64,000 nt of DNA from Conchocele bisecta (taxonomy: Eukaryota; Mollusca; Bivalvia; Lucinida; Thyasiridae): assembly GCA_029237695.1 (NCBI GenBank), contig CM055266.1:11115805-11179804 (forward strand), read 5' to 3'. The first letter of the stretch is position 1. Each line of letters opens with the position of its first letter. The translations under genes were made by a program, and so were the position numbers. Positions 1 to 64,000 of this stretch are shown piece after piece. The notes under the pieces are model-generated. The model was not told the DNA's origin. It worked only from the letters and a program-made list of their open reading frames with translations, and did not search any database.

Positions 1-2391
1 TTGACAGAATTTTGTAATTGGTTGTTTTCAAAACAACATAAAGGTGCTACAGCTATTGCCCATAATTTCAAAGCGTATGATGGTCAGTTCATACTTCATC
101 ATCTCATTGAAAAGGGGATGTTACAACCGAAGGTAATAATGAACGGTAATAACATCATGGTTATGGAAGCTGGAGGTATACGATTGATTGATTCATATAA
201 TTTCATAAATTCAGGATTGTCAAAATTTCCAGAAACCTTTGAATTGAAAGAAATGGCTAAGGGGTATTTTCCACATTGGGCAAATACTGATAAATTTACC
301 GCTTATGTTGGCCCCTACGTTGACGTTTCTTATTATAAACCAGATTCAATGGGGATAACTGTTAGGGAAAAGTTTTTATCATGGTATAACGAACGTGTGG
401 AAAACAACGATTGTTTCAATTTCAAACAAGAAATGGAAAAAAATTGTCGATCGGATGTAGATATTTTGAGACGTGGTTGTGGAGAATTCAGGAAGGTATT
501 CATGGAATATGGGGGTGGGGGTATAGATCCGTTTCTAGAAGCCAGTACAATCGCTGATGCATGTAACAAAGTTTGGCGTAACAAATATATGCCAAGTAAT
601 CAGATCGGAATTATTTCAAGCAGAGATCCGATTAAACGCAAATTTTCAATGAAAGGTATTCGATGGATACAAAGTATTGCACACGAAAACAATATTGTTA
701 TCCAACATGCAAAAAATGGTGGTGAATACCAAATTGGTCCTTATACTGTAGATGGGTTTCACAAAGAATCAAATACTATCTATGAGTTTCTCGGGGACCT
801 ATGGCATGGTTGTCCTAAATGTTACCCAAATCGTAATCTAAAAAACCCTATAAATGGTGAAACAATGCAAAATTTATATTCACAAACATTTGAAAGATTG
901 GAATATTTCAGTGTAAGTGGTTACAAAATTCACACTATGTGGGAACATGAGTTTGATTTAAAAATGAAAACTGATAAAGAATACAAAAAGATGATCGAAC
1001 AATTCTTTCCAAACTGTGATCCGATTGAACCTAGGGAAGGATTGTTTGGTGGACGTTGTAATGCTATAAAAATTAAATATGATATTGAAGAAAATTCAGA
1101 TGATGAAATCAAATATATTGATATTTGTTCATTGTATCCATTTGTATGTAAACACAAAGAATATCCGATAGGACACCCTGATATTTTAACAAAAGAAAAT
1201 ATTGATGTAGAAAACATCCGACAGTATGAGGGTTTAATAAAATGTAAAGTTCTCCCTCCGGACAATCTATTTCATCCTGTGTTACCAACACATTGTAATA
1301 ACAAACTCATGTTTCCATTATGTAGAACATGTGCAGAAGAAAGTTCTACAAAGTGTACACATACAATTGAAGAAAGAGCTTTGATTGGTACATGGGTGTC
1401 AATAGAATTGTTTAAAGCATTGGACTGTGGCTATACGTTGTTAGACGTATACGAAGTATGGCATTTTTCGGAAAAAGCTAATGATTTTTTCTCGGGGTAT
1501 GTGGACAATTTTCTTAAAATCAAACAAGAAGCAAGTGGTTATCCAGGATGGTGTATAACAGAAAAAGATAAAGAAACATTTGTTAAGGACTATGAAGAAG
1601 CTGAAGGTATTTGTCTTGATCCATCAAACATACAAACAAATACTGGCCGTAGAGCATTTGCCAAGATTATGTTAAATTGCTTATGGGGTAAATTGGCACA
1701 ACGTGAAATCATGACACAAACGGAATACATCAATAATCCTTCAAAATATTTTGATTTGATTTCAAATACATGTATAATGGTAAAACACGTAGAAATATTT
1801 GATAATGAATGTCCATTCATATTGGTTAACTATGAAACTAGACTTGAACACATTGAATCCCATGCAACATCAAACGTTGTAGTGGGATCATATGTAACAG
1901 CATATGCAAGACTTGAACTATACAGTGTTTTGGAAAAGTTAAATGAACGTGTGTTGTATTTCGATACAGACAGTTGTATGTACATACACAAGCAGAATTT
2001 ATGGAATCCGCCCATAATCAATAGTAGGCTTGGTAAATGGACTGATGAAGAACCAGGAAATAAAATAATAAGTTTTATGGTGATAGGACCAAAGAGTTAT
2101 GCATATAAGTTGATAACAAAAGCTGGGGAAATGAAATCCAAATGCAAAGTTAAAGGACTGACACTCGATTACAACACAAGTCAAGTGGTTAACTTTGAAA
2201 CGTATGTTCAATGTGCAGAGGACCGAAGTACCGAAGTGAAAGTTGTGTATGCATGTAAAATCAGGAGACATGCAAACAGAACAGTAACGAGTGAATGTCA
2301 AAGCAAGACATTTAGGTCTGTGTACACAAAACGTGTCATTGTTGACAATTTCAATACTGTACCATACGGTTACAACACATTGAGACTTTGA
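1..2391 (+). CDS. PolB: Protein-primed-type family-B DNA polymerase of a Maverick/Polinton-like element (5' partial)
   Basis: The frame is open from base 1, where the codon is TTG, so the start lies outside the window; 796 residues are visible. The protein would replicate the linear genome of a virus-like transposon. Seen, in window residue numbers: an exonuclease II-like HNFKAYD (21-27); an exo III-like CRSDVDIL (149-156), where the Tyr usual just before the Cys is Asn148; a restriction-endonuclease-like insert with Asp251, YEF 261-263 and WHGCPKC (268-274); polymerase motif A DICSLYP (374-380); motif B K555-x3-N559 with G563; motif C YFDTDS (653-658); and KSY plus KVKGL (698-720) of the palm/thumb. 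Exo I lies off the left edge. The long A-to-B spacing fits a TPR2-type insert of protein-primed enzymes. The frame is intact to its stop. No capsid, integrase or ATPase gene is in view, so the exact lineage (Polinton, adintovirus-like) is open. Confidence 0.93.
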   Translation: MTEFCNWLFSKQHKGATAIAHNFKAYDGQFILHHLIEKGMLQPKVIMNGNNIMVMEAGGIRLIDSYNFINSGLSKFPETFELKEMAKGYFPHWANTDKFTAYVGPYVDVSYYKPDSMGITVREKFLSWYNERVENNDCFNFKQEMEKNCRSDVDILRRGCGEFRKVFMEYGGGGIDPFLEASTIADACNKVWRNKYMPSNQIGIISSRDPIKRKFSMKGIRWIQSIAHENNIVIQHAKNGGEYQIGPYTVDGFHKESNTIYEFLGDLWHGCPKCYPNRNLKNPINGETMQNLYSQTFERLEYFSVSGYKIHTMWEHEFDLKMKTDKEYKKMIEQFFPNCDPIEPREGLFGGRCNAIKIKYDIEENSDDEIKYIDICSLYPFVCKHKEYPIGHPDILTKENIDVENIRQYEGLIKCKVLPPDNLFHPVLPTHCNNKLMFPLCRTCAEESSTKCTHTIEERALIGTWVSIELFKALDCGYTLLDVYEVWHFSEKANDFFSGYVDNFLKIKQEASGYPGWCITEKDKETFVKDYEEAEGICLDPSNIQTNTGRRAFAKIMLNCLWGKLAQREIMTQTEYINNPSKYFDLISNTCIMVKHVEIFDNECPFILVNYETRLEHIESHATSNVVVGSYVTAYARLELYSVLEKLNERVLYFDTDSCMYIHKQNLWNPPIINSRLGKWTDEEPGNKIISFMVIGPKSYAYKLITKAGEMKSKCKVKGLTLDYNTSQVVNFETYVQCAEDRSTEVKVVYACKIRRHANRTVTSECQSKTFRSVYTKRVIVDNFNTVPYGYNTLRL

Positions 2392-2430
2392 TTGAATATA
2401 CACTATGTATTACATCTTGTAAATATATTG

Positions 2431-2460
2431 TTGTTCAATAAAATATTGTTAAATAAACAA
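2431..2460 (+). terminator. Poly(A) signals of the polymerase gene
   Basis: Two AATAAA hexamers (2437-2442 and 2452-2457) lie about 45-65 bases after the polymerase stop. The surrounding TTGTTCAATAAAATATT recurs almost unchanged after the decayed gene at 4034-4050, so the element appears to reuse one 3'-end module for its larger genes. Confidence 0.7.
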
Positions 2461-2472
2461 GCTTAACTGTAA

Positions 2473-2565
2473 AAACGTGTTTACAACACGCTTTCTGATT
2501 GGACGAAAATCTGAAAAAATGACTAAACTACAGTAATAGGTCAATCCGATTGATGGGTATAAAAG
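2473..2565 (+). promoter_or_regulatory. Cassette 1 promoter block with inverted CCAAT box and TATA box
   Basis: This roughly 90-bp block is repeated at 4262-4350. Shared parts in order: GTTTACAA, CGCTTTCTGATTGG (inverted CCAAT at 2498-2502), CGAAAATCTGAAAA, TGACTAAACTA, TAGGTCAATCC, and TATAAAAG at 2558-2565. ATTGG lies exactly 60 bp upstream of the TATA start in both copies. The TATA box is 43 bases before ATG 2601, so the mRNA leader should be very short. Confidence 0.8.
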
Positions 2566-2600
2566 CATGTGCACATACTTCACATGTTTCATTAAGCACG

Positions 2601-2840
2601 ATGTCTAAGCCTACAGAAAACTGGGGTAATGATGAGAGAGCTAATGAACAACCACAGCAAGAAGACTGGGATGAGGAGATCCGAAGAGCTCCGACACCAT
2701 CATTTGTGATTCCTGGAAAACCCAGCAAAATGTCTACACACAGATTTCTCTTAACATGTGCAAGCTGTGGATCACGGGACTGTGGTGGGCATAAAAAATA
2801 CATTGAAAGAGTGAACAAGTATGATAAACAGCAAACTTGA
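2601..2840 (+). CDS. Small Cys/His-motif protein, cassette 1 (79 aa, unknown function)
   Basis: The in-frame ATG at 2550 is not used here because it lies upstream of the TATA box at 2558; ATG 2601 is the first start after it. The protein has a hydrophilic acidic N-terminal half rich in Gln, Glu, Asp and Trp (residues 5-30), a Pro-containing linker, then a compact possible zinc site Cys53-x2-Cys56-x4-Cys61-x2-His64, and a basic tail. There is no signal peptide or membrane segment, so a soluble, perhaps DNA- or protein-binding factor is plausible. I do not recognise a family. It has its own promoter and a histone-type 3' end, features shared with the gene at 4409-4621, although the two proteins are not clearly similar in sequence. 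Confidence 0.7.
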   Translation: MSKPTENWGNDERANEQPQQEDWDEEIRRAPTPSFVIPGKPSKMSTHRFLLTCASCGSRDCGGHKKYIERVNKYDKQQT

Positions 2841-2860
2841 ATTAGACGATCAAGACAAAA

Positions 2861-2902
2861 GGCCCTTTTCAGGGCCAATACAAATATTTAGAAAAGAAAA
2901 AA
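2861..2902 (+). terminator. Histone-type mRNA 3' end: stem-loop plus purine-rich downstream element
   Basis: GGCCCTTTTCAGGGCC at 2861-2876 forms a 6-bp stem with a TTTC loop, 20 bases after the stop codon. It fits the metazoan replication-dependent histone consensus GGYYYTHHTHARRRCC at every position. It is preceded by CAAAA and followed by AATACA, a suitable CA cleavage context, then by AGAAAAGAAAAAA at about 2891-2902, where a U7-binding histone downstream element would sit. No AATAAA lies near. Processing by SLBP and U7 snRNP is inferred from known histone biology. Confidence 0.82.
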
Positions 2903-2920
2903 CTTATAATCAGTTGTACC

Positions 2921-2928
2921 TATATAAA
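2921..2928 (+). promoter_or_regulatory. TATA-like box of the decayed middle gene
   Basis: TATATAAA lies about 95 bases before the first ATG pair (3023) of the broken reading frame. The CCAAT-containing block of the two cassettes is absent, so this gene would be controlled differently. Confidence 0.4.
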
Positions 2929-3022
2929 CGTTTTACATTTTGTCATAAGCCATTATATTCAAGGTATTCGCTCTAGAAACAACAAATATTATACAGTACT
3001 TTTAGATAATAAACAAATAAAA

Positions 3023-4010
3023 ATGATGGTCATAATTGAGAATTGTGGTTACAAAACGATGTTTGTCTGATAAAGAAATCCCGAGAAATACCCCGACAAA
3101 GAAAGACAATACATGACACATTCAATAAATGTATGGTTGAACAACTTCAATTATTAATTAAAAAAGAAGTAAATGACAATTGTTATGGATGTCAAGTTGA
3201 ACATCCAAGTCAAGTACGACATCAACTGTGCTTATTCACAGATCAAGATGAACAAACAGATTTATTCTATATTGCCAGCTCTACAGAAATTAGATCCTTA
3301 TAAAATTATGGAAGAATGGTATCCAATTCTCAAAGATATGACATTGGACGATCAAGAGAAATTGGAAGCATACAGACTGTGGGTACAAATTAAAAACAAA
3401 ATCAGTTTTAGACCCAATGAATCGTGGTTGGAACAGTTGAAGAAACAAGTCAAACAATCCTGGAAATAGATTGATATTAAAGACTATAAAAGTAGGAACG
3501 GAATATAACTGAATCATTCTATGAATAGACACAGTTGAAGAAACAATGAATCCTCTGACAGATCTATTAAATCATATGGCAATCAGGAAACCAGTAACAA
3601 TGAATCCTCTGACAGATCTATTAAATCACATAGCATACAGGAAAGCATTGATACTTTGCTTTCAAACTAAAAGTATCAAATGAACAATATCTTACAACCG
3701 GGATCATCAAGGATGAATTAGAGAAAATAGAGATGTTTGATGAGTTCAAGGAAGCCCTATTAGTAACGACAGGGTTCTTCAAAGATTCAAGGATTAAAGT
3801 AGACAATTAACATTTGAACAATGGAGAAACGAAGTTGTTGAAAATGACAATATTGTGAATTTCTTATTTAGACGCTGTAAGAGAGAGATTGTACCAATGG
3901 AAATAGTACAGATTAGTGAGAATGAATCAATGTGTGTGTGTACCCATTGTTCACGCTTCATGGACAGTGATCACGATACATGGACAGAGATCATGCCTCT
4001 TGAATGTTAA
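3023..4010 (+). pseudogene. Decayed element gene with a CYGC...HPSQ...H motif, several frameshifts
   Basis: Coding-like sequence moves between frames, so the gene appears broken. Frame 1 (about 3043-3280) holds DNCYGCQVEHPSQ with a downstream His/Cys pair, a motif I associate with uncharacterised proteins of cnidarian and mollusc virus-like elements. Frame 2 continues with ILPALQKLDP and ends at 3469. Frame 3 has an 18-residue unit beginning MNPLTDLLNH, twice in tandem, and stops at about 3680. Frame 1 resumes at 3670-3810, and frame 3 again at 3807-4010 with CVCTHCSRFMD near the end, a possible zinc site. At least three frame changes are needed. Alternatively these are several tiny overlapping genes, which I think less likely. 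A poly(A) signal follows. Confidence 0.6.
3543..3644 (+). repeat. 54-bp in-frame tandem duplication inside the decayed gene
   Basis: Two copies start at 3543 and 3597 and share AATGAATCCTCTGACAG and most of the following bases. The 54-bp spacing equals 18 codons, so the duplication preserved the frame and may predate the frameshifts. Confidence 0.75.
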
Positions 4011-4033
4011 ACATACATGTTGTAAAATATGTT

Positions 4034-4050
4034 ATTGTTCAATAAAATAT
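4034..4050 (+). terminator. Poly(A) signal after the decayed gene
   Basis: AATAAA at 4041-4046 lies in TTGTTCAATAAAATATT, the same context as after the polymerase gene. Confidence 0.65.
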
Positions 4051-4261
4051 TATTAAAACTTTACATGTTTCGTATTCAATTTTACCCACCATAAATTGAA
4101 AAATACCAATATATTGATTTACAATCAATATTTATTTTCATTAACTTTTGTCAATATTAGAGTTGTCAGAAGTGGATGAAAAATATTTCTAGGATATTTT
4201 CATATGTATTTGATAATATTATTATATACAGGAACAGTACACCCCTAGGATATCACAAAAC

Positions 4262-4350
4262 GCGTTTACAAGGCGCTTTCTGATTGGTCGAAAATCTGAA
4301 AATTGACTAAACTATCAAAAGTAGGTCAATCCTTCTGATGTGTATAAAAG
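4262..4350 (+). promoter_or_regulatory. Cassette 2 promoter block with inverted CCAAT box and TATA box
   Basis: This is the second copy of the block at 2473-2565. ATTGG is at 4283-4287 and TATAAAAG at 4343-4350, the same 60-bp spacing. GTTTACAA, GCGCTTTCTGATTGG, CGAAAATCTGAAAA, TGACTAAACTA and TAGGTCAATCC are retained. TATA to ATG is 66 bases. The 3' half, with an oligo(A) run after TATA, differs from cassette 1. Confidence 0.8.
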
Positions 4351-4408
4351 TAAAAAACATACAGCTATATTTCATTAGTCATTCAACTGTTCAACCAACT
4401 ACATAATA

Positions 4409-4621
4409 ATGCAGAAGAACGGGGAATGCTCTATGTGCGGTGAACACTGTTACATAGAGTGTAGAAAATGTTATGCAGTGTTGAACACTCACGGGAAAGA
4501 ACACAATTGTCCAGATCTCGACGCAGGCTTTTTTGAAGAAGAGGACCTTAAAGACCTCGAAATTTGTGAGGCGTGCGAGTTAGTCGTCGACTGTATGTGG
4601 AGTAAACTGAACACTACATAG
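4409..4621 (+). CDS. Small Cys-rich, probably zinc-binding protein, cassette 2 (70 aa, unknown function)
   Basis: An intact short frame from the first ATG after the TATA box. It has ten Cys and three His in 70 residues: C7-x2-C10, C14, C18-x2-C21, H28, H32-x-C34, then an acidic stretch (residues 36-51), then C53-x2-C56 and C62. Paired CxxC knuckles around an acidic linker suggest two small zinc ribbons or one treble-clef-like fold. No signal peptide or membrane helix is seen, so it is likely intracellular. It shares promoter architecture and histone-type 3' end with the 2601-2840 gene. I cannot assign a family or a function. Confidence 0.72.
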   Translation: MQKNGECSMCGEHCYIECRKCYAVLNTHGKEHNCPDLDAGFFEEEDLKDLEICEACELVVDCMWSKLNTT

Positions 4622-4637
4622 TTTACTAAAAGACAAC

Positions 4638-4674
4638 AGCCCTTTTCAGGGCTATACACTTTCTCAAGAAATGA
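4638..4674 (+). terminator. Histone-type mRNA 3' end, cassette 2
   Basis: AGCCCTTTTCAGGGCT at 4638-4653 keeps the 6-bp stem and TTTC loop. Relative to cassette 1 the outer G-C pair is changed to A-T on both sides, a compensatory change. It starts 16 bases after the stop. ATACA follows directly, as in cassette 1, then CAAGAAATGA at 4665-4674, close to the CAAGAAAGA downstream element of sea-urchin histone genes. No AATAAA is near. Confidence 0.8.
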
Positions 4675-4683
4675 ATACCTTAC

Positions 4684-5024
4684 ATACTGCTCTTATTGGT
4701 TCAGGGTGACACTATAGCGTAATACAAGAAGTTTACACCCCGGATAAAATTCACGAATCTCCATCAAAATGGTTCAGGGGTGCCACTATGGCGTGGTTTT
4801 ATACCAGTATAGAGTAATACAAGAAGTTACCAGCCCCTGATAAAATGGTTCAGGGTGCCACTATAGCGTGATACAAGAAGTTTCCATCCCCGGATAAAAT
4901 TCACGAATACAAGAAGTTTCCACCCTGATAAAATTCACGAATCTCCATCAAAATGCTTCAGGGGTGCCACTATGGCGTGGTTTTATACCACTATAGAGTA
5001 ATACAAGAAGTTACCACCCCTGAT
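4684..5024 (+). repeat. Subterminal tandem repeats of the virus-like element
   Basis: Irregular units combine TGCCACTATGGCGTGG, GTAATACAAGAAGTT, CCACCCCTGATAAAA and TTCACGAATCTCCATCAAA in changing order and length. The first of these also forms the arms of the adjoining hairpin, which ties the array to the element end. No coding potential. Confidence 0.65.
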
Positions 5025-5165
5025 AATGGGAGTAATAAGGGGTGCCACCTATGGCGTGGTTTTTTAACATGCGTTTTTTACATAGACAACCGGTGCAAGG
5101 GTAAAATTGTCTATGTAAAAAACACATGTTAAAAAACCACGCCATAGTGGCACCCATTACTACTC
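5025..5165. repeat. Long hairpin at the right end of the element
   Basis: Two arms of about 50 bp, GTGCCACCTATGGCGTGG...TACATAGACAA and its inverse, flank an 18-20-bp loop around 5090-5110. The outer bases GAGTAATAAGG and CCCATTACTACTC are near-complementary too. It may be the right terminus or a nested terminal repeat; the left terminus is outside the window, so this cannot be tested here. Confidence 0.55.
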
Positions 5166-5170
5166 TTAGC

Positions 5171-5528
5171 TAATAATTCCAGCACAAAAATATTTACACA
5201 ATTCCCTAACATTTGATTGGCCCGTAGCAAGTCTCTGTCCAAAATATATATCCCAGTAAACTCCCACGCCGAACTACTTTCCGTAACCGTGAGGCACAGT
5301 TAAAATAATTATTAAGAAAACGGAAAATAAACATATTTTCTTGATGAATTTATTTAAAATGCTGGAATTATAAGGAATGAATGGCCTTTTTGTGGAATTT
5401 ATCGGGGATATAAACTTGGAAAAGTCGCGGGAATACTGGACGAGGCCTTCCGGCCTTCGTCCAGTATTCCCGCGACTTTTCCAATTTTATATCCCGATAA
5501 ATTCCACAAAAAGGCCATTCATTCCTAT
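5171..5528 (-). mobile_element. Hairpin MITE, family GGAATGAATGGCC, copy 1
   Basis: The core 5371-5528 is a near-perfect hairpin with arms starting GGAATGAATGGCCTTTTTG and a tip around CGAGGCCTTCCGGCCTTCG. A 200-bp arm ending in TGCTGGAATTAT adjoins it. A second copy lies at 49962-50313 in the opposite orientation, so both read with the host paralog next to them. It could supply an AATAAA (5349-5354, minus) to the gene ending at 5692. Confidence 0.7.
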
Positions 5529-5586
5529 ACAAAATCCCATGGGTAGTCTCAAGTATGCGCACACATGAAACCCATGATCCACACTA

Positions 5587-5666
5587 GTCTTCACTGTCCA
5601 AGTCGTCTTCAATGTCCAAGTCGTCTTCAAGTCTTCAATGTCCAAGTCGTCTTCAATGTCCAAGGT
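5587..5666. repeat. 18-bp minisatellite just past the stop codon of the first Shisa/CYYR1-like gene
   Basis: Units of CAATGTCCAAGTCGTCTT occur about four times, one truncated. The array begins some 25 bases beyond the stop codon (5692-5694, minus) and so probably lies in the 3' UTR. Confidence 0.6.
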
Positions 5667-5691
5667 CCCGTTTTCTCAGTCCGTGTTGCAT

Positions 5692-5882
5692 TTACTGTGC
5701 GGGTTGCTGGTTGGGTGGCTGTTGGGCGGGCTGGCCGGGTGCCTGCTGGGCGGGCTGGGCGGGTGGTGGGTAGGCGGGATCGTTGTATATGGCCTGGTAG
5801 GCGGGCGGTGGGTACATCGGGGGTGGTACGCCGGGGCCACCCACGGGCTGATTCGGACCAGTATATCCCGGGATAACGTGAT
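5692..5882 (-). CDS. Shisa/CYYR1-like (STMC6-type) membrane adaptor 1, exon 3: PPxY tail
   Basis: Last coding exon of the minus-strand gene spanning 5692-20184. The acceptor CATTTTAG precedes 5882; the exon opens in phase 1 and ends at TAA 5692-5694. It encodes 62 residues very rich in Pro, Gln, Ala and Tyr, with two PPxY motifs (PPMY and PPAY) of the type bound by WW domains of Nedd4-family ligases. The end DPAYPPP resembles DPAYPTG in the second paralog (51288-51469). The donor of the preceding exon (CAAC|GTGAGT at 7418/7417) has the matching phase, giving a 1.5-kb intron. Three exons total 534 nt, a 177-residue product. Base composition is far more GC-rich than the surroundings. Confidence 0.75.
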
Positions 5883-6032
5883 CTAAAATGAACGAAAATC
5901 CATGGTAACCAACAAGTCATCGCCAACGAATCATTTAACTATTACTGATATGTTAATTATGCATCCAATCCGACCGTCACAATATGGTTTTCTGGCCCGT
6001 GGTGTTTTTGTTCTAAAATTATGAAAATTACT

Positions 6033-6102
6033 TGCAAAAGTGCAGATCCAGATGAGACGGCTTGTCACGAGCCGGCTCATCTGGATCTGCACTGTTTGCA
6101 AA
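6033..6102. repeat. Hairpin repeat GTGCAGATCCAGATGAG
   Basis: Inverted arms TTGCAAAAGTGCAGATCCAG and CTGGATCTGCACTGTTTGCAA surround CGGCTTGTCACGAGCCG. The family recurs at 59218-59290, and in diverged form at 9945-9985, 44025-44090 and 55650-55735. Lies in intron 2 of the 5692-20184 gene. Confidence 0.7.
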
Positions 6103-6150
6103 TACCGCTGTAGCGGGTTGTCGGGTTCAAATGGCTAATAGCTAAATTAA

Positions 6151-6220
6151 AATGTTATTTTTCAACGCTTGCCATTTATACATATAATATATAAATGGCA
6201 AGCGTTGAAAAATAATATTG
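6151..6220. repeat. 70-bp near-perfect palindrome
   Basis: AATGTTATTTTTCAACGCTT and its inverse flank an AT-only centre. It could extrude as a cruciform. Lies in intron 2 of the first adaptor gene. Confidence 0.7.
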
Positions 6221-6499
6221 TGAATTCAAATTAAAATGTCCGAAAACTAGCAATAACAATAGTATATGTTCATGTTTTGTGTAGACGCTTCTTATTACAA
6301 GAAAAAACGTTCTAACAATTGAACTAATTGAACTAAGCTTCTGATCCTTCTAATGACGTTTATTTATAACTTGATGATGTCAACGTCAAAACACCAATCT
6401 TTTGTCGCGCGTTTAAGAATTGAATTCAGGAGGAGTAAAGTTTGATAATCTGACAAAAATATAGCGCATAATACAAATACGTAAGTATGGTTATTATGT

Positions 6500-6905
6500 C
6501 AACCGATGAATTTCGCACTACTTTCTGTTCCCAGTTTTTCTACCGACGAACTTTTGGGTACTAAACACATTAAATCTAAAAAATATTTAATTGTAAGTAC
6601 TTTTTCATCAATAACGAAAAATTCACCCTCCCCAAAAAAATGTATTTCATGATATTCCATCAAATATTGATTTAATTTCGAAAAAACGATTTTTCTATGG
6701 GAATTTAACATGGGGGCTAAAAATAGATTTGTTTAAATACTTTTTTATTTGTGGACCGATTTTCAAAACCGAATTTCATCAACTAATTTTTTTTGGGGAC
6801 GGTGACTTTTTTTGTTATTGATAAAAAAGTACTTACTTTTAAATATGTTTTATATTTAATGTATTTAACAGCCAACATTTTGTCGGCAGCAAAACGTGGA
6901 ACACA
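6500..6905. mobile_element. Foldback repeat, family TGCCGACAAA...TTTGTCGGCAGC, copy 1
   Basis: The left end CTACCGACGAACTTTTGGGT and right end CATTTTGTCGGCAGCAAAA are inverted relatives, with inverted internal segments around AAATATTTAATTGTAAGTAC. Related copies are at 17735-18235 and 54111-54450. No coding potential; the ORF-like stretch is low-complexity. Confidence 0.6.
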
Positions 6906-7010
6906 CAGTAGGTATTATGACACATGCGTTATATCACTTTCATGAAATGGGTTACAACGCGACATTATACGGGTTTCATGCCAGAACTCTCAAGTCTACA
7001 ATCGCAGTCA

Positions 7011-7075
7011 TGTACAGGGTGCTTCAAAATAGATGTCCCCACATGTGGGGACATCTATTTTGAACCACCCTGTAC
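7011..7075. repeat. 65-bp palindrome with centre CCCCACATGTGGGG
   Basis: Arms TGTACAGGGTG-CTTCAAAATAGATGT are mirrored to ACATCTATTTTGAA-CACCCTGTACA with one extra base. Probably a tiny hairpin transposon. Confidence 0.65.
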
Positions 7076-7189
7076 ATAGCAACCTGTGTATATCTTTCAC
7101 AGACTATCAACGTTTCTGACCATCTATTAACGATACCAACTCGCAAACAAGCAATTTGAGTATCTGAGCCTGAGCTGTAGCACAGCTCA

Positions 7190-7395
7190 TGCTCAGTCAA
7201 TCAAGCTGCTTGATTTCCAGTACAATGTTCAAATGTTTCGAAATAAAGATATTGACAAATGTTGACAAGCAATTTTATTGTCTGAGCTTGAGTTAAAGTA
7301 CAGCTAAGTCTCGGCCAATCAAGCTGCTTGATTTCAAGCACAACATTCAAGTATTTAGAAATAAACAAATAGATAAATGGTGGCAAACTTAGCGC
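7190..7395. repeat. Repeat family CAATCAAGCTGCTTGATT, copy 1
   Basis: Two tandem blocks of CAATCAAGCTGCTTGATTTC followed by CAAGTATTT and GAAATAAA. Relatives occur at 51815-51990 and 57905-58130, where the ending GATTAGCGCAGGCGGTAAT matches 7388-7406. Its edge touches the donor site of the exon at 7418-7693. Confidence 0.55.
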
Positions 7396-7417
7396 AGGCG
7401 GTAATATTACAACTCAC

Positions 7418-7693
7418 GTTGTTGTTGCTGCTGTATCGCAGGCGTCGTTACCATGGTGACCTGTGGTGCCGGCCTCACTACCTGCTTTGCCTTCTGTTGT
7501 CGCTTATAGAAGTATGACGCGATCACGAAGATGACGGCGAGGACAAAGATGATGCCGAAGACGGAGCTGACGATAATGCCGGCGCCGACACTGCAGCAAT
7601 GGTAGTTAGTGCTGTACGCGTTGCCACAGCAACCCCAGGTACACTCAAGGTGCTCGTAGTAGTACCAGTTGTAGCAGCGGACGCCATGGACTC
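7418..7693 (-). CDS. Shisa/CYYR1-like (STMC6-type) membrane adaptor 1, exon 2: Cys-rich ectodomain and transmembrane helix
   Basis: Minus-strand exon between acceptor CATACAG (just above 7693) and donor GTGAGT (7417 downward), phase 1 on both sides. It encodes the six-cysteine core: a CYNWYYY start, LEC, WGCCG, then HCC. This is followed directly by a hydrophobic helix of about 23 residues beginning VGAGIIVSSVFGIIFVLAVI, a basic stop-transfer YKRQQKAK, and a Gln-rich cytosolic stretch. This Cys spacing with two CC pairs plus one helix is the hallmark of Shisa/CYYR1/VOPP1-like adaptors. An in-frame reading through the donor would stop three codons later, so an unspliced short form is possible. 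The homologous exon is 49521-49784. Confidence 0.82.
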
Positions 7694-7734
7694 CTGTATG
7701 GTAACATACAAGAAACACAATTCAGGGATTCCGC

Positions 7735-8400
7735 TGGCGATCGCCACTTTCGCAATTGGCGATAAAAGAAACAATTGGCGATAATAAATTACAATTTTCG
7801 AAAAAAAATTGCCACTTCAAAAAAATATATATGGGCCGCGCTCTATGAAAACCGGCCTTAATGACAAAATTTTCGATTTGCACTTTTTTACATTTTTGGA
7901 TGCAGACACCTTTCACAAACAATATGCTGAAAAGAAAATGCAAATATGTTTTATAGTTTTTGTTTTATCTCACGTTTTGTAGCAACATGTCAATCACGCA
8001 AGGACAAAAAAAGTAACGTCATCGAGAAAATGACGTTATTGAAACGCTGACGTTTGTACAATGCAACACAACATCCTACAGTAGAAATGCGTGTTCATAG
8101 AGCTTCCTGTAAACTTTATTTGCTGATAAGTTTCACTAAATGTATCTACAACTGTTACTATGAATACTATCAAACATCGAACAGAATAAAACTATATGTA
8201 CATGTAGTGAACAAACCAAACGCACCACTATCAATGTTAAATATATAATTAGCCGACATGTGACCTCGTAATTTGCTACTATCGCCAACTATCACAGATT
8301 ATGCATATGCATGTACCGTCAGAAAGATACATTGTGAGTATTTGAGAATTTAGTTCAGAATCTAATTGACGTTATTTACGTAACAGTTAATTGTGACGTC
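7735..8400. repeat. Element X (CGCGGCCCATATATA palindromic repeat), right half, copy 1
   Basis: From ATATATGGGCCGCGCTCTATG (about 7833) the sequence follows 11872-12450 almost base for base, through GACAAAATTTTCGATTTGC and TGACGTTTGTACAATGC to GACGTCATTTACG-like sequence. The left edge TTCCGCTGGCGATCGCCACTT matches 16070-16108 inverted. No gene; lies in intron 1 of the first adaptor gene. Confidence 0.6.
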
Positions 8401-9530
8401 ACTTATTGATGTAGATATTACGTCACTTATCAAGGACCAAACACAAACAACTAAACGACATTCCTGGTGTTTGAAATTGAAAAAATCTGTGACTAATTCT
8501 GTAGAAATGAATGGCCTGAATTTGGTTATAATTTGGATAGACCTATATGGCTGCACATATCAATGACTTCAGCGCCAGATGGTGTATAGAGGGTAGTCAG
8601 ACACCCCCGGGGAGTTTTAAACAAATTAAAAATCGACTGTCCATACCCGACTCTCGGAATTAAATTTACCTCGTACTAGCAGGTAAGAGGTCTATGGAAA
8701 AATCCTGCGCTGACCCCCACTCCCTCGGCTGCTCACCGCCACGCCACTGCCCCCACACCGAGAGGGCAGATATTGTTATATTAGGCGTGTCAGATTAAAA
8801 CAGTTATTGTGTGGCTACCCGTCTCGATCATGTCTATGAATTTACTGCCGGTACTGATTTTTTATATAAGTTTCTTAAGTTTTAAAAATGTACGCATTTA
8901 TCAACCGTACTTTGTAGATTCCTTCATATGTTTGTATTTGCGTGACTGATGCCCGCGCGACAGCATGCGTATTTATTTAGTAAGTGGAATGTATAGTTGT
9001 TAAAATAAAAAGTGGCCAACAGAACATTCAGGGGAAAATTATCCATTACTGTGTATTTTTAAATGTGTGTCGGTTTGAATTTTTGATAATGGGTTTACCA
9101 TTTGAAAACAAATATATATACATGTACATAAACCTGTCAATGTCGGGAAAATGTGTCGATGTGACATACATGATTGTATAATTGTTATAAAATGTTCTGA
9201 TAGAAATACCGGCAGTAAGCATAATAGTACTGGTGCATGTATATGTATACACTGTATCCTCTCGTCGGGAATAATTAATTTGTAAACGAAATTTTCAATT
9301 TAATTGTGTTGCGTTTCAGAAAAAGTACATTCAACGCCTTAAGCTTTGTAAACAAAGAAATAAGTGACCAACCAAGCCATGCTAAAAAGCACCGTGGCGT
9401 ATGTATATGTACATGTATTTTGAAGTCATGTCTGCACACTATATAATCAAGTCAGTTATGTACACACTAAATTTGTACCGACCACAAAATTGTGACATTT
9501 GTTTGAAGCGTCTCGTTTGAATTTAGACGC
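8401..9530. other. No gene seen
   Basis: AT-rich intronic sequence with a GC-rich patch at 8700-8770. I recognise no gene or repeat here. Confidence 0.4.
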
Positions 9531-9539
9531 GTTGAATAT

Positions 9540-9795
9540 GAAAATACAGAAGTTGTGTATTCCAGGGCGGATTCACGTAGGGGAAAACCCGGTGCGCGTC
9601 CCCCTAAAAGTTTGGTGAGTAAAGATATGTTTGCTCTAAAATGAGTTATAACGCAGCAAAATGGGGAGTAGACATCAAAAATATTCAGGAGGGCATACCG
9701 CCCGACCCACCTAGCAGTCTCCCGAACAGTTTCAATTAAGAAGTCCCGCCCCCCCCCCACCCCCAACCTGAAATCCTGGATCCGCTCCTGATATT
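9540..9795. repeat. Repeat ending CTGGATCCGC(T/G)CCTGA, copy 1
   Basis: A poly-C tract at 9751-9767 followed by CTGAAATCCTGGATCCGCTC resembles 34440-34680, which ends ATACTGGATCCGCGCCTGA after a longer poly-C tract. Confidence 0.45.
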
Positions 9796-10193
9796 TGCTT
9801 TATATTATTTACAAGCCTCCTACTAGAACGTCCCTTTGATAAAAAAGAAACAATAAAACACGCAGACATCCAATGTGTAGTAGTAAGTAAATTAACAACG
9901 ATCTAAAGTAGGACTTCTTAAATTTGTAAATGTTGGAGACCTGTGCATCTGCGCAGCCTGATCAGGGTCTGCACTGATTGCAAAAATACTAGTAAAATAT
10001 ATGCCATACATTCATATAACCATATTTACAAGTGGTCAATTAAAATTATATTTAACAGTCATCAAACGGCAATCGTACGGCTGATGTAATGTGATATTTT
10101 TGAAAGTCGCTAAAAATTACGTGACATTAGAAGGTACATGCAAGTGGTTGCAGATACAGATACAAATCAGTAGGCTACGTCCCTGGGGCCCGT

Positions 10194-10413
10194 TTCACTG
10201 AACTTCGTAAGACTAAAATGTTCGTAAGTACAAAATTAAGGTAGTCTGTAAATTCCACATTAACAACATTTTCATGTAAACAATTATTTGATTTACATTT
10301 ATTGAGCAGCCTATGCTCAATAAATGTAAATCAATCAATTGAAATTTCCAGACGATCCTAGATTTGCACTTACGAACATTTTAGTCGTACGAAGTTTTGT
10401 GAAACGGGCCCCC
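10194..10413. mobile_element. Hairpin MITE, family GGGCCCGTTTCACTAAACTT, copy A
   Basis: Inverted ends GGCCCGTTTCACTGAACTTC and GTTTTGTGAAACGGGCC, then TAAAATGTTCGTAAGT inverted as ACTTACGAACATTTTA, around a central palindrome ATTTACATTTATTGAGCA. Eight or more copies are in this window. Confidence 0.8.
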
Positions 10414-11254
10414 GGTGGCTACAATTATGTTCGCACTAAATATGCCTGTGACACAATACCAACACACGAAATACTAAATAATAAAACATGTTTGGCCCAG
10501 TGTCAACATGATGCGATATGTCAGGAGCCGCGTAATTATTTTTCTGACAATTTCCCAATTTTATTTTATGTTGATTTTCGAAACATTCGACGGTGAACTA
10601 GTAAATCAAATTAATTAAGACCTAGGCCCAGTTCTATCCGTGGCAAATTTTATCCAGAATACGTGTCACAGTTAAAGAGTCAACTGTTTATATTTTCTTT
10701 AATAAAAGTAACGGTTGCTGGCACATTTTCACGTAGAGCGGGGCCGGGTCCGACCGGCCGTCGGCACTAATCGCCCCCATCAGTAAACACGTTTAAACCT
10801 AAGTTGATATCGTATATTGCGCATGTTCATTTCCCCGTGAGTTTTAAAGTTGTAACAAACAGTGCAGAAAGTATTGCCATTACGAATTAAATCGTTTTCC
10901 ATAGAACGACATCTGTAAACCAAGACCTTTTCATAAATATGACCATGCAATATGTAGATATACGTAGACACATAATTAAGTCATGAATACATGAATGCAG
11001 TGTTACCCGAGTGTGTCTACATATTTCGAAAATCGGTTGTCACGTTCAAATTATGGAGGTTAGCGTTACTCATCAAAATGCGTAATGCAGTGTAATCTAT
11101 AAATAAATCCCAAAATCGGAACTGGCTGTTTACCGCGTGTACGGTTCCGTCTTAGACGACCCCGCTCTAATCTGAACGGGACCGTATAGTATAATTAGTA
11201 AAGAGCGCACACACGCGCCCCGGGGTCGATCTCAAAGTTGTAAGTACATGTACA
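10414..11254. other. No gene seen
   Basis: Intronic sequence without a recognisable gene; only the GC-rich patch CGGGGCCGGGTCCGACCGG near 10739 stands out. Confidence 0.4.
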
Positions 11255-12450
11255 GCTGATGGTGGTCGCCAGACAGGATAAGTTTGTTTTCTGTGAGTAT
11301 TCCGGTTTCAACCCAAATTAAGAAACATGCAGACGCCTCCATCCACGCCGACTACAATTGTTCTCGCGTTTGTTTGTAATTGTTATATACATATATAAAT
11401 AAAGTTTAAAAGAAATATTAGCATTATGATTACATAATACTGATATTGTTATGTGTTATCTAAAAAATATCGGTCGTATGGTTATTTAGTTTCAAATGTC
11501 ATTTCACAAGTCGTCCATATAATATATTATAAAAATCATAAATGCAATATGCCCATTTGTATAAAAATAATCGACAAAATTACTACGTATTTCCTTGAAG
11601 GAAACCGAAGAAAAAAAAACAACTATCTGAACCACTATGAAAACAACTGTACAATTCTGCCACGCATATCCAACATTAAAATTGTGAGCCGTAAAGCGTA
11701 CGGTTATAAATAGGACAACTTAATGCAATGGCGCAACAATTCCAAGTGTCAAAATCCGACGTGACGTTGGTAAATTTATGCGTAACTTTGCGACGTCATT
11801 TTCAGCCTTTCATGACGTTTCATGACGTTGTCATTAAGGCTGGTTTTCACAGAGCGCGGCCCATATATATTATATATGGGCCGCGTTCTGTGAAAACCAG
11901 CCTTAATGACAAAATTTTCGATTTGCACTTTTTTACATTTTTGGATGCAGACACCTTTCAAAAACAATATGCTGAAAAGAAAATGCAAATATGTTTCATA
12001 GTTTTTGTTTTATCTGACTGTTTGTAGCACCATGTCAATCACGCAAGGAAAAAATAGTAACGTAATCGAGAAAATGACGTTATTGAAACGCTGACGTTTG
12101 TACAATGCAACACAACAGCCTACAGTAGAAATTCGTGCTCATAGACTCATTGACTGTGCTTGCTGTAAACTGTATTTGCTGATAAGTTGCACTAAATGTA
12201 TCTACAAGTGTTAATAGTATGTATACTATCAAACATTGAACAGAATAAAACTATGATATGTACATGTAGTGAACAAACCAAACGCACCACTATCGATTTT
12301 AAATATATAACTAGCCGACATGTGACTTCGTAATTTGCTACCATCGCCAACTATGATTATATACATGTACCGTCAGAAAGATACATTGTAATTATTGGAG
12401 GATTTAGTTCAGAATATAATTGACGTCATTTACGTAACAGTTAATTGTGA
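11255..12450. repeat. Element X, most complete copy (about 1.2 kb)
   Basis: The left half (11255-11870) matches 15470-16065 and the right half (11872-12450) matches 7833-8400. The junction is the palindrome GCGGCCCATATATATTATATATGGGCCGCG flanked by inverted GGCTGGTTTTCACAGA. CRE-like TGACGT motifs are frequent. Several short ORFs exist but none is conserved in frame, so it is probably a non-autonomous transposon. Confidence 0.6.
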
Positions 12451-12776
12451 CGCAGCGGCGTAGGGGGGTATTGAAAAGTGGTGCGGCCATACCGTCGAAC
12501 GAGCAAAGTTCATGATAATGCTAGCGGGGTCCGGGGGAACGGTTACACGAAACACCCAAATACACTTAAATGCACCCAAATATAGTTTAAATACATATAA
12601 ATATACCACAAATACACCCTAGATAGTGTCAGATATTAGTGTAAAGCATATATTGACACAAAACACATCATATAATTGACATATGAAGTCAAATAAATCT
12701 GTTAAATTTGCCATATTTAGATTTATGCACATTGAATCACCAACCATTTGGGAAATACATGCAAATATAGTTCAAT

Positions 12777-12950
12777 ATATAGAGGATATTCCATCGTACA
12801 TTTTGAATAGCGGGAAATAATACACGAGTGTGCGTCGGCTATCGCGTAAGCAACGAGTGAGCGTAGCGAACGAGTTGCTTGCACGGAAGCTGACGGACAC
12901 GAGTGTATTATTTCCGATATTCAAACATGTACGATGGAATATCCTATTTA
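12777..12950. repeat. Foldback repeat GATATTCCATCGTACAT
   Basis: GGATATTCCATCGTACAT and ATGTACGATGGAATATCC are perfect inverses, with inner GGAAATAATACACGAGTGT arms and a loop of inverted GCAACGAGT/ACTCGTTGC-like words. A hairpin element without a gene. Confidence 0.65.
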
Positions 12951-14690
12951 TTACAATTCCACGGCGGATATATATGCACATTTAGTCTATTTTTGAGATT
13001 ATAATCAATGAATTGTGATGTGCGCATGAATAGTTATACAATAACGTGAATTTCCGCGTGTTGATGTTACGTTGTGTGACGTATAATGTGACGTCAAGTA
13101 AACTTTTTGAGATCCAAATTACGCAGCTGTTTCTATGAGCCAGATATATTTGAGTATATATTTGGAATGTGTTCAATCACATTGACATCCTAGATTAGTC
13201 GAGACCCTTTCCAAATTTTCAAATTTATTTTGACTAATAAAAATTAAACAGTTTGCATGGTAGCTCGTGGTTTCCAAGAAAACAGGCGCGCAATTACGGG
13301 TGTTCACTTCACGGTGTATTATTTGTAAGGAGTTGATTACGGGTTTTTTCTCACTGCGAACCCCGTGCAAATACAAATACACCCTCAAACATATCAGTGT
13401 ATGCTCTTCTTACGTTATCAGAATTTGTATAGCCTATTGTATGTATCGGTGTAGATCAGTTTATTATTGTACGCCCTTTTTGGGATACGTGTATATTTTA
13501 TTAAAATGCCCCACAAATATGCCACAAATACACCCTCAAACGTAGACTACCAGTGCGAACATCGGCTTACCTCATCAAACATTAGATGAGCCGCGTCGTG
13601 CGAAAATGTGCATTATGGCGAAAATGACGTTATCGAGTAAATGAGGTCGGAAACGTCGCTTCCATTTACGCTTTTGACATAGCTGACGTCGTTGTTGACA
13701 GCTGGTAATGACAGATGATATAAGTGTATTATCGTGTACCATTAGCGAAACAAACCAATTGTATGTAGACTATTGACTATTTTAATTACCATTTTATGCC
13801 AAAATATAAATGTACGTTCTCGAGGTTGTTAATGATCAGAAACGTGTAATGTTGAATAGCATGTGAGCTGGTGGTGTCGGCAGCCCAGTTCGCGTATGGA
13901 CCCGATAAATGTTTTTCTTTTTGTGTTAGTTTATCGTTTACCGAGATTTTACATACATGTATGTACAGTAGATATGTGATATTATATGGATAAAATGTTA
14001 TGTAATGCTAGTGTGGAAGTTCAAAAACGTTACAGTACATGTTACATAGCGTCTCCCTTGCCCTATACGCGTATCTGTTTCTGATTTAATTTCATTTATG
14101 TGTGTCAGATTGCATTTAGTGAATACAATTTCGTATTTGGTAAACTCTTGCATGTATCTATAACGAGGGAATTGTATTACACACCATGTGACAACCACCG
14201 TGACTCATCAAAACTGTGAACATAATATGTGACGCGCCAAGCGAAAACCTCCTTTATGTGTCAAACGTGCGAACTTGAGTTTTCAACCGTGATACTTAGA
14301 AAATTTGATCTCTCTCGAACAATATGATATATAAGCGAATGTTGTATTCAACTGATAAACCATCTTTCTAGACCAACAAAGATATATTTCTGACATCACT
14401 TTGTCGCATCGACATTGTTTTGACAATACGTACATTACGTCGTCGTTATCAATATTTGCGGACAGCGGACCGCACGAGTCGTGACGTTTGCGTGCTACAA
14501 TTGTACTCACACAGAAACTTCTCTTTGTTTCATCACAATGCACATATTTATGCACTACATGTATATTATTATTAATATATACTTAGCGATATTTCAAAAC
14601 ATTTATATTTAATTTATAAATAATATAAGAAACAATGACAATTCGTTACAACGGCACACGTCGCCGGTAAATGATATTTCCGACGTCATG
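12951..14690. other. No gene seen
   Basis: Intronic AT-rich sequence with scattered TGACGTCA-like words and one CATGTATGTACAGTA stretch. No supported gene. Confidence 0.4.
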
Positions 14691-14697
14691 TAAAGTC

Positions 14698-14866
14698 CAC
14701 AGGTGGAAGACTCGGACCTAGGGCCCAATAAATGGCTCATTTGAAAAACGTTACTCCATCCACCCGTTTCCGGTGTCTATTGTACGGAAATTGTTTGGTG
14801 GGGTAACGGTTTACAAATGAGCCATTTATCAGGTCCTATGTCCCAGTCTTCCACCTGTACATATAC
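14698..14866. mobile_element. Hairpin MITE, family ACAGGTGGAAGACTCGGACC, copy 1
   Basis: Ends CACAGGTGGAAGACTCGGAC and CCAGTCTTCCACCTGT are inverted, with inner AATGGCTCATTTG and CAAATGAGCCATTTAT arms. Other copies: 50579-50697 (complete, nested) and 55322-55400 (left end). Confidence 0.7.
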
Positions 14867-15469
14867 TATTCATATACATATACTATTCTCTAAAGTTTTC
14901 ACAGTTTTAAGCTCAGTTTAGCAGTTAAATTTTGGAAAATGCGAATCATGACAGTTCGTGCGTATGAATACAGCAGCTATTATCTTTATGTCTCACGGGA
15001 CAGTACGTACGGAGCTAGCTACACAAATTCGCCTCCGATATGTTATCTACGGCTACAATTTGACTCATTCAAAAATGTCAAAATTTAGTTAATTGTATAT
15101 TTTATACCTTTACACAAATAATCTTTGATGTAGAGCTAGTAAATTGCCCAACATAATAGAACAGGTAAATCATTTTCCCATGGAATCCATCTTTTCTCTA
15201 GTTGTTGTTCAACATTCAATATAACGAAATGAAGCTTTCAAATTTACAAGATGTACATGCAAATGTCAGATAAACACCTTGAGACGGTAAAATAACAAAT
15301 GTCTGCATGTGTATGTTCTTTATTAATACTTTATTGATACAGCTTTGACAGTTTTGTATTGCTAACATATCAAACACGCCAGATAACCGATTGGAAAAAT
15401 TACTCTTCCATGCGCTACATTAAACAGATGGGGTTAAACGGCCGCACCCGTTGTTGCACCTATGGACAT

Positions 15470-16110
15470 GTATATCTGATGGTGGTCGCCAGACAGGATA
15501 AATTTGTTTTCTTTGAGCATTCCGGTTTCAACCCAAATTATGAAACATGCAGACGCCTCCATCTACGCCGACTACAAATGTTCTCATGTTTGTTTGTAAT
15601 TGTTATATAAATAAAGTTTAAAAGAAATATTAGCATTATGATTACATCATACTGATTTTGTGATGTGTTATCTAAAAATACCGGTCATATGGTTATTTAG
15701 TTTCAAATGTCATTTACAAGTCGTCCATATGATATTATGAAAATCATTTGTAATATGCTCGTTTGTATAAAAATAATCAACAAAATCACTACGTGTTTCC
15801 TTGAAGGAAACCGAAAAAACTGACAACTGAACCACTATGAAAACAACTGTAAAATTCTGCCACGCATATCCAACATTAACATATTTGTGAGCCACAATTA
15901 GTAATGCGTACGGCTATACATAGGACAACTTATTGCAATGACGCAACGAGTTCAAGTGTCAAAATCCGACGTGACGGTAAATTTAAGCGTAACTTTGCGA
16001 CGTCATTTTCAGGCTTTCATGACGTCATTAAGGCTGGTTTTCACAGAGCGCGGCCCATATATTTTTGAAGTGGCGATATTTTTATTTCCCCTAGCGGAAT
16101 CCTTGAAAAT
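15470..16110. repeat. Element X, left half, copy 3
   Basis: Matches 11255-11870, including GGTGGTCGCCAGACAGGATA and the run into GGCTGGTTTTCACAGAGCGC, then breaks off into GAAGTGGCGATATTT, which is the inverse of the left edge of copy 1 (7735-7835). Confidence 0.6.
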
Positions 16111-16333
16111 TGTATTATAGGAAGCGAAATAGTGCATAATTTATTATCTAAGGACTATTTAAAAAGTAGATCAATGACATATTATCATGATTATTGCATA
16201 ATAGTTATATATGAGTGGCATCTTGCTATGATTTTGTTATCGGAGAAAAAGAACGAATACCAACTGAGATGGAACGAAACTGGATGAATACATTGTCTGT
16301 TAATGTTCAGGACGACTGCCACAATACATTGAG

Positions 16334-16383
16334 CATGTGTGACCACGTGATGCCCGATATCGGGCATCACGTGGTCACACATG
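16334..16383. repeat. Perfect 50-bp palindrome centred on CCCGATATCGGG
   Basis: CATGTGTGACCACGTGATGC is mirrored perfectly across GATATC. It carries two CACGTG E-box words, one per arm. Confidence 0.85.
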
Positions 16384-16399
16384 TTCAAACAATTATTGT

Positions 16400-16850
16400 T
16401 ACATGACTGCCGTTGTTCGACACCGCTTGCAGACGTGTTCAAACGTTCAGCGCGTGCTGTTTGACCATGGCTGTAGACAATGCTCATTCCGGGGCCAAGC
16501 TAAAACCTATACGTAATGCATGTGCGTCATAACGTTACTAGAACGCGCCATTACGTCACCAAACTAATTCACAACGGTCGCACTGAAAGTTTGAAATTGA
16601 TGCGGCTGAATCACACGATGTGTACTGCGGCCACCGAATATGTATGTGTAAATAAGCTGTTTGAATGGAGCACACTATCAACGTACCGAATGTACTGCAT
16701 ATATTCTGAAATTGCACGATATTTCCGACGGAAATGTAACAATAACGTTCGACCATGTCCAGCCGTGGGTAAACGTTTGCCGTGGCACTCGGGAACTGTT
16801 TGAACCCGGTCGAACCTTATATTCTCGGCTATCCACCATAGTGATACATA
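16400..16850. repeat. Repeat with CCATGTCCAGCCGTG...CGGTCGAACC arms
   Basis: GGAAATGTAACAATAACGTT and CATGTCCAGCC recur at 56615-56740, also with inverted GTTTGAAC and AAACGTTTGC words. ORFs here overlap on both strands and look like shadows of repeat sequence. Confidence 0.45.
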
Positions 16851-17239
16851 GAGAATACCAGTGTTTTTGATGTCAAGTTAATCAGACAAGGCTAGGAAAC
16901 ACGTATGATTATATATATATATAGCTTTTTTCCTCATTCTATTTTTATTCATCCTATCTATTTATCCTATTTAAAAAAATCAATGTCAATGTTAATAACA
17001 TATATATCTGTATACGTGTATGAAATGTACATGTATTTGGTGAATAAATATTTATGACAAAGAAAAGGAAATGCGTGGGAATTCCGAGACTCGCCGAGAA
17101 TTCCTACCGTTTCCGAGCCGAGCTTGATAAACTTTATATCAAAATACACTAGGCTGGTATTCTATTTATCAGGTAGCGTTTTATGCTAGACGATTATTAA
17201 ATATAAAATAGTTTCCGTTGAAAAGAACGTGGACTTCTT

Positions 17240-17470
17240 TACATCGCGGATTACACTGACGACATTCGGTAACGTAATGTGACGCGTTCGACCAATGAAA
17301 CTTTTTTTCAGTGCTCTGTAACCCGGTTACTCAACCGGATGAAACACATCTTGGTATTTCATTAGAATTGTCTCCAAGGAGACAATTCTAATGAAATACC
17401 AAGATGTGTTTTCATGGGGTTGAGTAACCGGGTTGCAGAGCGCTGAAAAAAAGTTTCATTGGTCGAACGG
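17240..17470. mobile_element. Foldback element with CTTGGTATTTCATTAGAATT core
   Basis: Long inverted arms run from TTCGACCAATGAAACTTTTT through AACCCGGTTACTCAACC to the core ACACATCTTGGTATTTCATT around TCCAAGGAGA, then back. The core alone recurs at 27545-27620 and 50730-50805. Confidence 0.7.
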
Positions 17471-17624
17471 TCTAACCCTAACGGCCTAACCTTAACCATA
17501 GCCCGCATCAGCTCAATGCCTGATAATACGACATTATGTTATCAGAGAGTACGTATTGGCCCAACACAAAGCTCAATACCTGATAAATCCGTGTACACTA
17601 ATGCATAGACAATCGACTGAGGCT

Positions 17625-17702
17625 GAAGACTTTCTAAAACGAACTTATGGCAAGTTCAAACCCGTGACGGGTTTGAACGTGTCTTAAGTTCGTTTTAAAA
17701 GG
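17625..17702. repeat. Hairpin around AAACCCGTGACGGGTTT
   Basis: TTTCTAAAACGAACTTA and TAAGTTCGTTTTAAAA are inverted around GTTCAAACCCGTGACGGGTT. A short hairpin element. Confidence 0.6.
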
Positions 17703-17734
17703 TATGTAACTAGCTCGACACGTTGCTGCCGAGG

Positions 17735-18235
17735 AAGTTTTGGCTATTAATCACATTAAATCTAAAACATATTTAAATGTAAGTACTTTTTCATTAATAA
17801 CAAAAAGTCATCCCCAAAGATACAGACTTGATGAAATTCCATCAACTATTGATTTTATTGAGAGAACAAAAGTTTTCATTGGAAATTTAACAGTAAAATT
17901 ATCTTTTTTTTTTACATAATTATGGAAGTGTGGGCCGATTTTCAAAATCTAACTTTCGTTACGTCAGTTCCAAGTTATCTAGCCATACCGTTTCGGAGTC
18001 CATTTCCATTTGTTTTCGTTTTCGACTCTCCCCGTCGCTCGCCAGCTCTTTTTTGACCCTGTTATTGTTGCGCAATAAAATCAATGTTTAATGGAATTAC
18101 ATCAAAAAGCAATTTTGGGGGATGGCGAAATTTGTTGTTATTGATGGAAAAATACTCACATTTAAATATTTGCTTACATATGTATTTAATAGCCGAATGT
18201 TTGTCGGCAGAAAAACGTGGAACTCACAGAAATGC
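17735..18235. mobile_element. Foldback repeat, family TTTGTCGGCAGC, copy 2
   Basis: Starts CGTTGCTGCCGAGGAAGTTT and ends TTGTCGGCAGAAAAACGTGG, with ACATTAAATCTAAAACATAT and AAATGTAAGTAC as at 6560-6600. The next foldback element begins 10 bp beyond its right end. Confidence 0.55.
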
Positions 18236-18246
18236 ACTTGCTATAC

Positions 18247-18516
18247 TACGGAGCCCCGCAGGGACGTATAATTCTTTCTTTTTTATTAATTCGTTGCCAC
18301 GAATTAACAATCCGTTCCCTCAATTTAACAATTCGTTCCCACGAATTAACAAATCCATTCCCACGAATTAGCAATTCGTTCCCTCAGTTTAACAATTCGT
18401 TCCCACGAAATAACAATTCGTTCCCATGGGAACGAATTGTTAATTCGTGGGAACGAATTGTTATATCGTGGGAACGAATTAATAAAAAATGTCCATGTCC
18501 CCTGCGGCGCCCCGTA
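18247..18516. mobile_element. 21-bp-unit foldback element, type TTCGTGGGAACGAA, copy 1
   Basis: Inverted ends TACGGAGCCCCGCAGGGAC and GTCCCCTGCGGCGCCCCGTA enclose an array of 21-bp units, each the 14-bp imperfect palindrome TTCGTGGGAACGAA plus a 7-bp spacer such as TTGTTAA, switching orientation midway (CCATGGGAACG near 18424). Perfect 6-bp flanking repeats CTATAC (18241-18246 and 18517-18522) show transposition. ORFs inside are products of the repeat. Confidence 0.8.
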
Positions 18517-18694
18517 CTATACACATACAGTTCGAGAAACAGTTATACAGTGGAGTCTCTCTGAACTAGACACCAAGAAAACACCTGCGATCTAATTTTA
18601 GATGAGTTCCTTGGTCATTTATCTCAGGTGATACTGTCTGTTCGTGATCACATAGCAAAAAACTATGACTCAGAATGATCGAATGCCTGATTTA

Positions 18695-19016
18695 CAGTGA
18701 AATCTCTCTAATCCGGACACCCTGGGGACCTCCCAGGGTGTCCGGTTTAGAGAGGTTTCATTGTATATATTTCAGATTATACATGTACAGTGGAACCCCT
18801 CTAAATCAGACACCAAGAAAATATACATTATGTATGTATATCCCATTTTGATAGGTTTCTTGGTAACGTATCTCACATAATAATGCATGTTCATGATTGC
18901 AAAAGACATAGGTATGACCCGGAATGGTCGTATGCCTCACGTACAGTGGAACATCTCTAAACCGGCCACCCTGGGGACCTCCCATGGTGTCCGGTTTAGA
19001 GAGGTTTCACTGTACT
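18695..19016. mobile_element. Two pogo-like mini-hairpins CAGTGRAAYCTCTCTAAACC
   Basis: 18698-18764 and 18949-19014 are about 67-bp hairpins: TACAGTG(A/G)AA, then CTCTCTAA(T/A)CCGGACACC, a CTGGGGACCTCCCAG-type tip, and the inverse ending at CACTGTA. The CAGT start flanked by TA resembles pogo/Tigger termini. A diverged half-copy lies at 18786-18850. Related hairpins: 30888-30925, 31675-31748, 34036-34160, 54612-54686 and 54876-54947. Confidence 0.7.
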
Positions 19017-19359
19017 TAAGATTATAAAATAATGAAGTTATTTTCCAATACCCTGATTATGTTCAACCATATGCCGCCTACGTGTCCATTTAAGGCAATT
19101 CGGTTATTTTTATTCATTTTATTCTACAGTATGAGCTGTATCCCCGATTTACATGTTACCGTGCTTACATTTAACGTAGAAAAACGGTGATTACATTTAG
19201 ACACGCTGCGCAATAATTTTATTTATTTGCACTAAAAAAAATGTGTTTTACGTTTAAACACGTTTTTACATTTAAAGTTCCTATATGCATAAAACATTGT
19301 TATTCTGTACTGTAACCAATTTCATAAATGTTATATGACACACGTGTAACAACACCGAA

Positions 19360-19520
19360 TTTGATTGGCTAGCCGCGTCACCTTAATTATGTATTCGTCT
19401 TTTGCGCCAACGTTATTCAAATGAATAAAATAGAGACGTCCGTAATGGCGCAATTGACGTTATCGTCATCATGTTTGGAACGTCATTGGAAGCGTCAGTG
19501 ACTCGTTAAAATTACTGCAA
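19360..19520. repeat. Repeat with GACGTC-rich AATGAATAAAATAGAGACGT
   Basis: GAATAAAATAGAGACGTCCG and CGTAATGGCGC run inverted at 21900-21950 (GGACGTCATTTGG...ATTTTATTC), and a diverged form lies at 6340-6490. Confidence 0.45.
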
Positions 19521-19809
19521 GTGTTCGAATGTGATACCGTTTGGTAATATGAAGTATTTACAAAGAACAAGAACCTATTATATGGCATATTTATAGTAAT
19601 TTTCTTGAAAGGATTAAAACTATTTTTCTGTGGAGATTTTTAACTAGATGCGAAAATAGTCAATGGCGTCTGCTCGCTGAAACGTATTGGATATCTCCAC
19701 GTTGGCTGCTCTTTAGAAGGATGAAGTCATGTGATACACATAATCTCAAACTCGTTTGCATTTGATATGAGATTTATGAAACTCGTCCGAAATTGTATGC
19801 ACCTCTCCA

Positions 19810-20052
19810 GGGGCCCGTTTCACTAAACTTCTTACGACTAAAATGTTCGTAAGTGCAAATTTAGGATCGTCTGGAAACTTCAATTGATGGATTTACATTT
19901 ATTGAGCATATGCTGCATATGCAGCCTATGCTCAATAAATGTAAATCCAAGAATTGTTTACAAGAAAACATTGTTAATGTGACATTTACAGAATATCATA
20001 ATTTTGCACATACGAACATTTTAGTCGTAAGAAGTTTAGTGAAACGGCCCCC
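19810..20052. mobile_element. Hairpin MITE GGGCCCGTTTCACTAAACTT, copy B
   Basis: A complete copy with both inverted ends and the central ATTGAGCATATGCTGCATATG palindrome region. It sits about 65 bp inside intron 1 of the first adaptor gene, whose donor is at 20117. Confidence 0.8.
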
Positions 20053-20117
20053 AGATTCATAAATCTCATGTCAAATGGGAACTCGTTTGAGATCCTCCAT
20101 TTACTATATACACGTAC

Positions 20118-20184
20118 CTGGTACAAGCGCAAGACTGATAAATAAACAAAGTACAATCCGTATAAAACTTAGTGTGTTTCTCAT
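20118..20184 (-). CDS. Shisa/CYYR1-like membrane adaptor 1, exon 1: signal peptide
   Basis: Predicted first coding exon. On the minus strand ATG (20184-20182) opens 22 codons reading MRNTLSFIRIVLCLFISLAL then VP, a textbook signal peptide. The exon ends after one base of the next codon at CCAG|GTACGTG, a strong donor. That phase 1 is exactly what the exon at 7693 requires, and the join adds GVHG, a good cleavage context, before the first ectodomain Cys. The intron would be 12.4 kb. Assignment rests on signal peptide, donor, phase and strand; RNA evidence is not available. The upstream promoter was not identified. Confidence 0.68.
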
Positions 20185-20811
20185 TTTAATGGAGAAAGCT
20201 TCCATTTCACAAATAACTGCTATTAAAAATAAGAACCACACTTGAATTATTTCCTTTCACCAAAATGTTAACGTTCCACATATACGTGTGCACATGTACA
20301 TGTATTTAATACCTTATCAACTTCGTAACCATTGTTTTGTTGGCAATGTTTGCCGTTCTACAGGTATATACATGAATGGTCACTTAAGCTGTTTGTACAC
20401 TAAACTATGTTTGACCTTATCTCTATAAAACTGGTCGAACTCGCCAACTGTCCGCCATCGTGAAGAATATGACGAGTATCCACGCGATATGTATTTTAGT
20501 ATAATATAGTTTATCGGAACAAATCGTTTATTTTCGCAAAGAGTTTCAGTCCACACGCAGGTGGAATAAGAAACAAACAAGGCATGTATGATAAGTAGTA
20601 AGCATGGTGACGTCTATAAAGCTCATGTAGGCAGGCGATGCGCCACGACGAGACGGGGTCCACAGATTACTAAAATGAATTAACAATACTAATTGATAAT
20701 CAATGAGAAATTTTCAAACAATGATCAATTTAATCAACCTGGCATATGTGAATGCGGGTTATTACTATTATTATAATAATAATAATCTGACTCAAAACAC
20801 CTGGGGGCCGT

Positions 20812-21045
20812 TTCACTAAACTTCTCACGACTAAAATGTTCGTAAGCGCAAATTTAGAATCGTCTGCAAATTTCAATTGATGGATTTACATTTATTGAGC
20901 ATAGGCTGCATGTGCAGCCTATGCTCAATAAATGTAAATCCAACAATTATTTACAAGAAAACATTGTTAATGTGAAATGTTCAGACTATCATAATTTTGC
21001 TCTTACGAACATTTTAGTCGTAGGAAGTTTAGTGAAACGCCACCC
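20812..21045. mobile_element. Hairpin MITE GGGCCCGTTTCACTAAACTT, copy C
   Basis: A complete copy with a perfect central palindrome around GCCTATGCTCAATAAATG. Its right terminal G/C run has merged into the poly-C tract that follows. Confidence 0.8.
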
Positions 21046-21113
21046 CCACCCCCCCCCCCCCACCCCCCCCCCCCCCGCCTCCCCCCCGCCCCCCCCCCCC
21101 CCCCTCACCCCTG
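21046..21113. repeat. Poly-C / poly-G tract
   Basis: Runs of 7 to 16 C interrupted by A, G or T; the complement could form G-quadruplexes. It probably grew from the C-rich end of the adjoining MITE. Confidence 0.8.
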
Positions 21114-21529
21114 TCATGCATGTGATCAGTGGTGATACAGTCCGGGCTACACAGATGTCAGTCAGAGCTGTATCAGCATAGGTCAATGCACGTGAATTTT
21201 TATTTTTGTAAATGAACAAATTCCAAGCATCATCTCCATTCAATAGAATTCATGGTAGAATAATCACGGCCCCCATGTCCTCGTTGTACACCATACCCGC
21301 CCCGATCTCAAACGAGTTTCCATTTCATATGAGATTTACGAAACGAGTCGCGCACATTTTATGCACCGAGCATCGTGCGAGGTGCATAAAACTGCTGACG
21401 AGTTTCATAAATCTCCTATCAAGTGGAAAGGCAGAAAACTTGGAAGTATCAGCGAGCTGCTTCAGATGCCATTGCATATGTTCGCACCCAGTTGAAAATA
21501 TCCACAGAGAAAAATAGTTTTAACCCTTA

Positions 21530-21715
21530 GACTGATGAGCACGAAAATTGTCGTCGGCTGATACTTTATATTTTGCCTTCTTTCTCAATAAAGACATGGT
21601 TTGACAGCACTTTGGAATCCATTGGAAATGATTGGAAATGATTCTAAAATGCTGCCAAACCATCTTTTTGATGAGAAAAATCGAAAATAAAAAATAAACA
21701 GCAGACGACAACATT
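21530..21715. repeat. Hairpin repeat TTTGACAGCACTT...CAGACGACAACATTTAAT
   Basis: ATGGTTTGACAGCACTTTGG and CCAAACCATCTTTTTGATGA flank inverted TGGAAATGATT words; the tail AACAGCAGACGACAACATTT recurs at 35170, 47690 and 58525. A diverged dispersed element. Confidence 0.5.
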
Positions 21716-22291
21716 TAATTCGGCAGAGTAAGTGTTAATAATACTAGCTATAAATATCGCGTTTAATAGGTACCTGTTCTTTGTAAACACTTCTTTTTAT
21801 CAAACGGGAGCCCTTTCTAACAATTGCTTTAATTTTAATGAGTCACGGACGCTTCTAATGACGTTTTAAACATGATGACATCAACGTCATTGCTTTGTCG
21901 CGCCATTACGGACGTCATTTGGAACGTCTCTATTTTATTCATTTAACAGAACGTTGACGCATAATACGAATACGTAATTATGGTGATGCGGTCAGCCAAT
22001 CAAATTCGCTCCAGGTGTATATTGTGTAAAGTATTGGTAATACATAGTACGTCGTATAAAATTACATCCAACCACATTTGGCTTACGAAACACTATATTA
22101 CATTATATTAATTACTATATCCCTGTCAAATGTAATGTAGCAAAATTATACATAAAACGACTACATATTTATATAAATTATGAAATGCTCTTCATATAAA
22201 AACAAAGAAAATACGTAACTAGTTATTTAACGTTGTTTTCCTTATTCCTCATTAGAAGTATATGTTGGGCCACCACTTGAACCGTCTAGAC

Positions 22292-22563
22292 TACGGAAGC
22301 CCATTAGGGCCACTTCACTTTTTTTAATTTCAAGAAAAGATCTTGAAAATTCAAGAAAAGGACTTGAAAATTGAAGAAAACATCTTGAAAACAAGATGTT
22401 TTCTTGAATTTTCAAGCCCTTTTCTTGAATTTTCAAGATCTTTTCTTGAATTTTCAAGAAAAGATCTTGAAAATTCAAGAAAACAACTTGAAAATTCAAG
22501 AAAACATCTCGAAAATTCAAGAAAAGATAAAAAAAAGTGAAGTGGCCCTAATGGGCTTCCGTA
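22292..22563. mobile_element. 21-bp-unit foldback element, type CTTGAAAATTCAAG, copy 1
   Basis: Inverted ends TACGGAAGCCCATTAGGGCC and GGCCCTAATGGGCTTCCGTA enclose 21-bp units, each the 14-bp palindrome CTTGAAAATTCAAG plus a 7-bp spacer such as AAAAGAT. Spacer orientation switches twice. Flanks GTCTAGAC and GTCTAGTC look like a duplicated target with one change. Repeat-encoded ORFs in both strands are not genes. Confidence 0.8.
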
Positions 22564-22732
22564 GTCTAGTCACAACATACATTTCCTGATGAGAAATTAT
22601 TTGTTGAAAAAGTTTGGATTTCTTTGAACCCTTGAAGGATAGTCCGTTTGTGAGGTTAAGTCCGGTGTGTTTATGAATGGGTTAACGCCGGACTATATAA
22701 TTATTGTTGACATGATCAGGTCTTAAAGGTGC

Positions 22733-23180
22733 ATGCCCACTCAGTAGGCACAACATGTTATTTATATCAGAGACATCATCTCTGAGACATTTTCTGGCAA
22801 AATGAACATTCATTCACCATTACCCCATGTATTGATTGACATTATTATACATTTTATATTAGACGTAACTTTCCACACTACTATCAGAGGCGTGTTTCCT
22901 TAAAATGTTAACGGACGTTACTATTATACTCTGTTTATTTTTTGATGTGCTATTATCATACTTTATAATCTGTCGAAAATATTATTTTTTCAGGTGACGC
23001 ATTTAATTAATATAAATAATTAAAAAATACCATGCCTCATGTGCATATGAAAATAGCCTGATATACCTGTATAGCGGCGACTCGTAATCTTGAGAACTGT
23101 TGAAATAGTGACACAAGTATACACTCATTTAATTCCTATAAAGAACAGTTTGTGCCTACTGAGTGGGCATGTACCTTTAA
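22733..23180. mobile_element. Foldback MITE TTAAAGGTACATGCCCACTC, copy 1
   Basis: Ends TTAAAGGTGCATGCCCACTC and GAGTGGGCATGTACCTTTAA are inverted. The internal sequence has inverted CAGAGACATCATCTCTGAGA and AACATTCATTCACCATTACC. Other copies: 25752-26259, 48303-48804, and fragments 44121-44255 and 44726-44825. Confidence 0.8.
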
Positions 23181-23374
23181 CAAAACTTCTCGTGGATTGC
23201 GTCTATGTCCGTATTAATTATTAATTAGTAATTAATTAGTAATCGGAGACAAATCGTTTAATACTTACGAACATAATGTGAACAATACCATGGTCTAACC
23301 AAATTAGTTTTTAACTAATTTAACGGCATCAAACCAGCAAATTGCCAATAAATTAAGAACACTCATTAATGTTC

Positions 23375-23571
23375 TGGGGGCCGTTTCACTAAACTGTGTA
23401 CAACTAAATGTTCGTAAGTGCAAAATAATGATATTCTGTAAATTTCACATTAACACTGTTTTCTTGTAAACAATTACTGCATTTACATTTAAATAAATGT
23501 AAATCCATCAATAAAAATTTGCAGACGATCCTAATTTTGCAATTATGAACATTTTAGTCGTATGAAGTTTC
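23375..23571. mobile_element. Hairpin MITE GGGCCCGTTTCACTAAACTT, copy D (right end lost)
   Basis: The left end GGGGGCCGTTTCACTAAACT is intact; the right side stops at GTCGTATGAAGTTT without the AGTGAAACGG end, and the central palindrome is shortened. Confidence 0.7.
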
Positions 23572-23627
23572 CCTCATTTAATTACATGAGTCTTAGATAA
23601 GAAATACGTGCAGAAAACGATGAAACA

Positions 23628-23857
23628 GGGCTCCATTTCACTAAACTTAAACTTAAATGTTCGTAAGTGCAAATTTAGGATCGTCTGGAAATTTTGATTG
23701 ATGCATTTATATTTATTGCACATAGGCAGCCTATGCTCAATAAATGTAAATCCAATACTTGTTGACAAGAAAACATAGTCAATGTGAAATACACAGACTA
23801 TCATAATTTTGCACTTACGAACATATTTAGTCGTACGAAGTTTAGTGAAACGGCCCG
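23628..23857. mobile_element. Hairpin MITE GGGCCCGTTTCACTAAACTT, copy E
   Basis: Nearly complete, in tandem with copy D about 55 bp away. Ends GGGCTCCATTTCACTAAACT and AGTTTAGTGAAACGGCCCG. Confidence 0.7.
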
Positions 23858-24007
23858 CAGATTGGTAGAAAATAATTTAATAATAGATTTATAAATTTCA
23901 TTACTGAATCTAAGTGTACCTATCAGTCACCTGAAGAAAATAGGGGTTAGGCAAATGATGATTTATAATACGGAAACAATAGAGCTAGTTTTCTTGTGTA
24001 ATTGGTT

Positions 24008-25622
24008 ATTATACCCACTTTTTTTGTAAAAAAAAACGGGTATATTGTTTTCGTCACGGGTGTCCGTCCGTCCGTACGTCCGTACGTCCGTACGTCCGTC
24101 CGTACGTCCGTCACGTTTCTTGTAACTCGAAAAATAAACTTTATTCACCTTCATACCTACTCGCCTGGTATATTTTGTATGTTAGCATTCGTTTATCATG
24201 TGCAGATGCTCAAAAGTGAAATTTGGATTTTTCATCCGGAACCCTCCATTCTGTTAGGATTATCCCCCTTTCCCCCTTTCGGACTCAAGAATTTCCCATT
24301 TTTTCCTCGTAAACTACGAAAAACAAAAATTTTTCATCCTTCATAACCTACGCGCCCTGATATTTGGTATGTAGCTTTCGCTATCATGTGCGATGCGCTC
24401 AAAGTGAATTTGGATTTTTCATCCGACCCACCTCCAATCCATTGGATTATCTCCCCCTTTCGGACTCAAGGAACTTTGCCCATTTTTTTCTATTTTCCAT
24501 CGTAAACTCGAAAAACTTTTTCCCCACCTTCATACCTACGCGCCATGAATTATTTATGGTATGTAGCTTATCGTTATCATGTGGCGAATGCGCAAAGTGA
24601 ATTTGGATTTTTCATTTTTTTTTTTTTTTTTTTCCGACCCTCCATCCATGGATTATCTCCCCCTTATCGGACTCAGAATTTCCCAATTTTTTTTGTTTTC
24701 CTCGTAACTCGAAAAACTTTTTCACCTTCATACCTACGCGCCATCGATATTTGGTATGTTAGGCTTCGTTAACCTCACTGTGCAGGATGCGCAAATGTGG
24801 AATTTGGGATTTTTTCAATCCGACCCTCCATCATGGATTAAACTTCCCCCCTTTCGGGACCTCAGAAATTTTCCCATTTTTTTTTTTTTCCTCGTAACTA
24901 CTCGAAAAACTTTTTTCTTAACCTTTCATATCCTACGCGCCTGATTTTGGTAATTGGTATGGAGCTTCGTTATACATGTGCAGATGCGCAAAGTGGAATT
25001 TGGATTTTTCAATCCCGACCCTCCATCATGGATTATCTCCCACCCTTTCGGACTCAGAATTTTCCCATTTTTCCCTCCGTAAACTCGAAAAACATTTTTC
25101 ACCTTCCTAAACCTACGCGCCTGAATATTTGGTATGTAGCCTTCGTTATCATGTGCAGAATGCGCAAATGTGAATTTGGCATTTTTGATTCCAGACCCTC
25201 CATTCCAATGGATTCTATCTCCCCCTTTCGGACTCAGAATTTCCCCATTTTTTCCTCGTAACTCGAAAAACTTTTTTCACCTTCATACCTACGCCGCCTG
25301 ATACTTTAGTATGTACCTTCGTTATGTGCAGATGCGCAAAGTGAATTCCCATTTTTGATCCGACCCTCCATCATCGATTACCTCCCCCTTTCCGACTCAG
25401 AATTTCCCATTTTTTCCTTTTTCCTTGTAACTCGAAAAACTTTTTCACCTTCATACCTACGCGCCTCATATTTGCTATGTAGCTTCGTTATCATGTGCAC
25501 ATGCGCAAAGTGAATTCGGATTTTTTATCCGACCCTCCATCATGGATTACTTCCCCCTTTCGGACTTAGCATTTGGGGAAAGTGGGTATATTGCGATGGC
25601 GCGCCATCGACTTTTTCTAGTT
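24008..25622. repeat. 1.6-kb element of about eight degenerate 185-205-bp tandem units
   Basis: Bounded by ATACCCACTTTTTT and AAAGTGGGTATATTGCG, which are inverted, and led by a GTCCGTACGTCC microsatellite (24060-24112). Each unit contains CGTAACTCGAAAAACTTTTT, CACCTTCATACCTACGCGCC, TATCATGTGCAGATGCGCAA and CCCTTTCGGACTCAGAATTT. Units differ mainly by single-base insertions in homopolymers, which suggests uncorrected long-read errors. ORFs here change between units and are not genes. Confidence 0.8.
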
Positions 25623-25751
25623 GGTAATTAAGTTTACATTATTTCAACATATTACTAGTGTGGTATATTACAAATCGTTGAGTCACAGCGTGTGCTTCCT
25701 GCTTCAGATATTGCGAAATGGATCACCAAACTATTTCCTTTGTTTGTCACA

Positions 25752-26259
25752 TTAAAGGTACATGCCCACTCAGTAGGCACAAACTGTTCTTTATAGGAAT
25801 TAAATGAGTGTATAATTGTGTCACTATTCCACCAGTTCTAAAATGTACGAGTGCCCGCTATACAGATATAATCATTTTGTAATATTTATTTTACTGATAG
25901 TGACTCGCGGTGGTATCAGGCTATTTTCATATGCAAATGAGGCATGGTATTTTTTAATTATTTATACTAATTAAATGCGTCACCTGAAAAAAATAATGTT
26001 TTCGAAAGATTATAAAGTATGATCATTGCACATCACAAAATACAGAGAATAAAAGCAACGTCCGTTAACATTTTAAGCAAACACGGTTATCGCCCCTGCT
26101 ATCAGTGTGGAAATTTGCGTCCGATATAAAATGTATAATAATGCCAATCAATACGTGGGGTAATGGTGAATGAATGTTTAATTTTCCAGAAAATGTCTCA
26201 GATGAAGCTTATGATATAAAGAACATGTTGTGCCTACTGAGTGGGGCATGTACCTTTAA
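25752..26259. mobile_element. Foldback MITE TTAAAGGTACATGCCCACTC, copy 2
   Basis: Ends TTAAAGGTACATGCCCACTC and GAGTGGGGCATGTACCTTTA; the orientation of the interior is opposite to copy 1 (TATTCCACCAGTTCTAAAAT lies near the left end here). Confidence 0.8.
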
Positions 26260-26325
26260 GTGATACTATATAGTGGGATAAAACGCAAACTCCTTGACAT
26301 TCGATCAAATAGAAGTGGTAAATGT

Positions 26326-27255
26326 AGAAAGCGAATGTCTACATAGTGAATGTCTACATAGTGAATGTCTACATAGTGAATGTCTAAATAGTGAATGTCT
26401 ACATAGTGAATGTCTACATAGTGAATCTACATAGTGAATGTCTACATAGTGAATGTCTACATAGTGAATGTGTACATAGTGAATGTATACATAGTGAATG
26501 TCTACATAGTGAATGTCTACATAGTGAATGTCTACATAGTGAATGTGTACATAGTGAATGTCTACATAGTGAATGTGTACATAGTGAATGTCAATGTCTA
26601 CATAGTGAATGTGTACATAGTGAATGTGTACATAGTGAATGTCTACATAGTGAAGTCTACAATAGTGAATGTGTACATAGTGAATGCACATAGTGAATAG
26701 TCTACATAGTGAATGTGTACATAGTGAATGTCTCATAGTGATGTCTACATAGTGAATGTGTACATAGTGAATGTCTACATAGTGAATGTGTACATAGTGA
26801 ATGTCTACATAGTGAATGTCTACATAGTGAATGTGTACATAGTGAATGTCTACATAGTGAATGTGTACATAGTGAATGTCATAGTGAATCTACATAGAAT
26901 GTCCTAACATAGTGAAATGTCTACATAGTGAATGTGTAACATAGTAGACATAGTAATGTCTACATAGTGAATGTCTACATGTGAATGTACAATGAGTCTA
27001 CATAGTGAATGTCTACATATTGAATGTCACATAGTCTACATTAGTGAATGTCTACAGATTCTACAATATGAATGTCTAACATAGTGAATGTCTACATAGT
27101 CTACGTAGTGAATGTCTACAGTAAGTTCTTACATTATTGAATGTCCTACATAGTGAATGTCTACATAGTGAATGTCTACATAGTGAATGTCTACACAGTC
27201 TACATAGTGAATGTCTACATAGTCTACATAGTGAATGTCTACATAGTGAATGTCT
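26326..27255. repeat. 15-bp minisatellite GAATGTCTACATAGT (about 0.93 kb)
   Basis: About 60 units, with GTC and GTG variants. The first 300 bp is regular; from about 26640 units carry many single-base losses and gains. Because the unit is five codons long, it creates long repetitive ORFs in several frames on both strands. Confidence 0.9.
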
Positions 27256-27295
27256 CAGACATCATCTGAGACGCATGTACACTCGCGTTGTGGAA

Positions 27296-27386
27296 AACAG
27301 TATGTGTTACTGAGAATTCACTAAAACAGTATGTGTTACTGAGAATTCACTAAAACAGTATGTGTTACTGAGAATTCACTAAACAA
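27296..27386. repeat. Three 30-bp tandem units
   Basis: AAAACAGTATGTGTTACTGA followed by GAATTCACTA, three times with almost no change, so the array is young. Confidence 0.85.
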
Positions 27387-27392
27387 AATATC

Positions 27393-27795
27393 AGGGCTCC
27401 AGATAAGGAATTAGTAATTGAGTAGTGTCACTCCATCATTTCTGAAGCAATTGCGTATTTCAAAATTTTAATTGTGTAAAATAGAATCACACAATTGTTT
27501 ACACATCAGCAGACCGCACTCATTGAATAGTTTGCTTCTAAATGAAAACAAATCTTGGTATTTCATTAGAATTGTCTCCTTGGAGACAATTCTAATGAAG
27601 TACGAAGGTGTGTTTTCATGGAAAAATAAGAAAAAATGCTATATTTCTTGTCTGTTTATTGTTTTCTGTAGCATGATAAAGATACCAAACATTTTGCATT
27701 GCTTTTTGATACTCACTACATCTGATTTCAATTGGAATTTTGGCAATTTTAATTGGGTATTTACGCAAATACGCAGCTTATCTGGAGATCTGAAA
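27393..27795. mobile_element. Element CTCCAGATAAGGAATTAGTA, copy 1
   Basis: Left end GCTCCAGATAAGGAATTAGT and right end CAGCTTATCTGGAGATCT are inverted (CTCCAGATAAG). The interior carries the CTTGGTATTTCATTAGAATT palindrome. The second copy is 50452-50975. Confidence 0.65.
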
Positions 27796-27859
27796 TACGC
27801 ATGGGAAATTCCAAAACCTGTTGTAAACTGTTGAACTGTCTATTATTAGAAGTACATCT

Positions 27860-28400
27860 AACACAGATATAAGCCGTATTTACTTGCATAGCAGGCAAGT
27901 AGACAGTAGTGACAATAACTGCTTACAAGTCACTGGATTCGATACAGTATTTATGGTAATACAGGTAAATATCTAAATCACTGTGTATTGTTCTTACTGT
28001 TACACAGTCTTTACTGAATTCTCAAACATTTTAGCAAAGCGTCAACACACTACACTCTTCACATATTAGACTTTGTCTATAAATGTTATGAAAACAAAGC
28101 ATAGCACGCTGTAGTCTGATGTCTCCCCATGATGTTGCACTACATTTTAGTCATGTGTTGTCATACTATTAGTGGTATGTGTCAAACGCAATATGAGGTA
28201 AAACTGGGCGATTGTTTGTACACACTAAGATGGCCGACATGGCAACTCCATGCGCTGTGTAGGATATAGTAAGAAGAGAATGTTCACATGTATATTATGC
28301 GTATATCCTATCACATTTACGAAGCAATTATGCATGACTAATTGGATGCTCAGCATACAGTGAACCATACATACATATTAGTATCAGGTAACGAGCTTTG
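27860..28400. repeat. Dispersed repeat, inverted copy at 57290-57680
   Basis: Blocks such as TTGCATAGCAGGCAAGTAGA, TCGATACAGTATTTATGGTA and GATGGCCGACATGGCAACTC recur inverted at 57365-57670. No gene recognised. Confidence 0.6.
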
Positions 28401-28499
28401 TATTGGCTTGATGTGTACTGACTGATAACATATTGTCGTATCACATATTGACTAGATACGCATATCCGAGTCAAAATAGATTAAAAACTAACGTTTAAT

Positions 28500-28625
28500 T
28501 GGCCGAAGCAAGTCACATGACGATACCGAATGACGTCTGTGTAATGACGCAGCGTAATGACCTCTGCGTTCTTTTTAAAGACAACTACGACATTCGGTAA
28601 TGTCATGTGACTTGCAAAACAATAC
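28500..28625. repeat. Hairpin with AAGTCACATGACGATACCGA arms
   Basis: GCAAGTCACATGACGATACC is inverted as CATTCGGTAATGTCATGTGA; related CATTCGGTAACGTAATGTGA lies at 17263-17282. Confidence 0.55.
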
Positions 28626-28788
28626 GTGATAAATATAATACCGTGATAGTGTATTTTGATATCAAATTTATCAGACTCGGCTGGGAAACATTCGGAAGTT
28701 CTCGGCGAGCCTCGGAATTCATACGCGTTTCCTAGCCTTGCCTGATAAACTTGATCTCAAAAGGCTTAGCCTGGTATTATCTATTTAT

Positions 28789-29204
28789 TACGGAGCCCGC
28801 AGGGGACGTATAATTATTTTCGTTATTAATTCGTTCCCACGAAATAATAATTCGTTCCCTCAATTTAACAATTCGTTCCCACGGGAACGAATTGTTAATT
28901 CGTGGGAACGAATTGTTATATCGTGGGAACGAATTGTTAATTCGAGGGAACGAATTGTTAAATTGAGGGAACGAATTGTAATTTCGTGGGAACGAATTGT
29001 TAATTCGAGGAAACGAATAGTTAATCTGAGGGAACGAATTGTCATTTCGTGGGAACGAATTGTTAATGCGAGGGAACTAATGTTGTTATATCGTGGTAAC
29101 GAAGTGTTAATTCGAGAGAACGAATTGTTAAATTGAGAGAAAGAATTGTTATTTCGTGGGAACGAATTAATAAAAAAAATCCATGTCCCCTGCGTGACTC
29201 CGTA
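28789..29204. mobile_element. 21-bp-unit foldback element, type TTCGTGGGAACGAA, copy 2
   Basis: Ends TACGGAGCCCGCAGGGGAC and GTCCCCTGCGTGACTCCGTA. About 15 units of TTCGTGGGAACGAA plus TTGTTAA, with an orientation switch at CCCACGGGAACG (28876-28890). No clear target duplication. The ORFs on both strands are repeat products. Confidence 0.75.
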
Positions 29205-30026
29205 AATTAGTATGCATGGGTTTGCATGCACTTAGGAGGAGGTACTGTCGTTAGAACAACGTAAGCCAGGTTTCGTCAAATTGTTTACCACGTGTGTTAA
29301 TCCTTCAACAATACCTGCACTGAATAAAGGACATTGTATAATTGCATATTACTAATACAGTAGAGCATGGTATGTGCGCATTCGATTATATTTAATTCGA
29401 TTTATATTAATGCGAGACGCATGTTAGAATGAAACGTATTCGATGTGGAAATCGATGTGGAAATTCATCGCAAGTACTGAAACTAAGTTAGCTACACATG
29501 ATTACTAACAAGTATTGATTTCATGTGTATGGACAGAAGAAAAATCCCAAAATCAGAACAGAATATTTACGGAAAATAAATATAGTCAGTGTACGTGGCT
29601 TCGCACTCTTTACATATATTTTGATAATTATCAGAAAGAAATATACAAATAAAGTTCGCCTTAGTATTTTGATAGATACGACACTCAACACCGGAAATAT
29701 ATGTGCCAATGTCAGACAGTTCACGCGAGATCAGGGATCGCCATTGTTGTTGTACACCGTGAATCAATTTGAAAACACATGGAAGTGTACATGGCTTCGC
29801 ACACCCGAAAATCTTCCGATCTAACTTATACTTAGAATATAACAATTAAAATTGATGTTCATCATCAACCCATTATATTTTCAAATAATAAAGACATACT
29901 AACTAAATATTTATGAAGACACCCACAATGATGATGTCTTGCACCCAGCTACATCAACAGACTATTCAAATGTTTGTTTCACCGTATATTAAAACAACAA
30001 AATTAATAGTATTGGCCAAACACGCA
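29205..30026. other. No gene seen
   Basis: AT-rich sequence between two foldback elements. Overlapping 90-99-codon ORFs on both strands (29525-29845) have no features I recognise. Confidence 0.4.
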
Positions 30027-30034
30027 CACCATCG

Positions 30035-30469
30035 TACGGAAGCCCATTAGGGCCACTTCACTTTTTGTTACCTTTTCTTGAATTTTCAAGATGTTTTCTT
30101 GAATTTTCAAGATGTTTTCTTGAATTTTCAAGTTCTTTTCTTGAATTTTCAATTTTCAAGTTCTTTTCTTGAATTTTCAAGATCTTTTCTTGAAAATTCA
30201 AGAAAAGATCTTGAAAATTCAAGAAAAGAACTTGAAAATTTTAAAACAAGATGTTTTCTTGAATTTTCAAATTCTTTTCTTCAATTTTCAAGATGTTTTC
30301 TTGTTCTTTTCTTGAATTTTCAAGATGTTTTCTTGTTCTTTTCTAGATCTTTTCTTGAACATTCAAGAAAAGATCTTGAAAATTCAAGAAAAGAACTTGA
30401 AAATTCAAGAAAACATCTTGAACAAATGGAAATTAAAAAAACGTGAAGTGGCCCTAATGGGCTTCCGTA
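30035..30469. mobile_element. 21-bp-unit foldback element, type CTTGAAAATTCAAG, copy 2
   Basis: Same ends as 22292-22563, with perfect 6-bp flanking repeats CCATCG (30029-30034 and 30470-30475). The interior has several orientation switches and truncated units. Confidence 0.8.
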
Positions 30470-30887
30470 CCATCGCACCCACGACAATAAACCAACACTA
30501 CTATCCTACCCTGTGTGCCTGTGAGAGAATGAGCCGAAAAATCAGCGGCTGGATCTAATCAACAGCGGAGGAAATAATAGTCCCTGAATACACAGCATCG
30601 GTATGAAACAAAATTGCAACCTCACTGCGATATTCTCCACTAGATGATATATCGTAGGCGAATTATTGTAGCTAAGCATCGGTGTGTCAGGTGTTATAAA
30701 TCAACTTTATAATATGGCCTCAAAAGCACCATAATGGCGTGATATATATGGTGACAGTTTTGTTAACTATTTTTTATTGGGGCAATATGCCACACCATTG
30801 ACTATAATGTAAATATATAATTAAATAATTAAGACTGTGTGCTTTATTCTTTAGTTTACATGTGCTAAGTCATTAAAATTCAGTAAT

Positions 30888-31020
30888 CTACAGAAATCTG
30901 TCTAAACCGGACACCCTGGGAGGTCCCCATATCTGGCGCGGCACGGAAACGGGATGTGCTCGGCAGAGCCTCGCCCATCCCGTTTTCTGAGCCTTGCCAG
31001 ATATTTTTACCCATTGACGG
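30888..31020. repeat. Hairpin fragment plus ATCTGGCGCGGCACGGAAAC repeat
   Basis: A half pogo-like hairpin (CTAAACCGGACACCCTGGGA) abuts ATCTGGCGCGGCACGGAAAC, whose arms CGGGATG...CATCCCG fold. The second part recurs at 58948-59035. Confidence 0.55.
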
Positions 31021-31674
31021 CACTGACCTACTATAAGCTATACGGATCATCTATCATGTTTTCTGCAACAGTTGAATTTGCATATGTATTACACTAGGGA
31101 ATTATGCGTTTTATTAGACTGTGATATTACACAGTGAACGCCCATTCTGTGCAATAAGTAATACCGTAGAATACAGCGCAGACTTTTACATAAACTCATT
31201 GATATCTATTCTAAAACATATGTCGACTAGTTCTACGTCAGTTTGTGCAAACATTGCTTATTGTTATTGCTTTAAAAAGTGTAAATAAGTGTAAAAGTGA
31301 CGCAACCTACCTTTAAGAGACATAAGTATATGCATTCGTGCTCATTTTAAAAACATCTCGTAACCATATCCCAGACATTGGCTTGCAGGTGACATACATG
31401 TTATATGATACCACGTTGTGTCTCACGCGCGTCATCGTCCTAACACAAGTGGGCTTATTGACTTTCGATCCAGCGGAGACTCTTGTTAGACTGCCTATCC
31501 ACGAAACCATTGAAACGAAATTAATCTCGCTAATGTATCAAAATGTAATGAAATATTTCGATTCACCAAAGCACAGCATTTACATGTAGGTGTAAAATTA
31601 TGCAAATATTGTAAACGTATTTAATGGAATTACGCAATACAAAATCACATGTCGCGTGTCTCATATGTCTACTT

Positions 31675-31748
31675 TACAATGAAACCTCTCTAAACCGGAC
31701 ACCCTGGGAATCTCCCAAGGTGTCCGGTTTAGAAAGGTTTCACTGTAG
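31675..31748. mobile_element. Pogo-like mini-hairpin
   Basis: ACAATGAAACCTCTCTAAAC and TTTAGAAAGGTTTCACTGTA around ACACCCTGGGAATCTCCCAA. Complete. Confidence 0.7.
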
Positions 31749-32009
31749 ATTTATTCGTATTTCTGAAGACTGAACCTACTTGCACATATAAGTCGCCTGT
31801 AAACAAACATGGGGATTGGTAATTTGTTTGGTGTATTATGTCTCCCCCCATAAATGGGGGAGATATATTGTTTTGGCATGGTTGTCTGTCTGTCCGTGTG
31901 TCACAACATTTTACTCTTTCCTGAGACATGGTCGTATATATGGGTCGATAACACTGAATAATGACGTCATTTCGGAGAAAAATTGTGGTTTATTCACATG
32001 AATATATTT

Positions 32010-32985
32010 CATAATTTGTATTTTCAGGTCGCTGTTGCAGCAGGGTCGGTCAATTCTTTGAGGAAGACTGTCCAACGCGCAAAGAATGGGAAGACACCAA
32101 AATAACCTGCCACAATCAGCGACATTCCTGTACCACTGCCTTCGGACTACAACACCTACCACGGCGATGAATTCGTGGTGTATGACAACGAGTCGTCGGA
32201 GAATCGGATACTACTGTTCGCCACCAATGACGGGCTCAACCTCCTCAACAGCGCTGATACCTGGTTTATGGAGGTTCTCACTGCGCTACTGGACGTCTGT
32301 CTCCAACGCGACATACGACCCAACCCACAACGCATTGTCGCTGACTACGAGATGGCCATACACAATGCGGTCAGGGCTGTTCTGGACTCCAGCATCCATG
32401 TCCAGGGCTGTTTCTACCATCTGACACAATCGACATGGCGCCATGTTCAATCTGATGGTCTACAGGCTGTGTATTCAACCGACGAAGACGTACGCCAGTT
32501 CTGCGGCATGGTGGATGGGCTCGCTTCCCTTCCCGTGGATGACGTTAAGATCGGCATGGAGGCTCTCAAGGACGTCGCGAACCCAAGGACTCGTCGACTA
32601 CTTCGACACCACCTACATCTCGGGTGGATGGAACTATTAAATTCCGGCGTACTGCTCCAAGGTTCAGTCCCGTAATATGGAACGTCCACGAGGCCACACT
32701 TCAGGATTGCCACAGGACCAAAAATCAGTGCGAATGATGGAACCATTGATTTCGTCATCTCGTGGGACACGATAATCCGTCATTGTGGACAGTGATCGTG
32801 TGCTTAATGAAAGATGCGGGTTTGGTAGAGGCTGACATTCTGAGAGTCGATCGAGGAGAACCAGCATCTAAGCGAACGAAGAAGGCTACCATATTTCACC
32901 AGAAGAAGATGAAGACCCTGTGTGAGCAGTACAATCGTGGTGAAAAGACAATGGCGGAATCCCAGAAATTGAGGGGGTTTCGTCC
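32010..32985 (+). pseudogene. MULE-type (Mutator-like) transposase remnant
   Basis: The longest frame (32175-32675) includes a MULE-type core: VADYE with the second catalytic Asp, then GCFYHL with the C-x2-H motif. Just before it, NSADTWF is joined directly to MEVLTALLD (about 32265-32275). In MULE transposases this is where the first catalytic Asp (DGTF-type motif) and some 40-50 residues should lie, so an in-frame deletion removed an essential residue. Coding-like sequence continues in other frames to about 32975 (VGHDNPSLWTVI, KTLCEQYNRGEKTM), showing frameshifts, and upstream (32010-32175) with a stop. The enzyme cannot be active. It lies between the two adaptor genes. Confidence 0.75.
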
Positions 32986-33150
32986 ACCCTGAGATAACGA
33001 TTGAGGGTGTTTTGTCCACCCTGAGAAAACGATTGAGGGGGTTTCGTCCACCCTGAAAAAAACATTGAGGGTGTTTTGTCCAGCCTGATAAAACGATTGA
33101 GGGGGTTATGTCCATGTAGTCATTTTTGCGTTGATGGTGTTTTGTCCTAC
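32973..33150. repeat. 32-33-bp minisatellite TTGAGGGKGTTTYGTCCACC
   Basis: About six units, alternating GGGGGTTTCGTCC and GGGTGTTTTGTCC types, so the real unit is a roughly 65-bp dimer. It begins exactly at the end of the transposase remnant. Confidence 0.8.
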
Positions 33151-33880
33151 ATTCGTAAAAGAATGTTAATAATACTGTAAAATAACTTGCAACGCTGGTT
33201 AATATTCAGTATTATAAACATGTTTTTCAATCGATGATTTTATTTAATAAAAAATAATTACACTAGCGTCGATAATGGGATCTACTTTCTAACTTTGGTA
33301 GTATTACTATAAATACTATATAATATTATTTAACACAAAAAAAAGACATTTCACAAAGCTTCATTACTGGTACATATGCAAGTCGTCCATATACAGGTAG
33401 TCTGTTGTATATTATGTCTGCTACCTTTGTCACATGTACTTGTTGAAAATGTAGTTTGCACTACTCCATGGGCCACATAGCTTAAACGTGTTTCAATAAA
33501 ACACATACTATGTTTGTATCAGCGAAAATGCCAAATAATTCCAAGACAAATTATCCCCCTTGCTTATCACTGTTTCTGTTTGCATGTACTTGAATATAAC
33601 ATGTGTTTCGGGGAATAAAATATGTGCGATGATGCATGAGGCGAAAAAACACATGTTACATACATGTATCTGAGACATTACCTGAAACACCGTCGCTTTA
33701 AACAAATCCTACGCGATATGTATACCTTGTTTTACACACAGTATCTTTAAGCCTTACCGTGAAATGGATTTTCGATACAAAGCAAGGCATATGATATTGG
33801 ACCCGCAGTTGCTTTAATGTTGTTCTGTTTATATCGCCCGTTGTGTAAGCATCAGCAGGTATATATTGGCAAAACCGACG
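33151..33880. other. Presumed upstream region of the second adaptor gene
   Basis: AT-rich, without a recognisable gene or repeat. Confidence 0.35.
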
Positions 33881-33889
33881 TCACTGGAT

Positions 33890-33896
33890 TATAAAT
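33890..33896 (+). promoter_or_regulatory. Possible TATA box of the second adaptor gene
   Basis: TATAAAT lies 45 bases before ATG 33935, with a GACGTCA-like word (33878-33883) just upstream. Confidence 0.35.
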
Positions 33897-33934
33897 TATA
33901 ACAGATCGATATATAAGGTCTTAAGGAAATAGTT

Positions 33935-33983
33935 ATGATGGACTTTGTGTTGTTTATCGGATTATGTATCGCCCTGTTGGAAG
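33935..33983 (+). CDS. Shisa/CYYR1-like membrane adaptor 2, exon 1: signal peptide
   Basis: Predicted first coding exon. Tandem ATGs at 33935 and 33938 open MMDFVLFIGLCIALLE, a short hydrophobic signal peptide, followed by one base of the next codon and the donor G|GTAGAT. Phase 1 matches the acceptor at 49521, and the join gives VTSASEA before the first ectodomain Cys. The intron would be 15.5 kb and contains the giant inverted-repeat element. The equivalent exon of the paralog (20118-20184) has the same phase and role. The exon is too short for normal ORF finding; RNA evidence is lacking. Confidence 0.6.
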
Positions 33984-34035
33984 GTAGATATTTCAGCAAC
34001 ATCTGTATTGTCTACACATGTGATAAGGCGTGTAC

Positions 34036-34160
34036 AGTGGAACCTGTCTAAACCGGACACCCTGGGGAGCTCTCTAAACCGGACACCCTGGGGAGGTCCC
34101 CAGGGTGTCCGGTTTAGAGACTCCCCAGGGTGTCCGGTTTAGAGAGGGTTCCACTGTAAT
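34036..34160. mobile_element. Doubled pogo-like hairpin
   Basis: GTGGAACC-TGTCTAAACCGGACACCCTG is followed by a second CTCTAAACCGGACACCCTGG before the inverse arms, which are also doubled, giving a hairpin within a hairpin ending at TTCCACTGTA. Confidence 0.7.
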
Positions 34161-34254
34161 TAAGCACTACAGAACTTTTTTTTGTCTTTTTCAATCATGA
34201 ACACAAACGACAATAACATAAATGACAATGAAACCCATCTAAAGTAATCACAAT

Positions 34255-35200
34255 GGTGTCCCCAGGGTGTCCGGTTTAGAGAGGTTCCGCAGTGGGGTGG
34301 GGATGGTGGTGGGGGTGGGGATACCCCCACCACCCTCATTTAACGAAAATGGCTGAATAACTGAATATATTGTATATTACACGTAATTGTGATAGATGTG
34401 AGTAGTGGCATACATTCACTAAACATCCCCCCCCCCCCCCTAACATTCGCCGAGTAAAGATTGTTTACAAGTTACAAGGCACGTTTCTACGTTCGCGTTG
34501 TGAATTTATTGTTTATTGGGGTTTTTATTTTTGCTCCAAAATGTGCCAGAACGCAGGAAATTCGATGTAGATTTCAAAAATTATCGCGTTCGATAATATA
34601 GTCAAGTGTTGCAAAATATTTACGCCCCCCCCCCCCCCCCCCCCCACAAAAAAACCCGAAATACTGGATCCGCGCCTGAAGATGACTGATAAAGTGTGGA
34701 TATACGACATAACTGTCACGTTACACAATCGCCTGCGTCACTCTTGGCCAGATATCAACTTTTCTGAACATCTATTGGCAATCTCGACGCAGAACTATTA
34801 TTTCTTCAATCTTGATACTGTGCTTCAAGTAGTGCACTCAATTATTAAAGGCCAGCTGGTTTTTGTTATACTTACATTTGAATATGTAATATTTGGCTAA
34901 GAGAATAATAAATTGCGTTTGTTGGAAATGTGCACTTATCCTAACCCTAACCCTTAGCTATCTTATATCTATGTTACGGTATGTCGTTTTGGCTTTAACC
35001 CTTCCTACGCTGTTGACGGGAATTGCCGTCTGCTGTTTTTCATTTTTGCTTTAATTCTTAACAAAAAACTGGTTTTGACAGCACATGAGAGTCCACTGGA
35101 GACGATTCTCATATGCTGTCAAAACCAGGTTTTTTGTCGAGAAATATTGAAAATAAAACATTTCCAGCAGACGACAACATTTAATTCAGTGTAGTAAGCG
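34255..35200 (+). repeat. Composite repeat block, left copy
   Basis: Order: hairpin GGTGGTGGGGGTGGG...CCCACCACC, TTTAACGAAAATGGCTGA, a poly-C segment, GATAAAGTGTGGATATACGA, GCCAGATATCAACTTTTCTG, a double telomere-like CTAACCCTAACCC, then AAAACTGGTTTTGACAGCAC. The same order recurs in direct orientation at 46925-47720. Short ORFs here are disrupted in the other copy. Confidence 0.65.
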
Positions 35201-35224
35201 AGAACAGTTTGTCATTTTCAATCA

Positions 35225-35455
35225 TGAACACAAACGACAATAACATAAATGACAGTGCAACCCATCTATAGTAATCACAATGGTGTCGCCAGGGTGTCCG
35301 GTTTAGAGAGGTTCCACTGTAATTAAGCACTCGAGAACAGTTTGTAATTTTCAATCATGAACACAAAAGACAATAACATAAATGACAGTGAAACCCATCT
35401 AAAGTAATCACAATGGTGTCCCCAGGGTGTCCGGTTTAGAGAGGTTCCGCAGTAC
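35225..35455. repeat. Tandem pair of TTTCAATCATGAACACAAA units with pogo-like half hairpins
   Basis: TTTTCAATCATGAACACAAA with ACCCATCTA and CAGGGTGTCCGGTTTAGAGA occurs at 34189-34290, 35216-35322 and 35347-35450. The units are about 105-130 bp. Confidence 0.65.
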
Positions 35456-35804
35456 CTGTGTATGATTATACAGCCATTGTGTCATGATACATTTATCGCC
35501 ATTCCTGTCCCAGACACGACGTGACTGCGGTTTTACGCATGTATGCTCTGTTGAACCTTATATGTCACAGAAACGAATATACGTGTGACATATTCGTGCG
35601 AATGCGTCACACATGGTGAAAAATACGTACGAATAAATCACACAAATGCGTGACGTTTACGTTTGGCATCACTACCCCTTGCAACAAAAACGAATGTGTC
35701 ACATGTTACAAAAACTCGAACAAAAAAAAGTCATGCACAGCATGATGTTATTAGCCGATCAAATCAGGGTTCAATATATGTCCGCATTTTAGTAGTTACT
35801 GAGT

Positions 35805-36010
35805 CTCGGGGGGGATGAATGAGCGAGTGAGTATTGGTGTCTAACGGCCTATCAACAGCTAAGGTCATTTAAGGCCGGGCCAACGGGTTGTACTATCCCG
35901 CATTAAACGGGTCCACGATGAGGAAAATTCCCAAAATCAGAACTCAATATTCCATGCCACACCAGTCACTTTAGTAGCTCGGTCCCAAAGTAATATGATT
36001 TGCCATAAGC
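35805..36010. repeat. SINE-like repeat AACGGCCTATCAACAGCTAA
   Basis: GAGCGAGTGAGTATTGGTGT, TCAACAGCTAAGGTCATTTA and GCCACACCAGTCACTTTAG recur inverted at 44340-44530 and 61960-62190. The element type is inferred. Confidence 0.45.
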
Positions 36011-36959
36011 TTATTACTTCTTAATGGAGCATAACAGGTTAACGTTGTCACTTGTTTATCCCTTGTTTATCGATTTAAATTGTTTAAATTGTTTAAATCG
36101 ACTCGAAGCTTACGTTCATCGGCCGCACAAACTCGATTGAACTACACGCCTTCCAATGATTTAAATACGCAGCGCGTTTAAATAGTCAATTACGGTTTTT
36201 TAATGTGCGCACTGGTCATTTAGACAATCAATAATTTGCGGCATTGACAATAATTAAGGGGGATTGCCGCAATCGCGCGTGCTGGATGCATCCCTGCCAT
36301 CCCTGCATGATACGTAAACAAATCAAAGTTAGCTATGAAGGGCAATTCTTCGTTTTGATTGGTGGAAAATTTTGTGAATATTAACTAGCGGATAAACCCG
36401 AGATGCTGGGGTTGCTAGTCGGAGGAGATTTTGAGCAGAGGTCGATTATAAATTAGCCGAATTTTACAGTAGGGGTGGTAACGTTACGGTCACTATAGGG
36501 GCACTATGGTAACATGGTCAGTATAGGGGCAGAATAATGGCCAATATAGGGGCACTTATAAACATGCCATATAAACACTCACATCTATTTGTAACACTGG
36601 TACGTATATAAGGGGACACTTGTATGTCTACCAAGAGTTGAGATAAAGGATCTTACGGCATTTGTAACCAGTATGAACACAGAACAGCGTGCCTAACAGT
36701 ACTAGTGTAACACTGACGTTAACGCCATGTAAAGGCTAACGTCGAGCGGTAACTTAGTATACATAGTGAACGAGGGAACCATTGTACATGTGTCACAGTT
36801 ATAACAATGGACATTAAGACATTTGTCACCTGTGTAGGTCAAGATCAGCCTGCGTAACAGCACAATCTAAAACAACTATATGACAATTATACTGTGCTGT
36901 ATGTGACAAATATTGGCATGTAGTTACATTCGCGACACTAAAATGGTCCAAATATGGGA

Positions 36960-38310
36960 ACTTATGTACATGTAGTATATTATAAGGAGGAGACGGGTGG
37001 TAACCTTACTGGTCCGTATAGGGGCCCTCGGGTAACATGGTCCATATAGGAGCACTAAAATGGTCCTTACAGGGGCACATATGTACATGTAGTATATCAT
37101 ACAGGAGACGGCGGGTGGGAACCTTACTGGTCCGTATAGGGGCTCTCGGGTAACATGGTCAGTATAGGGGCACTTAAATGGTCACACTAGGGGCACATGT
37201 GCACATGTAATATATCATACAGGAGGCGACGTGTGAGAACCTTACCGGTCTGTATAGGGGCCCTCTCGGGTAACATGGTCAGTATAGGGGCACTTATTAA
37301 ATGGTCACAATAGGGGCACATGTGCACATGTAGTATATCATACAGGAGGCGACGTGTGAGAACCTTACCGGTCTGTATAGGGGCCCTCGGGTAACATGGT
37401 CAGTATAGGGGCACTTAAATGGTCACAATAGGGGCACATGTGTACATGTAGTATATCATACAGGAGGCGACGTGTGAGAACCTTACCGGTCTGTATAGGG
37501 GCCCTCGGGTAACATGGTCAGTATAGGGGCACTTAAATGGTCACAATAGGGGCACATGTGTACATGTAGTATATCATACAGGAGACGACGGGTGGGAACC
37601 TTACCGGTCTGTATAGGGGCCCTCGGGTAACATGGTCATTATAAGGGCACTTAAATGATCACAATAGGGGCACATGTGTACATGTAGTATATCATACAGG
37701 AGACGACGGGTGGGAACCTTACCGGTCTGTATAGGGGCCCTCGGGTAACATGGTCAGTATAAGGGCACTTAAATGATCACAATAGGGGCACATGTGTACA
37801 TGTAGTATATCATACAGGAGAACGACGGGTGGGAATCCTTACTGGTCTGTATAGGGGCCCTCGGGTAACATGGTCAGTATAAGGGCACTTAAATGATCAC
37901 AATAGGGGCACATGTGTACATGTAGTATGTCATACAGGAGACGACGGGTGGGAACCTTACTGGTCTGCATAGGGGCCCTCGGGTAACATGGTCAGTATAA
38001 GGGCACTTAAATGATCACAATAGGGGCACATATGTACATGTAGTATATCATACAGGAGACGACGGGTGGGAACCTTACTGGTCCGTATAGGGGCCCTCGG
38101 GTAACATGGTCAGTATAGGGGCACTTAAATGGTCACAATAGGGGCACATGTGTACATATCGTTTAACATACTTGAGGCGACGGTGGTAACGTTACTGATA
38201 TAGGGGCACTAAAATGGACCCAATAGCTGCACTTGTGTACATGTAGTATATCATACAGGAGGCTTAGCGTTACTGGTCTGCATAGGGGCCCTCGGGTAAC
38301 ATGGTCCGTA
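36960..38310 (+). repeat. Left arm array of about 118-bp units (11 copies)
   Basis: Each unit has CATACAGGAGACGACGGGTG, GGAACCTTACTGGTCTGTAT, AGGGGCCCTCGGGTAACATG, GTCAGTATAGGGGCACTTAA, ATGGTCACAATAGGGGCACA and TGTGTACATGTAGTATATCA. Inner units are nearly identical; outer ones diverge. Confidence 0.9.
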
Positions 38311-38399
38311 TAGGGGCACTAAAATTGTCCAAATAGAGGCTCTCGTGTATAAGTCGTATAAAGGCTCATGTCGAGTGACAATACTACATGTAATTAGCA

Positions 38400-40100
38400 T
38401 ATGAGCGAACCACCGTATATGTGGATAACTTAGTTAGATGGTCACATTGAGTTGAATATAAAAGTAATGTCTATCAGCAGTTCTGCAAAAGTCGTCATAG
38501 TCGTTACACACCACTAATTTCAACAGAAGGTATCCCAGTAATCCTTTCTGATTATTTTGGTCTGGTTACTATTTTCCAAAGGATATCTGCCCAATACACA
38601 TCACGGTATGTGGAAACAGATAGTTTTGACTTAACATGCATACATATAGGTTGGCATTTTGTACACGTGCATGTGCACGTGCATACTGGTTCTACCAAAA
38701 CAATAGTATATACAAGTGCTCTTGCACAAAACTTGACACATTGTTCACTCCTAGTTCATTAAGGTTATACATGGATTAAACATTGAAGTCCACACGGAGA
38801 TCAGTAAAACTGCACTGTTGTTAAACCCTTGGTAAAACATTGTGCATTATGTGGTCCACTTCTAGACATAAAGTCATTAAATAATTACACACATTTTCGC
38901 AGATGAAATGCAGATGTATGTGGACAAGTCATTAACTGATTACACCCATTTTCACCGGCGCATGTATATATATGAACAGTCAAACTTGGAATGAATGTGG
39001 ACAAGTCATTAAATAATTACGCACATTTCCACCGAAATTACGACGTTAACATTACCGGGCGACTTCAACGTCAATAAGAACGTTCAAGCGTAATGGAGTA
39101 GTAAACGAATAGGCCTGCCATGTAGGTTTATTTTAAGTAGTGTATGTATAATTTTATACTATTAGTGAATAATTGACAAACGACACGTAACGTTGGACAA
39201 AGTCAACATTATCTTGTGTGTACTTTTTGCACAACTACGAACGCCAAAAATATATGATTGTCGCCGTGTGTCTTTCTTGAGGATCGCATTACCATCGCCT
39301 GATCTACATTATTATGCAGTCAAGTGATAAACTGATGATTTGATACTACACAAGCACTTTCGACTACAAAAGCAAGTTTATGACCATCACATTTCCAATT
39401 AATATGTTGATGCATTTATTTTAAATTCAATACAAACCCCGGATATTGATGTCATTATATAGCTGCGTGTCTACCTCCATTTATGATAAAATGAGTGGCA
39501 TTAAGTGGCATATCATGTAATGTATTTATTATGGTAGTCGTGTTCAGCCGTTATCATGGATACCTTGACTTTGTCTTTTTCAACTTTCAAAATGTTGATA
39601 TACTAAATATAAAAGGACATGTTTTGCATTCATTGTGCAAAACAAATAAAAACATATGCAGAAATACAATATCAATAGATGGCCGTTTTAATTCTCCCAA
39701 CGAGCTATGCACATGTAATATGTCACTTACTATTCATAGTGTTGTGAGTGTGTCTGACAGGATGGCTTAGATATAAACACATGTTGTATTTAACATTCGT
39801 AGCTCCAGCTGAACCGTATGAACTAAACGGAATGTAGAATTTGCTAGTCCATCCACTTCTGAATACTAATTAAACTATTATACATGATGAACTAGCTGAT
39901 TAACCATCGACTGCAGACAGCAACATAAGTGTGTAACACTAGTTTACATTAATACAATAGTTTGCATTTTTTAATCTTTGTTTGGATCGCTTACATGTTG
40001 ACATGGCTTCCAACAACAGTTACATAAGTAATGCCATACCTAATTGCAGTGACATCCACAGATGCAGACACACTGTACACATTGTTCACACATACACAAT
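38400..40100. other. Single-copy centre of the giant element
   Basis: AT-rich, with three ACAAGTCATTAA...ATTAC repeats (38870-39020). The longest frame (39495-39770, 91 codons, plus) has no recognisable motif. No transposase is visible, so the element depends on one supplied elsewhere. Confidence 0.6.
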
Positions 40101-40104
40101 ACCC

Positions 40105-42062
40105 TTGTGACCATTTAAGGGCCCCTATACTGACCATGTTACCCGAGGGCCCCTATACGGACCAGTAAGGTTCCCACCCGTCGTCTCCTGTATGATATAC
40201 TACATGTCCGCATGTGCCCCTATTGTAATCATTTAAGTGCCCCTATTCTGACCATGTTACCCGAGGGCCCCTATACAGACCAGTAAGGTTCCCACCCGTC
40301 GCCTCCTGTATGATATACTACATGTACACATGTGCCCCTATTGTGACCATTTAAGTGCCCCTATACTGACCATGTTACCCGAGGGCCCTTATACAGACCA
40401 ATAAGGTTCCCACCCGTCGCCTCCTGTATGATATACTACATGTACACATGTGCCCCTATTGTGACCATTTAAGTGCCCCTATTCTGACCATGTTACCCGA
40501 GGGCCCCTATACAGACCAGTAAGGTTCCCACCCGTCGTCTCCTGTATGATATACTACATGTACACATGTGCCCCTATTGTGACCATTTAAGTGCCCGTAC
40601 ACTGACCATGTTACCCGAAGGCCCCTATACAGACCAGTAAGGTTCCCACCCGTCGTCTCCTGTATGATATACTACATGTACACATGTGCCCCTATTGTGA
40701 CCATTTAAGTGCCCGTATACTGACCATGTTGCCCGAAGGCCCCTATACAGACCAGTAAGGTTCCAACCCGTCGTCTCCTCTATGATATACTACATGTCCG
40801 CATGTGCCCCTATTGTGATCATTTAAGTGCCCCTATTCTGACCATGTTACCCGAGGGCCCCTATACAGACCAGTAAGGTTCCCACCCGTCGCCTCCTGTA
40901 TGATATACTACATGTACACATGTGCCCCTATTGTGACCATTTAAGTGCCCCTATACTGACCATGTTACCCGAGGGCCCTTATACAGACCAATAAGGTTCC
41001 CACCCGTCGCCTCCTGTATGATATACTACATGTACACATGTGCCCCTATTGTGACCATTTAAGTGCCCCTATACTGACCATGTTACCCGAAGGCCCCTAT
41101 ACAGACCAGTAAGGTTCCCACCCGTCGTCTCCTGTATGATATACTACATGTACACATGTGCCCCTATTGTGACCATTTAAGTGCCCGTATACTGACCATG
41201 TTGCCCGAAGACCCCTATACAGACCAGTAAGGTTCCCACCCGTCGTCTCCTGTATGATATACTACATGTACACATGTGCCCCTATTGTGACCATTTAAGT
41301 GCCCCTATACTGACCATGTTACCCGAGAGCCCCTATACAGACCAGTAAGGTTCCCACCCGTCGTCTACTGTATGATATACTACATGTACACATGTGCCCT
41401 TATTGTGACCATTTAAGTGCCCCTATACTGACCATGTTACCCGAGAGCCCCTATACAGACCAGTACGGTTCCCACCCATCGCCTCCTGTATGATATACTA
41501 CATGTACACATATGCCCCTATTGTGACCATTTAAGTGCCCATATACTGACCATGTTACCCGAGGGCCCCTATACAGACCAGTAAGGTTCCCACCCGTCGC
41601 CTCCTGTATGATATACTACATGTACACATGTGCCCCTATTGTGACCATTTAAGTGCCCCTATACTGACCATGTTACCCGAGGACCCCTATACAGACCAGT
41701 ATGGTTCCCACCCGTCGTCTCCTGTATGATATACTAAATGTACACATGTGCCCCTATTGTGACCATTTAAGTTCCCCTATACTGACCATGTTACCCGAGG
41801 GCCCCTATGCAGACCAGTAAGGTTCCCACCCGTCGCCTCCTGTATGATATACTACATGTACACATGTGCCCCTATTGTGACCATTTAAGTTCCCCTATAC
41901 TGACCATGTTGCCCGAGGGCCCCTATACAGACCAGTATGGTTCCCACCCGTATGATACTCCTGTATGATACTCGCCATGTACATATGTGCCCCTGTTGGG
42001 ACCATTTTAGTGCTCCTATTTGGACCATGTTACCCGAGGGCCCCTATACGGCCCAGTTAGAA
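40105..42062 (-). repeat. Right arm array of about 118-bp units (17 copies)
   Basis: The inverse of the left array. Variants such as TACATGTCCGCATGTGCCCC at 40201 and again at 40791 show a higher-order repeat of 590 bp, five units. Confidence 0.9.
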
Positions 42063-42587
42063 GGGAAATAACATTACATAACACTAGTTCCACCACATTA
42101 AAGTAACTAAATATCATAGAAACTACTGCCAATATGTGTCACATACAGCGCAGTATAATTGTCATATATTTGTTTTAGATTGTGCTGTTACGCAGGCTGA
42201 TCTTGACCTACACAGGTGACAAATGTCGTAATGTCCATTGTTATAACTGTGACACATGTACAATGGTTCCCTCGTTCACTATGTATACTAAGTTACCGCT
42301 CGACGTTAGCCTTTACATGGCGTTAACGTCAGTGTTACACTAGTACTGTTAGGCACGCTGTTCTGTGTTCATACTGGTTACAAATGCCGTAAGATCCTTT
42401 ATCTCAACTCTTGGTAGACATACAAGTGTCCCCTTATATACTTATCAGTGTTACAAATAGATGTCAGTGTTTATATGGCATGTTTATAAGTGCCCCTATA
42501 TTGGCCATTATTCTGCCCCTATACTGACCATGTTACCATAGTGCCCCTATAGTGGCCGTAACGTTACCACCCCCTCTCGAATTTTAC

Positions 42588-43090
42588 GCGATTATACGTG
42601 GCTGAAACTTGTTCTGTTTAATAAATAAAAGCTTTTAATTAGCCCAATAATCGGCGTATGTTGGCGTATATGGCCATTAGAGCCAACTATGGACTTCAAC
42701 AACAACAACTTCCGGGTTCAATCTCTTCAGCTCATTACGTATTCAAAATTGTGTTATTTGGCTATATTTAAAGTTTTAAACGGAGATAATTGCCAAAAAT
42801 GCAAACTTTATCGGTTGATGCAATTTGGAAGTGATACAGCAAAATTCGCGTTCGTAGATTACCGAATAGCGGAGAAAAGGGTTGCTACAAACTTTTTCAG
42901 AATTCGATGGAAACCAATATATTAGCCGATCTATAAATAGATCGGCTAATACAAATATTGTCCAGACGAATATGTCACATGAACATTCGAATGGTGGATA
43001 ACAGTGCCATAAAATAAAACAGAATAGAGCAGGCATATTCGCCGGGTTATTTGAAAGTCATGTCACGCATGCAGACAAGGTAAATGTAAA
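42588..43090. other. No gene seen
   Basis: Intronic. A short palindrome TTAGCCGATC-TATA-AATAGATCGGCTAA lies at 42923-42950. Confidence 0.4.
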
Positions 43091-43094
43091 TGCT

Positions 43095-43292
43095 TTGATT
43101 TAACGACGGCACTGGCTCGATGACCTTGCATGTCGATACCGACTATTTAAGTCCCCGTCCGATAGGACTAGGCTATCACGAATGTGTCTTGTCTTGCCCA
43201 AGGACACGCCGAATCGACCAGTGACCTCGGGGTCTCCCGATCCGGAATCCGATGCTCTACCCACTGAGCTATTCCAGCTGATTTCAGACAGC
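43095..43292 (-). mobile_element. tRNA-derived SINE
   Basis: On the minus strand, AGCTGGAATAGCTCAGTGGG then TAGAGC matches a pol III A box and GGTCACTGGTCGATTC a B box at tRNA spacing. The tail GTGTCCTTGGGCAAGACAAG and GGTATCGACATGCAAGG resembles the conserved core of invertebrate MetaSINE-type elements (from memory). The head does not fold into a good tRNA, so it is not a tRNA gene. Confidence 0.7.
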
Positions 43293-43790
43293 ACTAGGGG
43301 CGTATCATGTTATGGCGCTTATCGTCTGTCCGTCTGTAACGATTTGGTTTGCGCTCAAAATAATCTTGACATAGGATCCTCAAACTTGGTATGCAGGTCA
43401 GTAACGACCAGTGTATTACCAATTTGACTTGACTACAGTGTGTCAAATGTCAAAATCGCGGTGACTTTAGACAATAAAACAGTTGCCGCTCTATAACTCG
43501 AGAACGCCATGACCTAGGATGCCCAGTATTGGTTTTCAAGTTAGTCATGACCAGCAGATTACCCCTATTGATTTGAGGTCAGTAGGTCAAAGGTCAAGGT
43601 CGCGGGGTGACCTTGGACAATACAAGGAGTTCGGCTCAATAACTCAAGAACAGTTGGTGCTAGGATGCTCAAACGTTTGATTTTGAGGCCACTATGCACA
43701 TTGTGGCACCACTGCGTGTCTTTTTGAGAAGGGGTGGAGGGGGGCTTATATGTTTGACAAACAACTCTTGTTAAACGAATATGTTAAATG
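43293..43790. repeat. Tandem repeat with AACTCGAGAACG and GTCAGTAGGTCAAAGGTCAA
   Basis: About three diverged units of roughly 150 bp starting CTCGAGAACGCCATGACCTA, with CAAACTTGGTATGCAGGTCA and TCAGTAGGTCAAAGGTCAAG. It starts with GGCGTATCATGTTATGGCGC and a TCTGTCCGTCTG motif. Confidence 0.65.
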
Positions 43791-44120
43791 TCAATGTGTC
43801 ATTCAAAGCTACCATCGGGCGTATATTGCTCTGCTTAGTTTAGTAGTTGCCTCCTGCACTTGTATTCATTATAACCCTTTCAACACCAAGTAACTGAGAT
43901 GGAATCGTCCATGCTATATGTCAGACTATTCCATTAACCATCATATGTTCATTATAAATTTAAAACATTTTACATTTTGTTGGCAGATATTGGCTGTAAA
44001 TTTAGAAATTTTGTCACAAATAGTGCAGATCCTGATCAGACTGTGTGGATGCACATGCTGATCGGGATCTACACTGGTCGCAAAGTGGGTGGCAGGTGGG
44101 AGCATGCGATGTGTAATTTA

Positions 44121-44255
44121 AAGGCAAAATAAACATTAATTTACCATTACCCCACGTATTGATTGACAATATTATACATGTTATATCGGACGTAAATTTC
44201 CACACTGATATCAGGGGTGATAACCGTGTTTCGTTAAAATGTTAACGGACAGTAC
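44121..44255. mobile_element. Internal fragment of the TTAAAGGTACATGCCCACTC MITE
   Basis: CCATTACCCCACGTATTGAT to CGTTAAAATGTTAACGGACA matches 22815-22920 without either end. Confidence 0.65.
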
Positions 44256-44339
44256 TAGTTAACGATCGGGATTCAACATTAACGTTGACATTATTGTATG
44301 TGAGAGTTGAATTTCGTTACACCCCTTATATGTATAATA

Positions 44340-44540
44340 CGAGTATACGTAATCCTATTACTTTAGGGGAAGGAAAGGGCCAAGTGACTTTGGTGTGGTA
44401 TGGACCTGCTACCATGTCAGGTTATTTTAATTCCAGGGCTGAAGATAATGCAACAAGTTAAATGAGGGATCGAACCCGTTGACCCTACCTTAAATGACCT
44501 TAGCTGTTGATATGCCGTTACACATCAATATATCACATCA
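44340..44540 (-). repeat. SINE-like repeat, inverted relative of 35805-36010
   Basis: Contains GACCTTAGCTGTTGATATGC and GTGACTTTGGTGTGGTATGG; another copy is at 61960-62190. CAGGTTATTTTAATTCCAGG is shared with the third copy. Confidence 0.5.
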
Positions 44541-44725
44541 CTGGTCGCAAAACCCATAAGCCCCATTCCTCCAGTCACAGCCACATATCTCATATAATGG
44601 CAAATTCTACTTGACTATCGCGCGATTTACTGGTGTACAAATGGCGGCACGCTTCGTAGCATGCATTTTGCGTATCTTATTATAGATCAAAACATAACTT
44701 CCTGCTAAGAAGTATGTGCTGTTTG

Positions 44726-44825
44726 TTAAAGGTACATGTCCACTCAGTAGACACAAACTGTTCTCTATATGAATTAAATAAGTATTTAATTGTGTCACTA
44801 TTCCACCAATTCTAAAAAATACGAG
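44726..44825. mobile_element. Left end of the TTAAAGGTACATGCCCACTC MITE
   Basis: TTAAAGGTACATGTCCACTC through TTCCACCAATTCTAAAAAAT, then unrelated sequence. A 127-codon minus-strand ORF (44607-44990) crosses this junction and is therefore doubtful. Confidence 0.65.
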
Positions 44826-45009
44826 TGCTTTTATTATCTTATATTTAAGGGTAGGAATTGGCTCGAGGACCATCCAAACCCGGGCATTTGAGCCCAAAAA
44901 TGGCAGGCCAATGACCGTTGGTCCGTTTGTTTCCGAATTTACTAATATCTGCCATACAGTCGAAATATGTGCACTAAATGAAGGAGGCAATGAGGCGGTT
45001 AATTTAACA

Positions 45010-45105
45010 TAGCTTGTTCATTTTCCTATCGCACGAAGCCGGTATGTAAGACCGTGCAAAAGGCTGAGTGTGAGTGCCTCTTTCACGGTCTTACACAAAT
45101 ACATT
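45010..45105. repeat. Hairpin GTAAGACCGTG...CACGGTCTTAC
   Basis: TATGTAAGACCGTGCAAAAG and CTTTCACGGTCTTACACAAA form the arms around a 25-bp loop. Confidence 0.55.
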
Positions 45106-45305
45106 AGGTCATGCCTTTTGCATTTGTATATTTACGTAAAGCCTAATAAGCATATGTAACTTTTAAATGACACCCATGTTATGATAGTGATGATGCAGTC
45201 CGCAAGGTCACAGTTTAAAGGGGCATGCATGCATACGAAGGTAAAATATGTCTGAAAATGATGCCATAATATCTGTGTAAATAGCACTAAATACCAGCTC
45301 CAGCT

Positions 45306-45342
45306 CCAAACCCCCACCCCCACCCCCACCCCCCCCCCCCCG
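45306..45342. repeat. C-rich tract (CCCCCA)n
   Basis: CCCCCACCCCCACCCCCA followed by a run of C; the complement could form a G-quadruplex. Confidence 0.75.
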
Positions 45343-46139
45343 AGAAATAGAGGGGCTTTACATAATTATGCTGTTAAATCCAGTAAATGTCCCGGTAAAA
45401 TGCTTCGCAGTGCAGGGCCATTTGGTTGGTGAACGTCGCAGCACATTTTAGCAACAGTTAAAGAACCTGTAATGTCACCGCAGTGCGGGACATCATCGGC
45501 GGTTAAAGCCCCGGTGTATGCCCAATAAGCCCAGATAAAGCCCCGCTACTCCCCTGGAGGGGAGTGGTGCGGGAATATACATTGACTGATGATAAAATAT
45601 GCTTTTAAAAGCTAAAGCTGATCTCATTTTAATCATCTAAATAGAACACCCAATGATTGGAACATTATTATGTATGTAAAGTGTATTGGACATGTAAATA
45701 TTGAACAGGCTAAACTGACCATCGGTTAACAATTTGTGCCATACTGTTTTATATTTAGTTACTATTATCATAGAAGTGTACATTTCATGCGATAGACTCT
45801 ATATCACAGACATGGAGATTAAAAAGTAATATAACAAGAGGCTCACCTGAAATTATTATCCAAATTATAAAGTAAGTCAGAACTGGTCCAGACTGTCTAT
45901 TACATGTATATATACCATCAACATTGTTCTGTCCACCATAGGAATAGTTGGCTTGAAACATAAAAATTGAGAACAATGTAAACAGTATAATGCTTATAAA
46001 ACAGCATTAACAAATGTGATGCAGAACAAATATGAATAAATGATAAACGGTATACATAACAGACAGTCTGATGCACAAGGAAAATACGCTTGAAATCACT
46101 AATAAACTTTCGGCGGGCGGTCATCTTAAATTATGTAAT

Positions 46140-46660
46140 CATCCGATGTCGACCAAAAATGCTCCAGAGTGATCGTCTTGTCGATACCTTTGAGTTGATA
46201 TATGACATGACCATAAACGGTAACATCTGAAAATTGACCCCTACTTGACCCCTCCGGCCCGCCCTTTCTTGACCCAGGGGCCACCATTTGAACAAATCTG
46301 AAACAGCGTTAACTATCGATCATTACTACCAAGTGTCACCGAATTCCGTCTGGCGGTTCGTGAGAAGAAGTTGTTTTTAAGAATTTGACGTACTTGTTGA
46401 CGGCGATCATTTTGGAGTATGCGATGATCTCTATTTTAACAAATATGAAAAGTCTTCACGCACGGACCATAAATGTGAAGTTTGTCCAATATCAGCCCGG
46501 CGCTTCATGAAAATAAGACGTTTGAAATCTCTAATAAAATAATGACCTTTTGACCTTTCGGCGGTCATCTTGGATTACGTAATGATCAGATTTCGACAAT
46601 AAATGCTCCAAAGTGATCGTTTTGTCAATACATGCCATAATGATATGATAATAATATGAG
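46140..46660. repeat. Fragment of the AGCTCACCTGAGCG-type element
   Basis: CTAATAAACTTTCGGCGGGC, TGATCGTCTTGTCGATACC and GACCTTTCGGCGGTCATCTT occur as repeated blocks like those of 52020-53480. Confidence 0.5.
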
Positions 46661-46924
46661 CATATTCTGTCAAGTTTGAAATTTGCGGTTTGTGTGACAT
46701 ATTCGTTTATACCAAAAAGTGAAAAATATTTGGGTGAGATTTTCGGTTTGTGATGTATTCGGCCGAATTCGGCCAGTATTCACCGAAATGTGTGACGCAT
46801 TCGCACGAATACTTCACACGTGTGATATATTCGTTTCTGTGACATATAAGGTTCAACAATGCTTGATTCGTTTATATATACACTATAAGCTATTAATCAT
46901 GGCCATGATTCATGGATATATAAT

Positions 46925-47720
46925 AGTGTGTAGCATTCAGCCATTTTCGTTAAATGGGGGTGGTGGGGTGGGGACACCCCACCACCCCCATTTAACGAAA
47001 ATGGCTGAGTAACTGAATGCATTGCATATTACACGTAATTATGATACCTGTGAGTAGTGGCATACTTTCACTAAACTTTGTACGACTAAAAATTTCTTAA
47101 GTGCAAAATTGAATAACATTTGTTCTGACATTCGATTTTGGACGCGTTGCATTTAATGACATGAACTCTTAGGTACTAAATGGTAGACTTAGAGAAAGAC
47201 TTTATGAATGTCTCGTCTTGACCAATCGTCTTGCCGCGATAATTATGTAGCTAAAACGACCGATAAAGTGTGGATGTACGACATAACTGGCACGTTACAC
47301 GACCGCGTGCGTCACTCTTGGCCAGATATCAACTTTTCTGAACATCTATTGGCAATCTCGACTCAGAACTATTATTTCTTCAATCTTGATACTATGCTTT
47401 AAGTAGTGCACACAATTATTATGTAATATTTGGCTAAGAGAATAATAAATTGCGTTTGTTGGAAATGTGCACCTATCCTAACCCTAACCCTTAGCTATCT
47501 TCTATCTATGTTACGGTATGTCGTTTTGGCTTTAACCCTTCCTACGCTGTTGACGGAAATTGCCGTCTGCTGTTTTACATTTTTGCTTTAATTCTTAACA
47601 AAAAACTGGTCTCCAGTGGAGACGATTCTCATGTGCTGTAAAAACCAGGAGTTTGTGGAGAAATTTTGAAAATAAAACGTTTCCAGCGGACGACAACATT
47701 TAGTTCAGCGTAGTAAGGGT
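46925..47720 (+). repeat. Composite repeat block, right copy
   Basis: The direct counterpart of 34255-35200, with the same hairpin (GGGGTGGTGGGGTGGGGACA), the GCCAGATATCAACTTTTCTG segment and CTAACCCTAACCC. Together the copies bracket the giant element. Confidence 0.65.
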
Positions 47721-47889
47721 TAAACTTCTTAGGTGTATTTGCCACTTATATTCATTGTATAGCCCACGCCCGGGGCTCCCGGGCCCAAGGTCAAGTTAAA
47801 TTTGCGTTAAAGTATTTGAGGGGTACATCCTTCAGTGTTACTGAGCTCGTGCTTTGATAGAGTTCGCCGCCTGTAAAATACATTAAAAG

Positions 47890-48302
47890 TATATGCCACT
47901 CACAAGGTGCATGATCACGTGGTTACAACAACAACAACGTCGCCCACTCGAAAGTAAGTATTATTTGATATTTTCCTTAATATGCAACGGATTTTTATGA
48001 AATATGGCGCAGCAAACGCGTCTTCATGAGCTGTATGTGGTGGTCTAGGGAGTTTGGCACAGACTTATGTCGTTTTTGCGAAGAATCGATTTCTGTGTCG
48101 GAGACACGAAATCTATTCTTCGCAAAAACAACAGAAGTTTGGGCGAACATAAAGAGACCATCAAATCTAGCTTAACAAGACGGGCCATATTGATGCGCCA
48201 TACTTCATCAAAACCCGTTACGTAATAAGGACACTATAAAAGAATACGTACTTTGAATCGGTACTTCTTGTTGTTGCTAGTACATGTACCACGTGATCAT
48301 GC
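47890..48302. mobile_element. Foldback MITE AAGGTGCATGATCACGTGGT, copy 1
   Basis: Ends AAGGTGCATGATCACGTGGT plus TACAACAACAAC and ACCACGTGATCATGCACCTT are inverted; the core is inverted TTTTGCGAAGAATCGATTTC. Copy 2 is 53505-53910. Its right end is fused to the start of the next MITE. Confidence 0.75.
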
Positions 48303-48804
48303 ACCTTGACTCAGTAGGCACAAACTGTTCTGTATATCAGAGACATCATCTGAGATATTTTCTAGCAAAATAAACATTCATTCACCATTAGCTCACGCAT
48401 TGATTGGCAGTATTATACATTTATATCATACGGAAAATTTCCACACTGATATCAGGGGCGATAATCGTGCTTCCTTAAAATGTTAACGGACATTACTATT
48501 TATTCTCTATAGTTATATTTTGATGTGCAATGATCATTCTTTATAATCTGTAGAAAAGTATTATTTTTTCAGGTGAAGCATTTAATTAGTATAAATAATA
48601 AAATAAAAACATGCCTCATTTGCATATGAAAATAGCCTGATACCACCGCGCGTCACTATCAGTAAAATACATGTTACTAAATGGTTATATCTGTATAGCG
48701 GGCACTCGTAATTTTTAGAACTGGTGGAATAGTGACACAATTATACACTTATTTAATTCATATAAAGAACATATTGTGCCTACTGAGTGGGCATGTACCT
48801 TTTA
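48303..48804. mobile_element. Foldback MITE TTAAAGGTACATGCCCACTC, copy 3 (left tip lost)
   Basis: Begins within the end repeat (GACTCAGTAGGCACAAACTG) and finishes GAGTGGGCATGTACCTTTTA. The missing tip coincides with the junction to 47890-48302. Confidence 0.75.
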
Positions 48805-48981
48805 ATCATTATTGGTAGGAGCTTTCGTGTATTAAACTGCTCAAGTAGTAGAGTGTATTAATGAAATACCATCGTGTTTGCGATGTTCATATAGCCACTG
48901 TATCAAATGGACAAGATTACACGCAGCAGACACGATATAGGCCACGGCGACTGGTGTATAAGTGAATGTGGCTTGATACCT

Positions 48982-49187
48982 GGGGGCCGTTTCACTAAAA
49001 CTTCGTACGACTAAAATGTTCGTAAGTGCAAAATTTTGATAGTCTGTAAATTTCATATTAACAAAGTTTTCTTGTAAACAATTATTGGATTTACATTTAT
49101 TGAGCATAGGCTGCATATGCAGCCTATGCTCAATAAATGTAAATCCATTAATGGAAATTTCCGGACGATCATAAATTTGCACTTATG
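48982..49187. mobile_element. Hairpin MITE GGGCCCGTTTCACTAAACTT, copy F (right end lost)
   Basis: The left end and the perfect central palindrome are present; the right side stops at AAATTTGCACTTATGG. Confidence 0.75.
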
Positions 49188-49520
49188 GATAAAACAGCAC
49201 ACTCCCGTATCCTGCTAAAGGTCTACATGCTTATTGTTTGTTAGAAGCCTGACGGGCGTTTCATTGATAGAATGGCGAACAGTGTAGATCCTGAATGTAG
49301 AACCCTTGACATCTCAGGTGCAAGACGGACGCCGTATCCCCTACTATGTCTTATCACGTCTTTGATACATTTTCAAGTTTTGTTTCTGCATTTACAAAGT
49401 ACATCAAGTTCGTCCGCATGTACGATCGATAATCCACTCGATAAAGCTCGCGGATTATCTCCCCGTACGTGCGGACGAACCGTGATCTAACTGTGGCATG
49501 GCGACCGGTGTCTATTTCAG

Positions 49521-49784
49521 TGACGTCAGCGTCAGAGGCGTGCTACAACTCTTATTATAGAGAAACGTACTACTGTGAGTACGGTTGCTGTGGCGACGGA
49601 TGGGATCGAGACTGCTGCAGCCTCGCGGGAATTATCGCCGGCTGCGTCATTGGCGGCATCTTCCTCATCGCCATCATTGTCACTGTCGTCTGCTGCTGCA
49701 TGAAGCAGAAGGGACGGTCTGGACGCACAATCAACGCCGCCCCGACGGCGACAAACGCACAAAACGTCACCGTCATTAGCCCTG
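49521..49784 (+). CDS. Shisa/CYYR1-like (STMC6-type) membrane adaptor 2, exon 2: Cys-rich ectodomain and transmembrane helix
   Basis: Exon between acceptor TCTATTTCAG (ends 49520) and donor CCTG|GTATGT (49785), phase 1 on both sides. It encodes six ectodomain cysteines in the same pattern as the paralog: CYNSYY, YYC, YGCCG, then DCC. A helix of about 23 residues begins LAGIIAGCVIGGIFLIAIIV, followed by a juxtamembrane CCC with basic KQKGR (possible palmitoylation site) and an Asn/Ala/Thr-rich stretch. CYNxYY and GCCG spacing, helix position and intron phases match 7418-7693, so the two genes are duplicates. The family works as endomembrane or plasma-membrane adaptors; no ligand can be inferred. 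An ORF through the donor into the intron is an unspliced artefact. Confidence 0.85.
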
Positions 49785-49961
49785 GTATGTACGTTCATGA
49801 GCGGGGTCAATTAAACGGGCATATCAGGATTTAAAAAAAAATAAGAATGTCTTTTCATCATGGTACTGTGTAAAGTGAATTATTTGAAGATATATAACAA
49901 TACTAGGACGGCTTGATTAAAACAATTTTCCCCGATATCGGTACAGTTTAGGCTACTGTTA

Positions 49962-50313
49962 TAGGAATGAATGGCCTTTTTGTGGAATTTATCGGGGTAT
50001 AAACTTGGAAAAGTCCCGGGAATACTGGACGAAGGCCGGAAGGCCTCGTCCAGTATTCCAGCGACTTTTCCAAGTTTATATCCCCGATAAATTTCACAAA
50101 AAGGCCATTCATTCCTTATAATTCCAGCATTTGAAATAAATTCATCAAGAAAATGTGTTTATTTTCCGTTTCCTTAAGAATTATTTTAACTACGCCTCAT
50201 GGTTACGGAAAGTGGTTCGGCATGGGAGTTTACTGGGATATCAATTTTGGACAGAGACTTGCTACTGGCCAATCACATGTTAGGGAATTGTGTAAATATT
50301 TTTGTGCTGGAAT
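49962..50313 (+). mobile_element. Hairpin MITE GGAATGAATGGCC, copy 2
   Basis: The inverted counterpart of 5171-5528, including both the hairpin and the GCATTTGAAATAAATTCATC arm. It lies about 180 bp into intron 2 of the second adaptor gene. Confidence 0.7.
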
Positions 50314-50451
50314 TATCTGTTGATATCAAATTCATCCAGACTTGGCTTAAAAACGGCGACCCTCGGAATTCCTACGCGTTTCCCGGCCTTGACTGATAAG
50401 CTTGTTATCGAAACACACTACTAGTAGTCTGGTATGTTCTATGGCACTCAG

Positions 50452-50975
50452 TGCTCCAGATAAGGAATTAGTAATTGAGTATTGTCACTCCTTCATTTCT
50501 GAAGCAATTGGGTATTTCAAAATTTTAATTGGGTAAAATAAAATCACACTACTGTTTACACATCAACAGACAGAAAGCACAGGTGGAAGACTCGGACCTA
50601 CGACACAATGGTAATGTACGAGACCAAGTGGGTGGGGTAATCGGATTTTTTAATAGGAATTTTTTTGGTGTTATAGGTCCGAGTCTTCCACCTGTGACAA
50701 AAAGTATTGAATAGCTTGCTTCAAAATGAAAACATGTATTGGAATTTTATTAGAATTGTCTTGGAGACAATTCTAATGAAATACCAAGATGTGTTTTCAT
50801 GGAAAATAAGAAAAATATGCTATATATTTATGGTCTGTTTATTCTTTTCTGCAGCATGATAAAGGTACCACAATTTTTGTATTGCTTATACTCGCTACTT
50901 CTGATTTCAATTGGGTGTTTGGCAATTTTAACTGGGTATTTAAGCAAATACGCAGCTTATCTGGAGCTTTGATGA
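50452..50975. mobile_element. Element CTCCAGATAAGGAATTAGTA, copy 2, with a nested MITE
   Basis: Same ends and interior as 27393-27795, including CTTGGAGACAATTCTAATGA. It is interrupted at about 50578 by a complete ACAGGTGGAAGACTCGGACC MITE. Confidence 0.7.
50578..50697. mobile_element. Hairpin MITE ACAGGTGGAAGACTCGGACC, copy 2 (nested)
   Basis: ACAGGTGGAAGACTCGGACC and GGTCCGAGTCTTCCACCTGT are perfect inverses. Confidence 0.75.
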
Positions 50976-51287
50976 CACTATTGCTGCACTCCGCGCCAAT
51001 GTAAAATGTGTCACATCGAAAAATGCACCGACTTCATGTCAAGATGCCACTCAGCCTTAATTATAGCTATCGCTTACACGTATTGTTCGCCTAGTAACCG
51101 ATGCTAATTTCTTATGCCGGTTACTACACGAAAATGTGTCTACGCAGTCTCTTCTGCATGTAGCTGAATGGGAATTCGTAAGGAATCCGGTGCATATTTC
51201 GACGTGAAACAGTATACGCCAGCGCGGACTGCAGCACCAGTGTATGTACCGTTTTATCCGTTTTGTCAATCGTTGTTCCATTTGCAG

Positions 51288-51469
51288 GTCAGTCGTACTA
51301 CCAGCAGCCCCAACCGCCCCCGTACGGCCAGTTCTATCCCGCCCAGCCCGCCTACCTAGTAGCGGGCGCCCCTGTTCCCGCGACCGCCCCGTTACCGCCG
51401 TTCAGCGCCCCGGGCATGAATCAGGACCCCGCCTACCCGACGGGAGTGCCGCCCGAATACAAACAATAG
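51288..51469 (+). CDS. Shisa/CYYR1-like (STMC6-type) membrane adaptor 2, exon 3: PPxY tail
   Basis: Acceptor CCATTTGCAG ends at 51287; the exon enters in phase 1 and stops at TAG 51467-51469. It encodes 60 residues rich in Pro, Ala, Gln and Tyr, with PPPY near the start and PPEY three residues from the end, two WW-domain docking motifs. The terminal PPxY position differs from the paralog, whose two motifs are central. Joined exons total 495 nt, a 164-residue protein: signal peptide, Cys-rich domain, helix, PPxY tail. Like its paralog exon, it is much more GC-rich than the flanking DNA. Confidence 0.82.
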
Positions 51470-51636
51470 ACGGAGATCCAGCAGTAGTGAGGCCGTTGCG
51501 ATTTTTTTACTTTGTAGGTGTACTGGCCGCTAAATTGTGGTTGTGTACAACCGCCCGTTTTAGACTTGCCCAGAGTATCAACGTTTCTGAACCACAGGCG
51601 TTCGGCATCTTGATAGGACAGTGTATTATGCTTGTG

Positions 51637-51762
51637 TAGACATGTAGAACAAAAACATAATGTAGTCATTGTGTAGTCAATGTAGTTATAATCGATTAGA
51701 AATACATTGAGTATACAATGACTACATTATTTTTTTCTACATGTCTAAACCAGTATAATAAA
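51637..51762 (+). terminator. 3' UTR hairpin and poly(A) signal of adaptor 2
   Basis: TAGACATGTAGAACAAAAAC with ATAATGTAGTCATTGT is inverted at 51714-51750 (ACAATGACTACATTAT ... TCTACATGTCTA). AATAAA follows at 51757-51762, about 290 bases after the stop. Confidence 0.5.
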
Positions 51763-51814
51763 CTGTACTATCAACATGCCGACCGCCTGTGTCCTGAACA
51801 TATAGGGTTATCAA

Positions 51815-51990
51815 CGTTTCTGAACATACATTGGCAATGCCAACTCGGATACAAGCAATTTGATTGGCTGAGTTGAGATGTAGCACAGCTCATTCTCAGC
51901 CAATCAAGATGCTCAATTTCAAACACAATATTCAAGCGTTTTGAAATAAACGAATTGACAAATATTGGCAGGATTAGCTCAGACTGTAGT
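51815..51990. repeat. Repeat family CAATCAAG(C/A)TGCTTGATT, copy 2
   Basis: TATCAACGTTTCTGAACATA, AAGCAATTTGATTGGCTGAG, inverted CTCAGCCAATCAAGATGCT, then GAAATAAACGAATTGACAAA. Compare 7190-7395 and 57905-58130. Confidence 0.55.
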
Positions 51991-52019
51991 GTATGTACGA
52001 ACAAATTCGAAAATATGTT

Positions 52020-53480
52020 TTTTTAGCTCACCTGAGCGAAGCTCGTGTGAGCTATTGTTACCGCAATGTGTCCGTCGTCCGTCGTCGTCGTCGTCGTCGT
52101 CGTCCGTGAACATTTTCAAACGTCTTCTCCTCGGTAACCATTGGGCCTATAGTCACCAAACTTCATGGTCATGGTCCTTAGGTAGGGGGATTACAAAATT
52201 GTTAAAATTACATCATTACGTAATCCAAGATGACCGCCGTCTAAAAATAGCACAAATTCTTCAAACATGTTCTTCTCAAGAACCGCCAACCGGATTTCGA
52301 CAACACTTGGTAGGACTGATCGAAGTACAATGCTCTTTCAAAGTTGTTAAAATGGTGACCCCGGGGTCAAAAATGGGCGTGGCCCGTGGGGTCAAATTGG
52401 GGTCAAATTTTATTTTTGACCGAATATGGTCTTGTCATATATCAAATTGAAGGTCATATATAAAAAATTTTGTCGAAATCGGATGGCTAGGTCATCCAAG
52501 ATGGCCGCCGAAAGGTCAAAAGGTCGTTCTTTTATTAGAGATTTCAAAATTCTTCCAAACATGAACCGCTTGGCCCATGGTAGCCAAACTTAAAAGTTAT
52601 GGTCCATGGGTGAAGCCTTTTCAGATTTGTTAAAATGGAGGTCATCGCTAATCCAAGATGGCCGCCGCCTAAAAATAGCATAAATTCTTAAAAAATCTTC
52701 TTCTCATGAACCGCTAACTGGATTTCGACAAAACTTGGTAGGAATGATCGATGTAATGCTCTTTCAAAGTTGTTAAAATGGTGACCCCGGGGTCAAAAAT
52801 GGGCGTGGCCCGTGTGGTCAAATTGGGGTCAAATTTTATTTTTGAACAAATATGGTCATGTCATATATCAAATCGAAGGTATGGTCCATGGGTGAAGCCT
52901 TTTCAAGATTTGTTAAAATGGAGGTCGTCGCTTATCCAAGATGGCCGCCGTCTAAAAATATCACAAATTATTAAATCTTCTTCTCATGAACCGCTGGCCG
53001 GATTTAGATGAAACTTGGTAGGAATGATTGATATACAAATATCTTTCAAATTTGTGAAAATGGTGACCCCAGGGTCAAAAATGGGCGTGGCCCGTGGGGT
53101 CAAATTTTATTTTTGCCCGAATATGCTAATGTCATATATCAAATTGAAGGTATCGATGAGGCGATTGCTCAGGTGCAATATTTGTCGGAATCGGATGATT
53201 ATGTCATCCATGATGGCCGCCAAAAGGTCATTTATTCGAGATTTTGAACGTCTTTTTCTCAGAAACCACATGGCCGATGATGGCCAAACTTCATAGTAAG
53301 TTAAGATCCTTGGGTGAAGCATTTTCAGATTTGGTAAAATGAGAGTCATTGCCTAATCCAAGATGACCGCCATCTAAAAATAGCACAATTTTTTTAAAAC
53401 ACGTGAACTCAATGTCACATTCTCCTCTGGTGTTCATGGAGTCAGGTGAGCGAATTAGGGCCATCATGGCCCTCTTGTTT
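52020..53480. mobile_element. 1.45-kb AGCTCACCTGAGCG-type element
   Basis: Left end TTAGCTCACCTGAGCGAAGC with a GTCGTC microsatellite (52078-52105); right end GTCAGGTGAGCGAATTAGGG then CCATCATGGCCCTCTTG. The interior is three to four diverged units of about 350-420 bp with AATGGTGACCCCGGGGTCAA, ATGGGCGTGGCCCGTGGGGT and ATCCAAGATGGCCGCC. I recall this type as abundant in bivalve genomes. Its ORFs (for example 51965-52450) are not gene-like. Confidence 0.75.
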
Positions 53481-53504
53481 ACTAAACTCAGAGACATAAA
53501 TACC

Positions 53505-53910
53505 AAGGTGCATGATCATGTGGTTATAACAACAACAACAGTGGCTGAAAGTGTTGAAATCTTGAAAATATTATTTGATATTTTCCTTAATATGAAACGG
53601 ATTTTGATGAAATATGGCGCAGCAAACGTGCTTTCATGAGCTGCATTTGGTTGTCCAGGGAGTTTGCCACAGACTTATGTCGTTTTTGCGAAGCATCGAT
53701 TTCAGTGTCAGTAGGCAAAAACGACAGAAGTTTGGGCCAAAGTACCGAGACCACCAAATACAGCTTAACAAGACGCGTTTGATGCGCCATATTTCATCAA
53801 AATCCGTTACGTAACAAGGACACTATAAAAGAATACGTACTTTGTATCAGATGGATTCTGGAAATTGCAGTACTTGTTGTTGTTGTTGTTAGTACCACGT
53901 GATCATGTCT
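53505..53910. mobile_element. Foldback MITE AAGGTGCATGATCACGTGGT, copy 2
   Basis: Ends AAGGTGCATGATCATGTGGT and AGTACCACGTGATCATGTCT; the interior matches 47890-48302. Confidence 0.75.
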
Positions 53911-54110
53911 ATATATATGGGAAGATCGCACAATGGATGTACTGCATTGTATATTTAATTATACGTGCGTGTCGATATACAAGCTTCAGTACACTTAATA
54001 AGTAAACAAACGCAAGCCCTCTGATATTTTCAATGTGATTATGTACATGTATTTACTAACACTGTGATAAAAATTATCATTCCGGTATGTGCTGCTACAA
54101 CCTACAGTCT

Positions 54111-54450
54111 GTTCCATGTTTTTCTGCCGACGAACTGGTGGCTATTAAACACATTAAGTCTAAAAATAATTAAATTTAACTCATAGTTCATCAATAACCC
54201 GACTAAATGGCTTGGAAATCATGTAACTATGATAACACAAATGTTTGATTTTTAAAATTCCAAAATTATTTCAAAAAATCAATTTTATCCCCCATGTTAA
54301 ATTCCCATAGGAAAATATGTTTTTCATAATAAAATCAATATTTGATGGAATTTTATCAAATAAAATGTTTGGGGATGGAGACATTTCGTTATTAATGAAA
54401 GAAATGCATACAATGCCAAATGTTTGCCGGCAGCAAAATGCGGAACAGGT
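54111..54450. mobile_element. Foldback repeat, family TTTGTCGGCAGC, copy 3
   Basis: GTTCCATGTTTTTCTGCCGA and TTTGCCGGCAGCAAAATGCG are inverted ends; compare 6500-6905. Confidence 0.55.
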
Positions 54451-54611
54451 AGTAGATCCACACTTATGCAAAGTGGTGATGTGGTAGCAATCAGTGGCAA
54501 GCACAACGGATATCGTGGTTATCCCTATGCAACCCGCTACCAGAAATATTTGTGTGTATAGTATTGTGTTGCTTAGTATGTGGTTTAAACAGTTAGTGGC
54601 AAAGACAGAAT

Positions 54612-54947
54612 ATACAGTGAAACCGCTCTAAACCGGACACCCTGGGATGTCCCCAGGGTGTCCGGCTTAGAGGCGTTTCACTGTAAATCAGACACTTCAT
54701 CATTCTGAGCCATAGTTGTGTGCTATGCGATCGCGAATTGACATTATCATCTGAGATAAATGACCAAGAAACTCACAGGTGTTTTCTTGGTGTCCGTTTT
54801 AGAGAGGTTCCGCTGTATCGTGGTTTACCATATATGCAACCTGTAACTAAAAACACGAATATTCGTATTTATAGTACAGTGGAACCTCTCTAAACCGGAC
54901 ACCCTGAGAGGTCTCCAGGGAGTCCGGCATAGAAATGCTCCACTGTA
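54612..54947. mobile_element. Three pogo-like hairpins or parts
   Basis: 54612-54686 and 54876-54947 are full hairpins (CAGTGAAACCGCTCTAAACC; CAGTGGAACCTCTCTAAACC). Between them 54770-54820 keeps only CTTGGTGTCCGTTTTAGAGA. A further half copy lies near 55063-55095. Confidence 0.65.
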
Positions 54948-55321
54948 ATACAGACAGATGAGCACTGCAAGGCATGAATGTGTACTTTACGATCATGAAC
55001 ATGCATTTTAATAGGGGAAGGTGACAAATAAATCCATCAAAATTAAGCATACCAATGTGAGTAGGGTTTCCGGTTTAGAGAGGTTCTACTGCATAGTACT
55101 TTATATGATATGGTTAAAATTATCTGTATAAGCAGGTAACACCGTGTGTGGTTTACATTTTGCAACCCGGTACTATAAACACGAATAGTCTTCGTTGTTC
55201 TAGTATCAGGTTGTAAACAGCTGTCGTAGTTTACCCTATGCAATGCAACACTAAAAACACGAATATTCATATTTCTGGTATCGGATTGCATATGGTGTTC
55301 TGACAAAATGTACGTTTAATC

Positions 55322-55540
55322 ACTGGCGGAAGACTCGGACCTAGGACCCAGTATATGGCCAGTTCGAAAAACATTAACCACCTTACCACACCCTAGTTGC
55401 GAACGGTAACTCTTGCAATTTACTCCCCGGTACGGGAGTAAATTGCAAGAGTTACCGTTCGCAACTAACCACACCCACCCATTTCTGTTGGACTATATCG
55501 TGACACGATACAGTCTAACAGAAATGGGTGGGTGGGTCTC
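55322..55540. repeat. MITE left end followed by two adjacent palindromes
   Basis: CTGGCGGAAGACTCGGACCT begins a broken ACAGGTGGAAGACTCGGACC copy. Then AGTTGCGAACGGTAACTCTT (55391-55466) and CACCCATTTCTGTTGGACTA (55480-55535) form separate hairpins. Confidence 0.6.
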
Positions 55541-55649
55541 CACATGTGCGTGTATTGTTAAGGTCGATTCAGGATATTTACTGACTGGCTGCTTCGCGTA
55601 GTATCATCACAGCATACATCAGTTACTCAACCGTCGACGGTAATCAGGC

Positions 55650-55740
55650 CAGATGAGAACAGTGCAGATCTGATCAGACTGTGCGGATGCACAGGCTGAT
55701 CTGGATCTGCACGGGTCTCAAAACCCATCAGCCACATTTC
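55650..55740. repeat. GTGCAGATC...GATCTGCAC repeat
   Basis: ACAGTGCAGATCTGATCAGA and CTGATCTGGATCTGCACGGG flank TGTGCGGATGCACA. Related to 44025-44090. Confidence 0.6.
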
Positions 55741-55848
55741 TCCAGTTACAATATATATTGGCACTCTCAACTCAACTCAGTTTTATTGGCTGAGGCTGAG
55801 CAATACTAAGCGCAGGCGGTGGTGTAGCTTAAGCTGTCAATCAGTAGC

Positions 55849-56056
55849 TGGGGGTCTTTTCACTAAACTGCGTAAGACTTCAATTTCCGTAAGTGCAAAT
55901 TCAGGATCGTCTTGAAACTACAATTGATGGATTTACAGTTATTGAGCACAGGCTGCATATGCTTACAAGAAAACATAGTTAATGTGAAATTTGCATACTA
56001 TCATAATTTTGCACTTACGAACATTTTAGGCGTACGACGTTTAGTGAAACGGTCCC
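55849..56056. mobile_element. Hairpin MITE GGGCCCGTTTCACTAAACTT, copy G
   Basis: Diverged, with half of the central palindrome deleted (TTGAGCACAGGCTGCATATG then TTACAAGAAAACATAG). Confidence 0.7.
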
Positions 56057-56399
56057 GTGTTGCGTTTTTGCGATGTCACGAACGTCGCGTATATGTAACT
56101 TATATCACGTTTATGTCACGTATTTCCCATAGCACTCGTTCCGCCGCGCAACGATATTGCGCTCTCCTAAAGTCGCGCAATATCGCACGCTGCGGAACTC
56201 GTGCATATATCCACATGCAATCAAATAACCTATAATGATAACAGTTAAACAACATTCCGTTTTCGATCAATAGTATAAAGGTCAAAGTAAGGATATGAAT
56301 AAATAATGCGATGGTTTGCACGATAATTGTATAGATGCACAGCGATATTGTTTATTGTTACATGGTTTCCGTTGTTTGCACATAAATAGCGCCTGCTGT

Positions 56400-56740
56400 T
56401 TGCACAAGGCTTCAGGCAATGCTCATTCCGGGGCCGCGTGTAATGGAAGTGCCTTCATGACGTCATTACGCGGAAGTGCCTTCATTACTTCATGACGTTC
56501 ATGTCGTTCATGACGCGGCCCCGGAATATGCATACCGAAAATTATCTACGTGAACGATTTTATAAAAGTACTGAAAATACTGAATATAATGCTCAAATTA
56601 CATCAGTTTTTTGTTGGAAATGTAACAATAACGTTTGATCATGTCCAGCCGGCCTGCGGCCTTGGGGTTCAAACAGTTCCCTCGGGCCACAGCAAACGTT
56701 TGCACACGGCTGGACTTGATCAAACCTTATATTCTACAAA
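56400..56740. repeat. Repeat with CATGTCCAGCC arms, relative of 16400-16850
   Basis: GCAATGCTCATTCCGGGGCC, GGAAATGTAACAATAACGTT, and GATCATGTCCAGCC inverted as GGCTGGACTTGATC. Confidence 0.55.
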
Positions 56741-57289
56741 TTGCATACATGTACACGTAAACCATACTTTATTTTCGAAACATATTTTGTTCATGAAAGT
56801 CGCCCTATATGCATTTATGAAGTTGAAGTGCTTTCCCATTAAATCAACGAAATGTGTCTGTAACTATAAGATGACATATGAGACGCCATGTGATTTTGTA
56901 CCTTCAGACATCTGAGTAATTTCATTAAATACGTTTCATAAATAAAGTTTACAAAATGTTCAGAGTGCTTCTTCCCTGCTCCCAGTTGGTCTGACGAGAA
57001 TGACAATCACTTACAATCTCGCTTACTGACAAATCTACATGAAATTATCAGGCAAAACTAGATATTATGTTTGTATTTATTTACTAAATTTTGTCAACGC
57101 CATTTACGGAAAATGCAAAAGTTTGTAAATGTCTTTCTACGCAGATGTCCGAAGTACAAAATCACATGGCGTGTCTCATATATGTACATAGATATGCATA
57201 CACCTGTGATGTCGCTTGCTGTGGTTGTGTTTATTAAATGATAAAAATCTTCTAGTGTATGTGTATTTAAGGGCCGGAGACCTTGATCA

Positions 57290-57680
57290 CCTAATGATTC
57301 ATGCATAAATGCTTCATAAATGTGCTGGGATATATGTATAACATACACGTGAACATTCTCTTTTACTATATCCTACACAGTGCATGGAGTTTCCATGTCG
57401 GCCATCTTAGCGTGTACAAGCCATCAGCCTGTTTTTGCGTTTGATATTTATATACAAAGTCTGATAACTGAAGGGTTTGTTGACCCTTTGTTAAAATGTT
57501 TGAGAATTCAGTAAAGACTGTGTAACAATAAGAACAATACACAATGCTGTAGATATATACCTGTATTACCATAAATACTGTATCGAATTCAGTGACTTGT
57601 AAGCAGTTATCTGAGAGTAATTTCACTACTGTCTACTTGCCTGCTATGCGAGTAAATACGGTTTTTAGCTGTGGCTGGTC
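57290..57680. repeat. Dispersed repeat, inverted copy of 27860-28400
   Basis: GAGTTTCCATGTCGGCCATC, TACCATAAATACTGTATCGA and TCTACTTGCCTGCTATGCGA are inverses of blocks there. Confidence 0.6.
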
Positions 57681-57904
57681 CACTTCTAATAATAGACAGT
57701 GCATCAGTTTCGCATTTTACACATTGAAAACGTGTCCATTGTATATTGTGTGAGTGATGGTAGAAATGAAGGAAGGTGACATGTTTTGGCATGTGCTACA
57801 CAAAACATGTCACCTTTACATATTGATACATATGACTTGAATACATGCAACTGTACTACCATAAGTAATAAATAGTACACAATCACCTGTGCTAATCTTG
57901 CGCA

Positions 57905-58130
57905 CAGGTCAACGTTTCTGAACATCTTCTTGCATCAACTCGCAATCAAGCAGTTAGTTTGATTGGCTGAGTCTGAGCACATACAATCAAGCAGATTGAA
58001 TGGCTGAGTCTGAGCACAGCAGCTCAGACTCAGCCATTCAAGCTGCTTGATTGTAAGCACAATATTCAAGTACTAAGTATTTTGAAATTAAGAAATTGAC
58101 AACTATTGGCAAGATTAGCGCAGGCGGTAA
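57905..58130. repeat. Repeat family CAATCAAGCTGCTTGATT, copy 3
   Basis: TTGATTGGCTGAGTCTGAGC occurs twice before the inverted GCTCAGACTCAGCCATTCAA; ends GATTAGCGCAGGCGGTAATG. Confidence 0.6.
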
Positions 58131-58424
58131 TGTATATGATTTTATATGCGTGTTAACTGCTGTATTCCCATCCACGAAGACACCATATACCCACAGGCAT
58201 TCGGCGTGTGTCGGCTTTCATCGGTATAACCATATATATATGAACAAGGCTTCTAACTTTGGTCGGACACGACCTCGTATCATAACCAAATAACACGTTT
58301 AACATTGTAATTTTCTATGCAGTCTATGTATTTCTGCAGGATATCGATAATTCTCAAATGATCATATGAACTTGCCACTACAATATTGACGTTAAAGACT
58401 TAAACACATTATCTCAATATTATC

Positions 58425-58545
58425 TCAATAAAAACATGGTTTGACAGCACTTCAGAATCATTTCCAATGGAAATGATTCTGAAGTGCTGTCAACGCATGT
58501 TTTTGATGAAAACAATTGAAAATAGAAAATAAACAGCAGACGACA
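58425..58545. repeat. Hairpin repeat TTTGACAGCACTTCAGAATC
   Basis: The perfect palindrome TTTGACAGCACTTCAGAATC ... GATTCTGAAGTGCTGTCAA, followed by AACAGCAGACGACAA. Same family as 21530-21715, 35040-35190 and 47590-47705. Confidence 0.65.
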
Positions 58546-58914
58546 AAAAAATTAATATAGCGGTCTAATATTTATTTATCGAAACTGGACGCATACCGTT
58601 ACCATGCCATGACCATTTTGACGTTCACTGTTTCGAAATCGAAAAACAAAATGTGTACGTAACACTGTAAACCTGTTGTACACATTGATTCATCACTAAT
58701 GGTGCAAATTGGCTTTTTCTTCTGTTTCTTGTATACTGTAGCGAACACAACCAATGAAAACATAACGTTTATCCCGTCAACACAGTGCGTATGTGCCGCG
58801 AAACACGGTGCCGTGAAACATTTTTGATATCCTGTCAATACGATTTGGAGATGCGGCTGGGGTTATTTTTAGCATTTTAAAGCTATTTGTAGGTGTTGAC
58901 GGGGTAAATATAAT

Positions 58915-59068
58915 AGTAGGTTAGTGCCGTGAATGGGGAAACTATCTGGCGCGGCACGGAAATGGGATGTGCTCGGTAGAGCCTCGTGCATCTGCAGAGC
59001 CACGCCCATCCCGTTTCCTAAGCATTGCCAGAAATTGATTCCGATTCACGGCACTAACCTACTATTCT
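58915..59068. repeat. Foldback repeat TAGTAGGTTAGTGCCGTGAA
   Basis: ATAGTAGGTTAGTGCCGTGA is inverted as CACGGCACTAACCTACTAT; the inner ATCTGGCGCGGCACGGAAAT recurs at 30931. Confidence 0.65.
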
Positions 59069-59217
59069 TTATGTATTCTCTAATATACTTCCAATCCCCT
59101 CGCTCTATATACAGTGTACATGTATTAGCAAATCAGGCAAACAAAGTATGTCTAAATATCCCGCAAATGGCCGAAATTGCTTTAACCCTTTGAACCCGAA
59201 AGCCCGCTATTTCGGTT

Positions 59218-59290
59218 TATGCAAACAGTGCAGATCCAGATGAGCCGGCTCGTAGCGAGCCGTCTCATCAGGATCTGCACTGTTTGAAAG
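59218..59290. repeat. Hairpin repeat GTGCAGATCCAGATGAG, copy 2
   Basis: CAAACAGTGCAGATCCAGAT and TCAGGATCTGCACTGTTTG around CCGGCTCGTAGCGAGCC. Confidence 0.7.
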
Positions 59291-59785
59291 TAATTTTCAT
59301 ATTTTTGAGAAAAACAAATACCCCCTTTTAATAAATGGAATAGTCTGAAAATCATTTTGCGATGATTGGATTGGTTGCAAAACGAACATATCGCAGCCCA
59401 TTCAGTTACTTAGGGGTGAAAGGGTTAATTTGCCGAGTCCCCGGTAGTAGGTGTGTTAATTGACTTTTTACTTCACTTTCTGATGCAAACCTGTCCTTTG
59501 GTATGGAAGTTCCCTAGGACAATAGAAAACTTTTTATCCAAAGACACACGCTCATTTTCAACTCCCGGTATATAGTTAATGTATGTATAGACATTGGTCC
59601 GTTACTGCGTGTGAAATATGCAGTGCTCCCTCTTACAAGGTGCACTCCCGTCTATATACGATGTGGTTGTTCAGGAGGACATCATTCATCAATTTGAGAA
59701 ATCCAAGATGGCTATCAAGATGTTCACCGATGGATATAAAAATAAAACTCTTCAACCTTTCGCCATAAACTGATACGTGATGCCA

Positions 59786-61925
59786 CATTTTCCAGTTTAC
59801 TTTGGTATCATATACATACCAACGTTAAATGTCATGATCAGGGTCACAGCTTTATAGTAAAAACATCGTAAAATGAGGTACCTTTGCAAGTACAATATAA
59901 TTTGATAATGATGTTTGGTAATAATTATTATGTAATCGTATCGCAGGGTTATAATTAAGGGACAGCTTCATTGCAGTTCATGGAATAGGCGGTTTGTTAG
60001 TAACATGCGCAGGGTAAATTTAACAATTTGTTTCATCCTTAACGGAATTCTGATATCCCTGGTTTAGCCCCCAGGTGCATGTTTTGCTTCCTTGTTACTT
60101 GAGAGTTGAATCCTTTTCCAGTTTACTTTGGTATCATGATCAGGGTCACAGCTTTATAGTAAAAACATCGTAAAGTGCAGTATCTTTGCACGTACAATGT
60201 AATTTCATAATGTTGTTTGGTAATAATTATTATGCAGTCGTATCGCAGGGTTATAATTGAATGACAGCTTCATTGCAGTTCATGGAATAGGCGGTTGTTA
60301 GTAACATGCGCAGGGTAAATTTAACAATTTATTTCATCCTTAACGGAATTCTGATATCCCTGGTTTAGCCCCCAGGTGCATGTTTTGCTTCCTTGTTACT
60401 TGAGAGTTGAATCCTTTTCCAGTTTACTTTGGTATCATGATCAGGGTCACAGCTTTATAGTAAAAACATCGTAAAATGCAGTATCTTTGCACGTACAATG
60501 TAATTTCATAATGTTGTTTGGTAATAATTATTATATGCAGTCGTATCGCAGGGTTATAATTGAATGACAGCTTCATTGCAGTTCATGGAATAGGCGGTTT
60601 GTTAGTAACATGCGCAGGGTAAATTTAACAATTTATTTCATCCTTAACGGAATTCTGATATCCCTGGTTTAGCCCCCAGGTGCATGTTTTGCTTCCTTGT
60701 TACTTGAGAGTTGAATCCTTTTCCAGTTTACTTTGGTATCATGATCAGGGTCACAGCTTTATAGTAAAAACATCGTAAAATGCAGTATCTTTGCACGTAC
60801 AATGTAATTTCATAATGTTGTTTGGTAATAATTATTATGCAGTCGTATCGCAGGGTTATAATTGAATGACAGCTTCATTGCAGTTCATGGAATAGGCGGT
60901 TTGTTAGTAACATGCGCAGGGTAAATTTAACAATTTATTTCATCCTTAACGGAATTCTGATATCCCTGGTTTAGCCCCCAGGTGCATGTTTTGCTTCCTT
61001 GTTACTTGAGAGTTGAATCCTTTTCCAGTTTACTTTGGTATCATGATCAGGTCACAGCTTTATAGTAAAAACATCGTAAAATGCAGTATCTTTGCACGTA
61101 CAATGTAATTTCATAATGTTGTTTGGTAATAATTATTATGCAGTCGTATCGCAGGTTATAATTGAATGACAGCTTCATTGCAGTTCATGGAATAGGCGGT
61201 TTGTTAGTAACATGCGCAGGGTAAATTTAACAATTTATTTCATCCTTAACGGAATTCTGATATCCCTGGTTTAGCCCCCAGGTGCATGTTTTGCTTCCTT
61301 GTTACTTGAGAGTTGAATCCTTTTCCAGTTTACTTTGGTATCATGATCAGGGTCACAGCTTTATAGTAAAAACATCGTAAAATGCAGTATCTTTGCACGT
61401 ACAATGTAATTTCATAATGTTGTTTGGTAATAATTATTATGCAGTCGTATCGCAGGGTTATAATTGAATGACAGCTTCATTGCAGTTCATGGAATAGGCG
61501 GTTTGTTAGTAACATGCGCAGGGTAAATTTAACAATTTATTTCATCCTTAACGGAATTCTGATATCCCTGGTTTAGCCCCCAGGTGCATGTTTTGCTTCC
61601 TTGTTACTTGAGAGTTGAATCCTTTTCCAGATTACTTTGGTATCATGATCAGGGTCACAGCTTTATAGTAAAAACATCGTAAAATGCAGTATCTTTGCAC
61701 GTACAATGTAATTTCATAATGTTGTTTGGTAATAATTATTATGCAGTCGTATCGCAGGGTTATAATTGAATGACAGCTTCATTGCAGTTCATGGAATAGG
61801 CGGTTTGTTAGTAACATGCGCAGGGTAAATTTAACAATTTATTTCATCCTTAACGGAATTCTGATATCCCTGGTTTAGCCCCCAGGTGCATGTTTTGCTT
61901 CCTTGTTACTTGAGAGTTGAATCCG
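59786..61925. repeat. 302-bp satellite-like tandem array, seven units
   Basis: Starts of GAGAGTTGAAT fall at 60101, 60402, 60706, 61008, 61308, 61610 and 61912, a period of 300-304 bp. The first unit (59786-60100) is diverged and carries an insertion after GGTATCAT; the next six are almost identical and differ mainly by one- or two-base gaps. Each contains CAGGGTCACAGCTTTATAGT, TAATAATTATTATGCAGTCG and CTGGTTTAGCCCCCAGG. No open frame spans a unit. Confidence 0.92.
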
Positions 61926-61959
61926 GTTATACCCATTATAAAAGTAGTAAGATTTAATA

Positions 61960-62190
61960 ATAATTGTATTACTTTTAGGTAGTGGGGCTAAATGACTCTG
62001 GTGTGGTGAGAACCTGGCACAAGGTCAGGTTATTCTAATTTCTGGGCTGAATAAAAATATATGTTTGTTCGTACATATTTAGTTCTGATTTGGGATTTTC
62101 CCCACAATCAAAACAGGTGAAATTTGGGATTCTACCATGTTAGCCCGGCCTAAAATGGCCTTATATTAGCTGTTGACAGGCCGTTAAACA
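61960..62190 (-). repeat. SINE-like repeat, third copy
   Basis: GACTCTGGTGTGGTGAGAAC, CAGGTTATTCTAATTTCTGG and TAGCTGTTGACAGGCCGTTA; compare 44340-44540. Confidence 0.5.
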
Positions 62191-62504
62191 CCATTAAATG
62201 AATTACAAATCATGACATTAGACAACGGCAGATTTATTTCATTATTAATTCCTGTCCAATTTAGAAATCCTGATCAGACGCAGATGATACAGCCTAAACA
62301 TCGTTCAGTGTTTGCTGAATGCAAAATGAATCACTGATCAAATTGTGAACAGTATAGACCCTAACCAGACTATACCGAAAATGCAATAAATACTGTGTTA
62401 TCTGGTAACATATAACACATGGGAAATGTGCAGTTTTTGTTGCGCCTGCTTTAGCAGAACTATAGTCGCCTCTTTTCCGCCCGTCGTCTGCGTCAACAAA
62501 TGTC

Positions 62505-63215
62505 AAAAAGTTTGTACAAGTTTCTTCATCACTATATAACTTTAATAATTACTTGACGGATTGCTTCAATATGTGGACATTTGATACATGTGAGCTTTTG
62601 GAACACACTCGTGTCCCAATTAACATGACCTTGGCCTTTTTTTACCTTCATATATTTGCGGAAACACTTAGCCATTTGTTTGTATCGAAAAGTTTGTACA
62701 AGTTTCTTCATCATCATATATATCTTTAATATTACTTTATGGATTTCTTCCGTATTTGGACACTTGATACATATGAGCATTTGGAACACACTCATGCCCC
62801 AATTAACATGACCTTCACCTTTTTAACCTTCACATTTTTGCGGAAACACATAGCCATGTTTGCGTCAAACACTTTGTACACGTTTCTTTATCGGCATATA
62901 ACTTTAATATTACTTGATGGATTGCTTCAACGTTTGGACACTTGATACATGTAAGCATTTGGAACACTCATGCACCCATATGCATGACCTTGCCCATTTG
63001 ACATTCACACTGTTGTGGAAACACGTAGGCATTTATTTACGTCAAAACGTGTACAAGTTTCTTCATCAACATATAACTTTTATATTACTTGGTGGATTGC
63101 TTCATAGACACTTGGACACCTGAAACATTTACGCATTTGGAACACACTCATGCCGTCATTAAGATGACCTTCATCGTTTGGCCTTCATGTATTTGTGGAA
63201 ACACTTTACGTCAAA
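62505..63215. repeat. Four diverged units of about 180 bp
   Basis: Each begins near AGTTTGTACAAGTTTCTTCA (62508, 62690, 62868, 63043) and continues ATTACTTGATGGATTGCTTC, CATTTGGAACACACTCATG, AATTAACATGACCTT and GCGGAAACAC. ORFs of 68-87 codons follow the repeat and share its period. Confidence 0.8.
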
Positions 63216-63296
63216 AATGGGTAGCAGGTGGGAATATGCGAGGAAATAATTTAACGATCGGGGTTCATCCTTGCGAGAATCCCAACCGGATACCTG

Positions 63297-63538
63297 AGGG
63301 CCGTTTCACTAAACTTCGTACGACTAAAATGTTCGTAAGTGCAAAATTATGATAGTCTGTAAATATCACATTAACACTGTTTTCTTGTAAATAATTATTG
63401 GATTTACATTTATTGAGCATAGGCTGCATATGCAGCCTATGCTCAATAAATGTAAATACATAAATTGAAATTTACAGACGATCTTAAATTTGCACTTACG
63501 AACATTTTAGTCGTAAAAAGTTTAGTGAAACGGGCCCC
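63297..63538. mobile_element. Hairpin MITE GGGCCCGTTTCACTAAACTT, copy H
   Basis: The best-preserved copy: both inverted ends, AAAATGTTCGTAAGTGCAAA with its inverse, and a perfect central palindrome around GGCTGCATATGCAGCC. Confidence 0.85.
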
Positions 63539-63604
63539 AGGTTTGGCCCTCACGTACGTCGTTGGCATTCTTGTATGTGACAGTTTCAGCGCGTTATACC
63601 CCTT

Positions 63605-63825
63605 CTGTGAGTATTATGATTATTCGTGGACATTAGTATTTATGATTATTCGTGGACATTAGTATTTATGATTATTCGTGGACATTGTATTTATGATTAT
63701 TCGTGGACATTAGTATTTATGATTATTCGTGGACATTAGTATTTATGATTATTCGTGGACATTAGTATTTATGATTATTTGTGTAAATTATTGTTTATGA
63801 TTATTTGCGGAAAGTATTATTTATG
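63605..63825. repeat. 26-bp minisatellite TATGATTATTCGTGGACATT
   Basis: About eight units of TTATGATTATTCGTGGACAT plus TAGTAT; the last two diverge (TTTGTGTAAATT, TTTGCGGAAAGT). Confidence 0.85.
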
Positions 63826-63933
63826 GACCTGGCACCAGTAGCCTATTTCATCAACATTGAAAAGTATACTTTAGTAGCAAAGTATACTTTGAGGGAGAAA
63901 TTTTCAATTTTTTTAAAAATTTATTAATTTTTA

Positions 63934-64000
63934 TTATACTGAATTTATTACATTATCACAGCCATTTAATGGCTGTGATAATGTAATAAATTCAGTATAA
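63934..64000. repeat. Perfect 67-bp palindrome at the window edge
   Basis: Two 33-base arms, TTATACTGAATTTATTACAT and onward, mirror around a single T at 63967. The inner words are ATCACAGCCATT and AATGGCTGTGAT. It may continue past the edge as part of a larger inverted repeat. Confidence 0.9.

Follow-up and report, generated by a model that had tools for sequence, protein, structure and literature searches.

Histone-type 3' ends on five small genes of a Maverick/Polinton element in the bivalve Conchocele bisecta

The element and its right end

The window analyzed here is a stretch of 64,000 nucleotides (C2:11115805-11179804) of the 1.89-Gb assembly of Conchocele bisecta. The right end of an 18,340-bp element (C2:11102629-11120968) falls in this window, and three stretches to the left of the window (L025, L026, and L027) were analyzed separately. 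The features of the element in the window are as follows:

118-2391, plus strand: PolB open frame, 757 aa from the first ATG in the window (PF03175, E 1.8e-34)
2431-2447, plus strand: poly(A)-signal module after PolB, TTGTTCAATAAAATATT, which the element carries in four identical copies
2471-2565, plus strand: promoter module 1, with CTGATTGG at 2495 and TAGGTCAATCC...GTATAAAAG at 2537-2565
2601-2840, plus strand: gene 1, 79 aa, Cys-rich
2861-2876, plus strand: histone-type stem-loop 1, GGCCCTTTTCAGGGCC (Rfam RF00032 match spans 2856-2901)
2893-2901, plus strand: possible U7 site of gene 1, AAAGAAAAA, weak on its own
4035-4051, plus strand: the poly(A)-signal module again, the second of its two copies in the window, following short, apparently decayed frames
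4256-4350, plus strand: promoter module 2, with CTGATTGG at 4280 and TAGGTCAATCC...GTATAAAAG at 4322-4350
4409-4621, plus strand: gene 2, 70 aa, Cys-rich
4638-4653, plus strand: histone-type stem-loop 2, AGCCCTTTTCAGGGCT (Rfam RF00032 match spans 4633-4677)
4665-4673, plus strand: possible U7 site of gene 2, CAAGAAATG, weak on its own
4699-5164: right terminal inverted repeat, 466 bp; partner at L027 825-1291, with 2 mismatches and 1 gap
5165-5170: target-site duplication CTTAGC; the other copy is directly left of the element

The PolB gene, which is of the protein-primed family B type, starts to the left of the window and occupies more than one frame in this copy (with frames also in L025). 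Its relatives include the PolB of a coral adintovirus. The left stretches encode an integrase (rve, PF00665, E 5.4e-12, cut-off passed), an adenovirus-type protease (PF00770, 23.2 bits, cut-off 21.3), and an A32-like ATPase that scores slightly under its cut-off (PF04665, 22.0 bits, cut-off 22.8). The sole other frame there with a family above cut-off is a zinc-knuckle frame (PF00098). No capsid family was found in Pfam for the two frames tested at the expected place, a region that is split over several frames. The terminal inverted repeats (467 and 466 bp) end in AGTAGTAATGGG and CCCATTACTACT, and the 6-bp target duplication flanks the element on both sides. Given that PolB, integrase, protease, inverted repeats, and target duplication are all present, the element is a Maverick/Polinton, as the earlier note had recognized. 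It resembles Maverick/Polintons and adintoviruses in PolB, rve integrase, adenovirus-type protease, and (just under the Pfam cut-off) A32-like ATPase, as well as in its terminal inverted repeats ending AG...CT and its 6-bp duplication. This copy is damaged, with PolB and the presumed capsid-gene region broken into several frames, and the near-identical inverted repeats suggest that the insertion was recent.

Genes 1 and 2 have the promoter module of about 95 bases in common, and their coding parts show no convincing likeness. Relatives of gene 1 (P0121 and P0122) are 130-133 aa long, its predicted fold is poor (mean pLDDT 57.5), and a database search returned no relative of gene 2. For many copies of gene 1 the open frame has about 140 residues, near the length of P0121 and P0122, and the window gene looks like a shorter form. 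By eye, the proteins of gene 1, P0121, P0122, and L002:8042-8311 (a distant element, see below) have in common a motif like E[DN]W[DK][DE]E.

Histone-type ends and the two kinds of genes

In animals, the messages of replication-dependent histone genes are known to be formed at their 3' ends through a stem-loop followed by a U7 site. The earlier note had described ends of this type on both small genes of the window, and positions and letters bear it out: each gene is followed by a 6-bp stem with a TTTC loop, 20 nt (gene 1) and 16 nt (gene 2) past the stop, with ATACA after the stem. No other perfect 6-bp Watson-Crick stem with a TTTC loop occurs in the 64-kb window on either strand. Scored with the Rfam histone 3' model (RF00032, cut-off 34 bits), stem 1 is above the cut-off (34.8 bits, E 2.4e-6) and stem 2 under it (31.3 bits, E 5e-5). 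The statement that stem 1 fits the histone consensus at every position was right as to the fold, which the Rfam model accepts, and wrong at one pair, which is C-G where the consensus has U-A. The purine-rich stretch proposed as a U7 site is present after both stems, AAAGAAAAA and CAAGAAATG each having 7 of the 9 letters of CAAGAAAGA, the core of the U7 site. This match is weak alone, because about 4% of random 32-mers from the window score as well. Finally, neither gene was said to have AATAAA. That is true up to the stem, and for gene 2 within 400 nt of the stop (as it is for gene A, below), but gene 1 has AATAAA at 168, 176, and 284 nt past its stop, all beyond the stem.

The two ends are real, but the count of two was too small, as three more lie to the left of the window. 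They are listed here with the poly(A)-signal module at the ends of other genes:

L025 675-720, minus strand: gene-A stem (gene A, 90 aa), 31 nt past the stop; RF00032 39.0 bits, above cut-off
L025 1549-1594, plus strand: gene-B stem (gene B, 54 aa), 48 nt past the stop; RF00032 36.3 bits, above cut-off
L026 3206-3251, minus strand: gene-C stem (gene C, 173 aa); RF00032 match weak, 25.4 bits, E 0.0012
window:2431-2447, window:4035-4051, L025:1688-1704 (minus strand), L027:1514-1530 (minus strand): the four copies of TTGTTCAATAAAATATT, a poly(A)-signal module at gene ends

Histone-type ends thus follow five small genes (1, 2, A, B, and C) on both strands of one element. The RF00032 cut-off is passed by three of the five (34.8, 39.0, and 36.3 bits) and missed by two (31.3 and 25.4 bits). 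The gene-C stem stands 151 nt past the stop, behind an A-rich stretch containing AATAAA. For none of the five genes did Pfam return a histone family at the thresholds used. The original observation is confirmed and, with the three further ends and with two copies of a shared promoter module in the window, is larger than first described.

The stem genes also differ from their neighbors upstream. The promoter module TAGGTCAATCCNNNTGATGNGTATAAAAG precedes genes 1, 2, A, and C with no mismatch (gene B has no module) and occurs nowhere else at up to five mismatches in window 1-7000, L025, L026, L027, L002, and L003. In genes 1, 2, and A, CTGATTGG, the inverted CCAAT box (NF-Y type), stands with its neighboring letters exactly upstream of TAGGTCAATCCNNNTGATGNGTATAAAAG. 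Among the 12 other listed frames, none is preceded by the promoter module, and none has the stem letters within 400 nt past its stop (231 nt for one frame). Dealt at random to 17 frames, four promoter copies would all fall on stem genes with a probability of 0.002; this figure is a description and not a test, because the same pattern could arise without selection if whole cassettes were duplicated within the element. A second upstream box, TATAGACGTCACGATGTAACGATAGTATA, is present in two identical copies (L025:570 and L025:2562), one of them directly before PolB.

The 17-letter module TTGTTCAATAAAATATT, which contains AATAAA, occurs in four exact copies: after PolB, at window 4035, after a 148-aa frame in L025, and after the protease. 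It is important to note that AATAAA alone does not separate the two gene classes, since it is found within 400 nt past the stop of three of the five stem genes (1, B, and C) as well as 10 of the 12 other frames. In gene C it precedes the stem, and the small gene of L002 has it downstream too. Backup polyadenylation of the stem genes is therefore possible.

Stems in copies, in host histone genes, and in a distant element

Among six ends (the five here and that of L002), compensated changes are seen at two pairs, and 97.2% of cells pair, compared with 92.6% in shuffles (13 of 500 shuffles were as high; six sequences are few). Most of the stem changes between genes are compensated, and in the gene-C stem of this copy one of the six pairs fails to form. 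In a set of 81 stems, drawn from the 30 genome loci described below with a filter of at least five pairs and with overlapping loci counted, GGCCCT/AGGGCC, GGTCCT/AGGACC, and GGCTCT/AGAGCC with a TTTC loop account for 43, 14, and 7.

For gene 1, conservation could be followed in 70 copies picked by protein and not by stem (30 with the highest scores and 40 of the 44 with the lowest among 150 scored matches, from 444 candidates, the middle 76 being outside the sample). The earlier note had named copies in other bivalves that keep the gene and lack the stem as evidence against its reading. In this genome most of the sampled copies keep both: 57 of the 70 have a letter-perfect stem and 60 form six pairs (three via G-U). 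Still, 10 of the 70 do not, and the stem has been lost in some copies. Divergence is 0.037 in the stem, 0.012 in the 5' flank, 0.035 between stop and stem, and 0.055 in the coding part, rising past the stem to 0.058 (+1 to +25) and 0.071 (+26 to +60). The contrast between stem and neighbors is modest, as expected of copies that have been decaying since insertion. Of 19 gene-B rows, 14 form six pairs (divergence 0.025 in the stem, 0.095 at +26 to +60, and 0.049 in the coding part). Six pairs form in 17 of 21 gene-C rows, where divergence is 0.053 in the stem, 0.166 between stop and stem, 0.055 in the coding part, and 0.050 at +1 to +25; the gene-C stem is thus no more conserved than the coding part or the first 25 bases after it. 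In these two sets the rows exceed the copies, given that some loci overlap (L038/L057, L043/L049, L030/L039, and L037/L046); one gene-C row was excluded as too short, and two more were excluded because they had no C-terminal match.

Searching the genome with RF00032 gave 75 matches, 68 of them above the cut-off and one of these being gene A of this element; the 75 are those scored out of 257,327 first-look candidates and are no census. Thirty loci were returned. Protein matches to gene A, B, C, or 2 were found at 24, and one more (L036) has the tail of gene A only (by eye), so that 25 of the 30 belong to this element family (21 distinct copies after overlaps). The other five appear to be histone loci of the host; H4 is present at three, one is H2A-like by eye (L028), and one has a 43% H4-like match (L032). 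Because most of the loci belong to the element family, counting histone genes by RF00032 would mislead in this genome.

The host H4 genes have a stem with a TTTT loop (the element stems have TTTC) and CAAGAAAGA downstream, and on this evidence the host uses the stem-loop route for its own H4 genes. A search for the host U7 RNA found none among 65 scored of 358,179 candidates, with the controls silent as well. We compared the 32 nt after each stem with the host histone ends and counted the shuffles that were as good. There were none in 2000 for gene 1 and gene B, and 1 in 2000 for a gene at L031. The likeness is weak for gene 2 (30/2000) and gene A (32/2000) and absent for gene C (389/2000) and for L002, which comes from another host (239/2000). 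The gene-B end, ACA-ATATTTTCCAGAAAGAAAC, is nearly the host H4 end, ACATATATTTTCAAGAAAGAAAC. Upstream there is no such likeness: CTGATTGG is absent from the 300 bases before host H4, and the best alignments of this region to the element modules are short. These observations give no support to the idea that the element captured an entire histone gene together with its promoter.

A PolB search of prokaryote assemblies returned two stray contigs, L002 and L003. The first is 8.9 kb long, was binned with a Bacteroidia MAG, and encodes fragments of PolB (the best segment being 37% identical) as well as an rve integrase that weakly matches a chromodomain. Its small C2H2 gene has a histone end 28 nt past the stop (RF00032 35.8 bits, TTAT loop), the only match reported in the 2.9 Mb of that MAG (150 of 547 candidates scored). 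As L002 was fetched by its polymerase alone, this stem is an independent test. The CTGATTGG box also occurs upstream of the C2H2 gene, with a score of 27 against promoter 1 and 32 against promoter 2 (6/1000 and 1/1000 shuffles as good, respectively; a different region of L002 scored higher against promoter 1). L002 encodes, in addition, a TATA-binding-protein homologue (7189-7695, minus strand; PF00352, E 1.2e-27).

Other searches gave no further example. The partial contig L003 has no RF00032 match at E up to 1, PolB scans of viral contigs returned no relative, and six distant viral loci (partial contigs, from a wider PolB alignment) have no histone match at the cut-off. Among viral contigs, eight contain the stem letters, and the seven of these scanned with Rfam (all but L017) stay under the histone cut-off; seven contain the promoter letters, none with a histone match. 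The contig L001 looks by eye like phage sequence with an intergenic hairpin.

Proposed expression of the small genes

The sequence itself gives the element, the stems and their recurrence, the shared promoter, and the likeness of some ends to host ends. Processing and timing are inferred from the action of this signal on histone genes, as are, in turn, the absence of poly(A) and the roles that the proteins may have. We read the locus as an endogenous Polinton with two kinds of gene ends, the small genes of which are processed by SLBP and U7 and expressed in S phase, and give this reading a probability of roughly 0.78. Each of the five small genes closes with a histone-type stem-loop and then a putative U7-like site, and four start from the repeated CCAAT/TATA promoter module; the other genes have no stem, and four gene ends, including those of PolB and the protease, carry the identical AATAAA module. 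Host SLBP would bind the stem, and host U7 snRNP would cut the transcript a few bases past it. The resulting messages would lack poly(A) and be made and stable during host DNA replication, and the element would in this way make its small proteins in S phase, a time at which its own polymerase can be active as well. As far as sequence can test it, the interpretation offered in the earlier note is supported.

A histone 3' end could also have been acquired once and copied within the element, with the stem now idle and downstream poly(A) signals in use. The AATAAA downstream of genes 1 and B and of the small L002 gene, like that ahead of the gene-C stem, would fit such a history, as would the modest constraint on the stem within the family and the gene-B end that is nearly that of host H4. 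However, the five ends differ around the stem while each keeps the stem, with compensated pairs; AATAAA is missing from the 400 nt past the stops of genes 2 and A; a distant element carries such an end after a small gene that is unrelated; and host H4 does not have the promoter module of the element. We consider an idle relic unlikely.

Polintons are kin of virophages, and the hairpins might act in some other way, either as poly(A) signals of the kind used by Mimivirus and Sputnik or as DNA signals for replication or packaging. The accessible parts of one paper describe hairpin poly(A) signals at gene ends in Mimivirus and its virophage Sputnik, at 16 genes in the latter (PMC6723459). As far as that account goes, the likeness lies in the hairpins at gene ends and in a virus related to Polintons, but those hairpins signal polyadenylation in a giant-virus system of the cytoplasm, whereas the element sequence matches the histone route of the nucleus. 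Its letters, flanks, and spacing specifically fit the histone model, the stem has a single orientation after stops on both strands, and some downstream parts are like host histone ends, all of which makes another action quite improbable. Hairpins arising by chance can be set aside for practical purposes. Such letters are indeed present in eight viral contigs, but Rfam scans of seven of them (all but L017) stayed below the histone cut-off, and in the present case five hairpins follow small genes of one element; the L002 end, fetched through the polymerase, the two L025 ends, and the gene-1 copies in practice refute this explanation.

The ends of the element genes agree with replication-dependent histone 3' ends in the six-bp stem, four-base loop, short distance from the stop, and downstream purine-rich site, in the flanks AAAC and ACA/ACC of several element genes, and in the Rfam cut-off, passed by three of the five ends and by that of L002. 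Unlike histone genes, the element genes encode no histones, their loops are TTTC (TTAT in L002) and not the TTTT of host H4, and their promoter module differs from that of host H4. Some human histone genes have a U7 site overlapping a poly(A) signal, so that both routes are possible, according to the available portion of PMC9756948. The AATAAA below some element stems suggests both routes here too, although in a mobile element.

As far as the accessible text of the sources describes Maverick/Polintons and adintoviruses, histone-type ends on five small genes set this element apart. No paper on such ends in Polintons or viruses was found among the literature matches listed, and word searches of the available parts of PMC11071296, PMC8363768, PMC11071308, and PMC6723459 gave no passage on them. 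The 'oncoid' class of small proteins of animal DNA viruses is, in the part of PMC11071296 at hand, defined by short linear motifs. The small accessory proteins of the element, outside its core genes, resemble that class as it is described there but are tied to it by no motif or fold in this analysis, and the gene-1 model is poor.

A virus-like element that ends its small genes with the histone hairpin suggests that these genes are tied to the phase in which the host copies its DNA. If true, the histone 3'-end route can be taken over by a virus-like element for a gene set. This would offer a testable account of the way Polintons fit their expression to the replication of host DNA, and would explain how their small genes might escape RNA-seq based on poly(A) selection. 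It is about an even bet that animal Polintons and adintoviruses more generally have S-phase-gated small regulatory genes (a CCAAT/TATA promoter plus a histone 3' end) set apart from polyadenylated replication and virion genes, as an old code common to elements whose polymerases are about 37% identical.

Some minor features of the window lie to the right of the element. Segments at 5694-5886 and about 7420-7690 (minus strand) look by eye like exons of a Shisa-like host membrane protein, for which Pfam gave no support, and a MULE transposase-like fragment at 32268-32675 (plus strand; PF10551, 24.3 bits) is under the cut-off. Long hairpin-forming inverted repeats occur at 11833-11907, 18374-18483, 22395-22508, and 30151-30240, all four with sub-threshold matches to microRNA families on both strands.
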